The translations under genes and the position numbers were made by a program. The notes under the pieces are model-generated. The model was not told where the DNA came from. It saw only the letters and a list, made by a program, of their open reading frames with translations, and ran no database searches. Shown piece after piece: positions 1 through 64,000 of a stretch of 64,000 bases of DNA. Position 1 is the first letter of the stretch. Each line of letters begins with the position of its first letter. Source of the stretch: Bacteroidales bacterium (GTDB lineage: Bacteria > Bacteroidota > Bacteroidia > Bacteroidales > UBA1402); assembly GCA_021373135.1 (NCBI GenBank), contig JAJFTH010000006.1:186001-250000 (forward strand), written 5' to 3'.

Positions 1-1072
1 TAAGCAAGCGGTCAGGCAAAGCCGGAGTTACAAAAGACAGGATATTGACTATTCCCAACGTAAAAACCAGGCAAGCAGGTAAAATTCGGAGTAACAGGTT
101 GTCTCTTTTGCTGAAGAAGCTCATCAAGCCAACAAGAAGCGGAAGCCAAAACTCAAAAAACCGATAAAGCAGGGTGATTGCTGCGGCTGCGACAACAGGA
201 AACCCGAACTGACCGAGAATATATGTCACCGAAACTTCAATGGCTCCGAATCCCCTCAGGAATGGAGATGCCATCAGCAATACCACCATCACGATGTATC
301 CAAGTATTGCCGCCGGCCATGAGGGTTCAAAACCGAGAGCCAGCATGGCCACATAAAGATGTAAAATCCCGATAATCTCAATCAATATGGAAAAACACAA
401 GGTTTTGAAAACCTCTTTTCGCTTGATGTCCTGTTCAATCATTTCGTCAAGTATCAAAGCGACAGAAGGTAACAGCCTGGAGAACAAGCTATATACCTTG
501 CCTTTCTTGAAAATGGATATGATCAGGAATACGACCAACGCCGTCAATATCAAAAGAGAAATAAATCCATAAGCCTCTATCTGTGGCATATCTTCCATAA
601 ACATCGAAAAGAAAAGCACCAAGATGGCAACAACCAAGACCGACAGGAAACTCATACACCCAAAAAGGGTGGAAGCTAAATGAATCTGAGATTTTGAGAT
701 CCCTTTATCTTCTACTTCCTTCGTGAAAAACAAGAGGGAGGAAAACCCGCCTGCAGGCAAAAAGACACTGACAAAATTTCTTTTCAGAAACAAACGGACA
801 GCCATCAACAAAGGTATCTTTTGACCAATTGACTTGAAACTGTGTACATACATCAATCCCATCAAAAGGAAATAGACAACTGTCAAGGCTATACCTAACA
901 GCACAAACCAAGGATTACTCAGAAAAAGCTCGTCACGTATCTTTAAAACCTCAAGATGTTCATGACTGATGAAAAAAATGGCCAAACCGACCATAAAGAA
1001 AGCTAAGATTAGCTGCCAGAAAAATTTATTGTTAAAAATATAGGTCGTGAAGTTCTTAACTCTCTTTATCAT
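1..1072 (-). CDS. MprF-like lysylphosphatidylglycerol synthase/flippase membrane domain (partial, runs off left edge)
   Basis: I translated this frame by hand from the ATG at 1072; about 357 residues lie in the window with no stop, so the C-terminus is outside. It is almost wholly hydrophobic with repeated membrane segments. It carries LPAGGFSSLLFF (about residue 125) and SPFLRGFGAIEVSVTY, which resemble the conserved Gly-rich loops of the UPF0104/LPG_synthase_TM family. The last residues, LSFVTPALPDRLL, resemble the junction that in full MprF proteins leads into the soluble aminoacyl-transferase domain, so the whole gene may be a complete MprF. Family role: lipid flipping and, if the transferase is present, aminoacylation of phosphatidylglycerol. 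A TATTTTTG -7 box lies at 1110-1117 on the same strand. Confidence 0.75.
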   Translation of the reverse strand, partial: MIKRVKNFTTYIFNNKFFWQLILAFFMVGLAIFFISHEHLEVLKIRDELFLSNPWFVLLGIALTVVYFLLMGLMYVHSFKSIGQKIPLLMAVRLFLKRNFVSVFLPAGGFSSLLFFTKEVEDKGISKSQIHLASTLFGCMSFLSVLVVAILVLFFSMFMEDMPQIEAYGFISLLILTALVVFLIISIFKKGKVYSLFSRLLPSVALILDEMIEQDIKRKEVFKTLCFSILIEIIGILHLYVAMLALGFEPSWPAAILGYIVMVVLLMASPFLRGFGAIEVSVTYILGQFGFPVVAAAAITLLYRFFEFWLPLLVGLMSFFSKRDNLLLRILPACLVFTLGIVNILSFVTPALPDRLL

Positions 1073-1247
1073 AAAACAACTATAATATAAGGCATGTTCA
1101 ATCCGTTTTCAAAAATAGACAATCAGTTTATCAGGTGAACTATTATTAGGGATATTTTTACACTTTATTAAGCATTTTGCTCTGATTATGATTTCACCTT
1201 CTGTTTCCTGTTCTATGATTGAGTTTTTTTATTTAAGTCCATGTTTT

Positions 1248-1278
1248 TTTGTAATTCGTTCAGCAAAAGTTACTTTTG
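1248..1278 (+). promoter_or_regulatory. Bacteroidota-type promoter of the spmAB-ybeY-mnmG run
   Basis: TTTG at 1248-1251 and TACTTTTG at 1271-1278 are separated by 19 bases, matching the TTTG-N19-21-TAnnTTTG consensus of the Bacteroidota primary sigma factor exactly. Its position sets the spmAB start: codons upstream of about 1285 would not be transcribed, leaving ATG 1300. Confidence 0.75.
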
Positions 1279-1299
1279 TGCGAATTATCCTCCCTCATC

Positions 1300-2538
1300 A
1301 TGGTATTAAATTACATCTGGATTGGCTTTTTTCTGGTTGCATTTGCCGTAGCTCTCATTCAACTTGTTGTCTTTCAAGACTATGGCGTTTTTGAAAGGAT
1401 CATAACGAGCAGCTTTGACATGGCCAAATTTTCGGTGATGGATATTGCATTGCCTCTGGTCGGCATTATGACTTTGTGGTTGGGCATCCTGAATATCGGA
1501 GAAAAGGCTGGAGCGATTCGTTTCTTTTCCAGAATTATAGGACCGTTTTTCAGCAAACTTTTTCCTGAAATACCAAAGAATCATCCTGCCAACGGACAAT
1601 TGGTCATGAATTTTTCTGCCAATATGCTGGGACTTGACAATGCGGCCACCCCGTTGGGACTGAAAGCCATGCAAAGTCTACAAGAACTGAATCCCAAAAA
1701 AGATACCGCATCCAACGCTCAAATCATGTTTTTGGCATTGAATACCTCCGGTCTGACTATTATCCCTTTGACCATCATAGCTCAACGTGCCATATTGGGT
1801 GCAGTCAATCCTACGGATGTCTTCATCCCGATTCTGATAGCCACCTATATTTCTACACTAACTGCCATCATTTATGTGGGAATCCGTCAGAAATTGAATC
1901 TAATCAATAAGACAGTCCTTTCATGGATTGGTGGCATTAGCTTGCTTCTAAGCGGTTTGGTCTTTTGGTTTTCAGGACTGGACAAAGATCAAATGACCAT
2001 CGCATCCGGCATCATCAGCAACCTGACACTTTTTTTAATCATCGTTGTCTTTATGGCTGGAGCGTTATATAAAAAAGTCAATGTTTGGGAGGCCTTTGTT
2101 GACGGAGCAAAAGGTGGATTTGAGACTTCCGTCAAGATTATTCCATATTTGGTCGGAATGCTCGTTGGTGTCGGCGTTTTCAGGGCTTCCGGTGCCATGG
2201 ATCTGTTGACAGACGGAATTTCCTGGTGCATAGGAGCTTTGGGTATAAATACTGATTTTGTTAATGCACTTCCGACAGCATTCATGAAACCATTGAGCGG
2301 AAGCGGTGCAAGAGCCATGATGGTTGAAGCCATGAAGACAAATGGCCCCGACTCCTTTGTCGGTCGCTTGTCTTGCATGTTTCAGGGAGCAGCAGATACG
2401 ACCTTCTACATCATAGCCCTCTATTTTGGTTCTGTGGGGATCAAAAAGACAAGGTATGCCGTTGTTGCAGGTTTGATTGCAGATCTGGCCGGCGTGATCG
2501 CTGCCATTTTTCTTGCATATATTTTCTTTCATGAATAA
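1300..2538 (+). CDS. Fused SpmA-SpmB nucleoside-recognition (Gate) domain membrane protein
   Basis: A 412-residue integral membrane protein. The N-terminal half carries the SpmA-type signature NMLGLDNAATPLGLKAM (about residues 106-122). The C-terminal half carries the SpmB-type signature AFMKPLSGSGARAMM and the tail GAADTTFYIIALYFGSVG. In endospore formers spmA and spmB are separate genes. The fused form is common in non-sporulating Bacteroidota, where its substrate is not established; Gate-domain proteins are thought to be transporters. I chose ATG 1300 rather than the TTG at 1276, because the TTG lies inside the -7 promoter box. ybeY follows after 5 bases, so the two are likely cotranscribed. 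Confidence 0.88.
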   Translation: MVLNYIWIGFFLVAFAVALIQLVVFQDYGVFERIITSSFDMAKFSVMDIALPLVGIMTLWLGILNIGEKAGAIRFFSRIIGPFFSKLFPEIPKNHPANGQLVMNFSANMLGLDNAATPLGLKAMQSLQELNPKKDTASNAQIMFLALNTSGLTIIPLTIIAQRAILGAVNPTDVFIPILIATYISTLTAIIYVGIRQKLNLINKTVLSWIGGISLLLSGLVFWFSGLDKDQMTIASGIISNLTLFLIIVVFMAGALYKKVNVWEAFVDGAKGGFETSVKIIPYLVGMLVGVGVFRASGAMDLLTDGISWCIGALGINTDFVNALPTAFMKPLSGSGARAMMVEAMKTNGPDSFVGRLSCMFQGAADTTFYIIALYFGSVGIKKTRYAVVAGLIADLAGVIAAIFLAYIFFHE

Positions 2539-2543
2539 CTAAT

Positions 2544-2957
2544 ATGATCAGGTATTACTCAGAGGATTGTGATCTTCCCGGAATTGACCAGGATATCATC
2601 ACAGACTGGATCAATCGGGTTGCAGTTTCCCATGGGAAAAAAGCCGGTGAAATCAATTACATTTTTTGTTCTGACACAAGGATTTTAGAGGTAAACAATC
2701 AATATCTACACCACGACTATTACACGGATATCATCACTTTTGACTACTCAGAGCAAGCCAAGATTTCAGGCGATATATACATTGGTATCGAAACAGTTGA
2801 ATCCAATGCCGGGATGCTTGGCCTTTCTTTTGAATCAGAACTGAACAGAGTCATTATTCATGGCGTTCTGCATCTTTGCGGATTTAAAGACAAAACACCC
2901 GAAACAGAAAAAATAATGCATCAGAAAGAAGAGGAAGCATTAAAAATACACATTTAG
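2544..2957 (+). CDS. ybeY: Endoribonuclease YbeY / rRNA maturation factor
   Basis: 137 residues, normal family length. The family's metal site H-G-x-L-H-L is visible as HGVLHLCGFKDKTP near residue 110. The third histidine of the usual HGxLHLxGxDH motif is replaced (FKDK), with another histidine 13 residues on in MHQKEEEAL. The upstream block ITFDYSEQAKISGDIYIG matches the conserved core. Known role: single-strand endoribonuclease in 16S rRNA 3'-end maturation and ribosome quality control. It sits between spmAB and mnmG in a same-strand run. Confidence 0.93.
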   Translation: MIRYYSEDCDLPGIDQDIITDWINRVAVSHGKKAGEINYIFCSDTRILEVNNQYLHHDYYTDIITFDYSEQAKISGDIYIGIETVESNAGMLGLSFESELNRVIIHGVLHLCGFKDKTPETEKIMHQKEEEALKIHI

Positions 2958-2986
2958 ATTCTTGTAAATCAACTTTTTAAAAAATA

Positions 2987-4861
2987 ATGAAGTTTAATTT
3001 CGACGTCATAGTGATCGGGGCTGGACACGCAGGCTGTGAAGCTGCGGCTGCGGCGGCAAATCTGGGGTCTCAGACCTTACTGATCACAATGGACATGAAC
3101 AAAATAGCACAAATGAGCTGCAATCCTGCCATAGGAGGCATTGCAAAAGGACAGATTGTGCGTGAAATTGATGCGCTTGGTGGACAAACAGGGATCGTAA
3201 CCGACAAGACCGCCATTCAATTTCGTATGTTGAATCGTTCAAAAGGTCCGGCCATGTGGAGCCCAAGGTCACAAAGCGACCGTCAAAAATTCATTCTCGC
3301 CTGGAGAGAGATTCTTGAAAATACCGAGAATCTTTATATCTGGCAAGATACGGCCAAAAGCCTAATCTTTGAAAACGGAGCGGTAGCGGGTGTAAAAACC
3401 ACGATGAATGTAGAATTTCAGGCGAAAAGTGTTGTTCTTACGACAGGCACTTTCCTAAACGGATTGATTCATATCGGACGGACACAATTTTCAGGCGGGC
3501 GAATGTCAGAACCTGCTTCTGTCGGTTTAACCGAACAATTGAAAGATCTCGGTTTCACCACAGACAGGATGAAAACAGGAACGCCGGTCCGTATTGACGG
3601 AAGAAGCGTTCACTTTGATGAAATGGAAGAGCAATTGGGTGAAAATGACTTTCATAAATTCTCCTATCTGGATTTCAAGCCACGTCAACTCAGACAAAGG
3701 AACTGCTGGATCTGTTTTACCAATGAGAAAGTTCATGACATTTTACGCAGCGGGTTGGCCGATTCACCCCTTTTCAACGGACAAATTAAAAGTATTGGCC
3801 CTCGATATTGTCCCAGCATAGAAACCAAGATTTTCACTTTTGCCGATAAAACCTATCACCAATTGTTTCTCGAACCTGAAGGAGAAACCACGCAGGAATA
3901 CTATCTCAACGGCTATTCTTCTTCTCTGCCGCTGAATATACAAATAAAGGCGTTGAAGGAAATTCCTTGCTTTCGTGACGTACATATTTATCGTCCCGGC
4001 TATGCCATCGAGTATGACTACTTCGATCCGACACAACTCAAGCACACGCTTGAAACCAAATTGATAAAAAACCTGTTTTTTGCCGGTCAAATCAATGGAA
4101 CGACAGGTTATGAAGAAGCCGCAGGTCAGGGAATCATAGCAGGAATCAATGCTCATCAGAACTGCTCAAATGCAGCCCCATTCATTTTAGCACGCGACGA
4201 AGCATATATTGGTGTATTAATCGATGATTTGGTCACAAAAGGGGTTGATGAACCATACCGGATGTTCACCTCCAGAGCAGAACACCGCATTCTTTTACGG
4301 CAAGATGATGCAGATTTGCGTTTGACGGAAAGATCCTACCGGCTCGGTTTGGCCAAATCCAACCGCTATCAACTTTTAAAAGATAAGGTAAAACAGATAG
4401 ACGACCTACTCCATTTTTGTGACAACTATTCCATCAAGGCCAAATACATCAACGAATCTTTGGAAAAACTTGACACGACACCTTTGAAACAAGGCGTAAG
4501 ACTGACAGATCTTTTGCTTCGTCCACAGTTAAACTTCGAGAATCTCCAGGGATATATTCCTGCATTGAAAAGTGAACTTGAAAAAATAACAGACAGAAAT
4601 GAAGAAACAGTTGAAGCCACAGAAATACGTATTAAATATCAAGGCTATATTGAAAGAGAAAGAGGTATCGCCGACAAAATACATCGGCTTGACAGCATCC
4701 GGATTGCAGACAAATTTGACTACCAAAACATCCATGCACTTTCCATTGAAGCCAGACAAAAATTAAGCAGGATCCAGCCTGAGACCATTGGACAAGCCAG
4801 TAGAATCCCCGGAATTTCACCGAATGATATCAACATACTGCTCGTACTATTAGGAAGATAG
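2987..4861 (+). CDS. mnmG: tRNA uridine-5-carboxymethylaminomethyl modification enzyme MnmG (GidA)
   Basis: 624 residues, typical length. The N-terminus has the FAD dinucleotide-binding motif VIGAGHAGCEAA (residues 9-20), followed by SCNPAIGGIAKGQIVREID. The central block GTPVRIDGRSV and the later FTSRAEHRILLRQDDAD are family hallmarks, and the C-terminal helical tRNA/MnmE-binding part is complete. With MnmE it installs the cmnm5 group on U34 of several tRNAs. In many bacteria gidA lies near the replication origin, which matters here because a parS-like palindrome follows 6 bases after the stop. Confidence 0.97.
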   Translation: MKFNFDVIVIGAGHAGCEAAAAAANLGSQTLLITMDMNKIAQMSCNPAIGGIAKGQIVREIDALGGQTGIVTDKTAIQFRMLNRSKGPAMWSPRSQSDRQKFILAWREILENTENLYIWQDTAKSLIFENGAVAGVKTTMNVEFQAKSVVLTTGTFLNGLIHIGRTQFSGGRMSEPASVGLTEQLKDLGFTTDRMKTGTPVRIDGRSVHFDEMEEQLGENDFHKFSYLDFKPRQLRQRNCWICFTNEKVHDILRSGLADSPLFNGQIKSIGPRYCPSIETKIFTFADKTYHQLFLEPEGETTQEYYLNGYSSSLPLNIQIKALKEIPCFRDVHIYRPGYAIEYDYFDPTQLKHTLETKLIKNLFFAGQINGTTGYEEAAGQGIIAGINAHQNCSNAAPFILARDEAYIGVLIDDLVTKGVDEPYRMFTSRAEHRILLRQDDADLRLTERSYRLGLAKSNRYQLLKDKVKQIDDLLHFCDNYSIKAKYINESLEKLDTTPLKQGVRLTDLLLRPQLNFENLQGYIPALKSELEKITDRNEETVEATEIRIKYQGYIERERGIADKIHRLDSIRIADKFDYQNIHALSIEARQKLSRIQPETIGQASRIPGISPNDINILLVLLGR

Positions 4862-4867
4862 ATCAAT

Positions 4868-4883
4868 TGTTCCACGTGGAACA
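4868..4883. promoter_or_regulatory. parS-like centromere palindrome
   Basis: TGTTCCACGTGGAACA is a perfect 16-base palindrome around CACGTG. It fits the pan-bacterial parS consensus (TGTTnCACGTGnAACA type) bound by ParB. It lies in the 36-base gap between mnmG and apt. The sequence match is direct; ParB binding is inferred. No parA or parB gene is in the window. Confidence 0.7.
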
Positions 4884-4897
4884 TTAAAATAAAGCCC

Positions 4898-5422
4898 ATG
4901 ACAACCGATGACATTAAAAACTCCATCCGGAATATTCCGGATTTTCCAATGAAGGGTATCCAGTTCAAAGATATCACGACCGCTTTTAAGGATGGAAAAA
5001 TGCTGCATAAGATAGCAGAAGAAATGTATGAACTGTACAAAGATAAAGGGATAACAAAAGTTGTGGGTATTGAATCCAGAGGCTTTATTATGGGAGCAAT
5101 ACTTGCAGAAAAATTGGGAGCGGGTTTTGTCCCCATCCGAAAAAAGGGAAAGCTGCCTGCAGAGACCAATACCGTCTCTTACGAAAAGGAATATGGCATT
5201 GATGAAATAGAAATGCACAAAGACGCATTGATACCAGAAGATATTGTTTTGATTCATGACGACATTCTTGCCACAGGAGGCACCATGTTGGCTGCAGAAA
5301 ATTTAATCAAACAATTCGGTATCAAAGAATTATATATTCATTTCATCATGGAATTGGATGATTTAAAAGGCAGGGAATTATTTGAAAACCCGGAGAGGGT
5401 TGAATCCATGATCCATTTCTAA
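4898..5422 (+). CDS. apt: Adenine phosphoribosyltransferase
   Basis: 174 residues. The PRPP-binding motif appears as VLIHDDILATGGTMLAA (about residues 115-131). The N-terminal block IPDFPMKGIQFKDITT and GIESRGFIMGA are standard for Apt. It converts adenine and PRPP to AMP in purine salvage. It is the first gene after the parS-like site, and uvrC begins 17 bases downstream, so the two are probably one transcript. Confidence 0.96.
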   Translation: MTTDDIKNSIRNIPDFPMKGIQFKDITTAFKDGKMLHKIAEEMYELYKDKGITKVVGIESRGFIMGAILAEKLGAGFVPIRKKGKLPAETNTVSYEKEYGIDEIEMHKDALIPEDIVLIHDDILATGGTMLAAENLIKQFGIKELYIHFIMELDDLKGRELFENPERVESMIHF

Positions 5423-5439
5423 ATGACAATTACCAACAA

Positions 5440-7266
5440 ATGAAAAGCCTTTACCCTATTTCAGATGCTCTTCAGGAACAGTTGGACAGAATACCTGATA
5501 ATCCCGGAGTCTATCAATATTTTGATGAAACCGGGACAATCATCTATGTGGGTAAGGCAAAAAATCTAAAAAAGCGTGTCCACTCCTACTTCCTCAAAGA
5601 CCATGAGGATTCTCCCAAAACACGGATTCTTGTCAAAAAGATCCGAGACTTAAAATATATTGTCGTCGATACGGAAGAAGACGCACTTCTATTAGAAAAC
5701 AATCTCATCAAGGAATTTCGCCCAAGATATAATGTCTTGTTAAAAGACGACAAGACATACCCAAGCATTTGCATCAAAAAAGAGAACTTCCCAAGAGTCT
5801 TCCAAACAAGGAACATCATTCATGACGGATCTGAATATTTCGGCCCGTACAGTTCGATTCCAATGGTCAGGACCATGCTTGATCTGATCAAGAAAATCTA
5901 CCCAATCCGAAGCTGCAAACTCCCCCTCCTTGAAAGTGCCATTAAACAGGGGAAATACAAAACCTGTCTTGAATATCAAATCAAGAAGTGTCTTGGGCCA
6001 TGTGAAGGATTGCAGAGTGAAGAAGAATACAATGAGAACATTCAGCAGATCAGGGAAATACTTAAAGGTAATGTGCAGGCTATCAGTAAGTTGTTGCTTG
6101 ATAAAATGCGGTTATTAGCCAAAGGATTGCAGTTTGAAGAGGCACAGCAAATCAAAGAAAAATACGAATTGATCGAACAGTACAGAAGCAAATCAGCCAT
6201 CGTCAATTCAGGTTTGCACAATATAGAAGTCTTTTCTTTTGATGAGACCGAACAGTCGGCCATCATCAATTACCTATATCTCGTAAACGGCTGTATCGTC
6301 AGAGGAATGACCTTTGAATATAAAAAACGGTTAGAGGAAGAGAAAGAAGCCTTGTTGAGTACCGCCATTTACGAAATGCGACACCGGTTCAACAGTCCTG
6401 CAAAAGAGATTATTGTTCCTTTCATTCCAGAAGTAGCATTGGAGAATGTGACGTTTACAGTACCTCAGAGAGGCGATAAGAAAAAAATCCTGGACCTCTC
6501 CCTTCAAAATGTCAGGCAATACAAGTTGGATATGCTCAAACAGCAAGAAAAGCTGAACCCGGAACAGCGTACGACACGTATATTAACGACCGTCAAGAAG
6601 GATTTGAACCTTCACGAATTGCCCCTCCACATAGAGTGTTTCGATAATTCAAACACACAAGGAAGCTTCCCGGTTTCTTCATGTGTGGTATTCAAAAATG
6701 CCAAACCATCCAAGAAAGATTATCGACATTTCAACATTAAAACAGTGGAAGGGCCTGATGATTTTGCGTCCATGGAAGAAGTGCTGACAAGACGATACCG
6801 AAGACTATTGGAAGAAGGTCAAACTTTGCCACAATTGGTCATTGTCGACGGAGGGAAAGGACAATTGTCATCAGCAGTAACAGCCTTAAAATCAGTAGGA
6901 GTCTTCGAAAAATTACAAGTGATAGGAATCGCAAAAAATCTGGAAGAACTCTTTTTTCCATTTGACCCGATACCCTTATATTTGGATAAAAACTCTGAAA
7001 CACTAAGACTTATCCAACAATTAAGGGACGAAGCACATAGATTTGGCATCGCCCATCACCGAAAAAGACGCAGTAAGAACCAGATCCTTTCAGAACTGGA
7101 CGAAATACCAGGCGTCGGAGAAAAAGCGAAGACACTACTTTTGACACAATTCAAAAGTGTCAAACAAATCAAGGAAGCAAACAGAGAAGACATCGAAAAG
7201 ATCGTCGGGAAATCCAAAGCAGAGAAAATAATCGTATTTTTGCACTCAAAGAAAGTGAATGAATGA
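5440..7266 (+). CDS. uvrC: Excinuclease ABC subunit C
   Basis: 608 residues, full length. The order is a GIY-YIG nuclease domain (PGVYQYFDETGTIIYVGKAK, residues 19-38), a UVR motif near residues 210-240, and the UvrC endonuclease fold with ECFDNSNTQGSFPVSS and VIVDGGKGQLSSA. A C-terminal helix-hairpin-helix pair follows (LDEIPGVGEKAKTLL). It makes both incisions in nucleotide excision repair with UvrA and UvrB, neither of which is in the window. The stop overlaps the dtd start in an ATGA, implying translational coupling. Confidence 0.97.
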   Translation: MKSLYPISDALQEQLDRIPDNPGVYQYFDETGTIIYVGKAKNLKKRVHSYFLKDHEDSPKTRILVKKIRDLKYIVVDTEEDALLLENNLIKEFRPRYNVLLKDDKTYPSICIKKENFPRVFQTRNIIHDGSEYFGPYSSIPMVRTMLDLIKKIYPIRSCKLPLLESAIKQGKYKTCLEYQIKKCLGPCEGLQSEEEYNENIQQIREILKGNVQAISKLLLDKMRLLAKGLQFEEAQQIKEKYELIEQYRSKSAIVNSGLHNIEVFSFDETEQSAIINYLYLVNGCIVRGMTFEYKKRLEEEKEALLSTAIYEMRHRFNSPAKEIIVPFIPEVALENVTFTVPQRGDKKKILDLSLQNVRQYKLDMLKQQEKLNPEQRTTRILTTVKKDLNLHELPLHIECFDNSNTQGSFPVSSCVVFKNAKPSKKDYRHFNIKTVEGPDDFASMEEVLTRRYRRLLEEGQTLPQLVIVDGGKGQLSSAVTALKSVGVFEKLQVIGIAKNLEELFFPFDPIPLYLDKNSETLRLIQQLRDEAHRFGIAHHRKRRSKNQILSELDEIPGVGEKAKTLLLTQFKSVKQIKEANREDIEKIVGKSKAEKIIVFLHSKKVNE

Positions 7267-7715
7267 GAGCAGTCATACAAAGGGTCTCCAAGGCCAGTGT
7301 CGAAATAAAAGGACAAATTAATGGGAGCATTGGGCAGGGCTTACTCGTCCTAATTGGAATCGAAGACGCTGATAATCAAGATGATATTGAATGGCTTGCC
7401 AAAAAAGTCGTACAACTCCGTATATTCAGCGATGAAGCAGGGTTAATGAACAAGTCTATCTTCGACATTAACGGTAACATATTATTAATCAGCCAATTTA
7501 CTTTATTCGGACAAACAAAGAAAGGAAACAGGCCCTCCTTTATCAGGGCCAGCAAACCGGACTTTGCCATTCCTGTCTATGAAAGCTTCATTCAAGAACT
7601 GAGTTCCTATCTTGGAAAAGAAGTACAAACCGGAATTTTCGGCGCAGACATGCAGATTTCACTGATCAACGACGGACCGGTAACCATCATCATGGACACC
7701 AAAAACAAAGAATAA
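7263..7715 (+). CDS. dtd: D-aminoacyl-tRNA deacylase
   Basis: 150 residues, normal length. It carries both Dtd active-site motifs, LLISQFTLFGQTKKGNRPSF (SQxT block) and INDGPVTIIMD (the NxGPVT cis-proline block) near the C-terminus. It hydrolyses D-amino acids, and glycine on tRNA-Ala, from mischarged tRNA. It overlaps uvrC by 4 bases and abuts mazG, which starts directly after its stop, so it sits inside an operon. Confidence 0.96.
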   Translation: MRAVIQRVSKASVEIKGQINGSIGQGLLVLIGIEDADNQDDIEWLAKKVVQLRIFSDEAGLMNKSIFDINGNILLISQFTLFGQTKKGNRPSFIRASKPDFAIPVYESFIQELSSYLGKEVQTGIFGADMQISLINDGPVTIIMDTKNKE

Positions 7716-8042
7716 ATGACTCTGGAAGAAGCTCAGAAAAAAGTGGACGAATGGATCAAAACCTATGGTGTTCGGTACTTCAGCGAACTCACCAATATGG
7801 CCATTCTCACCGAAGAAGTCGGTGAAGTCGCACGCATCATGGCACGCAAATACGGCGAACAATCCTTTAAGGAAAACGAAAAAAACAAGGATTTGGCAGA
7901 TGAAATAGCGGACGTGCTTTGGGTACTACTATGTCTGGCCAATCAAACAGGCGTCAACCTGACGGAAGCATTTGAAAAAAATATCGAAAAAAAGACGAAT
8001 AGAGATAAAGAACGTCATAAAAATAACATAAAACTCCCATAA
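7716..8042 (+). CDS. MazG-like nucleotide pyrophosphohydrolase
   Basis: 108 residues with a single MazG domain. The metal-binding pattern is visible as ILTEEVGEVARIM (EExxE, residues 29-41) and DEIADVLWVLLCLANQTGV (ExxD, residues 61-79). Single-domain members hydrolyse (d)NTPs or related nucleotides to monophosphates; the exact substrate cannot be read from sequence. It is packed between dtd (0 bases) and deoC (1 base), suggesting cotranscription. Confidence 0.9.
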   Translation: MTLEEAQKKVDEWIKTYGVRYFSELTNMAILTEEVGEVARIMARKYGEQSFKENEKNKDLADEIADVLWVLLCLANQTGVNLTEAFEKNIEKKTNRDKERHKNNIKLP

Positions 8043-8043
8043 A

Positions 8044-8916
8044 ATGGATAAAATAACAGAAGCCTTGAACCAATATTCCAAGCTTTCAGTATCAGAAATA
8101 GAAGCAAAAGTAACGGCCATCCTGAACGAAAATAGGACCAAAAACCGCACTCAAAAAGTATATGAAACCATTTTGAGCTGTATAGACTTGACGAGCCTGA
8201 ATATAACAGACAACGAAGAAAGCATCGCAAACTTTACCGTTAAGGTCAATGACTTTGGAGATAATTATCCGGAACTACCCAACGTGGCTGCCATCTGTGT
8301 TTATCCTTCCATGGTTAAAACAGTCAGGGAAACCTTGACAGAAGGCACTGAAATAGCCGCAGTTACCGGAGGTTTTCCCCACTCACAGACATTTATAGAA
8401 ATTAAGATAGCAGAAACGTCACTCGCCCTATTGGATGGTGCTACAGAAATCGATACCGTCATACCCATTGGAAAAATCATGGAAGGCAAGTATGCAGAAG
8501 TGATGGAAGAAATCCAGGAATTGAAAGCAGCATGCAAGGATGCCAATCTGAAAGTGATCCTTGAATCCGGCATTCTCAACATTAATGATTTGCAAAAAGC
8601 GGCCATATTGGCAATGGAATCAGGGGCAGATTTCATCAAGACGTCCACCGGTAAGCTGGAAAAGGGAGCCTCCACCACAGCAGCTTATTGCATGTGCCAA
8701 ATGATTCACGAATATAACCAAATAAGCGGTCGAAAAGTCGGTTTCAAAGCAGCAGGAGGAATATCTACCACCGAAGAAGCATTAAAATATTATTGCATTG
8801 TGGAATCAGTCTTGGGTAAAGAATGGCTGAACAGAGATTTGCTTCGATTTGGAGCCAGCAAACTGGCCAATAACGTCGTAAGCGAAATACTTGGAAAAAG
8901 GAAAGAATGTTTCTAG
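8044..8916 (+). CDS. deoC: Deoxyribose-phosphate aldolase
   Basis: 290 residues. The Schiff-base lysine motif is seen as ADFIKTSTGK, and DTVIPIGKIMEGKY and GFKAAGGISTTEEAL match DeoC. It splits 2-deoxyribose-5-phosphate into glyceraldehyde-3-phosphate and acetaldehyde in deoxynucleoside catabolism. It is somewhat longer than the E. coli enzyme, mainly at the N-terminus. It is the last gene of the mnmG-deoC run and is followed by a strong hairpin. Confidence 0.96.
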   Translation: MDKITEALNQYSKLSVSEIEAKVTAILNENRTKNRTQKVYETILSCIDLTSLNITDNEESIANFTVKVNDFGDNYPELPNVAAICVYPSMVKTVRETLTEGTEIAAVTGGFPHSQTFIEIKIAETSLALLDGATEIDTVIPIGKIMEGKYAEVMEEIQELKAACKDANLKVILESGILNINDLQKAAILAMESGADFIKTSTGKLEKGASTTAAYCMCQMIHEYNQISGRKVGFKAAGGISTTEEALKYYCIVESVLGKEWLNRDLLRFGASKLANNVVSEILGKRKECF

Positions 8917-8950
8917 GCAAAAAGCAAAGTAGAAGATATCTATGGTTTAA

Positions 8951-8975
8951 AAAAGCTGCTCAAAAGGCAGCTTTT
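8951..8975. terminator. Bidirectional terminator between deoC and the prenyl synthase
   Basis: The arms AAAAGCTGC (8951-8959) and GCAGCTTTT (8967-8975) form a 9-bp stem with a 7-base loop, with A/T runs on both sides. It lies between two convergent genes. Confidence 0.8.
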
Positions 8976-8990
8976 CATCTATATTCAAAA

Positions 8991-9959
8991 TTATTTGGAA
9001 CGCATCATGGCAAAATCAAGACAATTCAGCAATGCCTTCTTTCCCGAAGAATCCTGAAACCCAGATAAGGACTGAATGGCCAGTTGCTTGTAATCCTGCA
9101 TCCTTTTTTCAGCATATTGAATACCACCTCTATCCAAAACAAACTGACTCATATTTTTCAGATTTTCAACCGAATAATCCTTATTCCGGATCATGTTCAA
9201 AATTGGTTTTGCATCGTTTTTAACGGCATTTTTTAAAGCAAAAATCAAAGGCAAGGTCATCTTCCCTTCCTTCAAATCATTCCCTGTAGGCTTACCGATA
9301 TCGCCGGAATCAAAATAATCGAAAATATCATCTTTCATTTGAAAAACCATACCCAAATACTCCCCAAAAAGTCGAAGTTGCTCCTCCTCCAACTCATTGG
9401 CATCGGCAGAAATAGCACCTGCCTGGGTACAAAAAGCAAAGGTCTTGGCTGTCTTTTTCTTGATTACATCAAGATAAACAGGCTCATCAATCTGCAACTT
9501 ATTTTCATTTGTCAATTGAAGAAGTTCACCATCAGCCAGGTCACAACCCAACTGAGCCAAAAGTGGTGTGACTCTGCGATTTTTCATTTGCGCAGAAATA
9601 TGAGCGGATTTAGATAGATAATAATCCCCCACAAGAATGGATATCTTATTATTCCATAAAGCATTGACTGAATATTTTGACCGTCGTTGATACGTTTCAT
9701 CAACGACATCATCATGCATCAAACTTGCAGTATGCAATAGTTCAAGAGAAACAGCCGACTGAATGGTGTCGCTACCAATTTTACCAAATAAGGATGCAGT
9801 GAGTAAAACCAAAATCGGACGTAACTCTTTTCCTTTGGTCGACTTTATATATTTAAGGATGTTTCCCAACAATACATTGTCAGTCTTTACGGCCTCATCA
9901 AAAGCGGCTTCATAAAGACGGAATTCTTTTTCGACTGGTTTCCGAATCTGATCAATCAT
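8991..9959 (-). CDS. Polyprenyl (long-chain) diphosphate synthase
   Basis: 322 residues. Both aspartate-rich motifs of trans-prenyltransferases are present: LMHDDVVDE (first, DDxxD) and FQMKDDIFDYFD (second), along with the chain-binding GKELRP block near residue 40. It adds isopentenyl units to make the side chain of a quinone, probably menaquinone. Chain length cannot be stated from sequence. It is a single gene between a terminator and polA, transcribed divergently from polA. A TACTTTTG -7 box lies at 9978-9985. Confidence 0.93.
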   Translation of the reverse strand: MIDQIRKPVEKEFRLYEAAFDEAVKTDNVLLGNILKYIKSTKGKELRPILVLLTASLFGKIGSDTIQSAVSLELLHTASLMHDDVVDETYQRRSKYSVNALWNNKISILVGDYYLSKSAHISAQMKNRRVTPLLAQLGCDLADGELLQLTNENKLQIDEPVYLDVIKKKTAKTFAFCTQAGAISADANELEEEQLRLFGEYLGMVFQMKDDIFDYFDSGDIGKPTGNDLKEGKMTLPLIFALKNAVKNDAKPILNMIRNKDYSVENLKNMSQFVLDRGGIQYAEKRMQDYKQLAIQSLSGFQDSSGKKALLNCLDFAMMRSK

Positions 9960-10070
9960 AACTTCTCATTAGATATACAAAAGTAATAAAAAAAAGATGT
10001 AAGCTCATTTTTTAGTACTTTTACACAGTCCGGTATCAAATGAAAAGAGTGAACGCCAAAAAAATGAAAA

Positions 10071-12977
10071 ATGGAAGGTGAAAAAAAACTGTTTTTATTG
10101 GATGCTTATGCCTTAATTTACAGAGCATATTACGCATTCATTAAAAATCCCAGAATGAATTCAAAAGGTCAGAATACATCTGCCATTTTTGGATTTGTCA
10201 ATACACTTGAAGACTTGCTCAAGCGGGAAAATCCCAGCCACATTGCCGTGGGTTTCGATCCTTCCGGTCCAACTTTCAGACATGAAGCCTACGAAAAATA
10301 TAAGGCACAACGCGAAGAAACTCCTGAAGTCATCCGTAAGTCCGTACCCTATATCAAAAAAATCATTGAAGCATACCGTATTCCCATACTGGAGGTCGCT
10401 GGTTTTGAGGCAGACGATGTCATTGGAACGATTGCCTGGAAAGCCGAAAAAGCCGGTTTTACCGTATATATGATGACTCCGGACAAAGATTACGGGCAAC
10501 TGGTCAAGGATAAAGTGTTTATGTACAAGCCCAAATACGGATCAAATGATTGCGAAGTGTTGGGACCTGAAGAAATCAAAAGCAAGTACAGCCTGACTGA
10601 TACCAGACAGATGATAGACTATCTGGGATTGATGGGTGACAGTTCAGACAATATTCCAGGTTGCCCGGGAGTCGGCGAAGTCACAGCCAAGAACTTGATT
10701 GCCCAATTCGGAAGCATAGAAAATCTACTGAAAAATACCGAGCAACTGAAAGGCAGTCTCAAAGACAAAATAACCAACAACAAAGATCAGATTTTGTTTT
10801 CCCAATTCTTGGCAACCATCCGGACAGATGTCCCCATTGAATTTGAAGAAGACAAATTAATCAGGGAACCCATCCATGAAAATGAACTTCAGGAAATTTT
10901 TGAAGAATTGGAATTCCGAAATTTTTTGAACAGAATAAAAAACTCTACGATTACACCTGTTATTGAAAAGCCCAAAGAGCGTCCAAAAAAAATCACGGAA
11001 ACTCACGGACAAATTTCCATTTGGGATACTTTCGAATCCCCGACTGAAAATAATTCAGGAACAGGCAATGAAAAAGAATCGAATCTGAAAAGCGAGGCAA
11101 AAAACACCTCCGAGAATAAAATATTTCCCACCAGTGGGCAGGACGATTCAAAAGAATCGATTCTCAGGAGCTTAAAAACGGAACCTCACTCCTACTATTT
11201 ACTTGATAATGAAAGCAAAATCAATGAATTTTTAGCCAAAATCTCTGTACAGGATTCTTTCTGCTTTGACACAGAAACGACGGGTTTGGACGCAATGGCG
11301 GCAGAATTGGTGGGCATGTCATTTTCCTGGACAAAAAACGAAGCCTATTACATTCCTTTCCCATCAGACCAAAAAAATTGCAAAGAAAAAATACAACGTC
11401 TGAAAAAAATCCTTGAAAATCCCTCTGTAAAAAAAATCGGACAAAATCTCAAATATGATATCGTCGTTCTCAAAAAATATGACATCCATGTTTGCGGTCC
11501 GATTTTCGACACGATGGTGGCCCACTATCTGCTTCAACCGGAATTGAGACACAACATGGATTACCTCGCAGAAATTTATCTAAACTATCAGACCATTCAC
11601 ATCGAAGAGCTCATCGGCCCCAAAGGAAAAGATCAAAAATCGATGAGAGACATCCCTCCCGCCGAGGTTTATCCTTATGCCGCTGAAGACGCAGACATTA
11701 CTCTCCAGCTTCAAAAAATCCTTGAACCCGAAATCAGTAAAAATAATCTCGACTTCCTTTGTTACGAGGTAGAAATGCCGCTGGTTCTGGTTTTGGCGGA
11801 AATGGAGACCACCGGTGTCAGCATTGACCAAGAGTCTTTAAAACAAGCCTCCATCACCATGACTGAAAATTTAAACAAACTGGAGGAAGAAATACAAAAG
11901 ATGGCAGGTATTGCTTTTAACGTAAACTCACCCAAACAAATCGGGGAAATACTTTTTGAGACATTGGAAATTGGGGGAAAAGCAAAAAAGACCAAAACAG
12001 GACAATACTCCACCTCGGAAGATGTATTGGAAAGTCTGAAAGGGAAACACCCCATCGTTGAAAAAATACTGGAACAAAGAGGACTTAAAAAATTGCTCAG
12101 TACCTATATCGATGCTTTGCCACAACTGATAAATCCTCATACAGGAAAAATACATACCTCCTTCAATCAAACTGTTACAGCAACAGGCAGGCTCAGTTCA
12201 AGCAATCCGAATCTACAAAACATTCCGGTAAGGGATGCTTTGGGTAGAGAAATCAGAAAAGCTTTTGCGGCCGGACCTGGAGAAGTCTTTTTCTCCGCAG
12301 ATTATTCCCAGATAGAGTTGCGCCTGATGGCCCATCTGAGTAAAGACCCGTCCATGATAGAAGCCTTCAGGAACGGGCAAGACATTCATACGGCAACCGC
12401 TGCAAAAATATATCAGATACCTTTGGAACAAGTCACTTCCGATATGCGACGTAAAGCAAAAACAGCCAACTTCGGCATTATTTACGGAATATCCGCTTTT
12501 GGGCTGGCGGAACGGATGGGTGTTTCCCGGGGAGAAGCCAAAGAACTGATTGACGGATACTTTGAAACATATCCACAAGTGAAGGCCTACATGGACAATG
12601 CCATCCGCGAAGCCGGAGAAAAAGGCTGGGTAGAAACCATTTACCACCGAAAAAGATACCTTCCGGACATTCATTCACACAACGCCAATGTCCGTGGTTA
12701 TGCAGAACGAAACGCCATCAACGCCCCCATCCAGGGAACAGCTGCGGATATCATCAAAGTAGCGATGGTACAGATTCAGAAAGCTTTTAAAGAAAACAGG
12801 CTGAATACCAAAATGATCTTGCAGGTACATGATGAATTGAACTTTATTGTACCGGAATCCGAACTTGAACAGGTTCGAAAAATTGTTAGCAGGGAAATGG
12901 AAATGGCCGCAAACTTAGACGTTCCATTGAAAGCCGATACCGGTTTTGGAAAGAATTGGCTGGAAGCTCATTCGTAA
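10071..12977 (+). CDS. polA: DNA polymerase I
   Basis: 968 residues with three domains. The first is a 5'-3' nuclease at the N-terminus (FLLDAYALIYRAYYAF, then EADDVIGTIA). The second is a 3'-5' exonuclease from about residue 390 with intact catalytic residues (CFDTETTGLD, GQNLKYDIVVL, YAAEDADITLQL), so proofreading is probably active. The third is a family A polymerase with motif A DYSQIELRLMAHLS (about 743), motif B RRKAKTANFGIIYG (about 792) and motif C QVHDELNF (about 917). A linker of low-complexity, charged sequence (about residues 305-375) separates the first two. Role: Okazaki fragment processing and repair synthesis. Confidence 0.97.
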   Translation: MEGEKKLFLLDAYALIYRAYYAFIKNPRMNSKGQNTSAIFGFVNTLEDLLKRENPSHIAVGFDPSGPTFRHEAYEKYKAQREETPEVIRKSVPYIKKIIEAYRIPILEVAGFEADDVIGTIAWKAEKAGFTVYMMTPDKDYGQLVKDKVFMYKPKYGSNDCEVLGPEEIKSKYSLTDTRQMIDYLGLMGDSSDNIPGCPGVGEVTAKNLIAQFGSIENLLKNTEQLKGSLKDKITNNKDQILFSQFLATIRTDVPIEFEEDKLIREPIHENELQEIFEELEFRNFLNRIKNSTITPVIEKPKERPKKITETHGQISIWDTFESPTENNSGTGNEKESNLKSEAKNTSENKIFPTSGQDDSKESILRSLKTEPHSYYLLDNESKINEFLAKISVQDSFCFDTETTGLDAMAAELVGMSFSWTKNEAYYIPFPSDQKNCKEKIQRLKKILENPSVKKIGQNLKYDIVVLKKYDIHVCGPIFDTMVAHYLLQPELRHNMDYLAEIYLNYQTIHIEELIGPKGKDQKSMRDIPPAEVYPYAAEDADITLQLQKILEPEISKNNLDFLCYEVEMPLVLVLAEMETTGVSIDQESLKQASITMTENLNKLEEEIQKMAGIAFNVNSPKQIGEILFETLEIGGKAKKTKTGQYSTSEDVLESLKGKHPIVEKILEQRGLKKLLSTYIDALPQLINPHTGKIHTSFNQTVTATGRLSSSNPNLQNIPVRDALGREIRKAFAAGPGEVFFSADYSQIELRLMAHLSKDPSMIEAFRNGQDIHTATAAKIYQIPLEQVTSDMRRKAKTANFGIIYGISAFGLAERMGVSRGEAKELIDGYFETYPQVKAYMDNAIREAGEKGWVETIYHRKRYLPDIHSHNANVRGYAERNAINAPIQGTAADIIKVAMVQIQKAFKENRLNTKMILQVHDELNFIVPESELEQVRKIVSREMEMAANLDVPLKADTGFGKNWLEAHS

Positions 12978-13063
12978 ACGGGTTATTTTTAGTAATTTTA
13001 CAGCCTCAAAATAAGGTAAAAAAATCGGGGTGCACTACCCCATCAACATTATATATCAAAATT

Positions 13064-14167
13064 ATGGCTTTACAATGCGGCATCGTCGGCCTTCCAAACG
13101 TGGGCAAATCAACCTTGTTCAATTGCTTATCAAACGCGAAGGCACAAGCGGCTAATTTCCCCTTTTGCACCATCGAGCCCAATGTCGGCGTCATTACCGT
13201 TCCAGATGAACGACTGAACAAACTGGTTGAGATGATCCATCCCAAAAATGTTGTTCCGACCACGGTTGAAATTGTTGATATTGCAGGGCTTGTAAAAGGA
13301 GCCAGCAAAGGGGAAGGTTTGGGAAACAAGTTTCTGGCCAACATCCGTGAAACGGACGCCATCTTGCATGTACTTCGCTGTTTTGACGATGACAATGTCA
13401 CACACGTAGATGGCAGCATCAACCCGGTCCGTGATAAGGAAATCATTGATTATGAACTTCAAATAAAAGACTTGGAAACCATCGACAGCCGCATCCAAAA
13501 GGTTCAGAAGCAAGCCCAGACCGGTGGTGACAAGATTGCCAAACAAACCTTGGAAGTGCTCCTGAAATTTAAGAAAGCATTGGAACAAGGCAAGTCTGCC
13601 AGGACTGTCCGGTTTGAAACCAAAGATGAAATAAAAACGGCTCACGACCTTTTCTTGCTCACCAGTAAGCCGGTGATGTATGTCTGCAATGTGGATGAAG
13701 CGGCTGCGGTAAACGGCAACAAATACGTAGACATGATTCGCGAATCAGTGAAGGATGAGGACGCTGAAATTCTGGTCGTTGCTGCAAAAATCGAATCAGA
13801 GATCGCAGAATTCGAGACCTACGAAGAAAGGCAGATGTTCCTGGAAGAAATCGGTCTGAAAGAATCCGGCGTGAACCGTCTGATCAAATCAGCCTACAAA
13901 TTATTGAATTTGAGTACTTACCTTACAGCCGGCGTTCCGGAATGCCGTGCCTGGACGTTCAAGACCGGAAGCAAGGCACCTGTTTGTGCCGGTATCATCC
14001 ATACGGACTTTGAAAAAGGATTCATTCGTGCAGAAGTCATCAAGTTTGAGGACTATGTGAAATATGGATCGGAAGCTGCTGTAAAAGAAGCGGGCAAGAT
14101 GTATGTGGAAGGAAAAGATTACGTGGTTCAGGATGGGGATATCATGCATTTCCGCTTTAACGTTTAG
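13064..14167 (+). CDS. ychF: Redox-regulated ATPase YchF (Obg-like)
   Basis: 367 residues from ATG 13064. The frame is open further upstream and overlaps polA, but the conserved N-terminus begins [18 protein letters not shown], which fixes the start. The P-loop GLPNVGKS is followed by switch block [20 protein letters not shown], and the C-terminal TGS-type domain ends [10 protein letters not shown]. YchF prefers ATP over GTP in studied cases and associates with ribosomes; its exact task is unsettled. It lies 86 bases after polA. Confidence 0.95.
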
Positions 14168-14219
14168 TATTCATCGGACGCCAAACTGTTGCATTACAGC
14201 TCACTTGTTCATCTTAAAA

Positions 14220-16883
14220 TCACTTCTTCCCTTTCAATATGCGTTTGATATCACTCAATTTATTGAGAGCCTCCAACGGTGTTAAGTTGTTGACATCGAC
14301 TTTGATGATTTCATCACGGATTTGGGAAAGGACCGGATCATCCAATTGAAATATACTCAGCTGCATACCTGAACGTTCAGAAGCCATTTCCCTGGTCGGC
14401 TTTGCTATATTGCCTTTGCGGTTTTCCGCCTCCATTTGTCCGAGGATTTGATTGGCCCTTTTCAGAATGCTTTGAGGCATACCTGCCATCTTGGCAACAT
14501 GGATACCGAAACTGTGCTCAGTACCACCACGTTCCAGTTTTCTCAGGAATATGACTTTTCCATCAGCTTCGCGTACAGAAACATTGTAATTTTTAATACG
14601 CGGAAAAGTTTTTTCCATCTCGTTCAACTCATGGTAGTGTGTGGCAAACAATGTTTTAGCTTTATATTTCGGATGTTCATGAATATATTCTACAATAGCC
14701 CAGGCAAGAGAAATGCCGTCATAGGTACTGGTTCCGCGACCCAATTCATCGAAAAGTACCAGACTATGCTGGGAAATATTGTTCAAAATATCGGCGGCCT
14801 CATTCATTTCAATCATAAAAGTGGATTCTCCGGAAGAAATATTGTCTGAAGCTCCTACCCTTGTGAAAATCTTGTCAACAAGGCCGATTTCTGCAGAATC
14901 TGCAGGAACAAACGAACCTATCTGAGCCATCAGGACAATCAGTGCCGTTTGTCTCAACAAAGCCGATTTACCGGCCATATTGGGTCCGGTAATAATGAGA
15001 ATCTGTTCTGAATGGCTGTCCAAATAAATATCATTGGCAATGTAGGGTTCTCCGGCCGAAAGCTGTTTTTCGATGACCGGATGACGCCCTTGTCTGATGG
15101 TGATGGCATCACCCTCTATCACCTGTGGTCGAAAATACTTGTTTTCAACAGCCACTTTGGCAAAACAGAGTAAACAATCCAATTGCGCTATTTGAACTGC
15201 ATTTTTTTGAATGTCAGACATATAAGCCGTAAGATCGGAAACCAGGTCATTAAAGAGGGTCAATTCGAGTGCTGCAATTTTTTCTTCAGCTCCCAATATC
15301 TTTTCTTCATATATTTTCAATTCCTGAGTAATATAACGTTCTGCATTGACCAACGTCTGCTTGCGTATCCATTCTTCCGGAACCTTGTCTTTCTGAGAAT
15401 TACTTACCTCGATATAATAGCCGAAGACATTGTTGTAACTTATTTTCAAACGGTTAATACCCGTCCTTTCCGTTTCGCGTTCCTGAATGCCGGTCAGATA
15501 ATCTTTACCGGAGGTTGACAATGTCCTTAACTCATCGAGATCTGCATTGACCCCATTTCGGATCACCTCTCCCCTGTTCAGTGCAATTGGTGGGGTATCA
15601 ACTATTTCTCTTTGTATTCTGTCTCTGATTCCGGGACAAGGATTCAGTTGATCGATCAAGTTCATCAAAGCCTTGAAACCCGCATCTTCCATTTCTTCTG
15701 ATAAGTCGGAAGAATCATTTTGAGCCTTCACTTTCAAACAAGCCTGCTTGATTTCATCAATGGCTTGTAAGGATGTTTTCAGGTAAACGAGTTCACGCGG
15801 AGATATTCTTCCAACGGATATTTTAGAAACAATGCGTTCCAAATCACCGATTTGCGCCAATTTTTCATTGATAAAATCACGCAATGACGGATTTTTGAAA
15901 AAGTATTCCACAATATCCTGACGTTCTGTGATAGCTTTGACATCCTTCAGGGGAAAAAGCAACCAGCGACGCAACAAGCGTCCGCCCATGGAACTTTGTG
16001 TCTTATCAAGCACACTCAGTAAACTTTTTCCGCCATCATTCATGGCATCACAAATTTCCAGACTTCGGATGGTATATCTGTCCAATCGTACAAAACGATC
16101 TTCTTCAATTCTTGAAATGCTTTGGATATGGTCTAACTGAGTATGCTCGGTCATATCCATATAATATAGAATAGCTCCTGAAGCAATGATGGCAAATGGC
16201 ATGTTTTGAATACCAAAACCTTTCAGATTTTTGGTTTGAAATTGTTTCAAAAGCCGGTTCATGGCAGAATCTTCCGTGAAAACCCAATCTTCCAATTCGA
16301 ATTTTGCTCCGGAATGGTGAAAATACTGCACAAAAAGGCTTCTTTTAGCCCTTTCATAAAGAACTTCCTTTGGCGCAAAAGAATTCAGCAACTTATCAAC
16401 ATATTCAAAAGAACCTTCGGCAGTCAAAAATTCACCGGTTGAAATATCAAGCAAAGCCAATCCGGCTTTATATTTATCGATATGCAAACTGGCCAAAAAG
16501 TTATTTTCTTTTTGACTAAGGATATTTTCATTGGTAGAAACACCAGGTGTAACAAGCTCCGTTATACCCCGTTTCACTAATTTCTTGGTCATTTTCGGAT
16601 CTTCAAGCTGATCACAAATGGCAACCCTTCTTCCCGCCCTGACCAATTTTGGTAAAAAATTATCCAATGCATGATGTGGAAAACCGCACATTTCTATCGG
16701 CCCGGCCTCACCATTTGACTTTTTGGTCAATGCAATACTTAAAATATCAACAACTTCAAGAGCATCTTTACCGTATGCTTCATAAAAGTCACCGACACGA
16801 AATAAAAGAACAGCATCCGGATGTTTGCTTTTCATCTCGAAATACTGTTTGATCAATGGGGTATTCTCAATAATCTTCGTCAA
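14220..16883 (-). CDS. mutS: DNA mismatch repair protein MutS
   Basis: About 887 residues with all MutS domains. The mismatch-binding N-terminus has [16 protein letters not shown] (the F-x-E wedge). The ATPase has Walker [26 protein letters not shown] and the ATHYHEL block, followed by a C-terminal dimerisation tail. The frame stays open to 16961, but a Bacteroidota -7 box (TATATTTG, 16906-16913) falls inside that extension, so I prefer a TTG start at 16883 (TTG ACG AAG). No ATG occurs between there and the conserved [11 protein letters not shown] block, so the start is the least certain part. Confidence 0.93.
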
Positions 16884-16905
16884 AATTCTTGTGTAATAAT
16901 ATATA

Positions 16906-16913
16906 CAAATATA
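16906..16913 (-). promoter_or_regulatory. -7 promoter box of mutS
   Basis: TATATTTG on the minus strand matches TAnnTTTG, 23 bases upstream of the proposed TTG start. I could not find a convincing -33 TTG at the right distance. Confidence 0.5.
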
Positions 16914-16944
16914 AAAAAAAGCCCGTTCATAAGTTGTGTTTGAG

Positions 16945-16953
16945 TGTGGATAA
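16945..16953 (-). other. DnaA-box-like 9-mer
   Basis: TGTGGATAA on the plus strand is TTATCCACA on the minus strand, an exact match to the DnaA box consensus TTATnCACA. A one-mismatch relative, TTATGAACA, lies at 17035-17043. Binding is not shown; a single exact 9-mer can occur by chance or regulate mutS. Confidence 0.4.
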
Positions 16954-16961
16954 CTTTTCAA

Positions 16962-17301
16962 AAAAAGTTATAAAAGATATTTGTCGAAACAACATCCAAA
17001 ATGATTAAACAGGAATGAACATTTTAAACAGCAATTATGAACAAAAAATATGAATAAATCTATAAACATCGCCTTTTTTACAGAATAACCATTTATATAT
17101 ATATTATTGATTATAAAAATAATAACAATGCTATTCAAGTTGAAATATGGTTGATAAACTCATTTTTCTATTCATAACTCAAATTTTAAAAATTTTTTGA
17201 AAAAGTATTAAACAGAATGAACAGTCTATTATATTCATCTCTTTTTTTTAAATTTACTTAAATAAAAAAGAATAATAAAAGAGATGTTTGTTACTTACAT
17301 T
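16962..17301. other. AT-rich gene-free stretch between mutS and a SpoU-type methyltransferase
   Basis: No plausible gene. Counting 17041-17280 gives 41 G/C in 240 bases (17%), far below the neighbouring genes. It has long A and T runs and TATATATATATTATT near 17095. Its neighbours are both on the minus strand, so it carries the mutS promoter side and the end of the methyltransferase unit. A DnaA-box-like site sits at its left border. It may be an ordinary intergenic spacer or an origin or DNA-unwinding type region. Confidence 0.6.
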
Positions 17302-17835
17302 TCAAGGCTTTTTCAATTGATTAAAAAAAGACCATAAAACGATACCTGTCGCTACTGATACATTCAATGAATGTTTGGTTCCCATTTGAGGAATTTCAAG
17401 ACAAGCATCACAATGATCAACGACACATTGTTGAACACCTTTTACTTCATTTCCCAATACAACAGCATATTTTTTATTTGTATCCAATTTTAAATCAGAT
17501 AGATAAATGCTTTCATGAGCCTGTTCAACGGCATAGATATAATAATCTTTATTTTTGAGTTGATGGATGACATCCATCGTATCTTTTGTATAAATCCATT
17601 CAACGGTTGATTCAGCACCAAGTGCGGTTTTATGAATTTCAGGATGTGGTGGAGGGCAAGTAACTCCACAAAGTATGATTTTTTCAATTAAAAAAGCATC
17701 TGAAGTACGAAATATTGATCCTACATTGTGAAGACTCCTGATATTGTCCAATACAACAGTCAAAGGAATTTTTGGACATTTTTTAAATTCCTCCGGCGTA
17801 AGGCGGTTCATTTCCAGAATGCTAAGTTTCTTCAT
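17302..17835 (-). CDS. SpoU/TrmH-family RNA 2'-O-methyltransferase
   Basis: 177 residues. The SPOUT-fold motifs are present in order: LDNIRSLHNVGSIFRTSDA (motif 1), YAVVLGNEVKGVQQ (motif 2) and IPQMGTKHSLNVSVATGIV (motif 3, the SAM knot). It methylates a ribose in tRNA or rRNA. Its short, single-domain form without an N-terminal L30e-like extension is more like TrmH or TrmL than RlmB, but the target base cannot be named. It is divergent from nadA. Confidence 0.9.
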   Translation of the reverse strand: MKKLSILEMNRLTPEEFKKCPKIPLTVVLDNIRSLHNVGSIFRTSDAFLIEKIILCGVTCPPPHPEIHKTALGAESTVEWIYTKDTMDVIHQLKNKDYYIYAVEQAHESIYLSDLKLDTNKKYAVVLGNEVKGVQQCVVDHCDACLEIPQMGTKHSLNVSVATGIVLWSFFNQLKKP

Positions 17836-17902
17836 ATTAATAAGTTTAAAGAGGTAAAATTAGAATAAAATATATAATTTTGCGTGCTTAAAAGAATCTG
17901 AT

Positions 17903-18847
17903 ATGAATAAATTACAGTTGATAGCAGAAATCAATCGTCTAAAAGTTGAAAAAAATGCGATCATTATGGCGCATTTTTATCAGAATAACGATATTCAGGA
18001 TATTGCCGATTTTATTGGTGATAGTTTGGCTTTGGCACAGCAAGCAGCAAAAACGGATGCGGATATATTGGTAATTTGTGGCGTACATTTTATGGGTGAA
18101 ACTGCAAAAATTCTTTCTCCAAACAAAAAAGTATTGATTCCTGATAAAGAAGCAGGTTGTTCCTTGGCTGATAGCTGTCCTGCAGATGCTTTTAAAGCAT
18201 TTATCAAAGAACATCCCGGTCATAAGGTTATCAGTTATGTTAATACATCAGCAGAAGTTAAAGCGTTGACAGATGTTGTAGTGACATCTACCAACGCCGT
18301 TTCTATTGTTCAAAGTTTTTCCAAAGATCAAAAAATTATCTTTGGTCCTGACCGTAATCTTGGAAATTATATAAATTCTTTGACAGGAAGAAATATGGTT
18401 CTTTGGGATGGAGCCTGTCATGTTCATGAACAATTTTCCTTGGAAAAATTGATTGAACTGAAAAAAGAATATCCTTTAGCAAAAATAATTGCACATCCGG
18501 AATGTAAACAAACAATCTTGATGCTGGCTGATTTCATCGGATCTACAGCATCTCTCCTAAAATATGTACAACGTTCTGATAATGAAGAATTTATTATTGC
18601 AACGGAATCGGGGATATTACATCAAATGAAGAAGTCTTGTCCTGAAAAGATATTTATACCTGTACCACCCAACGATAGCACTTGCGGATGTAATGAATGT
18701 TCATTTATGCGCCTTAATACGCTTGAAAAATTATATCATTGTTTGAAGAATGAGACTCCTGTCATTGAAATAGAAGAAGGAATTCGTTTAAAAGCTGAAA
18801 AACCAATTCTAAAAATGCTGAAATTGTCTAAAAAACTTGGCTTATAA
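17903..18847 (+). CDS. nadA: Quinolinate synthase A
   Basis: 314 residues. It shows the repeated NadA pattern including NAIIMAHFYQNNDIQDIADF, VICGVHFMGETAKIL, the HPECKQTI block and a C-terminal CGCNECSFMRLN. These supply the cysteines for the [4Fe-4S] cluster. It condenses iminoaspartate with dihydroxyacetone phosphate to quinolinate in NAD synthesis. nadB and nadC are not in the window. A TAATTTTG -7 box is at 17875-17882. rdgB follows after 12 bases. Confidence 0.96.
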   Translation: MNKLQLIAEINRLKVEKNAIIMAHFYQNNDIQDIADFIGDSLALAQQAAKTDADILVICGVHFMGETAKILSPNKKVLIPDKEAGCSLADSCPADAFKAFIKEHPGHKVISYVNTSAEVKALTDVVVTSTNAVSIVQSFSKDQKIIFGPDRNLGNYINSLTGRNMVLWDGACHVHEQFSLEKLIELKKEYPLAKIIAHPECKQTILMLADFIGSTASLLKYVQRSDNEEFIIATESGILHQMKKSCPEKIFIPVPPNDSTCGCNECSFMRLNTLEKLYHCLKNETPVIEIEEGIRLKAEKPILKMLKLSKKLGL

Positions 18848-18859
18848 AACGTTTTGAGT

Positions 18860-19435
18860 ATGCATAAAATAGTTTTTGCCACCAACAACGTTCATAAAAT
18901 GGCTGAAGTTTCGGATATTTTATGCTCTGGAATCAAATTGCTCAGTCTAAAGGATATCGGATGTTTCGAAGAATTACCTGAAACACAAAATACGATTGAT
19001 GCAAATGCTTTACAAAAAGCGCGGTATGTCTATGAAAAGTTCAGCATGGATTGTTTTGCAGATGATACCGGCCTTGAAGTTGAAATTCTAAAAGGTGCAC
19101 CGGGTGTATATTCTGCCCGATACGCAGGAGAAGACTGCAATTCTGAAAATAACATTCAGAAATTACTCCTGGAAATGGATGGTGAAACAAATAGAAACGC
19201 CTGTTTCAGAACAGTTGCCGCATTGATTTTGGATGGAAAGGAATACCTTTTTGAAGGAAAAATTTCAGGTCGAATTTTAACCGAAAAACATGGAACAGAT
19301 GGTTTTGGTTATGATCCTGTTTTTTTGCCGGATGGTTATGATCTGAGTTTTGCTCAAATGGGTATGGAATTGAAAAACAGAATAAGTCACAGAGCTTTGG
19401 CAATGAAAAAATTGTCGACTTTTTTAAATAAATAA
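18860..19435 (+). CDS. rdgB: XTP/dITP diphosphatase (RdgB/HAM1 family)
   Basis: 191 residues from ATG 18860 ([17 protein letters not shown]); an in-frame TTG two codons earlier is less likely. The substrate-binding start TNNVHKMAE, the metal block [13 protein letters not shown] and the C-terminal [15 protein letters not shown] and ISHRALAM blocks are all typical. It hydrolyses non-canonical purine triphosphates to monophosphates, keeping ITP and XTP out of nucleic acids. It lies between nadA and porZ with gaps of 12 bases on each side. Confidence 0.96.
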
Positions 19436-19447
19436 GAATTGTCAACT

Positions 19448-21805
19448 ATGAGAAAAGTTCTTTTGCTGTTGTGCTTGTTTGTACAGTCCTGCTTTATTTT
19501 TTCAAAAGTTTCTGTTGGAGAATGGCGTACACATTTTTCATATAATTCTGCAAATGAAGTCGTTTATGCGGATGGAAAGATTTATGTTGAAGCCAGCAAT
19601 AAGTTATATTCTTATGATTCAAAAACAGGAGAAAAGGAGACTTTTTCCACTTTGACAGGCTTAAACGGGCATAATATAACTTCTATTGCATGGTGTGAAG
19701 CGGAAAGTACCCTCATTCTTGTTTATTCTGACGGAAATATTGATTTTTTGACTAAATCAGGGCTGGTGAATCTGTCTGATTTTAAAAACAAATCGCTTAC
19801 AGGTGATAAGACAATTCATGGAATCAGAATTGAAGGAAGCAAAGCCTATTTATCAACAGGCATCGGGTTGATGGTCATAGATGTTTCAAAACGGGAAATT
19901 AGCGATACTTATTATTTAAAATTAACCTCAATCTACACCAATATTGATGATGCAGCTGTGTGGAATGATACAGTGACTGTAGCGACAGCATCTGGTTTAT
20001 ATTGGGGAAATACCAATTCAAATCTTTTGGATGCCTCTTCATGGTATCAGATGCCTTTTGTATCTGGAACAAATGCCGTAAAAATGGTCAGGTTTAATGA
20101 CGAATTGATCGCTCTGGCTGAAAACGGGATGCTCTATCGTAAAGGGCCTTCAGGTTGGACCGGCTTTTTGAATGTTCCGAATACTTCTAAACTTAAAGTC
20201 CAGAACGGATATTTGTTTGTTTGTTCCGGTGCCGAAACCTTTATGTTTAATTCATCCTTTCAATCACAGCATGTAGAAACCGTTGAGAGCAATGATATTG
20301 CGATGAATCCGACTTCAGATACGCTCTATATCGCATCAGGGACAAAAGGTTTGACCAAGCTTTCCAAGACTGATTCAGGATATACGATTTCTGAGGATTC
20401 GATCATGGCAAATGGTCCTGCCAGCAATGTGGCTTGGAAAGGTTTTTTCAAAGACGGTGCCTTTTACACGACTGCAGGTGCCCAAGCTCAAAATTGGGGA
20501 AACAGAGCTTTTAATAAGGGTGATATTTTGGTTTTTAAAGACGAAAAATGGAGTCACATGAAAAACCAACAAGATATTATAAACGAAACCCATGTTCCTT
20601 TTTGGGATCTATTGACTCTTGCCATTGATCCGAATGACGACAAGCATTATTTTATAACATCCTGGGGAGAAGGTCTTTATGAATTTCGTGATAGTACTTT
20701 TTATAAACTTTATACAAACAAGAACAGCCCTTTGGTTAGCTCCTGGCCTGGAGATTCCAGTCGATACATCCGGGTTGACGGGGCAACTTTCGATGCAAAT
20801 GGAAATCTTTGGGTCTTAAGTTCCAATTCTGAAAATCGTACACTCGCTTTGAATAAACCTTTACAAATTTTGAAAAAAGAGGACAAAGATGGCAAGTATT
20901 ATGCTACATGGTGTAAGACAGATTATCCTCTTATGCCCCTCGCATCAACTTGGAATTCCATTTTATTTACTCAGGGAAATCAGGTCTGGATGAATTCCAT
21001 GCGTGAACCGGCCGGAATATTTGTTCTGGATAATAATAACACGATTGATACAGGATCGGACGATAAATCTCGCTGGATTACTGCTTTTACAGATCAGGAC
21101 GGGAATGAAATAACCCCATATTTCATTAATTGCATCACAAAAGACCTGAGCGGCTCCGTTTGGATAGGAACTGTTTTTGGACCAATTGTAGCGAGCAATC
21201 CTGCCAATATCTTTGATGATGATTATACTTTTACCCGCATCAAGATTCCGCGTAATGACGGTACGGATAATGCTGATTATTTGTTGAACGACATTCGTAT
21301 CAATTGCATTACCGTTGACGGAGCCAACCGAAAGTGGATAGGAACAAATGGTAACGGTCTTTATTTATTGTCTCCGGATGGACTTAAGACCATTCATCAA
21401 TTTAATACGGATAATAGTCCCCTACCTTCTGATTATATTTGGTCAATAACCATTGATCCTGAAACCGGAGAAGTTTTTATAGGAACGGAGTCCGGTTTGG
21501 TTTCCTATCGGAGTGATGCCACCCAGGGTGCTGATTCTTACGGCAACATTCATGTTTTTCCGAATCCGGTGAGACCGGAGTATAATGGTGTCATCACCGT
21601 GACTGGCTTAATGGAAAACTCGCAAGTTAAAATTTCGGATCTTGCCGGAAATGTATTGATTTCAGGCACATCGCTTGGAGGTCAGTTTACCTGGAGCGGT
21701 TATACCAAACAAGGCAAACGTGCTGCAAGCGGCGTATATCTTGTTTTTTGTGCCTCCGAAGATGGAAGTGAATATCAAACCTGCAAATTTATGATCGTCA
21801 ACTGA
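19448..21805 (+). CDS. porZ: Type IX secretion system protein PorZ (beta-propeller, sorting-type CTD)
   Basis: 785 residues from ATG 19448. A signal peptide (MRKVLLLLCLFVQSC) leads into VGEWRTHFSYNSANEV, the start typical of PorZ. Two sets of propeller-like repeats follow (for example WIGTNGNGLYLLSPDG, FIGTESGLVSYRSD). A C-terminal domain begins FPNPVRPEYNGVITVTG and ends CKFMIVN, as in T9SS cargo domains. Length matches P. gingivalis PorZ. Known role: part of the surface attachment complex that processes T9SS cargo and hands over A-LPS. Its last 8 bases overlap the end of folK, which runs the other way. Confidence 0.83.
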   Translation: MRKVLLLLCLFVQSCFIFSKVSVGEWRTHFSYNSANEVVYADGKIYVEASNKLYSYDSKTGEKETFSTLTGLNGHNITSIAWCEAESTLILVYSDGNIDFLTKSGLVNLSDFKNKSLTGDKTIHGIRIEGSKAYLSTGIGLMVIDVSKREISDTYYLKLTSIYTNIDDAAVWNDTVTVATASGLYWGNTNSNLLDASSWYQMPFVSGTNAVKMVRFNDELIALAENGMLYRKGPSGWTGFLNVPNTSKLKVQNGYLFVCSGAETFMFNSSFQSQHVETVESNDIAMNPTSDTLYIASGTKGLTKLSKTDSGYTISEDSIMANGPASNVAWKGFFKDGAFYTTAGAQAQNWGNRAFNKGDILVFKDEKWSHMKNQQDIINETHVPFWDLLTLAIDPNDDKHYFITSWGEGLYEFRDSTFYKLYTNKNSPLVSSWPGDSSRYIRVDGATFDANGNLWVLSSNSENRTLALNKPLQILKKEDKDGKYYATWCKTDYPLMPLASTWNSILFTQGNQVWMNSMREPAGIFVLDNNNTIDTGSDDKSRWITAFTDQDGNEITPYFINCITKDLSGSVWIGTVFGPIVASNPANIFDDDYTFTRIKIPRNDGTDNADYLLNDIRINCITVDGANRKWIGTNGNGLYLLSPDGLKTIHQFNTDNSPLPSDYIWSITIDPETGEVFIGTESGLVSYRSDATQGADSYGNIHVFPNPVRPEYNGVITVTGLMENSQVKISDLAGNVLISGTSLGGQFTWSGYTKQGKRAASGVYLVFCASEDGSEYQTCKFMIVN

Positions 21806-22259
21806 TCTCTTTTAAAAGATTTTTTATTGTCTTTTTGAAAAGCGGATGAATAAAGTCCGGTGCAATTTCAGACAGCGGATTCAGCACAAACAATCTTTGA
21901 TGCAATAATGGGTGAGGAATGGTCAGCCCTTCTTCCTGGAGAATCATTTGATCATAAAAAAGAATATCAACGTCAATCACTCTGTCGGCATAGCCCTTTG
22001 TAAGCTTCTTGGAGCGTCCTAAACGCTTTTCAATGTCCGTTATGGCCAGCAGGCACTCTTGAGGGTTTAAAGTCGTTTCTACGGCAACGCAGGCATTTAG
22101 GAAATAAGAAGAGGATTCAAACCCCCATGGGGCAGATTCATAAAAAGCAGAACGGGCCACAATGTGCCCGATCTGCTTTTCAATTTCTGAGATGGCCAAT
22201 TCGAGATGGTGTTCCTTTTGACCTAAATTTGATCCTAATCCGAGATAAACAATAGCCAT
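21798..22259 (-). CDS. folK: 2-amino-4-hydroxy-6-hydroxymethyldihydropteridine diphosphokinase
   Basis: 153 residues. VYLGLGSNLGQKEHHL at the N-terminus, SAPWGFESSSYFLNA, and DRVIDVDILFYDQ with TIPHPLLHQRLFVL are the standard HPPK motifs, including the metal-binding DxD. It adds pyrophosphate to the pterin precursor in folate synthesis. It is the last gene of the ftsX-DUF3098-truB-queA-folK run, starting 4 bases after queA ends. Confidence 0.96.
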   Translation of the reverse strand: MAIVYLGLGSNLGQKEHHLELAISEIEKQIGHIVARSAFYESAPWGFESSSYFLNACVAVETTLNPQECLLAITDIEKRLGRSKKLTKGYADRVIDVDILFYDQMILQEEGLTIPHPLLHQRLFVLNPLSEIAPDFIHPLFKKTIKNLLKEIS

Positions 22260-22263
22260 GGAA

Positions 22264-23313
22264 TCAAATAATCAACATCGCATCACCGTAAACCCCAAAA
22301 CGATATTTTTCTTTGATGGCAACTTCATAAGCGTCCATAATCAGGTCGTAACCACCAAAAGATGCGACCATCATCAACAAGGTTGACAACGGCGTATGAA
22401 AGTTGGATATCATGGAATTGGCAACATTGAATTCATAGGGGGGGAAGATAAACTTGTTGGTCCATCCGTTAAAACTTTTCAAGTGTCCGGCAGCTCCGAC
22501 AGAGCTTTCTATGGCGCGCATGACGGTAGTACCTACCGCACAGATTCTATATCCGTTGTCTTTGGCATTATTGACCATATTGACGGCTTTTTCATCGATA
22601 AACATTTGCTCTGAGTCCATCTTGTGTTTGGTCAAATCCTCTACATCAATTTCACGGAAATTTCCAAGACCCGCATGTAGGGTGATATAGGCAAAGTCCA
22701 CACCCTTGATTTCCAATCTTTTCATTAATTCACGACTGAAATGCAGTCCTGCTCCAGGTGCGACAACAGCACCTTCATTGCGGGCGAAGATGGTTTGGAA
22801 ACGATCTTCATCTTCTGCTTCAACGGGTCTTTTAATGCTTCTGGGCAGTGGCGTTTCGCCTAAAGCATAAAGTGCTTTTTTAAAGTCCTCATGATTGCCG
22901 TCATACAAGAATCTGAGTGTACGTCCCCTTGATGTGGTGTTATCAATGACTTCAGCAACCATCGAATCGTCCTCTCCGAAGTATAGTTTATTTCCGATGC
23001 GGATTTTACGGGCTGGATCTACCAGAACATCCCATAGGCGCAATTCTTCGTTCAGCTCACGGAGCAGGAAAACTTCAATCTGCGCACCTGTCTTTTCTTT
23101 GTTCCCGTACAGCCGGGCAGGAAAAACACGTGTGTCATTAAAAATGAAAACATCCTTTTCTTCAAAATAAGATGGCAACTCTTTGAACAATTTATGTTCA
23201 TGGCTTCCTGTTTTCCGGTCGATGACCATCAGACGTGACTCGTCACGATTGTAGGCCGGATACTGTGCGATCAACTCTTCCGGGAGTTTGAATTTGAATT
23301 TTGAAAGCTTCAT
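22264..23313 (-). CDS. queA: S-adenosylmethionine:tRNA ribosyltransferase-isomerase
   Basis: 349 residues from ATG 23313 ([19 protein letters not shown]). The frame is open to 23376, but the conserved start and the A-rich leader point to 23313. Conserved blocks include [40 protein letters not shown] and [20 protein letters not shown]. It transfers and rearranges ribose from SAM onto 7-aminomethyl-7-deazaguanine in tRNA, the epoxyqueuosine step of queuosine synthesis. It is followed closely by folK. Confidence 0.96.
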
Positions 23314-23383
23314 ATTTTTATTTTTAGTTTTATTTTCTGAGTTAATCTTGGTTTTCAATATCTTTTTCAAGATCATTCAGTGA

Positions 23384-24076
23384 TCATTCAGTATCTTCGG
23401 ATTTCAGGTTCAATAAAAAATCGTCAACATTTTGACAATTTTCAAGACGTACATCTCCGACCCGCGTTCTACAAAGAGCTGTCAAATGAGCCCCACAGTT
23501 TAATGCTTCTCCCAAATCTCTGGCCAGCGCACGGATGTAAGTCCCTTTACTGCATACAACTCGGATTTTTAGCATAGGTATTTGGCATTCAAGGAGCTCT
23601 ATTTCGTCGATTACCAGAACTTTTGGTTTCAGGTTCACTTCTTCTCCATTGCGGGCCATATTGTACGCACGTCTTCCATTGATCTTACAGGCCGAGAAGT
23701 CAGGCGGAATCTGTTCAATGCGTCCGACAAACTTTTTGATCACTTTTTCCACAGATTCGCATGTCACATGACTGTAATCAAAACGCTGGTCAATCGGTTT
23801 TTCCAGGTCGTAGGAAGTCGTTGTCGCTCCCAATTCAAGTGTTGCAATATATTCTTTAGTCTGATATTGAAATTCCTCTATACGTTTTGTCGCCTTCCCC
23901 GTACAAATGATCATCACTCCAGTGGCCAAGGGATCCAATGTTCCTGCATGTCCCACTTTCAACTTTTTGATATTCAGTTTTTTGCAAATGGAATTTCTTA
24001 CTTTTGCAACCAACTTGAATGATGTCCAAGTGAACGGTTTGTTGAAATATAAAATTTCGCCATCTAAATAATCCAT
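23384..24076 (-). CDS. truB: tRNA pseudouridine(55) synthase TruB
   Basis: 230 residues, near the short end for TruB: the catalytic domain is complete and the C-terminal PUA-like part is short. The catalytic aspartate is in KVGHAGTLDPLATGVMI. VCSKGTYIRALARDLGEAL is the second family block. It makes pseudouridine 55 in the T-loop of tRNAs. It starts 7 bases after the DUF3098 gene ends. Confidence 0.96.
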   Translation of the reverse strand: MDYLDGEILYFNKPFTWTSFKLVAKVRNSICKKLNIKKLKVGHAGTLDPLATGVMIICTGKATKRIEEFQYQTKEYIATLELGATTTSYDLEKPIDQRFDYSHVTCESVEKVIKKFVGRIEQIPPDFSACKINGRRAYNMARNGEEVNLKPKVLVIDEIELLECQIPMLKIRVVCSKGTYIRALARDLGEALNCGAHLTALCRTRVGDVRLENCQNVDDFLLNLKSEDTE

Positions 24077-24083
24077 TCTTTAT

Positions 24084-24308
24084 TTAATCGTGTTTGTCTT
24101 TTTTGAGAATGCCAAAAATTACAAACAAAAAACCAAACAAGCTTATTCCAGGCCCTAAAACGATGCGCCTGAAACTGAAAATATCCGGATTATAAGCACT
24201 TTCTTCAGATGGAGCTCCCGTCATCAAAATAAAACCAATGACTACAATGATGACTCCAATACTTATCAAAATAAGATTTTGCTTGCCAAGTGCGAATTTT
24301 TTGTCCAT
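24084..24308 (-). CDS. DUF3098 small membrane protein
   Basis: 74 residues with two predicted membrane helices (about 12-30 and 51-68) joined by a short loop with FSFRRIVLGPGISLFGF, ending in a charged tail. It matches the DUF3098 family, almost always found between ftsX and truB in Bacteroidota. Function is unknown; the constant position suggests a link with cell division or envelope growth. It lies 30 bases after ftsX. Confidence 0.85.
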   Translation of the reverse strand: MDKKFALGKQNLILISIGVIIVVIGFILMTGAPSEESAYNPDIFSFRRIVLGPGISLFGFLFVIFGILKKDKHD

Positions 24309-24338
24309 ATCAAAATGATTATTAATCGTTCAAAAACA

Positions 24339-25217
24339 TTAAACGTAATATAAATCGCTCGTATTCATTTTCAGATATCTGTTCACCGCCAACCATGTCG
24401 CCAATAAGATGATGATGACACCGAAAACAAACATTGCAACGAAAACAAATGCCAAAGTCTTGATATCCAGAATTTGAATGGCTCCTGCCATTTTTTGTTC
24501 CACATAATATAAAGTGCCGTATAAAAAGCCCATGGCTACAAACGCAGCAATAATGCCACTCCACAGATTTTCAAGCAAGAATGGTTTTCTGATGAAATTT
24601 CCGTTTGCTCCGACTAATTGCATGGTGCGGATCAAGAATCTTTTGGAATAAATCAGGAGTCTGACCGTATTGCGTATCAGCGAATAGGAAATGAGGGTTA
24701 AAAGTATAGCCAACGCCAACAGGACGATGCTGATGCGTTGCACATTTTCATTGATTAAATGAATCAGGTCTTTTCGATAGATGACATCCTGAACATCCTT
24801 GTTCTGTTTGAGGACTTTTTCAAATTTTGCCATGCTGTCTGTATTGGCGTAATCGGCATTCAGATAAATGTCAAAAGAAGCCAATAGCGGATTATAGCCC
24901 AATAAGTCTTCCGGGTTTTCCCCGAGATCTTTGACCAATTGTTTCAATGCTGTCTCTTTGTCAATATATTGTGCGGATTTTACATAAGGGGATGCTTCAA
25001 GCCGTTTTTGAAACATTTTTACATCGGGAAGCTTCATTTGGTCATCGACAATAACGGACATACTCACATTTTCTCTGACATAGATAGATAAGTCTTTTGC
25101 TATGAAGCCCAGTACCAGCATGATTCCAATCAGGAAAAGAACCAGGCTGATGCTTATTGTTGATGTGAATCGCGAATTAAAAACCCTCGTAGCGCTGATT
25201 TTTTTTGGTCTGTTCAT
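24339..25217 (-). CDS. ftsX: Cell division protein FtsX (permease-like)
   Basis: 292 residues from ATG 25217 (MNRPKKISATRVFNSRFTS); an upstream in-frame ATG at 25250 is possible. There is one N-terminal helix, a periplasmic domain (about 50-170), then three C-terminal helices, the standard FtsX topology. The periplasmic block QYIDKETALKQL is a family marker. With FtsE it activates peptidoglycan hydrolases at the septum. ftsE is not in the window. Confidence 0.93.
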   Translation of the reverse strand: MNRPKKISATRVFNSRFTSTISISLVLFLIGIMLVLGFIAKDLSIYVRENVSMSVIVDDQMKLPDVKMFQKRLEASPYVKSAQYIDKETALKQLVKDLGENPEDLLGYNPLLASFDIYLNADYANTDSMAKFEKVLKQNKDVQDVIYRKDLIHLINENVQRISIVLLALAILLTLISYSLIRNTVRLLIYSKRFLIRTMQLVGANGNFIRKPFLLENLWSGIIAAFVAMGFLYGTLYYVEQKMAGAIQILDIKTLAFVFVAMFVFGVIIILLATWLAVNRYLKMNTSDLYYV

Positions 25218-25303
25218 TATGAAAGAGGTAGAATAAAAGTATATGGGCATTAATCCCCCAAAATTGCCGCAAAAGTGCGAAAAATATCCGAAAAAACAGC
25301 TGT

Positions 25304-26668
25304 TTATTCGGAATATTTAATATAATTATAGATAACTTGGCCAAGTAAGGTGGCGGTGGTACAATCCGTAACCTTTACGCGGACTAATTGTCCTACATGA
25401 GCATTCCCTTTTGGGAAGACCACCACTTTATTCTGTTGTGTCCTTCCAAACAACTGTTCACGTGAACGTTTGGAGAATCCTTCCACCAGAACGTCGAATT
25501 CTTTTCCCAAATCGCGCATGTTGCTTTCTCCCGAAAGTTTGTTCTGTAAATCAATCAGTTCATTCAAGCGTCTGATTTTTTCTTCTTCAGGAACGGTATC
25601 AGGTAATTTTTTGGAAGCGTATGTCCCCGGACGTTCTGAATACTTGAACAAAAAGGAGGAGTCATAACCGACTTCCCGCATCAGGGAGAGACTCATCTCG
25701 TGGTCTTCCTGTGTTTCAGAGTGAAAACCACAAAATAGGTCGGTGGATATGCCACAATCAGGAATGATGCGTCTGATGGCGTCAATGCGGTTCAAATACC
25801 ATTCACGGTCATATTTGCGGTTCATCAGTTTCAGAATTCTTGAGCTGCCGGACTGTACAGGGAGATGAATGTGGTTGCATATATTCGGATATCTGGCGAT
25901 TGTTTCCAGAATGTCATCTGTCATGTCTTTGGGGTGGGAGGTGGAGAAGCGGATGCGCATGTCGGGTTTGGCTTCTGCAACCAGAGCCAGCAAGCCGGCA
26001 AAATTCAGACCCTTATCGTCAGACCCTTCAGGAGCATCGTATTTGTAAGAGTTTACGTTCTGTCCCAAGAGCGTCACTTCCTTGAAGCCTTTGTTGTGAA
26101 GGTCTTCCAGTTCCTTGAGGATACTCTCCGGTTCACGGCTTCTTTCACGGCCACGTGTATAAGGTACGATGCAATAGGTACAGAAATTGTTGCAGCCACG
26201 CATGATGGAGATGTATCCGCAGATTTTGACATTTCCGAGCCGGGTAGGGATGATATCCTTGTAAGTCTCTGTGGTTGAAAGTTCGATGTTAATCGCTTTT
26301 TCACCTTTTTGGACAGCACCGATCAGATTGGGCAGATCCAAGTAGGCATCAGGGCCGACCACGATATCTGCGTGGTTTTCACTGATTAATTTTTCCTTGA
26401 CGCGCTCTGCCATGCAGCCGAGGACACCAACTACCATTTTCTTCCCTTTTTTCTTTTGGGATTGAAAATACTGAAGACGTGAAATGATTTTTTGTTCGGC
26501 ATTGTCGCGGATGGAGCAAGTGTTCATCAAGACCAAGTCTGCTTCAGCAAGCTTGTCAGTGAGTATGAATCCGTCCATTTCGAGAATGGATGCCACGACT
26601 TCGCTATCTGCCACATTCATTTGGCATCCGTATGTTTCAATAAATACTTTTTGAGTTTCTGAATCCAT
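25304..26668 (-). CDS. miaB: tRNA-2-methylthio-N6-dimethylallyladenosine synthase MiaB
   Basis: 454 residues. The N-terminal UPF0004 domain starts IETYGCQMNVADSEVV with three cluster cysteines. The radical-SAM motif is CNNFCTYCIVPYTRGRERSR (CxxxCxxC). A C-terminal TRAM domain ends the protein. It adds the methylthio group to i6A37 of tRNAs. The MiaB-type sequence MRGCNNFCTYCIVP separates it from RimO and MtaB. Confidence 0.97.
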   Translation of the reverse strand: MDSETQKVFIETYGCQMNVADSEVVASILEMDGFILTDKLAEADLVLMNTCSIRDNAEQKIISRLQYFQSQKKKGKKMVVGVLGCMAERVKEKLISENHADIVVGPDAYLDLPNLIGAVQKGEKAINIELSTTETYKDIIPTRLGNVKICGYISIMRGCNNFCTYCIVPYTRGRERSREPESILKELEDLHNKGFKEVTLLGQNVNSYKYDAPEGSDDKGLNFAGLLALVAEAKPDMRIRFSTSHPKDMTDDILETIARYPNICNHIHLPVQSGSSRILKLMNRKYDREWYLNRIDAIRRIIPDCGISTDLFCGFHSETQEDHEMSLSLMREVGYDSSFLFKYSERPGTYASKKLPDTVPEEEKIRRLNELIDLQNKLSGESNMRDLGKEFDVLVEGFSKRSREQLFGRTQQNKVVVFPKGNAHVGQLVRVKVTDCTTATLLGQVIYNYIKYSE

Positions 26669-26745
26669 CTTATTTTTATTGTGCGAGACCTTCTTGGTCC
26701 GAGGAAAGGTGAAAAAAATTGTGGGGATAAAAAATCTTGTTCAAG

Positions 26746-27591
26746 CTAAACGGAATAACGGGCAAATTTTGACATCACTTTTTCCGTGTATGTCTTTGAT
26801 ACAGGAATGTCTGGAATATTTTCCTGATCAAGTGCCAGATAAATGCCGTCTTTTTCCTTTCTCAACACCTTGACTTTGTCGAAATTGACGACAAAAGACC
26901 GATGACATCTAATCAAGGATGTATTTGAAAAACCATCGTCAAGAGTTTTAAGAGAATTCCGGAGCATAAAATTTGATAATTTGCCTTTGTTCAGATAGTA
27001 GATCTTGACGTAGTTGTCTGCCGATTCGAGATAGAGCAACTGATCTGATTGAACGGAAAGCTTGAAATCTCCCTTCTCGTCAAAAAAACTGAGCATACCT
27101 TTTTTGTTTTGATCAGCGGCATTTTCATCCATGGCGATTTGTTGCAACTTTTTGTTTTTGTCCTTCCAGGAGAAATAGAGCCAGGACATTCCGTAAGGGA
27201 GCAAAAGCACCAGGCAGGTGTTGGTAAATGATTGCTGGATCATATCTTCGATGGGGCGCACGTCGTGAAGTGCAATTTTCTCGAAAATCGTATAAAAAGT
27301 AGACATGGCCAAAATTTCTGCCAATACCCAGATAAAATAACCCAGGAGCATCAAATCCTTTTTTTTGCAGTATTGGTACATGATGATTCGACTGATCACC
27401 ACAACAAAGACACCAGTAAGCATAATCATGCTGGATCCTAAAAAATAGGTCGTTTCAGAAACCCTGAACCATTCAACGGAACCGAACGGTTTATAAAGGT
27501 TAATGAAAGCCAAGGCAAAAAAGGCCGTGAAGAGAATCAGCCGGATAATATTGCCCTTTTCGTACAGATAATCAGGAATTTTTTGGTTCAT
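26746..27591 (-). CDS. Membrane-anchored LytTR-family transcriptional regulator
   Basis: 281 residues. Four membrane helices fill roughly residues 15-145. A cytoplasmic LytTR DNA-binding domain follows (about 180-278) with LLYLESADNYVKIYYL, RCHRSFVVNFDKVK and IPVSKTYTEKV. There is no receiver domain, so the signal probably comes through the membrane part. Such 'orphan' membrane LytTR proteins often control neighbouring or their own genes. It has its own well-formed promoter and is divergent from the DUF6051 gene. Confidence 0.88.
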   Translation of the reverse strand: MNQKIPDYLYEKGNIIRLILFTAFFALAFINLYKPFGSVEWFRVSETTYFLGSSMIMLTGVFVVVISRIIMYQYCKKKDLMLLGYFIWVLAEILAMSTFYTIFEKIALHDVRPIEDMIQQSFTNTCLVLLLPYGMSWLYFSWKDKNKKLQQIAMDENAADQNKKGMLSFFDEKGDFKLSVQSDQLLYLESADNYVKIYYLNKGKLSNFMLRNSLKTLDDGFSNTSLIRCHRSFVVNFDKVKVLRKEKDGIYLALDQENIPDIPVSKTYTEKVMSKFARYSV

Positions 27592-27624
27592 AGTCAGAAT
27601 GAAAACGTTCCGGTTTACAATTTA

Positions 27625-27655
27625 CAAAAGTAGCTGATTTCTGCTGTTTTATCAA
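27625..27655 (-). promoter_or_regulatory. Promoter of the membrane LytTR gene
   Basis: On the minus strand TTG (27655-27653) and TACTTTTG (27632-27625) are 20 bases apart, an exact fit to the Bacteroidota promoter. The start codon at 27591 lies about 27 bases beyond the expected transcription start. Confidence 0.75.
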
Positions 27656-27844
27656 TTCTTTCGAAAAATCTTTTTTTGGTAGGTTCACCCCTGTCGGCGA
27701 AATTTTATCCCATATTGTGAAACTCTGCCCCAACGGTGTGTGTAGAATCCCTTTAATTTGGAGTGGAGCCGAAAGGCTTGTTTCTTTGTCCAGAGATTTT
27801 TTCTTAAGGATCACTGATATTAGGTTTTTTAACATCACAGTATA

Positions 27845-28993
27845 ATGAATTTCATCAATTTTGTACAAAGGCAAAAAGAGTTGCTTCAACTTTTCTGTTT
27901 GGGAAAAGATGTTTCTATTCAGGAATCATCCCTCGAAATCCGTTTTTTCCATTTTAAGTCCGGATATCATTTCATGAAGGAAGCCGAAGGGCCAAACTTC
28001 ATGGATGATGATAATTCCATTGTCGAGAACAGATGTTTCACTTATCCTGTCTTCGTTGATAAGAGATGCAAGAAGGCAACCGATGTGATTATTCTGTTGC
28101 ATGGACTGAACGAACGCAACTGGAATAAATATCTTTGTTGGGCAGAATATCTGGCTACACAAACCAAAAAACCTGTCATACTGTTTCCCATCGCTTATCA
28201 CATCAACCGGTCTCCTTTCAAGTGGAGCGACCCGCGCAGCATGTCTCTTTTGGTTAAAAAGAGGCAGCAGAGCGTAGGAGAGATCCATTCCTTGTGCTTT
28301 GCCAATGTGGCTTTAAGTGAACGACTCTCAGAAGATCCGACCCGCTTTTACAATTCAGGACGTCAGACTGTAGAAGACTTGACAGATCTCGTCAGGCAGA
28401 TCAAACAGGGAAAGCATCCCTTGTTTGCCCGTGATGCCTCTGTCGACTTCTTTGCGTATTCCATCGGTGCTTTTCTTTCCGAAATCACTTTGATGTCAAA
28501 TCCTGAAGGCCTTTTTGGCCAATCAAAATTGTTTGTTTTTTGCGGTGGTTCCATTTTCAGGGAGATGTTCGGTGAATCCCGCTGTATCATGGACAAACCT
28601 GCCTACGAACGCTTGCTTCAGTTTTATTGCAAAGACTGGCTCAGCAAGGAGCATAGGGATCATTATGAAGAATTAGAAAAAACAGACCAGACATTAAAGG
28701 CGTTTAATGCGATGATTGTTCCGGAAGTAGACAGAGAAAAAAGGGAAGGATTCTTTTCAAATCTAGGCAGTAGATTGTCAGGAATCTTGCTGAAAAAGGA
28801 TCTTGTTATGCCTTATGAGGGTGTGGAGGCTTGCATGGGGCATGATATGACTGCCCGGCATTTCACTTTGATGGACTTCCCTTATGATTATACCCATGAG
28901 GCTCCTTTTCCAATCAACGGGCGGGTTGATTCTGCTTTATTGAACGCTTCATTCAATGAAACCTTTTCCAAGGCGGCTTTATTTCTCAGTTGA
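27845..28993 (+). CDS. DUF6051 alpha/beta-hydrolase-like protein
   Basis: 382 residues. DVIILLHGLNERNW (about 82-95) looks like the oxyanion loop of an alpha/beta hydrolase. FAYSIGAFLSEI (about 202-213) is a nucleophile elbow in which the first glycine of GxSxG is alanine. GHDMTARHFTLMDFPYDYTH near the C-terminus could hold the catalytic histidine. I recognise it as the DUF6051 family; substrate unknown. No signal peptide, so it is probably cytoplasmic. The gene stands alone. Confidence 0.75.
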   Translation: MNFINFVQRQKELLQLFCLGKDVSIQESSLEIRFFHFKSGYHFMKEAEGPNFMDDDNSIVENRCFTYPVFVDKRCKKATDVIILLHGLNERNWNKYLCWAEYLATQTKKPVILFPIAYHINRSPFKWSDPRSMSLLVKKRQQSVGEIHSLCFANVALSERLSEDPTRFYNSGRQTVEDLTDLVRQIKQGKHPLFARDASVDFFAYSIGAFLSEITLMSNPEGLFGQSKLFVFCGGSIFREMFGESRCIMDKPAYERLLQFYCKDWLSKEHRDHYEELEKTDQTLKAFNAMIVPEVDREKREGFFSNLGSRLSGILLKKDLVMPYEGVEACMGHDMTARHFTLMDFPYDYTHEAPFPINGRVDSALLNASFNETFSKAALFLS

Positions 28994-29292
28994 ACCCGCA
29001 AGGAGAAAGTCCTTCTATGTCCTATTTCCAGCTATTTCTGTGTGTTTTTTGTGTGAATAAGATGTTTTCTTAAAAATTAACTAAAAATTGCAGCTTATAT
29101 TCCAAATTCCTCATTAACTTTATACCATTAAAGGGAATAAATAGGTATTTTTGTGAAACCTGGAGGACATCTATGCACTTTGCAATCAAATAAATCGACA
29201 GATGAAACGAGCATGTTTGTAAAAACATCCAAGTTTATGATAAAATGGACATGTGAGTTCCATATGACCTTAGACGAAAAAATGATTATCAT
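28994..29292 (+). other. Intergenic region leading into the 94-bp repeat
   Basis: Gene-free. It holds a -7 box TATTTTTG at 29146-29153 with no clear -33 partner, then the first copy of the 94-bp repeat, which runs to the start codon of the next gene. I see nothing else in 28994-29140. Confidence 0.5.
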
Positions 29293-29295
29293 ATG
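29202..29295 (+). repeat. 94-bp start-codon-linked repeat, copy A
   Basis: This matches 63730-63823 (minus strand) at 88 of 94 positions without gaps. Similarity begins abruptly at ATGAAACGAG and ends on the ATG of the downstream gene. Inside it are a 6-codon frame (ATGAAACGAGCATGTTTGTAA, split as MKRACL then stop) and a 27-codon frame (29213-29296). Short complementary segments TCCA (about 29228) and TGGA (about 29246), and GCAT with ATGT, allow a weak hairpin in RNA. Its function is not known to me. Confidence 0.85.
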
Positions 29296-29296
29296 A
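29213..29296 (+). CDS. Candidate 27-codon small ORF in repeat copy A
   Basis: It begins MFVKTSKFMIKWTCEFH and continues MTLDEKMIII; its TGA overlaps the next gene's ATG by two bases (ATGA). Copy B holds a frame of the same length at the same place. Of six differences between copies, two are synonymous (Thr, Cys) and four change residues (F/L, M/R, I/N, I/R), so selection for a peptide is not clear. It may be a leader peptide coupled to the next gene or chance. Confidence 0.3.
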   Translation: MFVKTSKFMIKWTCEFHMTLDEKMIII

Positions 29297-29952
29297 AAAC
29301 ACTTCGTTCGCATTTGTTCTTTTTACTTTTACTGTTTCCTGCCTTTCTTCTTGCTCAGGAAGAAGATAATAATGGCTACCTTTTCCCTGATTTTATGCAA
29401 GGGACAGTTCTTTTTAAAAATGGCGGCGTAGAACCTGCAATGCTCAATTATAATTATATTACCAGACTCATGTTGTTAAAAAACGATAAAGGCCAGATGC
29501 TGGAATTTTCAGACTTGAGCAGCATCGTTGCAATAGACATTGACAACCGGGTATTCATTAAAGGAAAAAACAACGCGTTTTTTGAACAAGTTTCTGCCGG
29601 CAATGGTTACTATTATATACAATGGTTTGGAAAAATAGTTTCACAAGAAAAAGCTGGAGCTTATGGAACTTATTCTTCTACTTCGGCGGTTACCACTTAT
29701 TCAACCATCAATGCCGACAACAAGGTGATCCAACTCAAACTGGGGGAAAGGGTGAAAACGGAAAAGAATTGTAAATTTTATTTGAAAGTAAATGACAGTT
29801 TCAAGAATTTTGATTCTGCCAGGACGCTGGGGAAATTGTTTAAGGGGCATGAAGCCGAAATCGAAAAATTTGTTGCTGAACAAAAAATCGATTTCAGTAA
29901 AGCATCAGATATAGAACGTATGGTTGTTTTTTGTGAAAAGTTTGCAAATTAA
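29293..29952 (+). CDS. Secreted protein of unknown function
   Basis: 219 residues. A signal peptide (LFFLLLLFPAFLLAQ, cleavage probably after Ala-20) leads into a mature protein starting QEEDNNGYLFPDF. The mature part is beta-rich, with a Tyr/Ser/Thr-rich loop AYGTYSSTSAVTTYSTINA near 130 and a charged helical C-terminus. I do not recognise a named family; it resembles Bacteroidota periplasmic or surface proteins. The start codon is the last three bases of repeat copy A. A small membrane protein follows after 20 bases. Confidence 0.75.
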   Translation: MKTLRSHLFFLLLLFPAFLLAQEEDNNGYLFPDFMQGTVLFKNGGVEPAMLNYNYITRLMLLKNDKGQMLEFSDLSSIVAIDIDNRVFIKGKNNAFFEQVSAGNGYYYIQWFGKIVSQEKAGAYGTYSSTSAVTTYSTINADNKVIQLKLGERVKTEKNCKFYLKVNDSFKNFDSARTLGKLFKGHEAEIEKFVAEQKIDFSKASDIERMVVFCEKFAN

Positions 29953-29972
29953 TTCTGATAAAAAAATAAGAT

Positions 29973-30410
29973 ATGGATTCCGGTGATTTGATTTTTTACG
30001 GCATCATTGCCGTTTCTATTGTTTCTTCCATTCTCAAGGCGGTGAGAAAAAAGCCCGAACAAATAAAAGATACGGGTATGCCGGATTTTAAAGGATCTCG
30101 CGCTGGAGATATTTTCAAGACCATTCTGCAGGAATTGGAAGAAAAGGATGATGAATTTATCCCTTCCAATCCAAAGCCTGCACCTCCAATAACCTCTCAG
30201 GTGAACAAACCCAAAGAAAAGCAGGTAAGGCGTCAGGATATGGCATCTGCTATGCCCCGCAGAGAGTCTTTTAATACAAAGACTACCGCTGAGACTGTTT
30301 CCGTGTCTGAAAATTTATCTGATCCTATTTTGCAAACTTTGGATTTGCAGAAGATGGATGAACTCAAGAAGGCCATTATTTATAGTGAAATCATACGTCC
30401 AAAGTTTTGA
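29973..30410 (+). CDS. Small single-pass membrane protein of unknown function
   Basis: 145 residues. One N-terminal membrane helix (LIFYGIIAVSIVSSIL, residues 6-21) is followed by a basic stretch and a hydrophilic, proline- and lysine-rich region (SNPKPAPPITSQVNKPKEK). A short C-terminal helix carries ILQTLDLQKMDELKKAIIYS. The layout suggests a cytoplasmic tail tethered to the inner membrane. I do not recognise the family. It lies 20 bases after the secreted protein and is likely cotranscribed. Confidence 0.7.
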   Translation: MDSGDLIFYGIIAVSIVSSILKAVRKKPEQIKDTGMPDFKGSRAGDIFKTILQELEEKDDEFIPSNPKPAPPITSQVNKPKEKQVRRQDMASAMPRRESFNTKTTAETVSVSENLSDPILQTLDLQKMDELKKAIIYSEIIRPKF

Positions 30411-30437
30411 TTTTCTTATTAAAATCCCTTAAAAATC

Positions 30438-30469
30438 TTTTTTTTCCTGTTCTATAAATCATACCTTTG
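30438..30469 (+). promoter_or_regulatory. Promoter of the CoA transferase gene
   Basis: TACCTTTG at 30462-30469 matches the -7 consensus. TTTT at 30438-30441, 20 bases upstream, is a one-mismatch -33 box. The ATG at 30496 gives a leader of about 20 bases. Confidence 0.6.
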
Positions 30470-30495
30470 CGCCGTTAAAATTAACAGCCAATTAT

Positions 30496-31980
30496 ATGTC
30501 TTTAAAATTTATTACTGCTGAAGAAGCAGCATCCTTTGTCAAGAATGGCGACCAAGTAGGATTTAGTGGTTTTACTCCTGCCGGAGCACCCAAAGTTGTA
30601 TCAAAAGCCATCGCGGAAAAAGCTGTCAAAGAGCACAAAGCTGGTCGTGAGTTTCAAATCGGTGTTTTTACAGGAGCGTCTACCGGAGATGCTCTGGATG
30701 GAGAATTGGCAAGAGCAAACGCTGTCTCTTTCCGTACACCCTATCAATCAAATAAAGATTTGAGAAACAACCTGAATTCAGGGAAAACAGCTTATGTTGA
30801 CATGCATCTTTCCAATTTGGCACAGGAGCTCCGTTATGGGTTCCTTGGTAAAATTGATGTAGCCATCATGGAAGTTGCAGATGTCACTGAAGATGGAGAA
30901 TTGATTCTAACCTCCGGTGTCGGAATATCTCCGACGATAGCCCGTTTGGCAGACAAAATCATTATCGAATTAAATTCAAACCACCCCAAGTTTATCAAGG
31001 GGTTGCACGACATATATGAACCTCTGGACCCTCCTTACCGAAAAGAAATTCCTATATATAGTCCTTCCGACCGAATCGGAAGCCCTGTCCTGAAAGTGGA
31101 TCCGACAAAGATTGTGGGTATTGTTGAAACCAATAAACCAGATCAAACAGGAGGTTTCACTCCTGCTGATGAAGTGACTACGGCAGTAGGCGAAAATGTG
31201 GCAACATTTTTGGTAAAAGAATTGAAGGCAGGTCGTATTCCTGCATCTTTCCTACCCATCCAATCGGGTGTTGGTAACATTGCCAACGCCGTATTGGGTG
31301 CTTTGGGAAGAGATCAGGCTGTTCCTCCTTTTACCATGTATACCGAAGTTATTCAGGATTCTGTCATCGGTCTGCTGCGCTCCGGTGACATCAAGTTTGC
31401 AAGCGGTTGTTCCCTAAGTATTTCTCCTGAACTTCTTGAAGACGTTTACAAGAATTGGGATTTCTTTAAGGATAAATTGGTACTCAGACCTGAAGAAATT
31501 TCAAATAATCCTGAAGTGGCTCGCCGCTTAGGATTGATCACCATCAATACGGCTCTGGAGGCAGACATCTTCGGAAACGTCAATTCTACGCATGTTTTGG
31601 GAACCAAAATGATGAACGGCATTGGCGGCTCGGGCGATTTCACCAGAAACGCTTACATCTCCATTTTTACGACGCCATCTGTTGCAAAAGACGGAAAAAT
31701 AAGTTCCATCGTGCCTATGGTTTCTCACTTGGATCACAGCGAACACTCTGTCAAGGTTTTGATTACCGAACAAGGAGTTGCAGATTTTCGAGGCAAATCT
31801 CCGATACAGCGTGCTGAAGCCGTCATTGAAAACTGTGTGCATCCTGATTACAAAGAGATGCTTTGGGATTACCTGAAAATGAGCAAAGGCGGACATACCC
31901 CTCATACCTTGAGAATGAGCAATGCCATGCACTTGGAATTTGCCCGATCCGGTGACATGCATCATACTAAATGGGAATAA
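30496..31980 (+). CDS. Acetyl-CoA hydrolase/transferase family protein (succinate CoA-transferase type)
   Basis: 494 residues, the full length of the class I CoA-transferase (Cat1/AarC) family. The likely catalytic glutamate lies in FTMYTEVIQDSVIGLLRSG. GNVNSTHVLGTKMMNGIGGS and ITEQGVADFRGKSPIQRA are family blocks. It probably moves CoA between succinate and acetate or propionate, linking to fermentation end products; this fits korAB and pckA in the window. The gene has its own promoter. Hydrolase activity cannot be ruled out from sequence. Confidence 0.9.
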   Translation: MSLKFITAEEAASFVKNGDQVGFSGFTPAGAPKVVSKAIAEKAVKEHKAGREFQIGVFTGASTGDALDGELARANAVSFRTPYQSNKDLRNNLNSGKTAYVDMHLSNLAQELRYGFLGKIDVAIMEVADVTEDGELILTSGVGISPTIARLADKIIIELNSNHPKFIKGLHDIYEPLDPPYRKEIPIYSPSDRIGSPVLKVDPTKIVGIVETNKPDQTGGFTPADEVTTAVGENVATFLVKELKAGRIPASFLPIQSGVGNIANAVLGALGRDQAVPPFTMYTEVIQDSVIGLLRSGDIKFASGCSLSISPELLEDVYKNWDFFKDKLVLRPEEISNNPEVARRLGLITINTALEADIFGNVNSTHVLGTKMMNGIGGSGDFTRNAYISIFTTPSVAKDGKISSIVPMVSHLDHSEHSVKVLITEQGVADFRGKSPIQRAEAVIENCVHPDYKEMLWDYLKMSKGGHTPHTLRMSNAMHLEFARSGDMHHTKWE

Positions 31981-31994
31981 TAAATGAAATTGCT

Positions 31995-32813
31995 ATGGAT
32001 CTTTTGATGCTCCTTAAAGCTGTAATTATCGGAATTGTGGAAGGAATTACAGAGTTTCTGCCTATTTCAAGCACGGGTCACATGATTCTCGTTGACGAAT
32101 TCGTCAAACTCTCTTCTGATAAAACATTTACAACCGCTTTTGAGGTGATCATTCAACTGGGAGCTATTATGTCGGTGGTCGTTTTTTTCTGGAAAGACCT
32201 ATGGCCTTTTGCAGGGACAGAGGAACACAAGAAAGACACATGGCAACTTTGGTTCAAGGTTATTGTCGGAGTTATTCCTGCTGTCATTTTGGGCCTTCTG
32301 TTTGATGATACCATTGAGGAAAATCTTTTTAACCCATTGGTCGTGGCCATCACATTGGTCGTTTACGGTATCATTCTGATTGTACTTGAACGTTTTAATG
32401 CCGGAAAAAAAGAATTCAAGTTTAATTCGATCAAATCCGTTTCTTTTGGTCTTGCCATTTGCATCGGATTGTTCCAATGCTTGGCCATGGTGCCCGGAAC
32501 ATCCCGTTCTGCGGCAACAATCATTGGTGCGATGCTGCTTGGCCTATCCCGCGGAGCTGCTGCTGAGTTCTCTTTTTTCCTGGCGATTCCAACCATGGCT
32601 GGTGCAACTGCGCTGACCATACTGAAGAATGGTCTTGCTTTTGATGCGCAACAATGGATTGTGATTGCTGTAGGTCTTATCACTTCGTTTATCGTTGCGT
32701 ATGCGGTGATCAAGTTGTTTATGAATTTTATCCGTCGTCACGATTTCAGTGTCTTTGGCTATTATCGCATTGTGCTTGGTCTTGTCGTATTGCTCCTTTT
32801 ATGGAACTTCTGA
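31995..32813 (+). CDS. uppP: Undecaprenyl-diphosphate phosphatase
   Basis: 272 residues from ATG 31995. An earlier ATG at 31971 overlaps the previous stop and is not needed. The conserved IVEGITEFLPISSTGHMIL (residues 12-30) and PGTSRSAATIIGAMLLGLSR motifs hold the catalytic residues, among eight predicted helices. It recycles the lipid carrier of cell-wall synthesis and gives bacitracin tolerance. In many relatives uppP sits between DUF3098 and truB; here it follows the CoA transferase. Confidence 0.95.
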   Translation: MDLLMLLKAVIIGIVEGITEFLPISSTGHMILVDEFVKLSSDKTFTTAFEVIIQLGAIMSVVVFFWKDLWPFAGTEEHKKDTWQLWFKVIVGVIPAVILGLLFDDTIEENLFNPLVVAITLVVYGIILIVLERFNAGKKEFKFNSIKSVSFGLAICIGLFQCLAMVPGTSRSAATIIGAMLLGLSRGAAAEFSFFLAIPTMAGATALTILKNGLAFDAQQWIVIAVGLITSFIVAYAVIKLFMNFIRRHDFSVFGYYRIVLGLVVLLLLWNF

Positions 32814-32850
32814 TGACGAAGTACAATTAATCCAATTAAACCGACAACAA

Positions 32851-33366
32851 ATGCGAAGAATATTTTTTATCGGCTACATGGGGTCTGGTAAGACAACTTT
32901 CGGACGTTTGATCGCAAAATCTCAAAAACTGTTGTTTGTTGATTTGGATGAGTATATAGAACAAAAATATTCAAAAAGCATCGTTACGTTGTTTGATGAA
33001 TTCGGAGAAAGTCAATTCCGTCAGATAGAGCGTGATGCTCTTCATGAGGTCGCTCAGCTTGAAAATTGTATCATTGCGACCGGAGGCGGTACTCCTTGTT
33101 ATTTTGACAATATGGAATACATGAACAGCGTGGGAGATACTGTTTATCTAAGAACGACTGTACATGAATTATTTGACAGATTGAAGTTGTCGTGCAACAA
33201 ACGCCCGCTTCTGAGTCAAAAATCCGATCAGGAATTGGAATCACATATTGCAGAGATGCTCGGAAAGCGAAAGGTTTGCTATATGCGTTCGAAATATATT
33301 CTTGATACGGATGATTTGAATATAGAGAATCTTGATTCCAGGTTTTTGGCTGTTTTTGAGGCTTAA
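32851..33366 (+). CDS. aroK: Shikimate kinase
   Basis: 171 residues from ATG 32851 (MRRIFFIGYMGSGKTTFG); the open frame upstream overlaps uppP and is not homologous. It has Walker A GYMGSGKTTFG, the shikimate-binding DLDEYIE and ATGGGTPCYFDN, and the lid RPLL segment. It phosphorylates shikimate on the way to chorismate. It lies 37 bases after uppP and converges on the large glycosyltransferase gene. Confidence 0.95.
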   Translation: MRRIFFIGYMGSGKTTFGRLIAKSQKLLFVDLDEYIEQKYSKSIVTLFDEFGESQFRQIERDALHEVAQLENCIIATGGGTPCYFDNMEYMNSVGDTVYLRTTVHELFDRLKLSCNKRPLLSQKSDQELESHIAEMLGKRKVCYMRSKYILDTDDLNIENLDSRFLAVFEA

Positions 33367-33403
33367 TGACCTTTTATTGAAAAAAGAAGCCCTCCATATA
33401 TTT

Positions 33404-36400
33404 TTAAATCTTCGCTTTTTGGTTTAGCTTCACATTTCCCGTACGCTTTAAAATTCCCCAGCTGGCGAGTTCGCCTTTCATGGCTTTCAGGTAAGATTTG
33501 ATCAGTATATAAAAGAAAATCTGACGGTAGACAAAACGCTGAATGAAAAGAGTTGCGGCATTCATTAGCGAGAATTTCTTACCATCATATCGGTAAGCAA
33601 AAGCTGAAACAATCCAATCAACCAGAAAGAACAGTACATAAGTAAGGACATAAAATGCGACGTGGGTTGAAAATAGCCCGATAATGAAAAAAAAGTCAAC
33701 CAAAGGCGAAAATAACGGGATGATAAATCCAAAGACCAACAGATTGGGCAACATGATCCAGCCAATGTTTGGCTTATGTAAGCTAAACAACAAGTCACGG
33801 TGTTTCCAAAACGTTTGCATCATACCGAATGTCCAGCGGAAACGTTGCTTCAGGAACATCTTCATTGTTTCCGGGGCTTCGGTAAGTGAAATGGCATCGT
33901 TGCATGAGTGCACTTTAAAGCCGGCTCTGTGTAGTCGAACCGTAAGATCACAATCTTCGGCCAAGGTGTCGATGGTAAAGCCTTTGATCCGATCAATAGC
34001 AGTTTTTCGAAAAGCTCCGATCGCTCCCGGAACTACAAGGATTGCGTTCACATCATCGAGTGCTCTGCGTTCGAAGTTCTGACTGGTGATATATTCCATC
34101 TTTTGCCAGTTTGTCAAAAGGTTTACAGCATTGCCTACCTGGACGTTTCCGGCAACGGCACCTACTTCTTCATCCACAAAGAAAGGCACCATTTTGGATA
34201 TGGCATCCGGCATTAACAAGGTATCGGCATCAATGCAAACCAAGATTTCACCGGAAGCACTGGCAATGCCGAAGTTTAATGCGGAGGCTTTTCCACCATT
34301 GGGTTTTGTAAGAATCTGAACGTTGTCTATGTTACTGAATGCCTCCTTGACATTCGCAAAGGTTTGGTCTTTCGAGCCATCATCGACAAAAACAATGTCC
34401 AGCAAAGGGTAGTCACTTTTGAGCAAGTTTTCAATAGTACGTGTGACCGTCAGCTCTTCATTGTATGCCGGAACAATGACACTAACTTTCGGCTTGTAAT
34501 CAGAAGGGACCGAGCTTTGTCCTTTTTGGAATTTTCTATGTTGAAGAATGGCCAGAACCATCAGGATGAGGATGCGTGAAATTCCAAGAACAATCGCTAC
34601 CACAAAGAAGCCATGCAAAAAGTTTTCAAACAAGGAGGTAAACAGAAAAAATATATAATCGAAATTTTCTGCTTTTCTCGCGTTGCCTTTTATAGTGGGC
34701 ATAACCTGATCTCTGGTTCGCCCCATGATATCCGATATGGTTACAAACTGATAACCCTTTTGTCGGTAAAAGTTGATGATTTGAGGTAACGCAAGGACTG
34801 TTTGTGAGCGATTTCCGCCGGCATCATGCAGGAGTAGGATGTTCCCAAGATTCTGTTGAGAGAAGACCCGAGCGACAATAGTATCGTCCGTCACTCCGAT
34901 TTGCCAGTCGTTGGGGTCAATGGAGGAGGCGATGGTTAAGTAGCCTTCGTCTTTGGCAATGCTCAACGGGCGGATCTGATTGATGTCCTGTGGTTCTGCA
35001 TCGGTATTGTAAGGTGGCCGGAAAAGAAGCGTGGAATGGCCTATGATGCTTTCGAGGAGTAAGCGGGTAGAGCGGAGTTCGACCCGTTCACGGTCTTTCG
35101 AGGTTATTTCGAGGTCAGGATGAGTAAAGGTATGGTTCCCAATTTCATGGCCTTCCTTGTACATTCGCCGTATGATCGAAAGGTTCTTTTCAATATTGAC
35201 ACCTACCACAAAAAAGGTTGCCGGAATCTTGTTCTCTTTAAGAATGTCCAATATTTCCGGGGTAAAATCTTTGTCCGGGCCATCGTCGAAAGTGAGGGCG
35301 ATTTCTTTGCCCTTGGGTTTGCCAAAGCGATTGATGAGGTAGGAAGTCGGCAAACTTTGGTAGCTTTCATTTTCAATCATTTGATCCGGAACGTCCAATT
35401 TTATTTTTACAGAACCAGGTTCAGGTTCACTGGCTATTTCCAGAATCTCACCACTTCCGGTGAAGTTGACCAAAGAGGCTGACTTGAATTTTTCCAGCTG
35501 CTTATAATTGAACGGATGTTTTGTCAAGGACTCTGCTGAAAGTGATCGGTTGTAAAAGCTCCATATTCGTGGATCTTCAGTGCCAAGATGCCAGAGTGAT
35601 ACACCGGCCGTATGGTATTCTTCGGCTGTCCGGATGGAGTTAAAAATGGTTGTCGCATCGGTGCAATGAGCCTCACCTGGATTTCCGTTTTCATCATAGT
35701 AATTAATGTACAAATCGGAATGGTCATCATCAAAATTCACCGGGGCATTGTTTGCAGCGGAAAGGGAGATGAAATCATCATACGAAATACTTTTCCCGTT
35801 TTGACCGTCCTTCCAGTCATACCCGTAACCAGCCAGACACAAAACGAATTTTTCAGAAGGGACCTCTTTCATTGCCAAATCCAAAGCCTGTTCGATGAAC
35901 TTGACAGAAGTGATACAGCCGGGAGACTTACCGGCAAAATGTTCATCATAAGCCATTAGAAAAATAAGATCGTAATAAGTATTCAGATCTTTATAATTAA
36001 AAGTTTTGTCGAAAGGGTTCACATCGATAGTTAACAAATAACCTGCCGGATGAAGTGCCTGGTACAGTTCCCTTGAAAAAATCATCCGGTAAGAAGCCAT
36101 GGCTGGAGGTATATTCTCAAGGTCGACGTTTATTCCCTGAAAATGGTATTTTTTCAATAAGTTCTTGATATTGGATATGAGTTTGGCCCTGTATTTCGGA
36201 CTCTTAAGTAAGAGTGCAGTAGAATCACCATTCCAATGCTGGTTAATGTTGTTGCTCAGAATGGGAATGATGGCCACATCGTTTTGGTACATGATGTTCA
36301 ATGCTTTCGCATTGATCTTGATATCAAGATCGCCTTTGGTATTTTTTTGGAAAAACCATTCGGGTAGCACCATGTTCAGCTTGTCGACGTTGCTTTCCAA

Positions 36401-36766
36401 CGAAGAAAACGAATTTCTGTCCCAATTTACGTAAAAGCCGGCTCTTAGCGGAAGGTATTCTTTTAGCGGACCTCTTTCTATTTTTTGATTATAAAACTCG
36501 TATCTTTTTTCACTTCTTATTTTTTTCAAATGAAGCGCATACGCCACCAATTCTGAATCCGAAACCGCTTTTTTTGAGGGGTTGATATTCACATTACGGA
36601 TTCTTTTCTCTTTATAAATCAAACTTTTGGCATCATAGTGTGATTGGTGGGTCAAGGATATGACAATAGACAGCACTCCCACCAAAATAAAAACCAAAAG
36701 AATACGGACAAACCAAACAAACCGATTCCAGCGTGTAGAGTTGGGACTTTGAAAAATTTGTTGCAT
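33404..36766 (-). CDS. Trifunctional GH18-like / polysaccharide deacetylase / GT2 glycosyltransferase membrane protein
   Basis: 1120 residues. There is an N-terminal helix (17-38), then a GH18-like domain (about 100-405) with GINVDLENIP, keeping the Asp-x-Glu of the chitinase motif. A NodB deacetylase domain (about 485-680) has TFDDGPD, NHTFTHP, RPPYN and LLHDAG. A helix (710-745) precedes a processive GT2 domain from 758 with DDGS (795-798), DADT (846-849), EDCD (937-940) and QRFRW (974-978). Further helices lie at 1000-1055 and 1075-1095. All catalytic motifs look intact. It resembles the poly-N-acetylglucosamine enzymes PgaB and PgaC combined in one chain, so synthesis and on-site trimming of an exopolysaccharide is inferred. 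Confidence 0.88.
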   Translation of the reverse strand: MQQIFQSPNSTRWNRFVWFVRILLVFILVGVLSIVISLTHQSHYDAKSLIYKEKRIRNVNINPSKKAVSDSELVAYALHLKKIRSEKRYEFYNQKIERGPLKEYLPLRAGFYVNWDRNSFSSLESNVDKLNMVLPEWFFQKNTKGDLDIKINAKALNIMYQNDVAIIPILSNNINQHWNGDSTALLLKSPKYRAKLISNIKNLLKKYHFQGINVDLENIPPAMASYRMIFSRELYQALHPAGYLLTIDVNPFDKTFNYKDLNTYYDLIFLMAYDEHFAGKSPGCITSVKFIEQALDLAMKEVPSEKFVLCLAGYGYDWKDGQNGKSISYDDFISLSAANNAPVNFDDDHSDLYINYYDENGNPGEAHCTDATTIFNSIRTAEEYHTAGVSLWHLGTEDPRIWSFYNRSLSAESLTKHPFNYKQLEKFKSASLVNFTGSGEILEIASEPEPGSVKIKLDVPDQMIENESYQSLPTSYLINRFGKPKGKEIALTFDDGPDKDFTPEILDILKENKIPATFFVVGVNIEKNLSIIRRMYKEGHEIGNHTFTHPDLEITSKDRERVELRSTRLLLESIIGHSTLLFRPPYNTDAEPQDINQIRPLSIAKDEGYLTIASSIDPNDWQIGVTDDTIVARVFSQQNLGNILLLHDAGGNRSQTVLALPQIINFYRQKGYQFVTISDIMGRTRDQVMPTIKGNARKAENFDYIFFLFTSLFENFLHGFFVVAIVLGISRILILMVLAILQHRKFQKGQSSVPSDYKPKVSVIVPAYNEELTVTRTIENLLKSDYPLLDIVFVDDGSKDQTFANVKEAFSNIDNVQILTKPNGGKASALNFGIASASGEILVCIDADTLLMPDAISKMVPFFVDEEVGAVAGNVQVGNAVNLLTNWQKMEYITSQNFERRALDDVNAILVVPGAIGAFRKTAIDRIKGFTIDTLAEDCDLTVRLHRAGFKVHSCNDAISLTEAPETMKMFLKQRFRWTFGMMQTFWKHRDLLFSLHKPNIGWIMLPNLLVFGFIIPLFSPLVDFFFIIGLFSTHVAFYVLTYVLFFLVDWIVSAFAYRYDGKKFSLMNAATLFIQRFVYRQIFFYILIKSYLKAMKGELASWGILKRTGNVKLNQKAKI

Positions 36767-36777
36767 ATATTTGTTTT

Positions 36778-36945
36778 TTAGAATTGTGGTAACCAGTAAT
36801 TACAGGTGCTGGTCAGCCTGAATCTGATTGGCATTGTCGGCTGTCCGTCTCTGAATTCAGTCGGAAATAGGGTTCCGCATTTTTGAGGCATGTGGTATGC
36901 ATTCGAAAGGGAGAGCATTAAGAATATGGTGGCACTTTGCTTCAT
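36778..36945 (-). CDS. Candidate 55-codon leader ORF upstream of the glycosyltransferase fusion
   Basis: An open frame of 55 codons (starting MKQSATIFLMLSLSN, ending CNYWLPQF) whose stop lies 11 bases before the ATG of the big gene. It sits between the -7 box and the gene, so it would be in the leader transcript. The frame is open further upstream. There is no family I recognise and no independent evidence of translation, so it may be chance. Confidence 0.2.
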   Translation of the reverse strand: MKQSATIFLMLSLSNAYHMPQKCGTLFPTEFRDGQPTMPIRFRLTSTCNYWLPQF

Positions 36946-37237
36946 AGAACAAGTCCTTTTAATTCTTTGCGGAGTATACATCCGCTTTTTGCGGACAAAG
37001 ATAAACATATTCCTGTGACTGTGGAGTCCTGAATTCACCCTAAAATATCTTAAAAAACAGGTCGGCAAGATTCGGGGTTTGTTACTGCGGACTCTCATCA
37101 GCGCATTTAAACATAATTGGAATGCAAATTTTTTAATGTATATTGAACCGAATATCCTTTCATACGGCCGTTTGATTCTGCTCAAATATCAGATTATTAA
37201 TATCATACCATTGTACCCAATGTTAATACACACGAAC
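36946..37237. promoter_or_regulatory. Divergent regulatory region: glycosyltransferase promoter box and hairpin
   Basis: A minus-strand -7 box TATCTTTG lies at 36996-37003, with no good -33 partner. It is followed in the transcript by a hairpin, TCCGC-TTTTT-GCGGA on the plus strand (36981-36995). A weaker plus-strand box, TACCATTG (37206-37213, one mismatch), may serve the histidine kinase. Nothing else was recognised in this stretch. Confidence 0.45.
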
Positions 37238-38404
37238 ATGGAAAGAGAAAGTCTCCTTTTGAAAGAAAAAATAAAAGAACTTGAAAAAGAAAATTCAATG
37301 CTAAAACAACAACAAATGGAAATTAACAAAGCCAAGGAGTTGTATTTGAAAATATTTGAAGAATTTCCTGCTTTAATTTGGCGTTCCCGCTTAGACAAAA
37401 TGTGCGACTATTTTAATAAAACATGGCTCGAATTCACAGGCAGAACAATGGAACAAGAAGTTGGAAATGGTTGGGCAGAAGGAGTGCATCCTAATGATTT
37501 TGATTCTTGTTTAAAAACATATATTACCGCCTTTGATAAAAGACAAGCGTTTTTAATGGAATATCGAATGAAAAATAAAGATGGAGAATACTGTTGGATA
37601 CGTGATTTCGGTAGACCGTTTTACGATTTGGATAATACGTTTTTAGGATATATCGGTTCTTGTTATGATATAACTGAAATTAAAAATAATGAATTAAGCC
37701 TGATTGAATTAAATGCAACCAAAGACAAATTCTTTTCAATTATTGCTCACGATTTGAGAAGTCCGTTCACTTCTATTATTGGTTTTAGCGAATATCTGGT
37801 GGAACAGGTCAAAGAAAATGACTATGAAAAAGTTGCTGAATTTGCCGATATTATATTGCAGTCGTCTAATAGTGCGATGGCCTTGCTCTCCAACCTCATG
37901 GTATGGTCTCAATTGCAATCTGGCAGGATGGTCTTCAATCCCGAATCCTTCGATATAGCCACCCTTATTCGAGAAGTGACACTTTTATTAAAAGGTCTTT
38001 CCGAACAAAAATCCATCATTATTGAAAACATACTACCGACGCATGCTTTCGTTCTTGCTGATAAAGAAATGATAAGCACGATATTGAGAAATTTGATTTC
38101 AAATGCTTTAAAATTTACACAAACGGGAGGAAGGATTTCAATTTCAACTGTGAGTAAAAATAAAGAATTAATAGTTACTGTAAGTGATAATGGAGTCGGA
38201 ATATCAAAAGACAGGATTGATAAATTATTCAATATGGTTGAAAGTTCTTCAACTCCCGGCACACAAAAAGAAAAAGGAACAGGTTTGGGATTAATTCTCT
38301 GCAAAGAATTTATTGAAAAAAATAAGGGGAAGATTTGGGTAGAGAGTGAGGTCGGAATCGGGTCGTCTTTTTGCTTCTCATTACCAACATTGGTTGAAAA
38401 ATAG
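37238..38404 (+). CDS. Soluble PAS-domain sensor histidine kinase
   Basis: 388 residues from ATG 37238; the frame is open to 37079, but the coiled-coil start MERESLLLKEKIKELEKE is the likeliest beginning. A PAS domain (about 45-160, PALIWRSRLDKMCDYFNKTW) precedes HisKA with FFSIIAHDLRSPFTS (His near 168). HATPase follows with LISNALKFTQTGG (N box), VSDNGVGISKD (G1) and GTGLGLILCKEFI (G2). No membrane helix, so it senses a cytoplasmic signal. No response regulator is adjacent, so it is an orphan kinase. The DNA looks more AT-rich than the flanking genes, hinting at acquisition. Confidence 0.9.
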   Translation: MERESLLLKEKIKELEKENSMLKQQQMEINKAKELYLKIFEEFPALIWRSRLDKMCDYFNKTWLEFTGRTMEQEVGNGWAEGVHPNDFDSCLKTYITAFDKRQAFLMEYRMKNKDGEYCWIRDFGRPFYDLDNTFLGYIGSCYDITEIKNNELSLIELNATKDKFFSIIAHDLRSPFTSIIGFSEYLVEQVKENDYEKVAEFADIILQSSNSAMALLSNLMVWSQLQSGRMVFNPESFDIATLIREVTLLLKGLSEQKSIIIENILPTHAFVLADKEMISTILRNLISNALKFTQTGGRISISTVSKNKELIVTVSDNGVGISKDRIDKLFNMVESSSTPGTQKEKGTGLGLILCKEFIEKNKGKIWVESEVGIGSSFCFSLPTLVEK

Positions 38405-38534
38405 GGCTGCGGCTAAGTAAACAGGGCACCAGTTATATATTTTTGATGCCATTCGTATTCTTTACCATTGATGGTAAGATGCAGGGCTGTTTTTCCTTGC
38501 TATTTGTTTTAAGTATCCATATTTCTATTTCTTG

Positions 38535-38879
38535 TTATTTGAAATTATTTAAAATCCTTTGTTTATCCTCATTCTCTTTATCATTTTTGTGATACAGTTC
38601 AACAAAAATTATTTTTTCTTGATCTTTGAAGTAAGCATAAATCAATCGCAACCCTGAATTTACACCACGACCTTTTAACGATTTGCAGGCAATCTTTTTT
38701 ACTTTAATGACACCTGTTTCTAAAGTCAAATTGTCGATACGAAAACTAAATGGTGGTCTCGCATCGGGTGCAGTAGTCAATACTTGTTTCACTACATATA
38801 AATCATCGTTGAGTGTTCTGTGTTTTTTCAAAAGGATTTTTAAATCCTTTTGAAATTCGGTTAATTCTTCAAAAATCAT
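38535..38879 (-). CDS. RelE/HigB-like toxin of a Panacea-type toxin-antitoxin pair
   Basis: 114 residues. The C-terminal half, GVNSGLRLIYAYF then KIIFVELYHKNDKENED, follows the RelE-fold pattern (basic strand, GxRxxY, then IxxxExYxKxDKExxD). RelE-like toxins cleave mRNA on the ribosome; activity here is inferred. Its ATG overlaps the antitoxin stop by 4 bases, so the antitoxin is made first and the two are coupled. Confidence 0.7.
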   Translation of the reverse strand: MIFEELTEFQKDLKILLKKHRTLNDDLYVVKQVLTTAPDARPPFSFRIDNLTLETGVIKVKKIACKSLKGRGVNSGLRLIYAYFKDQEKIIFVELYHKNDKENEDKQRILNNFK

Positions 38880-39679
38880 TGTTCTTCAAATTCGTCTCCA
38901 TAGTTTCTCACAGAGAAAGGCGCATCTCTGTAAAAGACCAATTCGTAATTTATTTCTTCTCCTTCTTTTGAAGCAAGCCACGGCATATCTTTATGGGAAT
39001 AACTACTGATTGCAGAAGCCGACCAGTCACTCATTTGCTCAATCACTTTGTCAATCACTTCTTTTTCACTTGCTTTCAATTCAGTCAAATCAGCTTTTGC
39101 AAGAGGAATGTAACGAGTTTGCATCTTGTCGTAATATTCTGTTTTAATTCTTTGTATCATTCCTTTTTCCATCATTTGACCAATGATTGTGTCTAACTTT
39201 TGTGGAACAGGACCATAAGGCAACTTGCGATATTTTGCACCAGTCAAATGTTCCTCATACAATTCGTAGTAATTGAAATCAGAAAAATACAGCAATTTGT
39301 AAAGCACCGTTTCTCCAACATTTGGTTTGCCTGCACATCTTTCTAAAATGTATAGCAATACATTTTTGAATTTTTTGACTTGCAGAGTTGGGACAGAAAT
39401 TCGTTCATCTGTTTTCTCTGACTTTGCTTCGGCTTTGTCTTCAACATCTTGGCTCACTGAAAAATTTTTGGACATAAAATCATCCAATGAAAAATTCAAA
39501 ACCAAAGACAACTGTTGCAATTCAAAAATATTTACACCTCTATGACCTAACTCTATTTGAGCCAAAGACGGTCTGGATATTTTGACACTTTTTGCTAAAC
39601 CTTCCTGTGACAACCCTTTCATCTTACGAAGTTCAGTTATCCGCTGACCAATTTGTTTTTGTGAGAGTTTTATATTCAT
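38876..39679 (-). CDS. HTH-Panacea (DUF4065/SocA-like) antitoxin and regulator
   Basis: 267 residues. An N-terminal XRE helix-turn-helix (about 8-65, KGLSQEGLAKSVKISRPSLA) and an acidic linker (DVEDKAEAKSEKTDER) lead to a C-terminal Panacea/DUF4065 domain (about 105-255). Its marker KLLYFSDFNYYELYEEHLTG is followed by YRKLPYGPVP. Panacea domains are known to neutralise many unrelated toxins; fused to an HTH they also repress their own operon. It is the first gene of the pair and its promoter holds a palindrome. Confidence 0.8.
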   Translation of the reverse strand: MNIKLSQKQIGQRITELRKMKGLSQEGLAKSVKISRPSLAQIELGHRGVNIFELQQLSLVLNFSLDDFMSKNFSVSQDVEDKAEAKSEKTDERISVPTLQVKKFKNVLLYILERCAGKPNVGETVLYKLLYFSDFNYYELYEEHLTGAKYRKLPYGPVPQKLDTIIGQMMEKGMIQRIKTEYYDKMQTRYIPLAKADLTELKASEKEVIDKVIEQMSDWSASAISSYSHKDMPWLASKEGEEINYELVFYRDAPFSVRNYGDEFEEQ

Positions 39680-39708
39680 ATCAACCTGTTTATTTCAATT
39701 CAACGCCA

Positions 39709-39740
39709 CAAAAATAAGCATTGTTTTAAATCAAAACAAA
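39709..39740 (-). promoter_or_regulatory. Promoter and candidate operator of the toxin-antitoxin operon
   Basis: On the minus strand TTTG (39740-39737) and TATTTTTG (39716-39709) are exactly 20 bases apart. A palindrome GTTTT-N5-AAAAC (39723-39737) fills the spacer, a natural site for autorepression by the HTH antitoxin. The leader to ATG 39679 is about 25 bases. Confidence 0.65.
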
Positions 39741-39845
39741 TAAAAGTTCGTAATTCGTACAAAGAATTTTCAACAGATGGTTTACTTGGGAAATGAAAAG
39801 CCCACCCACAAAAAACACTTCTAAAAACCACATTACAGATAAATT

Positions 39846-41381
39846 TTATTGCCCCCAACTCTCCCGATCCAGTGTCCTGTATTGGATGGATTCTGCAATA
39901 TGCTGTACCTGAATATTTTCTGAATGATCCAGGTCGGCGATGGTCCTGGCCACTTTCAGTATCCGGTCGTAGGCTCTGGCAGAAAGATTTAATCGTTGCA
40001 TGGCCATTTTCATCAGATTCTGACTTTCTGCATCAATTTGTGCAAACATTCTTATTTCTTTGGTGGTCATTCTCGCATTGCAGAAGATTTCCGGTTTGTT
40101 TTGAAATCGCTCTTCCTGAATCTTGCGTGATTCAATAACCCTTTTCCGTATAGATAGACTGGATTCACCTTGTCTTTTCTCACTCAGTTTGTCGTAGGAG
40201 ACTGGCGTTATCTCAATTTGTAGATCTATCCTGTCCATAAGGGGCCCGGAAACCCGGCTCAGGTATTTTTGGATTTGCATCGGCGTACAGACACATGGTT
40301 TGTCCGGATGGTTATAGTAGCCGCATGGGCAAGGGTTCATAGAAGCAACCAGCATGATACCGGCAGGATAGTCCACTGCGTAATTGGCTCTGGCAATGCG
40401 GATCTTTTGATCTTCCAAAGGTTGACGAAGGACTTCCAGCACAGAACGCTGAAATTCAGGTAATTCATCCAGAAAAAGAACCCCGTTGTGAGCCAGGGAA
40501 ATTTCGCCAGGCTGAGGTTTGTTTCCTCCTCCGATCAAAGCCACGGAACTGATGCTGTGGTGCGGTGCCCGGAAAGGCCGGTCTACCAGCAGGGAGCGGA
40601 CGGCATCCATCTTGCCTGCAACTGAGTGTATTTTCGTTGTTTCAAGGGATTCTTGCATGGTCATGGGTGGAAGGATGCCGGGTATACAATGGGCTATCAT
40701 TGTTTTTCCTGCACCGGGAGGCCCGATCATGATGAGGTTGTGCCCGCCTGCACAGGCTACTTCAACAGCCCGCTTTACATGTTCCTGGCCTTTGATGTCT
40801 GCAAAATCTGCGGCGGGTGCCGTTGATTCTCTATCCATCAGGATATTGATCATTTTCTCCGGCTCTTTATGGATTTTATGGTTAAGAAATTTGACCACTT
40901 CTGTGATGTTGTCCATCCCATAGACTTCCAGTCCTTCTACAACCGCAGCTTCAGGAGCATTAAGAGCAGGAAGGATCAACCTTTTAAGTCCCATTTCATG
41001 AGTGAGTACCGCCACCGGTAGAATACCCCGGACAGGTTGCAGGTGTCCGTCAAGTGACAGTTCTCCGATAAAAAGGGTGTTTTCCAACGAAGAGGCAGGA
41101 ATGTAATCCCCTGCAGCCATGATTCCGACTAATAAGGGGAGGTCATAAGAGGTACCTTCTTTTCTTAAATCTGCAGGTGCCATGTTGATGACAATTTGTT
41201 TCCGTGGTAAATCCATCCCGTTTACTTGCAGGGCTGAAACGATGCGCTCATGGCTCTCACGGATGGCATTATCCGGCAAACCGACCAAAGAGAACCGGAT
41301 ACCTCTCGATAAATGGACTTCAATACGGACAGGCCTGGCTCCAACACCATGGATGGCTGCACTTATAAGTTTTACAAGCAT
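39846..41381 (-). CDS. ComM/YifB-family Mg-chelatase-like AAA+ ATPase
   Basis: 511 residues, full length. The N-terminal lobe begins VKLISAAIHGVGARPVRIEV. The ATPase has Walker A MIGPPGAGKTMIAHCIPG, Walker B GVLFLDELPEFQRSVLE and a cysteine cluster MNPCPCGYYNHPDKPCVC. A C-terminal Mg-chelatase-type helical domain ends RTLDRESWGQ. ComM is a hexameric branch-migration helicase that helps integrate DNA during natural transformation; it is widely kept in bacteria not known to be competent. A -7 box TATTTTTG is at 41405-41412, next to a tandem repeat. Confidence 0.93.
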   Translation of the reverse strand: MLVKLISAAIHGVGARPVRIEVHLSRGIRFSLVGLPDNAIRESHERIVSALQVNGMDLPRKQIVINMAPADLRKEGTSYDLPLLVGIMAAGDYIPASSLENTLFIGELSLDGHLQPVRGILPVAVLTHEMGLKRLILPALNAPEAAVVEGLEVYGMDNITEVVKFLNHKIHKEPEKMINILMDRESTAPAADFADIKGQEHVKRAVEVACAGGHNLIMIGPPGAGKTMIAHCIPGILPPMTMQESLETTKIHSVAGKMDAVRSLLVDRPFRAPHHSISSVALIGGGNKPQPGEISLAHNGVLFLDELPEFQRSVLEVLRQPLEDQKIRIARANYAVDYPAGIMLVASMNPCPCGYYNHPDKPCVCTPMQIQKYLSRVSGPLMDRIDLQIEITPVSYDKLSEKRQGESSLSIRKRVIESRKIQEERFQNKPEIFCNARMTTKEIRMFAQIDAESQNLMKMAMQRLNLSARAYDRILKVARTIADLDHSENIQVQHIAESIQYRTLDRESWGQ

Positions 41382-41410
41382 CTGTTTTTTATATTAAATA
41401 CCTGCAAAAA

Positions 41411-41460
41411 TAACAAATAAATAATATATAATTAATAACAAATAAATAATATATAATTAA
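41411..41460. repeat. Two perfect tandem copies of a 25-bp AT-rich unit
   Basis: The unit starting TAACAAATAAATAATATATA and ending ATTAA is repeated exactly at 41411-41435 and 41436-41460. The first copy adjoins the comM -7 box. Only two units are present. It may be replication slippage or a regulatory array. Confidence 0.9.
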
Positions 41461-41483
41461 TAAAATATAAATTTATTGATGAA

Positions 41484-42152
41484 TTACCAATCTTGTATGC
41501 CTTCGCGTATGCGTTCGGTCAGATGGGAATTTTTGGCATCACCTTCCAGAATGTTCAGTAAATCTTTGGTGACAGGATCATAATCCTGATAGAAAAAGTC
41601 TTGGATGAGTACTACGCTGGCAATAGAGGCAGGGTTTTCCTTTATGTATTCTTTTGCTGCACGTTTCAGCAGAAGATTGATGGCTGCCAGACGTTCTTCG
41701 GATTCTTCAACGGTGTAATATTTGCCGTTCAGTATAGCCAATCGCTCCATATACAGAGGCTTGATTTGTTTTTTATACCGGCTTAGGTCGTCATTGACTA
41801 TTCCTCCTGAAATGTTCAGCAAATCCACCAATTGGATATTTCCCCGAATACGCACATGATCTCCGGATTTGGCAAAAAGAGTTGTCCAACATTTTTTTTC
41901 AGAAAAATAAATGGTGACAGGAGTTATTTTGTCGTATGTATTGATTTTGAAATCGAATTTTCCCGAGCCATTAGAAAAGATCGTGTCATAAGCCAAATCC
42001 TTGTTTTCGTTATAATAAGAAATACATAAGGAAGAATGGCCCAGATTTTTAATTTCTCCCTGAACATGGACTTTGCTCTTTTCAGGAGATGTGCATCCGA
42101 ATGCCATCAAGTAGCATAATAGGGCAAGAAAAACATTCGGCCTTAGATTCAT
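41484..42152 (-). CDS. DUF4369-type lipoprotein without a thioredoxin domain
   Basis: 222 residues from ATG 42152. A lipoprotein signal ends in LMAFGC (lipid cysteine near residue 20). The next about 100 residues (VHVQGEIKNLGHSSLCISYY onward) look like a DUF4369 beta domain, normally the N-terminal part of TlpA-like thiol-disulfide proteins. The C-terminal part is helical and has no thioredoxin fold. The signal suggests membrane anchoring facing the periplasm. Function unknown. A one-mismatch -7 box (TACTTTTA) is at 42172-42179. Confidence 0.7.
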   Translation of the reverse strand: MNLRPNVFLALLCYLMAFGCTSPEKSKVHVQGEIKNLGHSSLCISYYNENKDLAYDTIFSNGSGKFDFKINTYDKITPVTIYFSEKKCWTTLFAKSGDHVRIRGNIQLVDLLNISGGIVNDDLSRYKKQIKPLYMERLAILNGKYYTVEESEERLAAINLLLKRAAKEYIKENPASIASVVLIQDFFYQDYDPVTKDLLNILEGDAKNSHLTERIREGIQDW

Positions 42153-42300
42153 AATAAATGTTAATTTTGAGTAAAAGTACGAAAATATATTATACAACCA
42201 ATAAATTATCGGTTTATCTGTGAAAAACCAATTAAATATCATATATGATGTACTGCGAAATAATTCGCTACCTTTGCCAAATGGTACATTTTAATGAGAA

Positions 42301-42771
42301 ATGAAAGAAATAGATGTTAAGGCTCGCATAGAACAAGCTGTCGAAAATTTCAAGAATGGCTACAACTGCGCCCAATCTGTTGCTCTGGCTTATGCCGATC
42401 TTTTTCCCGTAGAGGTCGAAACAATCAAACAGATTTCTGCGCCTTTTGGAGGCGGAATGGGACGTTTGCGTGAGGTTTGCGGAGCGGTCACAGGGGCATT
42501 TATGATTTTGGGATTGGAGCACCCAGTTACAATCCCCAACGATAAACCATCAAAAGCAGCCAACTATACATCAGTGCAGCGTGTCGGTTTGCAGTTTAAA
42601 GATCAGATGGGAAGCTATATTTGCGCAGACCTGCTGAAAATTGGAAGACATCCTGAGAATCCCAATCCTGAAGATCGAAATGCCGAATATTATGCCAAAC
42701 GTTCCTGTGCCTACTGTGTGGCAGTAGCTGCAGAAATTTTGGGCAAAGAGCTGATGCAATCGAAAAAATAG
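42301..42771 (+). CDS. C_GCAxxG_C_C family redox protein
   Basis: 156 residues. The family cysteines are seen in NGYNCAQSVALAYAD, REVCGAVTGAFMILGLEH (the CGAxxG core) and RSCAYCVAVAAEIL. Members are small putative redox-active proteins often found in anaerobes; the reaction is not known. A -7 box TACCTTTG lies at 42269-42276. It stands alone and converges on pckA across a bidirectional terminator. Confidence 0.88.
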   Translation: MKEIDVKARIEQAVENFKNGYNCAQSVALAYADLFPVEVETIKQISAPFGGGMGRLREVCGAVTGAFMILGLEHPVTIPNDKPSKAANYTSVQRVGLQFKDQMGSYICADLLKIGRHPENPNPEDRNAEYYAKRSCAYCVAVAAEILGKELMQSKK

Positions 42772-42797
42772 GTTGAAGACTATATCCACCGTTAATA

Positions 42798-42833
42798 AAA
42801 CGCCCCGGAATCTTTTTAGAATCCGAGGCGTTT
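42798..42833. terminator. Bidirectional terminator between the C_GCAxxG_C_C gene and pckA
   Basis: AAACGCC (42798-42804) pairs with GGCGTTT (42827-42833). Inner pairing of CGGA with TCCG and TCT with AGA gives a long hairpin with few mismatches, flanked by A and T runs. Confidence 0.85.
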
Positions 42834-42856
42834 CAATTTTATTATCTTTTGCTTGA

Positions 42857-44470
42857 TTATTTGCAGCAGCAACCTGTTTTAGGCAACTGAGGACCGGAAG
42901 GAATCAAAGCTTTGGCAGCATCATTATCGCAATATTGTTCAAAGTTATTGATATACATGCCAGCCAGCTTGATGGCTTTGGTTTCCCATTCTTTCTTGTC
43001 AGCATAAGTGCTGCGAGGATCAAGAATATCAGAAACTTTTTCCAGTTTAACAGGAGCAGTCAGGTTCATGATTGGAATCAACTGTGTTTCTGCTTTGTCG
43101 ATAGAACCGTCAATGATGGCATCAATGATGGCACGGGTATCTTTCAAAGAGATACGTTTGCCGGTGCCGTTCCAGCCTGTATTTACCAAATAGGCTTTTG
43201 CTCCGTGTTCTTTCATCTTTTTAGCCAAAGTGCTGGCATATACGGTCGGGTGCAAGGTAAGGAATGCTTCGCCGAAAGCAGGAGAGAAAGAAGGAACCGG
43301 TTCTGTGATACCGCGTTCCGTACCAGCCAATTTGGAGGTAAATCCGCAAAGGAAGTGGTACTGAGCCTGTTTGTCGTCAAGGATGGAAACAGGAGGCAAT
43401 ACGCCGAATGCATCAGCAGACAGATAGATGATCTTCTTGGCGTGACCTGCACGTGAAGGCATCACAATCTTGTTGATATGATAGATAGGGTAAGAGACAC
43501 GGGTATTTTCTGTCGTTGACTTGTCTGAATAATCGATATGACCTTTGTCGTCAACAGTTACGTTTTCGAGCAACGCATCACGTTTAATGGCACGCCAGAT
43601 ATCCGGTTCGTTTTCTTCGCTCAGGTCGATTACTTTTGCATAGCAACCACCTTCAAAGTTGAATACGCCGTGATTATCCCATCCGTGTTCATCGTCACCA
43701 ATCAAGTAACGTTTCGGATCTGCGGACAAAGTGGTTTTACCTGTGCCGGACAGACCGAAGAATACAGCCACATCACCGTCTTTACCAACATTGGCAGAGC
43801 AGTGCATGGCAGCGATACCCTTTTGTGGCAAGTAGAAGTTCATCAATGAGAACATGCCTTTTTTCATTTCACCGCCATACCATGTACCGCCGATGATATT
43901 CATTTTCTTTGTAAGATCAAACAATACAAAGTTTTCAGAGTTCAAGCCTTGTTCTTTCCAATTTGGGTTGGTGGCTTTGGCACCATTCATGGAAACGAAA
44001 TCCGGTTCACCAAAGTTTTCCAGTTCGTAGTGAGAAGGACGGATGAACATGTTGGTTACAAAATGTGCTTGCCATGCTACTTCCATGATGAAACGTACTT
44101 TCATGCGGGTATCTTCGTTGGTACCGCAAAATGCATCAACAACATACAATTTCTTAGCTGAAGAAAGTTGTTTGGTAACCAGGCTTTTGCAGTGATCAAA
44201 AACGTCAGGTGTTGTTGGACGATTGATTTTACCATCCCACCACATCGCACTATCGGTTATAGCATCTTTAACAAAGAATTTGTCTTTAGGAGAACGGCCC
44301 GTGAATTTGCCGGTGTAAACAGCTGTAGCACCTGATTCCGTAACTTTTGCTTTGTCAAAACCTTCGTTTGCAGGGTTCATTTCATCTTGGAACAAAACTT
44401 CATAAGACGGATTATGTACGATCTCGAAATTCCCGAAGATACCGTACTTACTCAAATCTAAATTTACCAT
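42857..44470 (-). CDS. pckA: Phosphoenolpyruvate carboxykinase (ATP)
   Basis: 537 residues, full length. The kinase-1a P-loop [16 protein letters not shown], the PEPCK-specific [18 protein letters not shown], and the metal site [20 protein letters not shown] are intact. The protein ends with a short Cys-rich tail (GCCCK), which is unusual. In anaerobic Bacteroidota it often runs toward oxaloacetate, fixing CO2 on the fumarate/succinate route while making ATP. A -7 box TATCTTTG lies at 44535-44542. Confidence 0.97.
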
Positions 44471-44730
44471 TTTTGATTAATGAATTGATTTATACTTAAT
44501 TAACTATTCTATTGAAAACCACCTTTTTCGAAAACAAAGATATAAAGAAATAATGGGAAATCGGTTCTATTAAAGAAAAATTTCTTTAATTGTTTTTAAG
44601 AGGTCAAGAAATCGTCCATCAATCTGTTTTTTTTACCTTTGTTTCCAATTAAACAATCTGAGATGATAAACAGTTTGTTGTGTTTTCATCTTTAGACTCT
44701 TATCATTCTTTTCAAATATTTTATAGATCA

Positions 44731-45381
44731 ATGGAAGTAATCAATCTGTCTGAGCAGAACACATTGCTCAACCAGTTTTTGCTGGAAATCAGGAGTGTTG
44801 ACATACAGGGTGACCGTATGCGTTTTCGTCGTAATGTTGAACGAATAGGGGAGATTATGGCTTATGAGATGAGCAAGGATTTTTCGTTCAGTACAAAAAA
44901 GGTACAGACTCCGCTCGGTGTCGCCCGGGTAGAGACTTTTGACAACCCATTGGTCGTTTCTACGATCTTTCGTGCCGGATTGCCTTTCCATAACGGTTTC
45001 CTAAACTATTTCGACAAGGCTGAAAATGCTTTTGTTTCTGCTTACAGAAAATACAAAGATGCCTTGAAGTTTGAGATCAATATCGAATATATAGCTTCTC
45101 CTAATCTTGACGGCAAGACCCTGATCATCACAGACCCTATGCTTGCTACCGGAAGTTCTCTGGAACTGGTATATGGAGCGTTGCTTACGAAGGGTACACC
45201 TGCCAAGGTTCATATCGCTACCGTTATTGCCAGTCAGGTCGGTGTGGATTACATGAAGAGCTGTTTCCCTGAAAACACGACATTGTGGTGTGCAGCCATT
45301 GATCCTGAACTGAACAGCCATTCTTACATTGTCCCTGGTTTGGGAGATGCAGGTGATTTGGCTTACGGTGAAAAGATATAA
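44731..45381 (+). CDS. upp: Uracil phosphoribosyltransferase
   Basis: 216 residues from ATG 44731 (MEVINLSEQNTLLNQ). The PRPP loop is LIITDPMLATGSSLELVYG, and the uracil-binding C-terminus reads PGLGDAGDLAYGEKI. It converts uracil and PRPP to UMP. A -7 box TACCTTTG at 44634-44641 places transcription start well before the ATG, with a leader of about 85 bases. It converges on the nucleobase permease, another salvage gene. Confidence 0.95.
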   Translation: MEVINLSEQNTLLNQFLLEIRSVDIQGDRMRFRRNVERIGEIMAYEMSKDFSFSTKKVQTPLGVARVETFDNPLVVSTIFRAGLPFHNGFLNYFDKAENAFVSAYRKYKDALKFEINIEYIASPNLDGKTLIITDPMLATGSSLELVYGALLTKGTPAKVHIATVIASQVGVDYMKSCFPENTTLWCAAIDPELNSHSYIVPGLGDAGDLAYGEKI

Positions 45382-45383
45382 GA

Positions 45384-45417
45384 AAAAAGCGGCTGATCCG
45401 AAGGATGACCGCTTTTT
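45384..45417. terminator. Bidirectional terminator between upp and the purine permease
   Basis: AAAAAGCGG (45384-45392) and CCGCTTTTT (45409-45417) form a stem, with an inner ATCC-GAA-GGAT hairpin. It is a strong intrinsic terminator in both directions. Confidence 0.9.
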
Positions 45418-45442
45418 GTCCATCCCTATATCGACAGGTTTA

Positions 45443-46732
45443 TTAGATGAAAATGTATTTCAGCAAAAATAAAAGAGCAAGAACATACATGGATATTGAA
45501 ACTTTCTTGAATTTTCCGCCAAGTACGTTCAAGAAGACATAAAAGATTAATCCCAAAGCGATACCTTCAGTGATGCTGTACATCATTGGCATAGCGAGAA
45601 TGCAAATAAAGGCGGGAATAGATTCAGCGTATTCTTCAAAATTGATTTCCTTGACCGGAGAAAGCATCATCAAACCTACCAGAACCAAGACCGGAGCGGT
45701 TGCTGCGGCTGGGATCGAGAGGAAGAGAGGAGCAAATAACAATGCTATGGCGAAACATCCGGCTGTAACCAATGCGGTCATACCCGTACGGCCTCCTTCA
45801 GATACACCGGCGGCACTTTCTACGTAGGTGGTTACGGTGCTGGTCCCGAAGAGGGCACCAGAGAGGGTACCGATAGCATCAGCGTAGAAAGCTTTTTTGA
45901 CATTGGGAATCTGGCCTTTTTCGTCCAGCATATTGGCCTTTTTACAAACACCGATCAGTGTGCCCACGGTATCAAATACGTCAACAAACAGAAAGGTGAA
46001 TACCACGGTGACCATGTCCCAGCTAAAAATCTGAGAAAAGTCAAACTTGAAGAACAAAGGCGATGGACTGGGTGGAAGACTGAATATTCCCTCAAAACGG
46101 GTGAGCCCCATTGGAATACCGACTATGGTTGTCGCCAGGATTCCAAGCAATAAAGCACCTTTTATTTTCTTGATAAGCAAAACGGAGGTGATGATCAAAC
46201 CTATCATAGCCATAAGAGCCTGGCCTTCCGTGATGTGACCGATAGTCAGGAAGGTTGTCTGGTCGGCTACCACAATTTTGGAACCCTGAAGCCCCACGAA
46301 AGCGATAAAAAGTCCGATACCGGCACTGATGGCATTCTTTAAAGTGTCTGGTATGGCGTTGACAATTGCTTCCCGGACGTTAAATATATTCATGATCAAA
46401 AAGACAACACCTTCAATCAAAATGGCGGTGATGGCAAATTGCCAGCTGTAACCCATGATGCCACATACGGTGAAAGCGAAAAATGCATTGATACCCATAC
46501 CTGGAGCTTGTGCAAAAGGTAATTTGGCGAGAAGAGCCATTGTCATTGTTCCGACGATGGAAGCCACAGCGGTCGCAGTAAAAAGGGCTCCTTTATCCAT
46601 ACCGGCAGCAGAAAGGATAATCGGGTTGACTGCCAAGATATAGGCCATCGTCAGGAAGGTGGTAATACCAGCGATGATTTCAGTCTTCATCGTGGTGCCG
46701 TTGGCTTTCAGTTGAAAATATTTTTCAAACAT
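45443..46732 (-). CDS. NCS2/AzgA-type guanine/hypoxanthine permease
   Basis: 429 residues with about twelve helices. The NCS2 AzgA-like signatures are TEIIAGITTFLTMAYILAVN, LPFAQAPGMGINAFFAFTV, FVDVFDTVGTLIGV and GTSTVTTYVESAAGVSEGG. The family takes up hypoxanthine, guanine or adenine with protons; which one is not readable. It lies 31 bases after a DUF5020 outer-membrane protein and is probably cotranscribed with it. Confidence 0.92.
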   Translation of the reverse strand: MFEKYFQLKANGTTMKTEIIAGITTFLTMAYILAVNPIILSAAGMDKGALFTATAVASIVGTMTMALLAKLPFAQAPGMGINAFFAFTVCGIMGYSWQFAITAILIEGVVFLIMNIFNVREAIVNAIPDTLKNAISAGIGLFIAFVGLQGSKIVVADQTTFLTIGHITEGQALMAMIGLIITSVLLIKKIKGALLLGILATTIVGIPMGLTRFEGIFSLPPSPSPLFFKFDFSQIFSWDMVTVVFTFLFVDVFDTVGTLIGVCKKANMLDEKGQIPNVKKAFYADAIGTLSGALFGTSTVTTYVESAAGVSEGGRTGMTALVTAGCFAIALLFAPLFLSIPAAATAPVLVLVGLMMLSPVKEINFEEYAESIPAFICILAMPMMYSITEGIALGLIFYVFLNVLGGKFKKVSISMYVLALLFLLKYIFI

Positions 46733-46763
46733 AGTGTTTGATATTTAGGTGTGTTTAATCCGA

Positions 46764-47465
46764 TTAAAAATTCCATTTGACAGCAAGAGTGGGACAAACC
46801 TTAAAACCTTTTATGCCACCGAAATTGGAAGCAATTTCCACTTCGCTACCGGCAGAGAAATTGGAAGTGAAATTGTACCAAAACTGTGGTTCAGTGATGA
46901 AAACGGGGTTTGCGTCATCTCCGGAAGCTGTATAGGTGCCTTTTTCCCACCATAAATCAGCAAAGCCGCATAATGTGACTTTTTTGTCCAGTAATTGCAT
47001 TCCCCAAACGGCAGTGAATTGCGGTGTATAGTTTTTTCCAATAATATCTTTTGCCAAAACTTTTAAATTCAACGTTTTTGAAAAATCAGCATTGTGCATG
47101 AAGTAGTCAACGCCGACCAACCAAGCATTATTGATTGCATAGGATTCACCTGCAAAGTTGGTTGTAGTAGCACGTCCTATAAGCCCGCCATTGTATTCGA
47201 TTTGTGCACTGAAAGGTCCTCCCCAGAAGTTCAGACAACGCGCAAATTCCATGTAGGAAAGAGCAGGTGATTTTTTATCTCCATAATTGAAATCATAATC
47301 TATAAATGCAAAGGTGTTACCCCATTTGTCTACTTTGAACAATTCCAAGGTGGTGGTCACATACTCTCTACCTTTACCGAAATCATAATGAACCTGAAAA
47401 TTTTGAGCCTTTACTTGTGTAGAAACTGCTGCCAATAAAAACAAGGCTGCCATCATTTTTTTCAT
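46764..47465 (-). CDS. DUF5020 outer-membrane protein (Tsx-like nucleoside channel)
   Basis: 233 residues from ATG 47465. A signal peptide (MMAALFLLAAVSTQVKA) precedes QNFQVHYDFGKGREYVTTTL. The rest alternates short aromatic beta strands and ends with VKWNF, a typical outer-membrane barrel C-terminus. I recognise DUF5020, which is related to nucleoside-specific Tsx channels. With the purine permease directly downstream, a two-membrane nucleobase or nucleoside uptake route is inferred. Confidence 0.8.
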   Translation of the reverse strand: MKKMMAALFLLAAVSTQVKAQNFQVHYDFGKGREYVTTTLELFKVDKWGNTFAFIDYDFNYGDKKSPALSYMEFARCLNFWGGPFSAQIEYNGGLIGRATTTNFAGESYAINNAWLVGVDYFMHNADFSKTLNLKVLAKDIIGKNYTPQFTAVWGMQLLDKKVTLCGFADLWWEKGTYTASGDDANPVFITEPQFWYNFTSNFSAGSEVEIASNFGGIKGFKVCPTLAVKWNF

Positions 47466-47518
47466 AATGCGTAAGTTTAATTTTTTGGAATATTTAGTTA
47501 GAGAGTTAGAAAACAAAT

Positions 47519-47536
47519 TTCTTTTGTGCAAAAGAA
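47519..47536. promoter_or_regulatory. 18-bp palindrome upstream of the DUF5020-permease operon
   Basis: TTCTTTTG-TG-CAAAAGAA is a perfect inverted repeat with 8-base arms. On the minus strand its first arm, TTCTTTTG, differs by one base from the -7 consensus. It could thus be an operator overlapping the promoter, 54 bases before the ATG. Confidence 0.5.
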
Positions 47537-47612
47537 GTGAAAAATGTTAGTAAATCATAAAATTGAATGCCTATTTTCCATATAAAAAATGATAGTAACG
47601 GAAAAAACAAAA

Positions 47613-47642
47613 AAAGGCACGATGTCAATCATCGTACCCTTT
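47613..47642 (-). terminator. Terminator of the korA-korB operon
   Basis: ACGATG (47619-47624) pairs with CATCGT (47630-47635) around TCAAT, extended across one mismatch by AAAGG with CCTTT. On the minus strand it is followed by a run of T. It lies 27 bases after korB. Confidence 0.75.
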
Positions 47643-47668
47643 CCCGAATCTTAGTTTTGGCTAAAAAA

Positions 47669-48685
47669 CTATTTTATTTCCCATGTTTCCAATGTACGTA
47701 AAAAGTCTTCCAGTTTGTGGATTTGCGGATGTTTTTCCTGAACATCCTTGACTTGTTTTTCCACTTCCCTGTCGTAGGTCGGAGCTTCAACGTCTCTGAT
47801 GACACCCAATGCCACAGGAAGGTCTCCCGACATGGTCCCAAGTTTGAAATGCAGTGTCCTGTCTTCGCATTTGGCATCATGCACCAAGATGTCTTTTTCC
47901 GTCATTCCGTTTTCTCCGATGGTGATTGATTTCAGGTTGAAACCTTCGATGACCAGACCTTTATTACGGTCCTTTCCGTAAATCATCGGTTCTCCGTGTT
48001 TCAGGATGATTGTGCGGTCTGCGCGGAATTCCTTGTCTGAAATGGCACTGTGGGTTCCGTTATTAAAAATGACGCAGTTTACCAATGCTTCGACAACGGA
48101 AGTGCCTTTATGTTTTGCAGCCTGGATCAGAACGTCCTGAGTAGTCTTAAGATCAACGTCCAGTGTTCTTGCGAAGAAGTTACCTCGGGCACCGAAGGTC
48201 AGTTCTGCAGGGCGGAAAGGATCTTCAACGGTTCCGTAAGGTGAGGACTTTGAGATAAAACCTCTCTTGGAGGTCGGAGAGTATTGGCCTTTGGTCAGAC
48301 CGTATATTTCATTGTTGAACAAAACGATATTCAGGTCGATGTTTCTGCGGAGGGCGTGGATGAAATGGTTTCCTCCGATAGCCAGGCAGTCACCGTCTCC
48401 TGTCACTTGCCATACGGTCAGTTCCGGATTGGCCGTCTTCACTCCGGTAGCAATGGCAGTTGCACGTCCATGGATGGTGTGCATTCCGTAGGTGTTGACA
48501 TAGTAGGGGAAACGGCTTGAGCAACCGATTCCGGAGATGACAGCCGTTTGATCCGGTGAGATGCCAAGTTCGGTCATGGCCTTTTGGATGCTGTTTAAAA
48601 TGGCGTGATCGCCGCAGCCTGGACACCAGCGTACATCCTGATCGCTTTTAAAATCCTTTATTGTATAATTATTTGTTTCCATCAC
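47669..48685 (-). CDS. korB: 2-oxoacid (2-oxoglutarate) ferredoxin oxidoreductase, beta subunit
   Basis: 338 residues. WCPGCGDHAILNSIQKAM at the N-terminus supplies cluster cysteines. The thiamine pyrophosphate site is VTGDGDCLAIGGNHFIHA and LFNNEIYGLTKGQYSPTSK. It binds TPP and, with korA, oxidatively decarboxylates 2-oxoglutarate (or, in reverse, carboxylates succinyl-CoA) with ferredoxin. Its start immediately follows the korA stop. No separate ferredoxin-like subunit is nearby, as in two-subunit enzymes. Confidence 0.92.
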   Translation of the reverse strand: MMETNNYTIKDFKSDQDVRWCPGCGDHAILNSIQKAMTELGISPDQTAVISGIGCSSRFPYYVNTYGMHTIHGRATAIATGVKTANPELTVWQVTGDGDCLAIGGNHFIHALRRNIDLNIVLFNNEIYGLTKGQYSPTSKRGFISKSSPYGTVEDPFRPAELTFGARGNFFARTLDVDLKTTQDVLIQAAKHKGTSVVEALVNCVIFNNGTHSAISDKEFRADRTIILKHGEPMIYGKDRNKGLVIEGFNLKSITIGENGMTEKDILVHDAKCEDRTLHFKLGTMSGDLPVALGVIRDVEAPTYDREVEKQVKDVQEKHPQIHKLEDFLRTLETWEIK

Positions 48686-50533
48686 TTAGTCGTCTAAAAG
48701 AGTTTTGAAATGATCTACTAATTCCTGAACCAAAAATGGTTGCCCCTCCACTTTGTTGTATTTCAGTGGGGTAATTCCGTCTATTTTTGAACGAAGATAT
48801 CCTGCAAACTGACCGTTATTGAGTTCACACACAATGATTTTTTTGTACTTGGTAAGGACTTCTGCTGTATTTTTCGGGAGCGGATTGATATAATTGAAAT
48901 GAGCCAATGCTACTTTTTCCCCTTCTGCATTCAATGCTTCAACGGCTGAGTACAAATGGCCGAAGGTGCCTCCCCATCCTACAACCAGCAAGTCTGCATC
49001 GGGATTCCCCTGTATTTTGAGTTCAGGAATGACATGAGCGATGTTGTCGATTTTGGCCTGACGCAAGTTGGTCATCAATTGGTGATTCTTGGGTTCTGTC
49101 GAGATGGCTCCTGTCTTGTTGTCTTTTTCAAGACCGCCGACGCGGTGGGCAAAACCTTCAGTGCCGGGTATAGCCCAGTAGCGGGAACCATTTTCGGGGT
49201 TACGGAAATAAGGTTTCCAGTATGATTTCATGTCTTCGCTTACAAACGGAGGATGGATGGCAGGATAATCATCCATGTTAGGGATTCTCCATGCTGATGA
49301 ACCGTTGGCGATAAAAGCATCGGAGAGCAAGATTGCCGGAGTCATGTGCTCAACAGCCAGCTTGGATGCAATAAAGGCGAAATCAAAGCAGTCGGCCGGG
49401 GTGCTTGCTGCAATTACGACGCAGGGGCTTTCACCATTACGGCCGTAAATAGCTTGCCATAAATCAGTTTGTTCTGTTTTGGTGGGAAGACCGGTTGAAG
49501 GACCGCCGCGTTGAACATCTATGACAACCAATGGAAGCTCTGCCATAATTGCAAGATTGATGGCTTCGCTCTTTAAAGCGAGACCGGGACCTGATGTTGA
49601 AGTGGCTGCAAGGCTCCCTGCGAAACTGGCACCGATGGCTGTACAAACGCCTGCGATTTCGTCTTCAGCCTGTACGGTCTTGACTCCAAGGTCTTTTCTT
49701 GCAGAAAGTTCGTGTAAGATTTCTGTGGCTGGAGTAATGGGATAGCTTCCCAGAAATAAAGGCAGTCCTGATTTTTCAGATGCGGCAATCAAACCCCAAG
49801 CTGTTGCCTGATTACCTTTAACGTCTGTGTAGGTTCCTTTTTGCTTTTCGGTGGAATCAATGTGGTAGGTTGATACGCTTGCATGCGTGTTGCTCCCGTA
49901 GTTGAACCCGTCAACCAAAACTTTCAGGTTGGCTTTCAGGATGGTTGGTTTTTTCTTGAACTTGTTTTCGAGAAGATGCATCGCATTGTCAACAGGAATG
50001 TTGAACAACCAGCAAAGCAGACCTAATGAGAACATATTTTTACATCGCAGGATACTCTTGTTGTCCATTTCACTGTCAGCAAGGCTGGCCTTGACCATCG
50101 TGGTGATGCGGGCACCGATAATCTGAGCGGCACCGAGACCTAATTCTGCAATGGGGTCGTTTGTCTTATATCCGGCTTTGGTCATGCCGCTTTCGTCAAA
50201 AGCATCTTCATCAATGATGATGATGGCGTTTGGTTTGATGTGCTTCTTGTTGACCTTGAGTGCCGCGGGGTTCATGGCAATAAGAATGTCTGCCAGGTCA
50301 CCAGGAGTGTAAACTTTTTTGCCTACATGCACTTGATAACCGGAAACACCTCCCAATGTACCCTGTGGGGCGCGGATTTCTGCCGGGTAATCCGGAAATG
50401 TTGAGATTTCGTTACCGGAGATGGCTGAGAGATTTGAAAAAAGGCTTCCGGTGAGTTGCATTCCATCTCCCGAATCGCCTGAAAAGCGAATGACCACTTT
50501 TTCTAATGATGTCACTTTTGCTGTATCTGCCAT
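48686..50533 (-). CDS. korA: 2-oxoacid (2-oxoglutarate) ferredoxin oxidoreductase, fused gamma-alpha subunit
   Basis: 615 residues. The N-terminal gamma domain carries VIRFSGDSGDGMQLTGSLFS (residues 11-30) and ends near residue 190. The alpha (pyrimidine-binding) domain follows with GSYPITPATEILHELSA and VQAEDEIAGVCTAIGASFAG. A transketolase C-terminal-like part ends the protein (LLVVGWGGTFGHLYSAVEAL). The fused gamma-alpha layout is standard for KorA/OorA. The precise substrate (2-oxoglutarate or another 2-oxoacid) is inferred from overall similarity. Confidence 0.92.
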   Translation of the reverse strand: MADTAKVTSLEKVVIRFSGDSGDGMQLTGSLFSNLSAISGNEISTFPDYPAEIRAPQGTLGGVSGYQVHVGKKVYTPGDLADILIAMNPAALKVNKKHIKPNAIIIIDEDAFDESGMTKAGYKTNDPIAELGLGAAQIIGARITTMVKASLADSEMDNKSILRCKNMFSLGLLCWLFNIPVDNAMHLLENKFKKKPTILKANLKVLVDGFNYGSNTHASVSTYHIDSTEKQKGTYTDVKGNQATAWGLIAASEKSGLPLFLGSYPITPATEILHELSARKDLGVKTVQAEDEIAGVCTAIGASFAGSLAATSTSGPGLALKSEAINLAIMAELPLVVIDVQRGGPSTGLPTKTEQTDLWQAIYGRNGESPCVVIAASTPADCFDFAFIASKLAVEHMTPAILLSDAFIANGSSAWRIPNMDDYPAIHPPFVSEDMKSYWKPYFRNPENGSRYWAIPGTEGFAHRVGGLEKDNKTGAISTEPKNHQLMTNLRQAKIDNIAHVIPELKIQGNPDADLLVVGWGGTFGHLYSAVEALNAEGEKVALAHFNYINPLPKNTAEVLTKYKKIIVCELNNGQFAGYLRSKIDGITPLKYNKVEGQPFLVQELVDHFKTLLDD

Positions 50534-50575
50534 AGTTCATTTGATAAAAACAGGTAGGGGTAATATTTCAGGCCA

Positions 50576-50606
50576 CAAAGGAACAAAAAAAATGGAGAAA
50601 ATGCAA
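50576..50606 (-). promoter_or_regulatory. Promoter of korAB
   Basis: On the minus strand TTG (50606-50604) is followed after 20 bases by TTCCTTTG (50583-50576), a one-mismatch -7 box. The leader to ATG 50533 is about 35 bases. Confidence 0.6.
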
Positions 50607-50669
50607 TAAAATAAGAAAAAATCGCCCCCATAATGCATATAAATACAATATACTGCATCTTTATTGCAT

Positions 50670-50704
50670 AAAAAAGCTTCCAGACTCATCGTGGAAGCTT
50701 TTTT
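50670..50704. terminator. Intrinsic terminator after the beta-CASP metallo-hydrolase gene
   Basis: A perfect 12-bp stem, AAAAAAGCTTCC (50670-50681) with GGAAGCTTTTTT (50693-50704), and an 11-base loop. It separates the metallo-hydrolase unit from the korAB promoter. Confidence 0.92.
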
Positions 50705-50776
50705 ATATGATATTGCCAATATAAATATTCTATTTCCTTTTGTTGAAAAGGTTCATGGCTTTTGAACAAGGATGTG

Positions 50777-52180
50777 CTAATTTAAGTTGAAAGTTTGATG
50801 CTGCTCAGGGATTTCAATATTCAAGAATCCTTTTTTGTGTAGACGTTCACAGAACGCTTTCTGAGATTCCGGTTCACCATGTACGATAAAGACCTTTTTT
50901 ACTTCGTCAGGTTCCAGACTTGAAAGATATTGGCACAGATCCCTGTAGTCGGCATGGGCAGACATGGATTCAATGATTCGGATATCAGCCCTGACCGGGT
51001 AATCTTCTCCAAAGATGGTCACGATCTCGGGTTGTAATTTTAAACGTGCACCCAAAGAATTCTTTTCACAGTACCCAACCATCAGAATCGTGGTGCTTGG
51101 ATCGGCAATATTGTTGGCGATATGGTGCTTGACCCTGCCGGCTTCAGCCATTCCGGATGCTGAAATGATCACGCAGGGTTCATCTGATCCGTTCAAAGCC
51201 TGTGATTCGCGCTTGTCTTCGATATAGTGCAATCCTCTAAAATCGAACGGGTCTTTGTCAAATTTCATGATTTTCTGAACAGAACGATTAAAGCATTCAG
51301 GATGTTGCTTGACAATTTTTGTCACTGTCGTAGAAAGGGGACTGTCGACATAATACTTTACATCAGGAAGTCTGTAATCCAGTTCCATTTCATTGAGCGT
51401 ATAGAGCAGTTCCTGTGTACGTCCGACACTGAAAGCAGGAATAATCAATTTTCCCCTTTTGCCTATGCACGTTTCAACGATGATATCGTGCAAGATATCT
51501 GATGTTTCATCAATTTTGTCATGCAAGCGGTTTCCATAAGTGGATTCAACAATCATATAATCGACCTGCGGGAAAACAGACGGAGATTTCAAGATAGGAT
51601 CACCGTATCTGCCAACATCCCCGCTGAATGCAATTCTTGTAATTTTTCCGTCTTCTTTGATGGAAAGAAAAATGGTTGAGGCACCTAAAATGTGTCCGTT
51701 TTCAAATAATTGAAGCTCTATGTCTTCGTCTATGTCGAATGGTTTCTCAAATGGGACGGGTTCAAACAATTTGGCGGCTGCTTCGGCATCCTCTATGGAA
51801 TAGAGTGGTTCAATAAAAGGCTTGCCTTGTATCAGTCTCCTTTTATTCATGAACTTGATATCATTTTGCTGAATAAAGGCTGAATCTTTCAGTAAGGCAT
51901 CTGTCAGGTCGAGTGTGGCGTTGGACCCGAATATCCGTCCGTGAAATCCATCCTTGATGAGTTTAGGAACCAAGCCGGTGTGGTCAATATGCGCATGCGA
52001 AAGAATCAGATAATCTATTTCACTGGCTTTGAAGCCGAGATTTGAGTTTAATTCCTGAGTTTCTTTACCCATACCTTGGAACATTCCGCAATCAAGCAGG
52101 ATGGTCTTTCCATTGTTCAGTGTGATGAGGTGTTTGGATCCGGTAACGGTCTGTGCTGCACCATGGAATGTGATTTTCAT
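50777..52180 (-). CDS. Beta-CASP metallo-beta-lactamase-fold hydrolase (CPSF/RNase-like)
   Basis: 467 residues. The metal site LILSHAHIDHTGLVPKL (HxHxDH, about 58-74) is intact. The central beta-CASP insert (PAFSVGRTQELLYTL, DSPLSTTVTKIV) and the end blocks (IISASGMAEAGRVKHH, GYCEKNSLGARL, SAHADYRDL, VHGEPESQKAFCERL) match the CPSF73/YSH1-like prokaryotic group. These are likely RNA-processing nucleases; the target is unknown. It has its own promoter and terminator. Confidence 0.92.
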   Translation of the reverse strand: MKITFHGAAQTVTGSKHLITLNNGKTILLDCGMFQGMGKETQELNSNLGFKASEIDYLILSHAHIDHTGLVPKLIKDGFHGRIFGSNATLDLTDALLKDSAFIQQNDIKFMNKRRLIQGKPFIEPLYSIEDAEAAAKLFEPVPFEKPFDIDEDIELQLFENGHILGASTIFLSIKEDGKITRIAFSGDVGRYGDPILKSPSVFPQVDYMIVESTYGNRLHDKIDETSDILHDIIVETCIGKRGKLIIPAFSVGRTQELLYTLNEMELDYRLPDVKYYVDSPLSTTVTKIVKQHPECFNRSVQKIMKFDKDPFDFRGLHYIEDKRESQALNGSDEPCVIISASGMAEAGRVKHHIANNIADPSTTILMVGYCEKNSLGARLKLQPEIVTIFGEDYPVRADIRIIESMSAHADYRDLCQYLSSLEPDEVKKVFIVHGEPESQKAFCERLHKKGFLNIEIPEQHQTFNLN

Positions 52181-52203
52181 ATATTAGTCTTTACGATTAT
52201 TTC

Positions 52204-52233
52204 CAAATGTACACTTTTATCATATTCGCTCAA
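52204..52233 (-). promoter_or_regulatory. Promoter of the beta-CASP hydrolase gene
   Basis: On the minus strand TTG (52233-52231), 19 bases, then TACATTTG (52211-52204), an exact fit to the consensus, 24 bases before the ATG. Confidence 0.75.
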
Positions 52234-52336
52234 TGATGCTTGTGTTAAAAATATAAAATAAAATCGGTCCGAAAACAACGGGATAAAACCGATGTCATCC
52301 GAACCGACGCAGTTCTGAGAGGCTTGATGTATGTTT

Positions 52337-54139
52337 TTACATTCTGTCCGGAACGTCGATGCCCAATAGATTCATTCCTGACTTGATTATTTTTCCGGTG
52401 GTATCGGAAAGCATAATCCTGAAAGCTTGGAGAGAGGTGTTTTCTTCTTTCAATATGGGAAAGTCGTGATAGAATTGATTGTATTCCTTGGCCAAATCAT
52501 ACATGTAATTGGCTATCAGTGCGGGGCTGAAACCTTCGGCGGCATCCTTGAGGATATTGGGAAAAGTTGTGATCAGACGGATTAAGTACAACTCTTTATC
52601 TGATATGTTCAGGTTGACATCAACTTTTTCGGGACGGGCGATGCCTGATTCATCAACCTTGCGCAAAATGGATTGGATGCGGGCGTGTGTGTATTGGATG
52701 AACGGTCCTGTATTTCCGTTAAAATCAATGGATTCTTTGGGATTGAAAGTCATGTTCTTTTTGGGATCGACCTTGAGGATGAAATATTTAAGCGCGCCAA
52801 GACCGACCATGTTGGCAATGTCTTCTGCCTGATCCTTCGTCAATCCGTCCAGCTTGCCCAATTCGAGGGAAGTTTCCCTTGCTGTACTGACCATTTCATC
52901 AATCAGGTCATCGGCATCTACAACAGTTCCTTCTCTGGATTTCATTTTTCCTTCAGGCAGTTCTACCATTCCATAGGAGAAATGGACCAGTCCTTTGCCC
53001 CAGGCAAACCCCAGTCTGTCAAGCAAGATGGAAAGTACCTGGAAATGGTAAATTTGCTCATTTCCGACAACATAAACCATTTTGTCGATGGGATATTCGC
53101 TGAAACGCAGGTTGGCAGTGCCGATATCCTGAGTCATATATACAGAGGTGCCGTCACTTCTGAGCAGGACTTTTTGATCCAGCCCGTCTGCAGTCAAATC
53201 CGCCCAGACAGAGCCGTCTTCCTGGCGATAGAATAGCCCTTTTTCAAGGCCTTCGAGCACTTTATCCTTACCGAAGAGGTAAGTTTGTGATTCGTAATAT
53301 ATCTTGTCAAAGCTCACGCCCAGTTTCTTGTATGTTTCATCAAAACCTGCAAAAACCCAGCTGTTCATGGTTTTCCAAAGCTGACGGACTTCTTGATCTC
53401 CTGCTTCCCATTTCTGAAGCATTTCACGGGCTTCGCCCATCAGTGGTGATGCAGCCTCTGCTTCCTCTTTGGTCATTCCTTTCTCTTGCAGATCAGAAAC
53501 TTCCTGTTTGTAATGTTTGTCGAATGCGACGTAATAGTCACCAACCAAGTGATCGCCTTTTTTGCCGGATGAGGCCGGTGTCTCTCCGTTACCCCATTTT
53601 TGCCAGGCAAGCATGGATTTGCAGATATGAATTCCCCTGTCGTTTACAATGTTGGTTTTTACAACCTTGTTTCCATTGGCTTCGAGAATCTTACACAAGC
53701 TGTAGCCTAACAGGTTGTTTCTGATGTGTCCGAGATGTAAAGGCTTATTGGTGTTTGGAGAAGAATATTCGACCATCACTAATGGTGCCTTCTCGTCGGC
53801 TTGTCTGATGCCGTATTGCCGGTCATTATATGCATTCTCCAGAGCCTGTAGCCAAAATGCCGGAGAAACAACCAGATTCAGAAAGCCTTTGATGACATTA
53901 TAGGAACTGAGTTCAGCCGTATTTTCAACCAACCATTTGCCCAGATCCTGTGCCGTTTCTTCGGGTTTCTTTTTCGAAAGGCGTAGAAAAGGGAAAACTA
54001 CAATGGTGATGTCTCCTTCAAATTCCTTTTTTGTGGGTTGTAATTGAATTTGGGCTTGATCGGCGCTTTGTCCGTAAAGGGCTTCCATGGCGAGGATCAG
54101 GTTCTTTTCAAGTATTTGGTTGATGGTCATTTTGCTCAA
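52337..54139 (-). CDS. argS: Arginyl-tRNA synthetase
   Basis: 600 residues, full length. An N-terminal Add-1 tRNA-binding domain is followed by the class I HIGH motif in SSPNTNKPLHLGHIRNNLLG. The second signature appears as GKMKSREGTVVDADDL, a usual ArgS variant of KMSKS. A DALR anticodon-binding domain ends with NLLGIDVPDRM. It charges tRNA-Arg. It is a single gene with a consensus promoter and lies between the beta-CASP gene and HU. Confidence 0.97.
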   Translation of the reverse strand: MSKMTINQILEKNLILAMEALYGQSADQAQIQLQPTKKEFEGDITIVVFPFLRLSKKKPEETAQDLGKWLVENTAELSSYNVIKGFLNLVVSPAFWLQALENAYNDRQYGIRQADEKAPLVMVEYSSPNTNKPLHLGHIRNNLLGYSLCKILEANGNKVVKTNIVNDRGIHICKSMLAWQKWGNGETPASSGKKGDHLVGDYYVAFDKHYKQEVSDLQEKGMTKEEAEAASPLMGEAREMLQKWEAGDQEVRQLWKTMNSWVFAGFDETYKKLGVSFDKIYYESQTYLFGKDKVLEGLEKGLFYRQEDGSVWADLTADGLDQKVLLRSDGTSVYMTQDIGTANLRFSEYPIDKMVYVVGNEQIYHFQVLSILLDRLGFAWGKGLVHFSYGMVELPEGKMKSREGTVVDADDLIDEMVSTARETSLELGKLDGLTKDQAEDIANMVGLGALKYFILKVDPKKNMTFNPKESIDFNGNTGPFIQYTHARIQSILRKVDESGIARPEKVDVNLNISDKELYLIRLITTFPNILKDAAEGFSPALIANYMYDLAKEYNQFYHDFPILKEENTSLQAFRIMLSDTTGKIIKSGMNLLGIDVPDRM

Positions 54140-54152
54140 ATTTTAGAGGACG

Positions 54153-54184
54153 CAAAGTTAACGCAAATTCGCTAATGCTGCAAA
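54153..54184 (-). promoter_or_regulatory. Promoter of argS
   Basis: On the minus strand TTTG (54184-54181), 20 bases, then TAACTTTG (54160-54153): a perfect consensus promoter 13 bases before the ATG, so the leader is very short. Confidence 0.75.
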
Positions 54185-54270
54185 CTGCCTGTAAAAAACA
54201 AACAAAGGTCATAACAAAAGGCATAATAGCCCTTTGTTACAACCTTGGAAGAGGTGTGTCTTTATAACAA

Positions 54271-54291
54271 AGGCTGCCTTAGGGGCAGCCT
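54271..54291 (-). terminator. Terminator of the HU gene
   Basis: AGGCTGCC (54271-54278) and GGCAGCCT (54284-54291) form an 8-bp stem with a 5-base loop, then TTTGTTAT on the minus strand. Confidence 0.75.
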
Positions 54292-54315
54292 CCTGAATTC
54301 GTAATGCGTTATGTT

Positions 54316-54585
54316 CTAAACCAGACCGGCCAATTCGGAACCTGCTTTAAATTTAACGACTTTCTTTGCTGCAATTTTAATTGGCTTTTTTGTTGCAGGG
54401 TTAATACCTGTGCGAGCTGCTTTTTGTACTACAGAAAAAGTCCCAAAACCAACCAATGCAATTTTGTCACCTGCTTTTAATGTTTCGGCAACACTACCCA
54501 AAAATGACTCAAGGGCTTTTTTGGAATCTACTTTGCTCAAGCCGGATTTTTCGGCCATAGCGCTAATAAGTTGTGCTTTGTTCAT
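54316..54585 (-). CDS. HU-family DNA-binding protein
   Basis: 89 residues. It starts MNKAQLISAMAEKSGLSKVD and carries the DNA-binding arm GFGTFSVVQKAARTGINP followed by a basic end KIAAKKVVKFKAGSEL. This is a canonical bacterial HU subunit that bends and compacts DNA. It is a single gene with its own promoter and terminator. Confidence 0.95.
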   Translation of the reverse strand: MNKAQLISAMAEKSGLSKVDSKKALESFLGSVAETLKAGDKIALVGFGTFSVVQKAARTGINPATKKPIKIAAKKVVKFKAGSELAGLV

Positions 54586-54641
54586 AGTAAAAAATGGTAT
54601 ATAAAGTTAAACAAAAGGGTTTAAATCAAAAATAGATAAAG

Positions 54642-54672
54642 CAAAAGTATATTTAAATTTCAGTATTACAAG
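54642..54672 (-). promoter_or_regulatory. Promoter of the HU gene
   Basis: On the minus strand TTG (54671-54669), 19 bases, then TACTTTTG (54649-54642). A second -7-like box, TATTTTTG, at 54627-54634 lacks a -33 partner. Confidence 0.7.
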
Positions 54673-54814
54673 AGAAAAAGAAAAAAAAAACAAGAGAAAA
54701 TACATTTTTTATTAAAAACTGTCAATGAATAGTCAATAAGCCTGCTTTTTTGTACTTTTGCCCATGAAATATTCCTTTTTATGGCTTATTTTTAAACCAT
54801 TACCTTCAAAAAAT

Positions 54815-55597
54815 ATGAGTAATTTCCATTCATCTTCCGGTTTTATGTCTTCCGTCCCTGTTGTGACAAAAAATTTAATCATCATCAATGTCTTATTTTG
54901 GGTGGCATCGTTGGTCCTTCCTAAAGTAGGCATTGATTTGATACCATATTTAGGTTTACATTATATTGGATCTCATGACTTTTTGCTGAGTCAGTTTATC
55001 ACATATATGTTCATGCATGATCCCATGAATTTCGCGCATGTCTTTTTTAACATGTTCGGTGTTTATATGTTTGGTCGTATTCTGGAACAGGTGTGGGGAC
55101 CCAAAAGATTTCTTCTGTTCTATATGGTAACCGGTATTGGTGCTGCCATTGTTCAGCAAATAGTATGGTATATTGATATCAGACCATTTTTAGCCGCCAT
55201 CGACAATTATAACATATCAGGAGACAGTTCAGTCTTGTCACATTATCTGAATATTCAGCAAGGTGTTTTATATTCGGCTGAAACCATGGTTCAGGCAAAG
55301 GAAATGGTGTTGAATAGCATGATAACTATTGGAGCTTCAGGAGCGGTTTTTGGAATATTGCTTGGTTTTGGGATGTTGTTTCCCAATGCACCGCTGTATA
55401 TCATGTTTATCCCGGTACCCATCAAGGCTAAGTATATGGTGATCGGTTATGGTCTGATTGAACTTTTTACCGGAGTGTCAAGCTTTTCCGGAGATAATGT
55501 AGCACATTTTGCCCATTTGGGTGGAATGTTATTCGGCTATTTCTTAATACGTTACTGGAAAAAGAAAGGATTTGGAAATGGCTTCTTTTTGGGATAG
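54815..55597 (+). CDS. Rhomboid intramembrane serine protease (first of two)
   Basis: 260 residues from ATG 54815; earlier in-frame codons lie in or too near the -7 box (TACTTTTG, 54753-54760). Six or so helices. The catalytic serine is in TIGASGAVFGILLGFG (GASG) and the histidine in VAHFAHLGGMLFGYFLIRYW. The loop after helix 1 has HDPMNFAHVFFNMFGVYMFG. It cleaves membrane proteins within the bilayer; substrate unknown. Its end overlaps the second rhomboid gene by 20 bases. Confidence 0.92.
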   Translation: MSNFHSSSGFMSSVPVVTKNLIIINVLFWVASLVLPKVGIDLIPYLGLHYIGSHDFLLSQFITYMFMHDPMNFAHVFFNMFGVYMFGRILEQVWGPKRFLLFYMVTGIGAAIVQQIVWYIDIRPFLAAIDNYNISGDSSVLSHYLNIQQGVLYSAETMVQAKEMVLNSMITIGASGAVFGILLGFGMLFPNAPLYIMFIPVPIKAKYMVIGYGLIELFTGVSSFSGDNVAHFAHLGGMLFGYFLIRYWKKKGFGNGFFLG

Positions 55598-56483
55598 TCT
55601 GGTTCAAAAATATAAGCAAGGGACAATCGTTTTGCAGCTTATTTATATCAATGTCGGGGTATTCCTGTTGCTCCGTCTGACATTGCTTCTTCTTGGTATG
55701 TTCCGTGTTGACGCAGATTGGTTAATGCCCTTGTTTCAAATGCCTTCAGACTGGATGTCCATCCTGATGCGCCCCTGGACGGTGTTCACCTATATGTTTG
55801 TCCATTTGGGTTTGATGCATATCTTTTTTAACATGCTCTGGCTCTATTTCTTCGGAGGTATGTTTCTGCATTGGTTCAATCCCAGACAATTGGGCGGTTT
55901 ATATATTCTTGGCGGACTGTTCGGCGGATTGTTTTTTGCACTGTTCAATAATTTGCTCCCGATGCAAGAAGGCATTCAAGGTACCGTATACCTGATGGGA
56001 GCTTCCGCTTCTGTTTTGGCACTCGGTATAGCCGTGGCATTTTACAGGCCGGATGAGCCCATTCGTATTTTCCTGTTTGGTTCCTTAAAACTGAAATATT
56101 TGGCCATCATCATGGTTGTGTTGGACGTTTTAAGTCTGAACGGAGATAATGCAGGTGGTAGTCTTGCGCACTTGGGCGGAGCATTGGCCGGTCTCGTTTT
56201 TGGTTATTCCCTGAGGAGGGGTGTCGATCTCACAGCTTGGGTCAATCCCATTTTGGACTGGTTCGTCAATCTGATGCCCCGGCGTCGGAAAATGAAGATT
56301 ACCTACAAGCGGCCAAAAAGAGAAGAAACCTACAAAACGGCAGATGTGGATCAAAAATTCCGTGATAAAAAGAAGCAGGATTCTGATCAGATGGATGCCA
56401 TTTTGGACAAGATCAAGCAATCCGGTTATGAGAGCCTTTCGCAGGAAGAAAAGAAAAAACTGTTTGATTTTAGCCGAAAATAA
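55578..56483 (+). CDS. Rhomboid-family protease with a C-terminal cytoplasmic tail (second of two)
   Basis: 301 residues from ATG 55578. Helices carry FVHLGLMHIFFNMLWLYFFG, the serine motif LMGASASVLALGIA (GASA rather than the commoner GASG) and the histidine in SLAHLGGALAGLVFGY. A hydrophilic tail (about 225-301), rich in Lys and Arg and ending QEEKKKLFDFSRK, resembles the DUF6576-type tail seen in some Bacteroidota rhomboids. It may act with the first protease. The gene overlaps its upstream neighbour, so they are coupled. Confidence 0.9.
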   Translation: MASFWDSLVQKYKQGTIVLQLIYINVGVFLLLRLTLLLLGMFRVDADWLMPLFQMPSDWMSILMRPWTVFTYMFVHLGLMHIFFNMLWLYFFGGMFLHWFNPRQLGGLYILGGLFGGLFFALFNNLLPMQEGIQGTVYLMGASASVLALGIAVAFYRPDEPIRIFLFGSLKLKYLAIIMVVLDVLSLNGDNAGGSLAHLGGALAGLVFGYSLRRGVDLTAWVNPILDWFVNLMPRRRKMKITYKRPKREETYKTADVDQKFRDKKKQDSDQMDAILDKIKQSGYESLSQEEKKKLFDFSRK

Positions 56484-56523
56484 ATGATATTTACGGTTCT
56501 CAGGCCGAAAACATATAAACAAC

Positions 56524-57603
56524 ATGAGCGCTTTTTGGAAATTCCTACATTCCTTTATCCTGACCATCAATGTGGTGGTCGTGATTCTCTTGATCATCTG
56601 TGGGTTTGCATATTTGATCAAACCGGAATTTTCCATCTTGTCTTCATTTTTAGGATATGGTTTCCCTTTACTGGGATTGATCAATCTCTTTTTTGTTTTG
56701 TACTGGCTGGTTCGACTGAAAGGCTGGGTGCTCATATCTCTGGTTGGTCTGGCCATTACTTTCAGCTCGTATCGGGCTTGGATTCCGTTTAATTTCCATT
56801 CCGACGAACATCCTTTGAATGAGATCAAGGTGTTGTCATACAATGTGATGTACTTTTCTTTCAGTGAAAGCCAAGGGGTTGGAGAATATTCTCCCATACT
56901 GGATTATATCCGGAAAACGGATGCAGATATCGTTTGTTTGCAGGAAGCCGGGCCTGGTCTTGTGGAGAACTCAATGAGTAAGGGATACCGCCAAGCTCTT
57001 AAATCGTATCCATATGTTTGTTCAGGTAAAGACGAAAACAGGTACTCTGTAATTCTTTTATCAAAATATCCTGTTATCCGCTACCAAAGGATTCAGTACG
57101 AAAGCAAATCGAATTCTTCCTTTTTCTATGATTTGAAAATTGATGATGATACCATCCGTGTTATCAATAATCATCTGGAATCCAATAAGCTGAATAGTGA
57201 TGAAAAAAATAAATATACCGATCTGCTGACAAAACGGGAATCAGAGCAATTGACTGAAGTTGCTGAAGTTTTGGGCAACAAAGTCGGGAATGCCTCTTTT
57301 ATTCGCGCCAATCAGGCCGATTCGGTTTCAAAAGTAATCAAGGGATCTCCTTATCGAGTCATTGTATGTGGTGATTTTAACGATGCCCCTGGGTCTTATA
57401 CGTACAGGACTGTTCGAAATGGATTGACGGATTCATGGGTCGAATGCGGTAATGGTTGGGGAAATACTTTTCATGAAAACCTGTTTCTTTTTCGGATTGA
57501 TTTTATTATGCATTCTCCGGAAATCATAGCTTCGCGGGTGAAGGTGGACAAAGTGAAATATTCTGATCATTACCCGATCTGGGCCAATTTGGTAATCAAA
57601 TGA
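56524..57603 (+). CDS. Membrane-anchored endonuclease/exonuclease/phosphatase (EEP) family protein
   Basis: 359 residues. Three membrane helices (about 8-85) precede an EEP domain with VLSYNVMYFSF, IVCLQEAGPG (catalytic Glu), GDFNDAPGSYTYR and SDHYPIWANLVIK (catalytic Asp-His). Such proteins may act on nucleic acids or phospholipid or inositol phosphates outside the inner membrane; the substrate cannot be read. Its stop overlaps the priA start (ATGA). Confidence 0.9.
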   Translation: MSAFWKFLHSFILTINVVVVILLIICGFAYLIKPEFSILSSFLGYGFPLLGLINLFFVLYWLVRLKGWVLISLVGLAITFSSYRAWIPFNFHSDEHPLNEIKVLSYNVMYFSFSESQGVGEYSPILDYIRKTDADIVCLQEAGPGLVENSMSKGYRQALKSYPYVCSGKDENRYSVILLSKYPVIRYQRIQYESKSNSSFFYDLKIDDDTIRVINNHLESNKLNSDEKNKYTDLLTKRESEQLTEVAEVLGNKVGNASFIRANQADSVSKVIKGSPYRVIVCGDFNDAPGSYTYRTVRNGLTDSWVECGNGWGNTFHENLFLFRIDFIMHSPEIIASRVKVDKVKYSDHYPIWANLVIK

Positions 57604-60071
57604 TTTCCGCTCCGCTTTATGCTGATGTCCTGCTTCCACTACCTTTAACGCAAACATACACCTATTCGGTTCCGGAAGAATTGGGAGCCAAAATTCAGGT
57701 TGGCTGCAGGGTTATTGTTCCCCTGGGGTCCAAGAAACTCTATACTGGAATTATCCTGGATTTGTTCGAGAACAAGCCGGTAGACTACGTGATCAAGCCT
57801 GTTTATTCTCTCCTTGATGAGAGTCCCATTTTGATAGGTCCTCAATTGAATTTCTGGCGTTGGATTGCTTCTTACTACATGTGTTCTTTTGGAGAAGTCA
57901 TGAAAGCGGCATTGCCTTCCGGATTGAAATTAGAAAGTGAAACACTTGTGACCCTCGCTGATGGATTTGAAGCAGATGCTCCATTGACAGAGCGCGAAAT
58001 CAGGATGATGGATGCGCTTATTCCCGGAAAGCCGGCTTCTTTGCTCGATTTAAGTAAAAACAGCGGTATCACCAATCTTTTGCCGATTGTTCATGAATTG
58101 ATGGAAAAGGGTGCACTTCTCATTTCCGAAGGATTGCGTACATCCTATAAGATGAAGACAAAACCTTGTGTCAGATTGACCGAAAAATACCGAAATGATC
58201 AGGACAAGCTAAATGCCTTTATGGATGAAACTTCAAAATCGAAGAAGCAAATAAAAATTCTGATGGATTATTTGGAACTTTCTTCCTTTTTCAGAGAAAC
58301 GCAGCCGACGGAAGTAGGTAAAAAAGAATTGTTGGACAAATCCGGAGCATCATCTGCTGTTTTGCAGGTGCTTTGTGCCAAAGACGTTCTTGAAGTCTAT
58401 AAAAAGGATATTGATCGTTTACAAAGAGATGATCACCCAAAGACCGGAATGTCATCCTTGAGTAAAAAACAGAAGGACGCCTTGGATTCCATCAAAAAAT
58501 CTTTTCAGGAAAATCCGGTTTGTTTGTTGCACGGACTTACTTCTTCCGGAAAAACAGAGATATACATTCATCTGATGGACGAATGTATCCGTTCCGGGAA
58601 GCAAGTGCTTTATTTGGTTCCTGAAATTGCCCTGACCACTCAATTGTCTGACAGGCTGAAACGGGTTTTTGGGAATAAGCTGGGCGTGTATCACTCAAAA
58701 TTTCCTGATGCGGAACGTGTTGAAATATGGAATAATTTAGTCAGGAATTCAGATTATCAGGTCATACTTGGGGTACGGTCCTCCATTTTTTTACCTTTCC
58801 GCTCACTTGGCTTGATTATCGTGGACGAAGAGCATGAAGGAAGCTTTAAGCAGCAGGATCCGGCACCAAGGTACCATGCCAGAAGTGCCGCATTAATCCT
58901 TGCAGCCATGCATGGGGCCAAAACCTTGCTTGGGACGGCCACCCCCAGTCTGGAATCATATTACAATTGCCTGAACGGGAAATCCGGTTTGGTTGAATTA
59001 TTCTCCCGCCATTATGAAATGAGAATGCCGGAAATTATGGCAGTAAATACCAAAGAGTTAAGGCGAAAGAAAATAATGAAGGGTCTGTTTTCTCCACTTT
59101 TGTCTGAAAAAATTGGAAAGGCTCTTGCTGTTGGTGAACAAGTGATCCTATTTCAGAACCGCAGGGGATATGCACCGGTCATAGAATGTAAATCTTGCGG
59201 ATGGGTGCCCAAATGTGAAAGATGTGATGTTTCGCTGACCCTTCATAAATTTCATCAGAAACTGACGTGCCATTATTGTGGGTTTGAGCATGATATTCCA
59301 CAAGTTTGCCCTGTTTGCGGGGCTCATGAATTATCCACCCGTGGTTTTGGAACGGAACGGATCGAAGAAGAAGTTCGTCTTGAATTTCCGAAAGCGCGTA
59401 TAGCAAGGATGGATACGGATACGACCAGGAGCCGTCGTTCCTATGAACAAATCATCCACGATTTTGAATCCGGTGATACAGATATTTTGATTGGGACGCA
59501 GATGGTTACAAAAGGACTTGATTTTGATCATGTTCGGGTGGTCGGAATCCTGAATGCAGACCAGATGTTGAATTTTCCCGATTTCAGGGCTTACGAGCGT
59601 TCTTTTCAACAGATGGCGCAGGTAAGCGGTCGCGCCGGCCGAAAAGGGGAAAGAGGGGTGGTGATTGTTCAGACATCAGATCCTGAACAGCCTGTCATAA
59701 AGGATGTGATTTCAAATGATTTCAAGTCTTTTTACAGCCGTGAAATGGTTATGCGAAAACAGTTTTCATATCCACCTTTTACTCGGATCATACAAATCCG
59801 TTTCAAGCATAAAGACATATCTGTTGTACGTCATGCTGCCGAATTTTACACTAATCTGATAAAACCGGTTTTCGGTCAGCGGCTTCTGGGCCCTGATCAG
59901 CCACCTGTTGCCCGAATAAACAATTATTACATGCAACATCTGCTTTTAAAAATAGAAACGGAAGCGTCAGTTTCCAAAGTCAAGGATTTTCTATATGAAG
60001 CTCAGGATGTTTTTAAACAAAAAGCTGATTTTAGAACCGTTCAGATTAATTTCGACGTAGACCCACTGTGA
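57600..60071 (+). CDS. priA: Primosomal replication protein N' (PriA helicase)
   Basis: 823 residues. An N-terminal 3' DNA-binding domain (YADVLLPLPLTQTYTYSVPE) is followed by Walker A LLHGLTSSGKTEIYIHL and the DEEH box LIIVDEEHEGSFKQQD. A zinc-binding cysteine block (CKSCGWVPKCERCD, then CHYCGFEHDIPQVCPVCG) and the helicase C-terminal half with QVSGRAGRKGERGVV complete it. It reloads the replisome at stalled forks. It is translationally coupled to the EEP gene. Confidence 0.96.
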   Translation: MISAPLYADVLLPLPLTQTYTYSVPEELGAKIQVGCRVIVPLGSKKLYTGIILDLFENKPVDYVIKPVYSLLDESPILIGPQLNFWRWIASYYMCSFGEVMKAALPSGLKLESETLVTLADGFEADAPLTEREIRMMDALIPGKPASLLDLSKNSGITNLLPIVHELMEKGALLISEGLRTSYKMKTKPCVRLTEKYRNDQDKLNAFMDETSKSKKQIKILMDYLELSSFFRETQPTEVGKKELLDKSGASSAVLQVLCAKDVLEVYKKDIDRLQRDDHPKTGMSSLSKKQKDALDSIKKSFQENPVCLLHGLTSSGKTEIYIHLMDECIRSGKQVLYLVPEIALTTQLSDRLKRVFGNKLGVYHSKFPDAERVEIWNNLVRNSDYQVILGVRSSIFLPFRSLGLIIVDEEHEGSFKQQDPAPRYHARSAALILAAMHGAKTLLGTATPSLESYYNCLNGKSGLVELFSRHYEMRMPEIMAVNTKELRRKKIMKGLFSPLLSEKIGKALAVGEQVILFQNRRGYAPVIECKSCGWVPKCERCDVSLTLHKFHQKLTCHYCGFEHDIPQVCPVCGAHELSTRGFGTERIEEEVRLEFPKARIARMDTDTTRSRRSYEQIIHDFESGDTDILIGTQMVTKGLDFDHVRVVGILNADQMLNFPDFRAYERSFQQMAQVSGRAGRKGERGVVIVQTSDPEQPVIKDVISNDFKSFYSREMVMRKQFSYPPFTRIIQIRFKHKDISVVRHAAEFYTNLIKPVFGQRLLGPDQPPVARINNYYMQHLLLKIETEASVSKVKDFLYEAQDVFKQKADFRTVQINFDVDPL

Positions 60072-60158
60072 TTTCTTATAATTTCTCCGTCGTTTTTAAG
60101 CCTTTGATAGGCAAAGAGCGGACATAAATGTAAAAAAATTGTATAATTGCTTCTAAAA

Positions 60159-60190
60159 TTGTCGGAGCAAGCGGTTTTTTTCTACATTTG
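60159..60190 (+). promoter_or_regulatory. Promoter of the FN3-SUMF1 lipoprotein gene
   Basis: TTG (60159-60161), 21 bases, then TACATTTG (60183-60190), a consensus promoter. It gives a leader of about 90-110 bases. Nothing else was recognised in 60072-60284. Confidence 0.65.
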
Positions 60191-60305
60191 TGTAAAATAA
60201 ATGGAACAAGCATATTTGCTTCTGGATGATATTTATAGGTGTCGTTCCATCCGACCAATTTTTATAAATTAATGACAGGTGGAAATGAATAATAATTCTT
60301 TGAAA

Positions 60306-61493
60306 ATGAAGATCAATACAAAGACCTTTCTCTTATCGGCAGCGTTTTTTTGCAACCTGTGTTTCTTTGCATGTAAGAATGACGATAACGATGTCACTGT
60401 GAAAACTTACCATGTGACCAATGTTTCTTCGACTTCGGGTACCCTTCGCGGAACAGTAACCTATTCGGATGCCAAAATCATTGATGCAGGTATCATATAT
60501 ACTTCTACTACAAGTTCTGAAATTACCTATCCAAAAATAACAAACAGTCCTCACGCATCGAAAACATCCGGCTCTTTTTCTGATTTTACGGTCGTTCTGA
60601 ATGATCTGAGTCCTGATTCAACCTATCGTTTTCGTGCTTATGCCCAGACTGCCGATACCGTTTATTATGGATCGATCTATTCTTTTGTACCGACGGATAT
60701 AGATATTCCAACCGTTCCTGTATCCAGTGGATTTTTCACGATGGGTGCAACATCAGAACAGGTTGCAGATGCAAATTCAGATGAGAGTCCGACACATGTT
60801 GTTACCTTGTCGAAAAACTTTAGAATGGGTTCCTATGAAATCACAAATGCCCAGTTTGTCAAATTTCTAAGAAGTCGTTGTATTGCCAGCAATGGATATT
60901 GCATGACGTCTGGGGGATCTTCCAGAGGCTTGATATCAACAACTTATACCAGGACCATCATATATAGCGGAGATATTGCAAACTGGGTTGTGCAACCAGG
61001 ATATGAGGACATTCCTGTTGTACATGTTTCTTGGTATGGAGCCAGTGAATTTTGCCAATGGGCCGGGGGAAGATTACCGACTGAAGCAGAATGGGAGTAT
61101 GCTGCCCGAGACGGAAAATCAACCCCGCAGTTTATTTACAGTGGCAGCAACACAGCCTCGGAGGTGGCTTGGTATCAATCTCCTATCAATGTGGATAATG
61201 CATATCCTGTTGGGCTAAAGAATGCCAATAACTTAGGTATTTTTGATATGAGCGGAAATGTCTGGGAATGGGTTTCCGACTGGTACGATAGTTACTCCTC
61301 TAAAGCTCAAACCGATCCCACAGGTTTGACGGATGATCAGGCAGAAAAGGCAGATATCACAGGGAAGGTTAAACGCGGAGGAGGTTGGGCTAACAATGAC
61401 GCTTCTGTCTTGCGGGTCAGTGCACGTGGTTCAAATGCGCCGGGAATTTTCTCCGGATCGATCGGATTCCGTTTCGCAAAAGATGCTCAATGA
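60306..61493 (+). CDS. Lipoprotein with a fibronectin-III-like domain and an FGE/SUMF1-type domain
   Basis: 395 residues from ATG 60306 (402 if the ATG at 60285 is used). A lipoprotein signal ends LCFFAC (Cys near residue 23). An FN3-like repeat follows (about 30-130, LSPDSTYRFRAYAQT). Then comes an FGE-sulfatase/SUMF1 domain with FFTMGATSEQ, YEITNAQFVKFL, VHVSWYGASEFCQWAGGRLP, EWEYAARDG and NVWEWVSDWYDS. The region that holds the catalytic cysteines in true formylglycine-generating enzymes reads KVKRGGGWANND with none, so enzyme activity is unlikely. SUMF1-like lipoproteins such as GldK/PorK are structural T9SS parts. Confidence 0.85.
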   Translation: MKINTKTFLLSAAFFCNLCFFACKNDDNDVTVKTYHVTNVSSTSGTLRGTVTYSDAKIIDAGIIYTSTTSSEITYPKITNSPHASKTSGSFSDFTVVLNDLSPDSTYRFRAYAQTADTVYYGSIYSFVPTDIDIPTVPVSSGFFTMGATSEQVADANSDESPTHVVTLSKNFRMGSYEITNAQFVKFLRSRCIASNGYCMTSGGSSRGLISTTYTRTIIYSGDIANWVVQPGYEDIPVVHVSWYGASEFCQWAGGRLPTEAEWEYAARDGKSTPQFIYSGSNTASEVAWYQSPINVDNAYPVGLKNANNLGIFDMSGNVWEWVSDWYDSYSSKAQTDPTGLTDDQAEKADITGKVKRGGGWANNDASVLRVSARGSNAPGIFSGSIGFRFAKDAQ

Positions 61494-61507
61494 GCAACCT
61501 GTAACAA

Positions 61508-61549
61508 CCATAAAAAAACCGCAGCTTTTAAGTTGCGGTTTTTTTATGG
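61508..61549. terminator. Bidirectional terminator between the SUMF1 lipoprotein and the HIT gene
   Basis: CCATAAAAAAACCGCA (61508-61523) pairs perfectly with TGCGGTTTTTTTATGG (61534-61549), a 16-bp stem extended by CTT/AAG inside. Confidence 0.95.
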
Positions 61550-61565
61550 GAACAGATTCTCAAGT

Positions 61566-61958
61566 TTATAGTTGCTTTCGAATATCGGCTGCAATCTTTT
61601 CCATTTCTTCAGAAGGTAGACTGAGCTTTGGGTTGGAAAACAACATGTCTGATTCTTTTTGGATTGGAATCAAGTGGATGTGTGCATGAGGCACCTCCAA
61701 GCCGATAACTGCAGCTCCGATGCGTTTGCATGGGACGGCATTTTTGATGGCGACTGCAATCTTTTTTGCGAAAATATTGATAGCTGCAATCTCCTTGTCA
61801 TCCAAGTCAAACAAATAATCAATCTCTTTTTTGGGAATAACCAATGTATGTCCTTTGGATAAGGGATTGATATCCAAAAAGGCGAAGAAATGATCATCTT
61901 CTGCAATTTTATAACAGGGAATTTCTCCCGAAACAATTCTGCTGAAAATACTTGCCAT
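61566..61958 (-). CDS. HIT-family nucleotide hydrolase
   Basis: 130 residues from ATG 61958 (MASIFSRIVSGEIPCYKI). The histidine triad is VPHAHIHLIPI (HxHxH), with FLDINPLSKGHTLVIPKK upstream. HIT/HINT proteins hydrolyse nucleoside phosphoramidates and adenylated amino acids. It follows greA after 7 bases and shares its promoter. Confidence 0.94.
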   Translation of the reverse strand: MASIFSRIVSGEIPCYKIAEDDHFFAFLDINPLSKGHTLVIPKKEIDYLFDLDDKEIAAINIFAKKIAVAIKNAVPCKRIGAAVIGLEVPHAHIHLIPIQKESDMLFSNPKLSLPSEEMEKIAADIRKQL

Positions 61959-61965
61959 GATCAAA

Positions 61966-62442
61966 TTATTTTGCGAGTTCGATATTCTTGATTTTGAAAG
62001 TTAATATACCTGCAGGTACAGAGATGTCGACAATTTCTCCGATCTTTCTGCCGAGCAAACCCTTGGCAATGGGTGTACTCACTGAAATCTTTTTCTCTTT
62101 CAGGTTGGCTTCAGAATCAGATACAATGGAATATGTCAACTCCTTTTGGGTTTTCATGTTGAGTAATGTAACCACTGTCAAAATCTGTACTGTATCTGTG
62201 TTGATCTTACTTTCATCTAATATACGGGCATTTCTGAAAAGTTCCTTTAGCTGGGAAATTTTCATTTCCATCATGCCTTGAGCTTCTTTTGCAGCATCAT
62301 ATTCTGCATTTTCAGAAAGATCTCCCTTATCGCGGGCTTCTGCGATTTGTTGTGAGATTTTGGGACGTTCCACTGCTTCCAGATGTTCGATCTCTTTTTC
62401 TAACTTTTTGTAACCGTCTTCGGTCATGTAACTTACTGCCAT
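61966..62442 (-). CDS. greA: Transcription elongation factor GreA
   Basis: 158 residues from ATG 62442 (MAVSYMTEDGYKKLEKE), exactly the family length; the open frame upstream is outside homology. The coiled-coil tip has EARDKGDLSENAEYDAAKE with the catalytic acidic pair, and the C-terminal domain has STPIAKGLLGRKIGEIVDI. It makes RNA polymerase cleave backtracked transcripts. A consensus promoter lies upstream and the HIT gene follows. Confidence 0.97.
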   Translation of the reverse strand: MAVSYMTEDGYKKLEKEIEHLEAVERPKISQQIAEARDKGDLSENAEYDAAKEAQGMMEMKISQLKELFRNARILDESKINTDTVQILTVVTLLNMKTQKELTYSIVSDSEANLKEKKISVSTPIAKGLLGRKIGEIVDISVPAGILTFKIKNIELAK

Positions 62443-62524
62443 ATCAGGTTCCTCCTTTTTACAATTGGACATAAAAACAAAAAGAATTCCGGCCGGAACC
62501 GGAACTCTCAATCAAATATCAAAG

Positions 62525-62555
62525 CAAAGATATAAAACAAATCTGAATTTGCCAA
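62525..62555 (-). promoter_or_regulatory. Promoter of the greA-HIT operon
   Basis: On the minus strand TTG (62555-62553), 20 bases, then TATCTTTG (62532-62525), an exact consensus match; leader to ATG 62442 of about 75 bases. Confidence 0.75.
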
Positions 62556-62583
62556 GTTCTAAGCTGCTGTTTTAAAACATGTT

Positions 62584-63732
62584 TTATAAAAGTTTCTGTA
62601 TTTCTTTATTAAGATCGGAAATCATAGCGTCACGTGCCACGATGTTTCCTGCTTTGTCCATCAGGAAGAAAGTCGGCAGATTTTGGACGTTATAGGTGGA
62701 GAGATATCCGGATCTCAGGCTGTTTCTGTCGCGAACGCAGACCCATGGTAAATGGGATGCTCCGGTCTTCCAAAGATTTTCATCCGTGTCCAGTGATATC
62801 TGATAGATTTCAAATCCCCGGTCTTTATATTTGTTGTATAACTCTCTAAAATACAAATTGCGCGTGGCTGATTTTTCAGCTTGATAAGCCGTGAAATCCA
62901 GCAATATAACCTTGCCAATCAGGGAGGATAAAGGAATAGTCTTTCCATAAATATTCGGAAGTTCAATTTCGAAAAATGAAATATTATTCTTTTTATCTAT
63001 GACAATATTCTTGGTATCCCTATCTTGTCTAATCGCCTTTATCCCCTGGAGGGTCAGGTTAACCAGATTCTTGCTGCGGTCGGATTCCGGATAAATTGCA
63101 TTCCAAGAGGTTGCAACGGCTGCGTAATATTTATTATCGTTTTTATTGAACGGATCAAAAATAAGATAATTCTTTATGCGCTGAAACAGGGCGTAGTAAG
63201 CGGTACAAGACCGGGGGGTCCCGTAAATGATTTTGACTGCCATACTTCGGTGCAGATTAAGTGCCTCCTCAAATTTTCTTTGATAAACGGTATCTGAAAT
63301 TTGTTTGTTTTTGTATAGATTGCTGAGTGAGTCAATACATGCAAGTGTTCTGGATTGTGAACCAGACAGAATCTTGATCAGTTCGCAACATTTCGAACCG
63401 CTGACTGAATAATTTTTCCCAAATTTTTTGCCGTCGGCTTCAATTGTTACCGATGAAGCTGAATCTGCTCCCAGTTGAATGAATCTTTCACCAATGCGCA
63501 ATCTGTAGAATTCAGGAGCACCAGGCAGTGTTGCCTTGAAATGAAAAGAACCATTTTTTGTAAGTTTGGCAGAGTCCAATATTTCCGTTTTATTTATACC
63601 GGAAAGCTCGAAATAAAGCATTTTTCCTTTGGCATTGCTGATTTTTCCTTCAACTTCAAATTTTGGAGTTTTGGAGCAGGCGGAGAAGAGCATCAAAAGG
63701 ATGATTCCTAAAGAAATGGTTTGGTGTTTCAT
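62584..63732 (-). CDS. DUF4369/TlpA-like lipoprotein lacking the CxxC redox site
   Basis: 382 residues. A lipoprotein signal ends LMLFSAC (Cys near 19). A DUF4369 domain (about 25-120, FEVEGKISNAKGKMLYFEL) is followed by a helical middle and a thioredoxin-like C-terminus (about 245-382). In the latter VILLDFTAYQAEKSATRN aligns with the TlpA/ResA active site, but the expected WCxPC is replaced by YQAEKS, so it cannot do thiol-disulfide exchange there. The cis-Pro region LPTFFLMDKAGNIVARD is kept. Its start codon is the end of repeat copy B. Confidence 0.85.
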   Translation of the reverse strand: MKHQTISLGIILLMLFSACSKTPKFEVEGKISNAKGKMLYFELSGINKTEILDSAKLTKNGSFHFKATLPGAPEFYRLRIGERFIQLGADSASSVTIEADGKKFGKNYSVSGSKCCELIKILSGSQSRTLACIDSLSNLYKNKQISDTVYQRKFEEALNLHRSMAVKIIYGTPRSCTAYYALFQRIKNYLIFDPFNKNDNKYYAAVATSWNAIYPESDRSKNLVNLTLQGIKAIRQDRDTKNIVIDKKNNISFFEIELPNIYGKTIPLSSLIGKVILLDFTAYQAEKSATRNLYFRELYNKYKDRGFEIYQISLDTDENLWKTGASHLPWVCVRDRNSLRSGYLSTYNVQNLPTFFLMDKAGNIVARDAMISDLNKEIQKLL

Positions 63733-63812
63733 CTGATATTCATTTTTTCGTCTAAGGTCCTATGGAACTCGCATGTCCATTTTATCATAAGCTTGGACGT
63801 TTTTACAAACAT
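63729..63812 (-). CDS. Candidate 27-codon small ORF in repeat copy B
   Basis: Counterpart of the frame at 29213-29296: it begins MFVKTSKLMIKWTCEFH and continues RTLDEKMNIR. Its TGA overlaps the ATG of the lipoprotein gene. Translation is unproven. Confidence 0.3.
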   Translation of the reverse strand: MFVKTSKLMIKWTCEFHRTLDEKMNIR

Positions 63813-63823
63813 GCTCGTTTCAT
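63730..63823 (-). repeat. 94-bp start-codon-linked repeat, copy B
   Basis: Inverted relative to copy A (29202-29295), with 88 of 94 identical positions. It starts 17 bases after the -7 box of a consensus promoter and therefore forms nearly the whole 5' leader of the DUF4369/thioredoxin-like gene. In this copy GTCCA and TGGAC, and GCAT and ATGC, are complementary and could form a stem. Confidence 0.85.
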
Positions 63824-63840
63824 AGGATGAAATTTGAACA

Positions 63841-63873
63841 CAAACCTACATAATATTGTCGGTTTTGCCAAAA
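63841..63873 (-). promoter_or_regulatory. Promoter upstream of repeat copy B
   Basis: On the minus strand TTTTG (63873-63869), 20 bases, then TAGGTTTG (63848-63841), a full consensus match. Transcription would start near 63834, just before the repeat. From 63874 to the window end I see no gene or other feature. Confidence 0.75.
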
Positions 63874-64000
63874 GGATGCACCTGTTTTAATGCTATCTTC
63901 AAATACAAGAGGCTGATTTTATCCAAATTTTTCATTTTTTGTGTCAATTTGTTTGCTGGCAATCATTCAGTTAAAAAACCTACAAATTCATTCTGTCAAG

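What the first reader, a model, noticed from the sequence alone, without database searches (positions are those of the whole stretch)
29202..29295. A 94-bp element occurs twice, each copy ending exactly on the start codon of a different secreted protein
Copy A (29202-29295, plus) and copy B (63730-63823, minus) match at 88 of 94 positions with no gaps. Similarity begins sharply and stops at the ATG, while the downstream proteins (an unknown secreted protein and a DUF4369 lipoprotein) and the upstream DNA are unrelated. Ordinary mobile repeats do not usually stop at a start codon. This looks like a mobile or shared 5' leader module that brings a regulatory signal and perhaps the start codon itself to genes for exported proteins. 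Established families I know of (REP, MITE, riboswitch classes) do not obviously cover it.
Basis: partly seen in the sequence, partly recalled or inferred. Interest (0 to 1): 0.8.

Follow-up and report, generated by a model that had tools for sequence, protein, structure and literature searches.

The report
Mobile element homing to start codons
The repeat is one of at least 56 copies in this genome of a short folded mobile element, widespread in the phylum Bacteroidota, that inserts at the start codon of unrelated genes and leaves a new start codon at its own end; no known transposase explains it.

Summary
The 94-bp repeat is two of at least 56 copies in this 2.65-Mb draft genome. Copies begin ATGAAACGAGC and end on a second ATGAA(A); in 49 of 56 that end, directly or through a tandem chain, is the start codon of a downstream gene. 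The genes are unrelated (ThyA, Eno, LpxA, ProC, MutA, ApgM), so "for exported proteins" fails. A covariance model finds the family in 64 of 198 Bacteroidales genomes and in other Bacteroidota.

Orthologous empty sites in sister species show that it inserted at start codons that already read ATGAA. Two helices covary. The 3' helix holds the start codon; a TTNCAT segment inside the element could pair with either ATGAA end, so it may act as an internal guide for target recognition (inference). No copy carries cargo. Reverse transcriptase and IS110 genes are missing from many rich genomes. Y1 (IS200/RAYT) genes are missing from three, one of them scored 100% complete, and where present their flanks held other repeats. 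The mobilising enzyme is unknown.

Verdict: a new family of non-autonomous, start-codon-targeting mobile elements. Mobility and targeting are well supported; the mechanism is inferred. Whether it regulates genes is untested.

The parts
29202..29298 (+). Copy A, complete element of 97 bp (type 1), ending ATGAAA at the start of a 219-aa ORF
   Evidence: covariance model hit 73 bits, E 2.8e-11
29202..29207 (+). 5' ATGAAA: copy of the target sequence; by comparison with empty sites of other loci in sister species, this corresponds to the original start codon
29258..29263 (+). TTCCAT, candidate internal guide: can pair with the 5' ATGAAA or, through CAT, with the 3' ATG
   Evidence: sequence; helix A and helix B counted on 75 elements; guide role inferred
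29261..29267 (+). 5' strand of helix B (CATATGA)
29289..29295 (+). 3' strand of helix B (TCATATG); its last three bases are the start codon
29293..29298 (+). 3' ATGAAA: end of the element and start codon plus second codon of the downstream gene
29293..29952 (+). Downstream gene of copy A: 219-aa protein with a signal-peptide-like N-terminus, no Pfam match
63727..63823 (-). Copy B, complete element of 97 bp (type 1, helix B with a tandem purine mismatch CATAGGA/TCAGATG)
   Evidence: covariance model hit 66.5 bits, E 4.6e-10
63727..63732 (-). 3' ATGAAA of copy B, start of the downstream gene
62584..63732 (-). Downstream gene of copy B: 382-aa lipoprotein-like protein with DUF4369 and thioredoxin-like domains

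Best explanation
The repeat is a copy of a non-autonomous mobile element about 90 bp long (up to about 180 bp) that inserts next to ATGAA, with T preferred just before it. It is found mostly where that ATGAA is the start codon of a gene, in the gene's own direction. Because the element ends in ATGAA itself, the gene gets a start codon back and the insertion is tolerated even in front of housekeeping genes. Shown: dispersal, precise insertion at pre-existing start codons, tandem stacking at the same site, two covarying helices. Inferred: the coding-sense strand folds as single strand (ssDNA or RNA) into two hairpins, and one internal segment, TTNCAT, pairs alternately with the left and the right ATGAA and with new targets, so both junctions and the target are recognised by base pairing; a still unknown enzyme encoded elsewhere in the genome does the cutting and joining. 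Not known: the enzyme, whether the intermediate is DNA or RNA, and whether copies change expression of the gene.
For: Copies: 40 matches to type 1 and 41 to type 2, 56 elements with both ends readable, 49 of them ending at a gene start directly or through a tandem chain; 55 of 56 point at a gene in sense. Empty sites: the MutA and ApgM flanks of this genome are joined straight to ATGAA in sister species G001, PdxB likewise in G002 and G003; most orthologues without an element begin ATGAA, against 66 of 227 ordinary genes. Nested/tandem copies share one ATGAAA. Covariation: helix B pairs next to CAT/ATG are Watson-Crick in 110 of 123 against 38 and 47 in shuffles; on 75 elements the covariation score exceeds all 500 shuffles and all slid controls; further families show ATGAAAT/ATTCCAT and ATGAAATC/GATTCCAT in helix A. 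Distribution patchy: 64 of 198 Bacteroidales genomes, 28 of 296 across the phylum. Target base -1: T in 38 of 57 against 25 of 66 ordinary ATGAA starts, p 0.002. Downstream genes share no function.
Against: No enzyme was found and no copy carries cargo. Start-codon enrichment exceeds what ATGAA targeting plus avoidance of coding DNA gives on a crude gene map of the window (16 starts to 28 other non-coding ATGAA), so something beyond the ATGAA motif (transcribed or exposed strand, initiation context, or selection for an effect on the gene) is missing from the model. The guide role of TTNCAT rests on pairing rules only; the fourth base of ATGAAA is not paired by it. Thermodynamic folding is not exceptional (z -1.5 as RNA, -1.2 as DNA for copy A).
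Confidence: 0.68

Rival explanations
1. A cis-regulatory RNA (translation control) kept at each gene for its function: the 3' hairpin hides the start codon, the 5' hairpin competes for the same CAT, and some signal or upstream translation shifts the balance.
For: Sense orientation in 55 of 56 copies and position on the start codon; covarying helix that contains the start codon; translation in this phylum is tuned by mRNA structure near the start codon (PMC6847099).
Against: No shared function among downstream genes; orthologues in sister species mostly lack it; copies are near-identical within the genome but about 80% identical to those of the sister species, the mark of recent spread; the upstream reading frame is not conserved; 34 of 123 order-wide copies do not open a gene directly.
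Confidence: 0.15
2. A REP/PATE-like element moved in trans by a Y1 HUH transposase (IS200/IS605 TnpA or RAYT).
For: Single-strand hairpins, a guide-like segment, insertion beside a short target and no inverted repeats are what IS200/IS605 elements show (PMC6006769 and own knowledge); 17 of 20 element-rich genomes carry some Y1_Tnp gene.
Against: No Y1_Tnp in this genome, in its rich sister G001 or in the 100% complete rich genome G402. In the Y1 loci read, none has the element as its flanking repeat; the flanks seen are other, mostly GC-rich repeats, and in G041 the element sits inside a broken RAYT gene as an insertion.
Confidence: 0.12
3. Retrotransposition of a small RNA by a reverse transcriptase in trans; the several 3'-only copies would be truncated products.
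For: In this genome 3'-only copies at start codons outnumber 5'-only copies.
Against: RVT_1 is absent from nine element-bearing genomes tested, among them the single-contig G214 and rich ones; 3'-only remnants also arise by deletion, since the 3' part is held next to the start codon.
Confidence: 0.03
4. An IS110-type bridge-RNA element moved in trans.
For: Structured element with guide-like pairing and no inverted repeats.
Against: IS110 transposase domain absent from this genome and most rich genomes.
Confidence: 0.02

Closest known systems
REP/BIME elements and their RAYT (TnpA-REP) transposases; IS200/IS605 and PATEs
   Same: Short, high-copy, hairpin-forming, no inverted terminal repeats, no visible long target duplication, guide-like segment pairing with cleavage-site-like ends
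   Different: About 90 bp with two linked hairpins, same ATGAA at both ends, targets start codons in sense, no GTAG/GTGG foot, cognate Y1 gene absent from several hosts
BOX, RUP and SPRITE repeats of Streptococcus pneumoniae (PMC3049150)
   Same: Non-autonomous short repeats, modular variants (BOX), inserted into each other, judged parasitic
   Different: BOX and RUP have inverted repeats and target duplications; SPRITE is enriched near gene 3' ends; none is described as placed on start codons
Rickettsia palindromic elements (own knowledge)
   Same: Short mobile palindromic elements that coexist with working genes
   Different: They insert in frame inside coding sequences; this one sits at the start codon and restores it
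Integron attC sites (own knowledge)
   Same: Folded single strand, outer box ending in AAC/GTT, unpaired spacer, inner box, variable apical structure
   Different: No integron integrase context or cassette genes, target is ATGAA, box sequences do not fit RYYYAAC; a resemblance only

Membership tests
REP elements of RAYT (TnpA-REP) | GTAG/GTGG tetranucleotide at the foot of a hairpin | tested here: not met
   Consensus of 75 elements has no such foot
REP elements of RAYT (TnpA-REP) | Cognate Y1 transposase gene in the genome, flanked by the repeat | tested here: not met
   No PF01797 gene in G000, G001, G402; flanks of Y1 genes read elsewhere carry other repeats
MITE of a DDE transposon | Terminal inverted repeats and target-site duplication of fixed length | tested here: not met
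   Ends are ATGAAACGAGC and ..ATGAA, direct not inverted
Riboswitch or known RNA family | Match to a curated Rfam model | tested here: not met
   No Rfam match at the element in five element-bearing loci at E up to 1 apart from chance-level hits elsewhere, nor in the window at gathering scores
Riboswitch or known RNA family | Shared pathway of downstream genes | tested here: not met
   179 Pfam families among 120 proteins, none in more than 3
Retrotransposed RNA (group II intron type) | Reverse transcriptase in the genome | tested here: not met
   RVT_1 absent in nine element-bearing genomes
IS110 / bridge RNA element | DEDD IS110 transposase in the genome | tested here: not met
   Absent in G000 and most rich genomes
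Mobile element (general) | Orthologous empty site | tested here: met
   MutA, ApgM, PdxB loci; between species, not strains
Mobile element (general) | Demonstrated movement or a cognate enzyme | not testable with these tools
   No enzyme identified; tyrosine recombinases and other families were not tested

The most novel reading that the evidence does not exclude
A phylum-wide class of mobile element that homes to translation start codons by base pairing of an internal guide with ATGAA, rebuilds the start codon it displaces, and is moved by a recombinase of a kind not yet connected with such elements.
Probability: 0.35. Interest if true: 0.9.

Novelty: new variant of a known kind. Interest (0 to 1): 0.76.

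Why it matters
Mobile elements usually avoid or break genes. This one seems to have solved the problem by targeting the one short motif that it can give back intact, the start codon, so it can spread in front of essential genes. The family is common in Bacteroidota, including cultured strains (Draconibacterium orientale, Marinilabilia salmonicolor, Thermophagus xiamenensis, Anaerophaga thermohalophila), so the enzyme can be sought. It also gives a natural set of near-identical 5' leaders in front of many genes in bacteria that lack Shine-Dalgarno sequences, which allows direct tests of how structure around the start codon affects initiation.

Tried and rejected
Regulon of secreted proteins: rejected, downstream genes are unrelated. 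Leader peptide: the reading frame from the first ATG stops at different places or runs into the gene. Autonomous copy with cargo: long-gap 5' and 3' halves in the loci at hand were truncated copies, other repeats or the long form, none with a transposase. RAYT: element-like copies beside Y1 genes in G041 turned out to be insertions inside a broken RAYT gene. Reverse transcriptase, IS110: absent. Target bases copied into the guide: the base left of the insertion does not follow the N1 base of the inserted element's own guide. Phage or plasmid carriage: 3 of 2.9 million viral contigs, none in phage and plasmid records. Literature searches found no description (open-access papers only).

Full report
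Observation. The common block is in fact 97 bp, from ATGAAACGAGC to a second ATGAAA whose ATG is the start codon of the downstream gene. A covariance model built from elements of other genomes plus copy A finds exactly these two in the window with real support.

Copy number and anatomy. A search of the whole draft genome gives 40 matches to this copy and 41 to a second version. After reading the flanks I count 56 elements with both ends readable (one row of 57 is a duplicate). They are modular: 5' modules GAGCATGTTTGTAA.., GAGCATGAATAC.. and GAGCCCATGATCTATC.., 3' modules CATATGACC..TCATATGAAA and CATCGAATACC..AATGAGATGAAA, in several combinations, and long forms near 170-180 bp with one extra internal domain. 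The modules meet at GCGAGTTNCAT.

Position. Of 56, 47 end on the ATG of an open frame of at least 60 codons, 2 end on the next element of a tandem chain that itself ends on a gene, and 7 lie elsewhere, six of these 10-130 nt before a gene in the same direction and one with no sense gene within 400 nt and a long open frame on the other strand. Order-wide, in 123 distinct elements from named genomes, 74 end within 15 nt of the next sense gene, 23 lie 16-300 nt before one, 10 face an antisense gene and 3 lie inside genes. So start codons are strongly preferred but not obligatory. On a crude gene map of the window only 16 of 44 non-coding ATGAA sites are starts, against 49 of 56 for the element. 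The map is rough; with a generous 60% the excess is still p 6e-6. Open-frame length was used in place of annotation.

Genes. The proteins downstream are unrelated: 120 scanned, 179 Pfam families, none in more than three proteins. Many are cytosolic enzymes. The link with exported proteins was an accident of two examples.

Mobility. Orthologues in sister species were found for many of the genes. For methylmalonyl-CoA mutase the upstream sequence caattaggaatcaattaagaga is shared with G001 and is followed there within about 10 bases directly by ATGAAACCAGATTTC, while here 88 bp of element intervene; phosphoglycerate mutase (ApgM) gives the same picture with the end of the upstream gene as a landmark, and PdxB agrees over a shorter flank. 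Most orthologues without an element already begin ATGAA, compared with 66 of 227 ordinary genes. Thus the target existed first. One of the G001 orthologues read (ProC) also has an element, of another version; here the ProC start has two tandem elements behind what looks like the 3' end of a third. These are comparisons between species; strains were not available.

Target. Base -1 of the target is T in 38 of 57 and A in 3, against 25 and 16 of 66 ordinary ATGAA starts (p 0.002 and 0.005). The rest of the upstream context is like that of other starts in this genome.

Structure. On 75 elements the two helices, AAC-GA-GCNNN/NNNGC-GA-GTT and CATNNNN/NNNNATG, pair in 88.4% of cells, against 78.5% in shuffles and 16-37% when slid, with covariation score 0.234 against 0.085. 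The alignment was collected with an exact pattern for the fixed parts, so only the free positions are evidence; these are pairs 83-86/113-116 and 12-14/69-71. In Bacteroidota outside the order found later with the model, helix A itself covaries (ATGAAAT/ATTCCAT; ATGAAATC/GATTCCAT). Mismatches in helix B are mostly G.A (16 against 2 C.T in the two variable pairs), which suggests that the coding-sense strand is the one that folds; whether as DNA or RNA is open. The CAT of the internal TTNCAT would also pair with the 5' ATG, so the two ends compete for one segment. This is the basis for calling it a guide; no experiment supports it.

Spread. The model finds it in 64 of 198 Bacteroidales genomes (58 of 151 genera) and 28 of 296 genomes drawn across the phylum, including other families of the class and beyond the class. 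It is nearly absent from viral contigs and not found in plasmid or phage records.

Enzyme. Not found. Y1 transposase genes are missing here, in rich sister G001 and in rich, complete G402, though present in 17 of 20 rich genomes. Their flanks carry other repeats where read. RVT_1 and the IS110 domain are missing from many rich genomes. Tyrosine recombinases and other families were not tested.

Judgement. It works like a targeted, non-autonomous mobile element. It does not meet the tests for REP, MITE, group II or IS110 membership. Regulation of the downstream gene is possible, since helix B holds the start codon and structure near the start codon matters in this phylum (PMC6847099), but nothing here tests it. 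Novelty is judged against Rfam, Pfam and the open-access literature that could be searched.

Noticed in passing
L030 2907-3180 region (C6:440257-440521), L035, L073, L224 and others: Long forms carry an extra structured internal domain (GTTTTAAGTAGCGA..TATGCNGAGTCACGCAAAAC) shared by two different element types; seen only in this genome among the loci held. It may be a second mini-element nested in the first.
   Followed up: partly
L033 (C6:256123), L224 (C8:177422), L227 (C7:23937): Three 3'-only copies are cut at almost the same place, just after the 5' strand of helix B, so that the start codon is freed.
   Followed up: no
L017 8317-8385 (-): A DUF805 RNA (RF03081, E 2.9e-12) in front of another gene, about 600 nt from a copy of the element.
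   Followed up: no
L118, L136, L144 (Thermophagus), L082 (Marinilabilia), L117 (Anaerophaga): Tandem arrays of two or three elements in which the two bases next to the start codon change together with their partners while the rest is nearly constant.
   Followed up: partly
L214 about 1365-1470, L217 about 1360-1465: In G041 the element is inserted antisense inside RAYT genes at a TTGAA, with AAG in place of ATG at its 3' end.
   Followed up: partly
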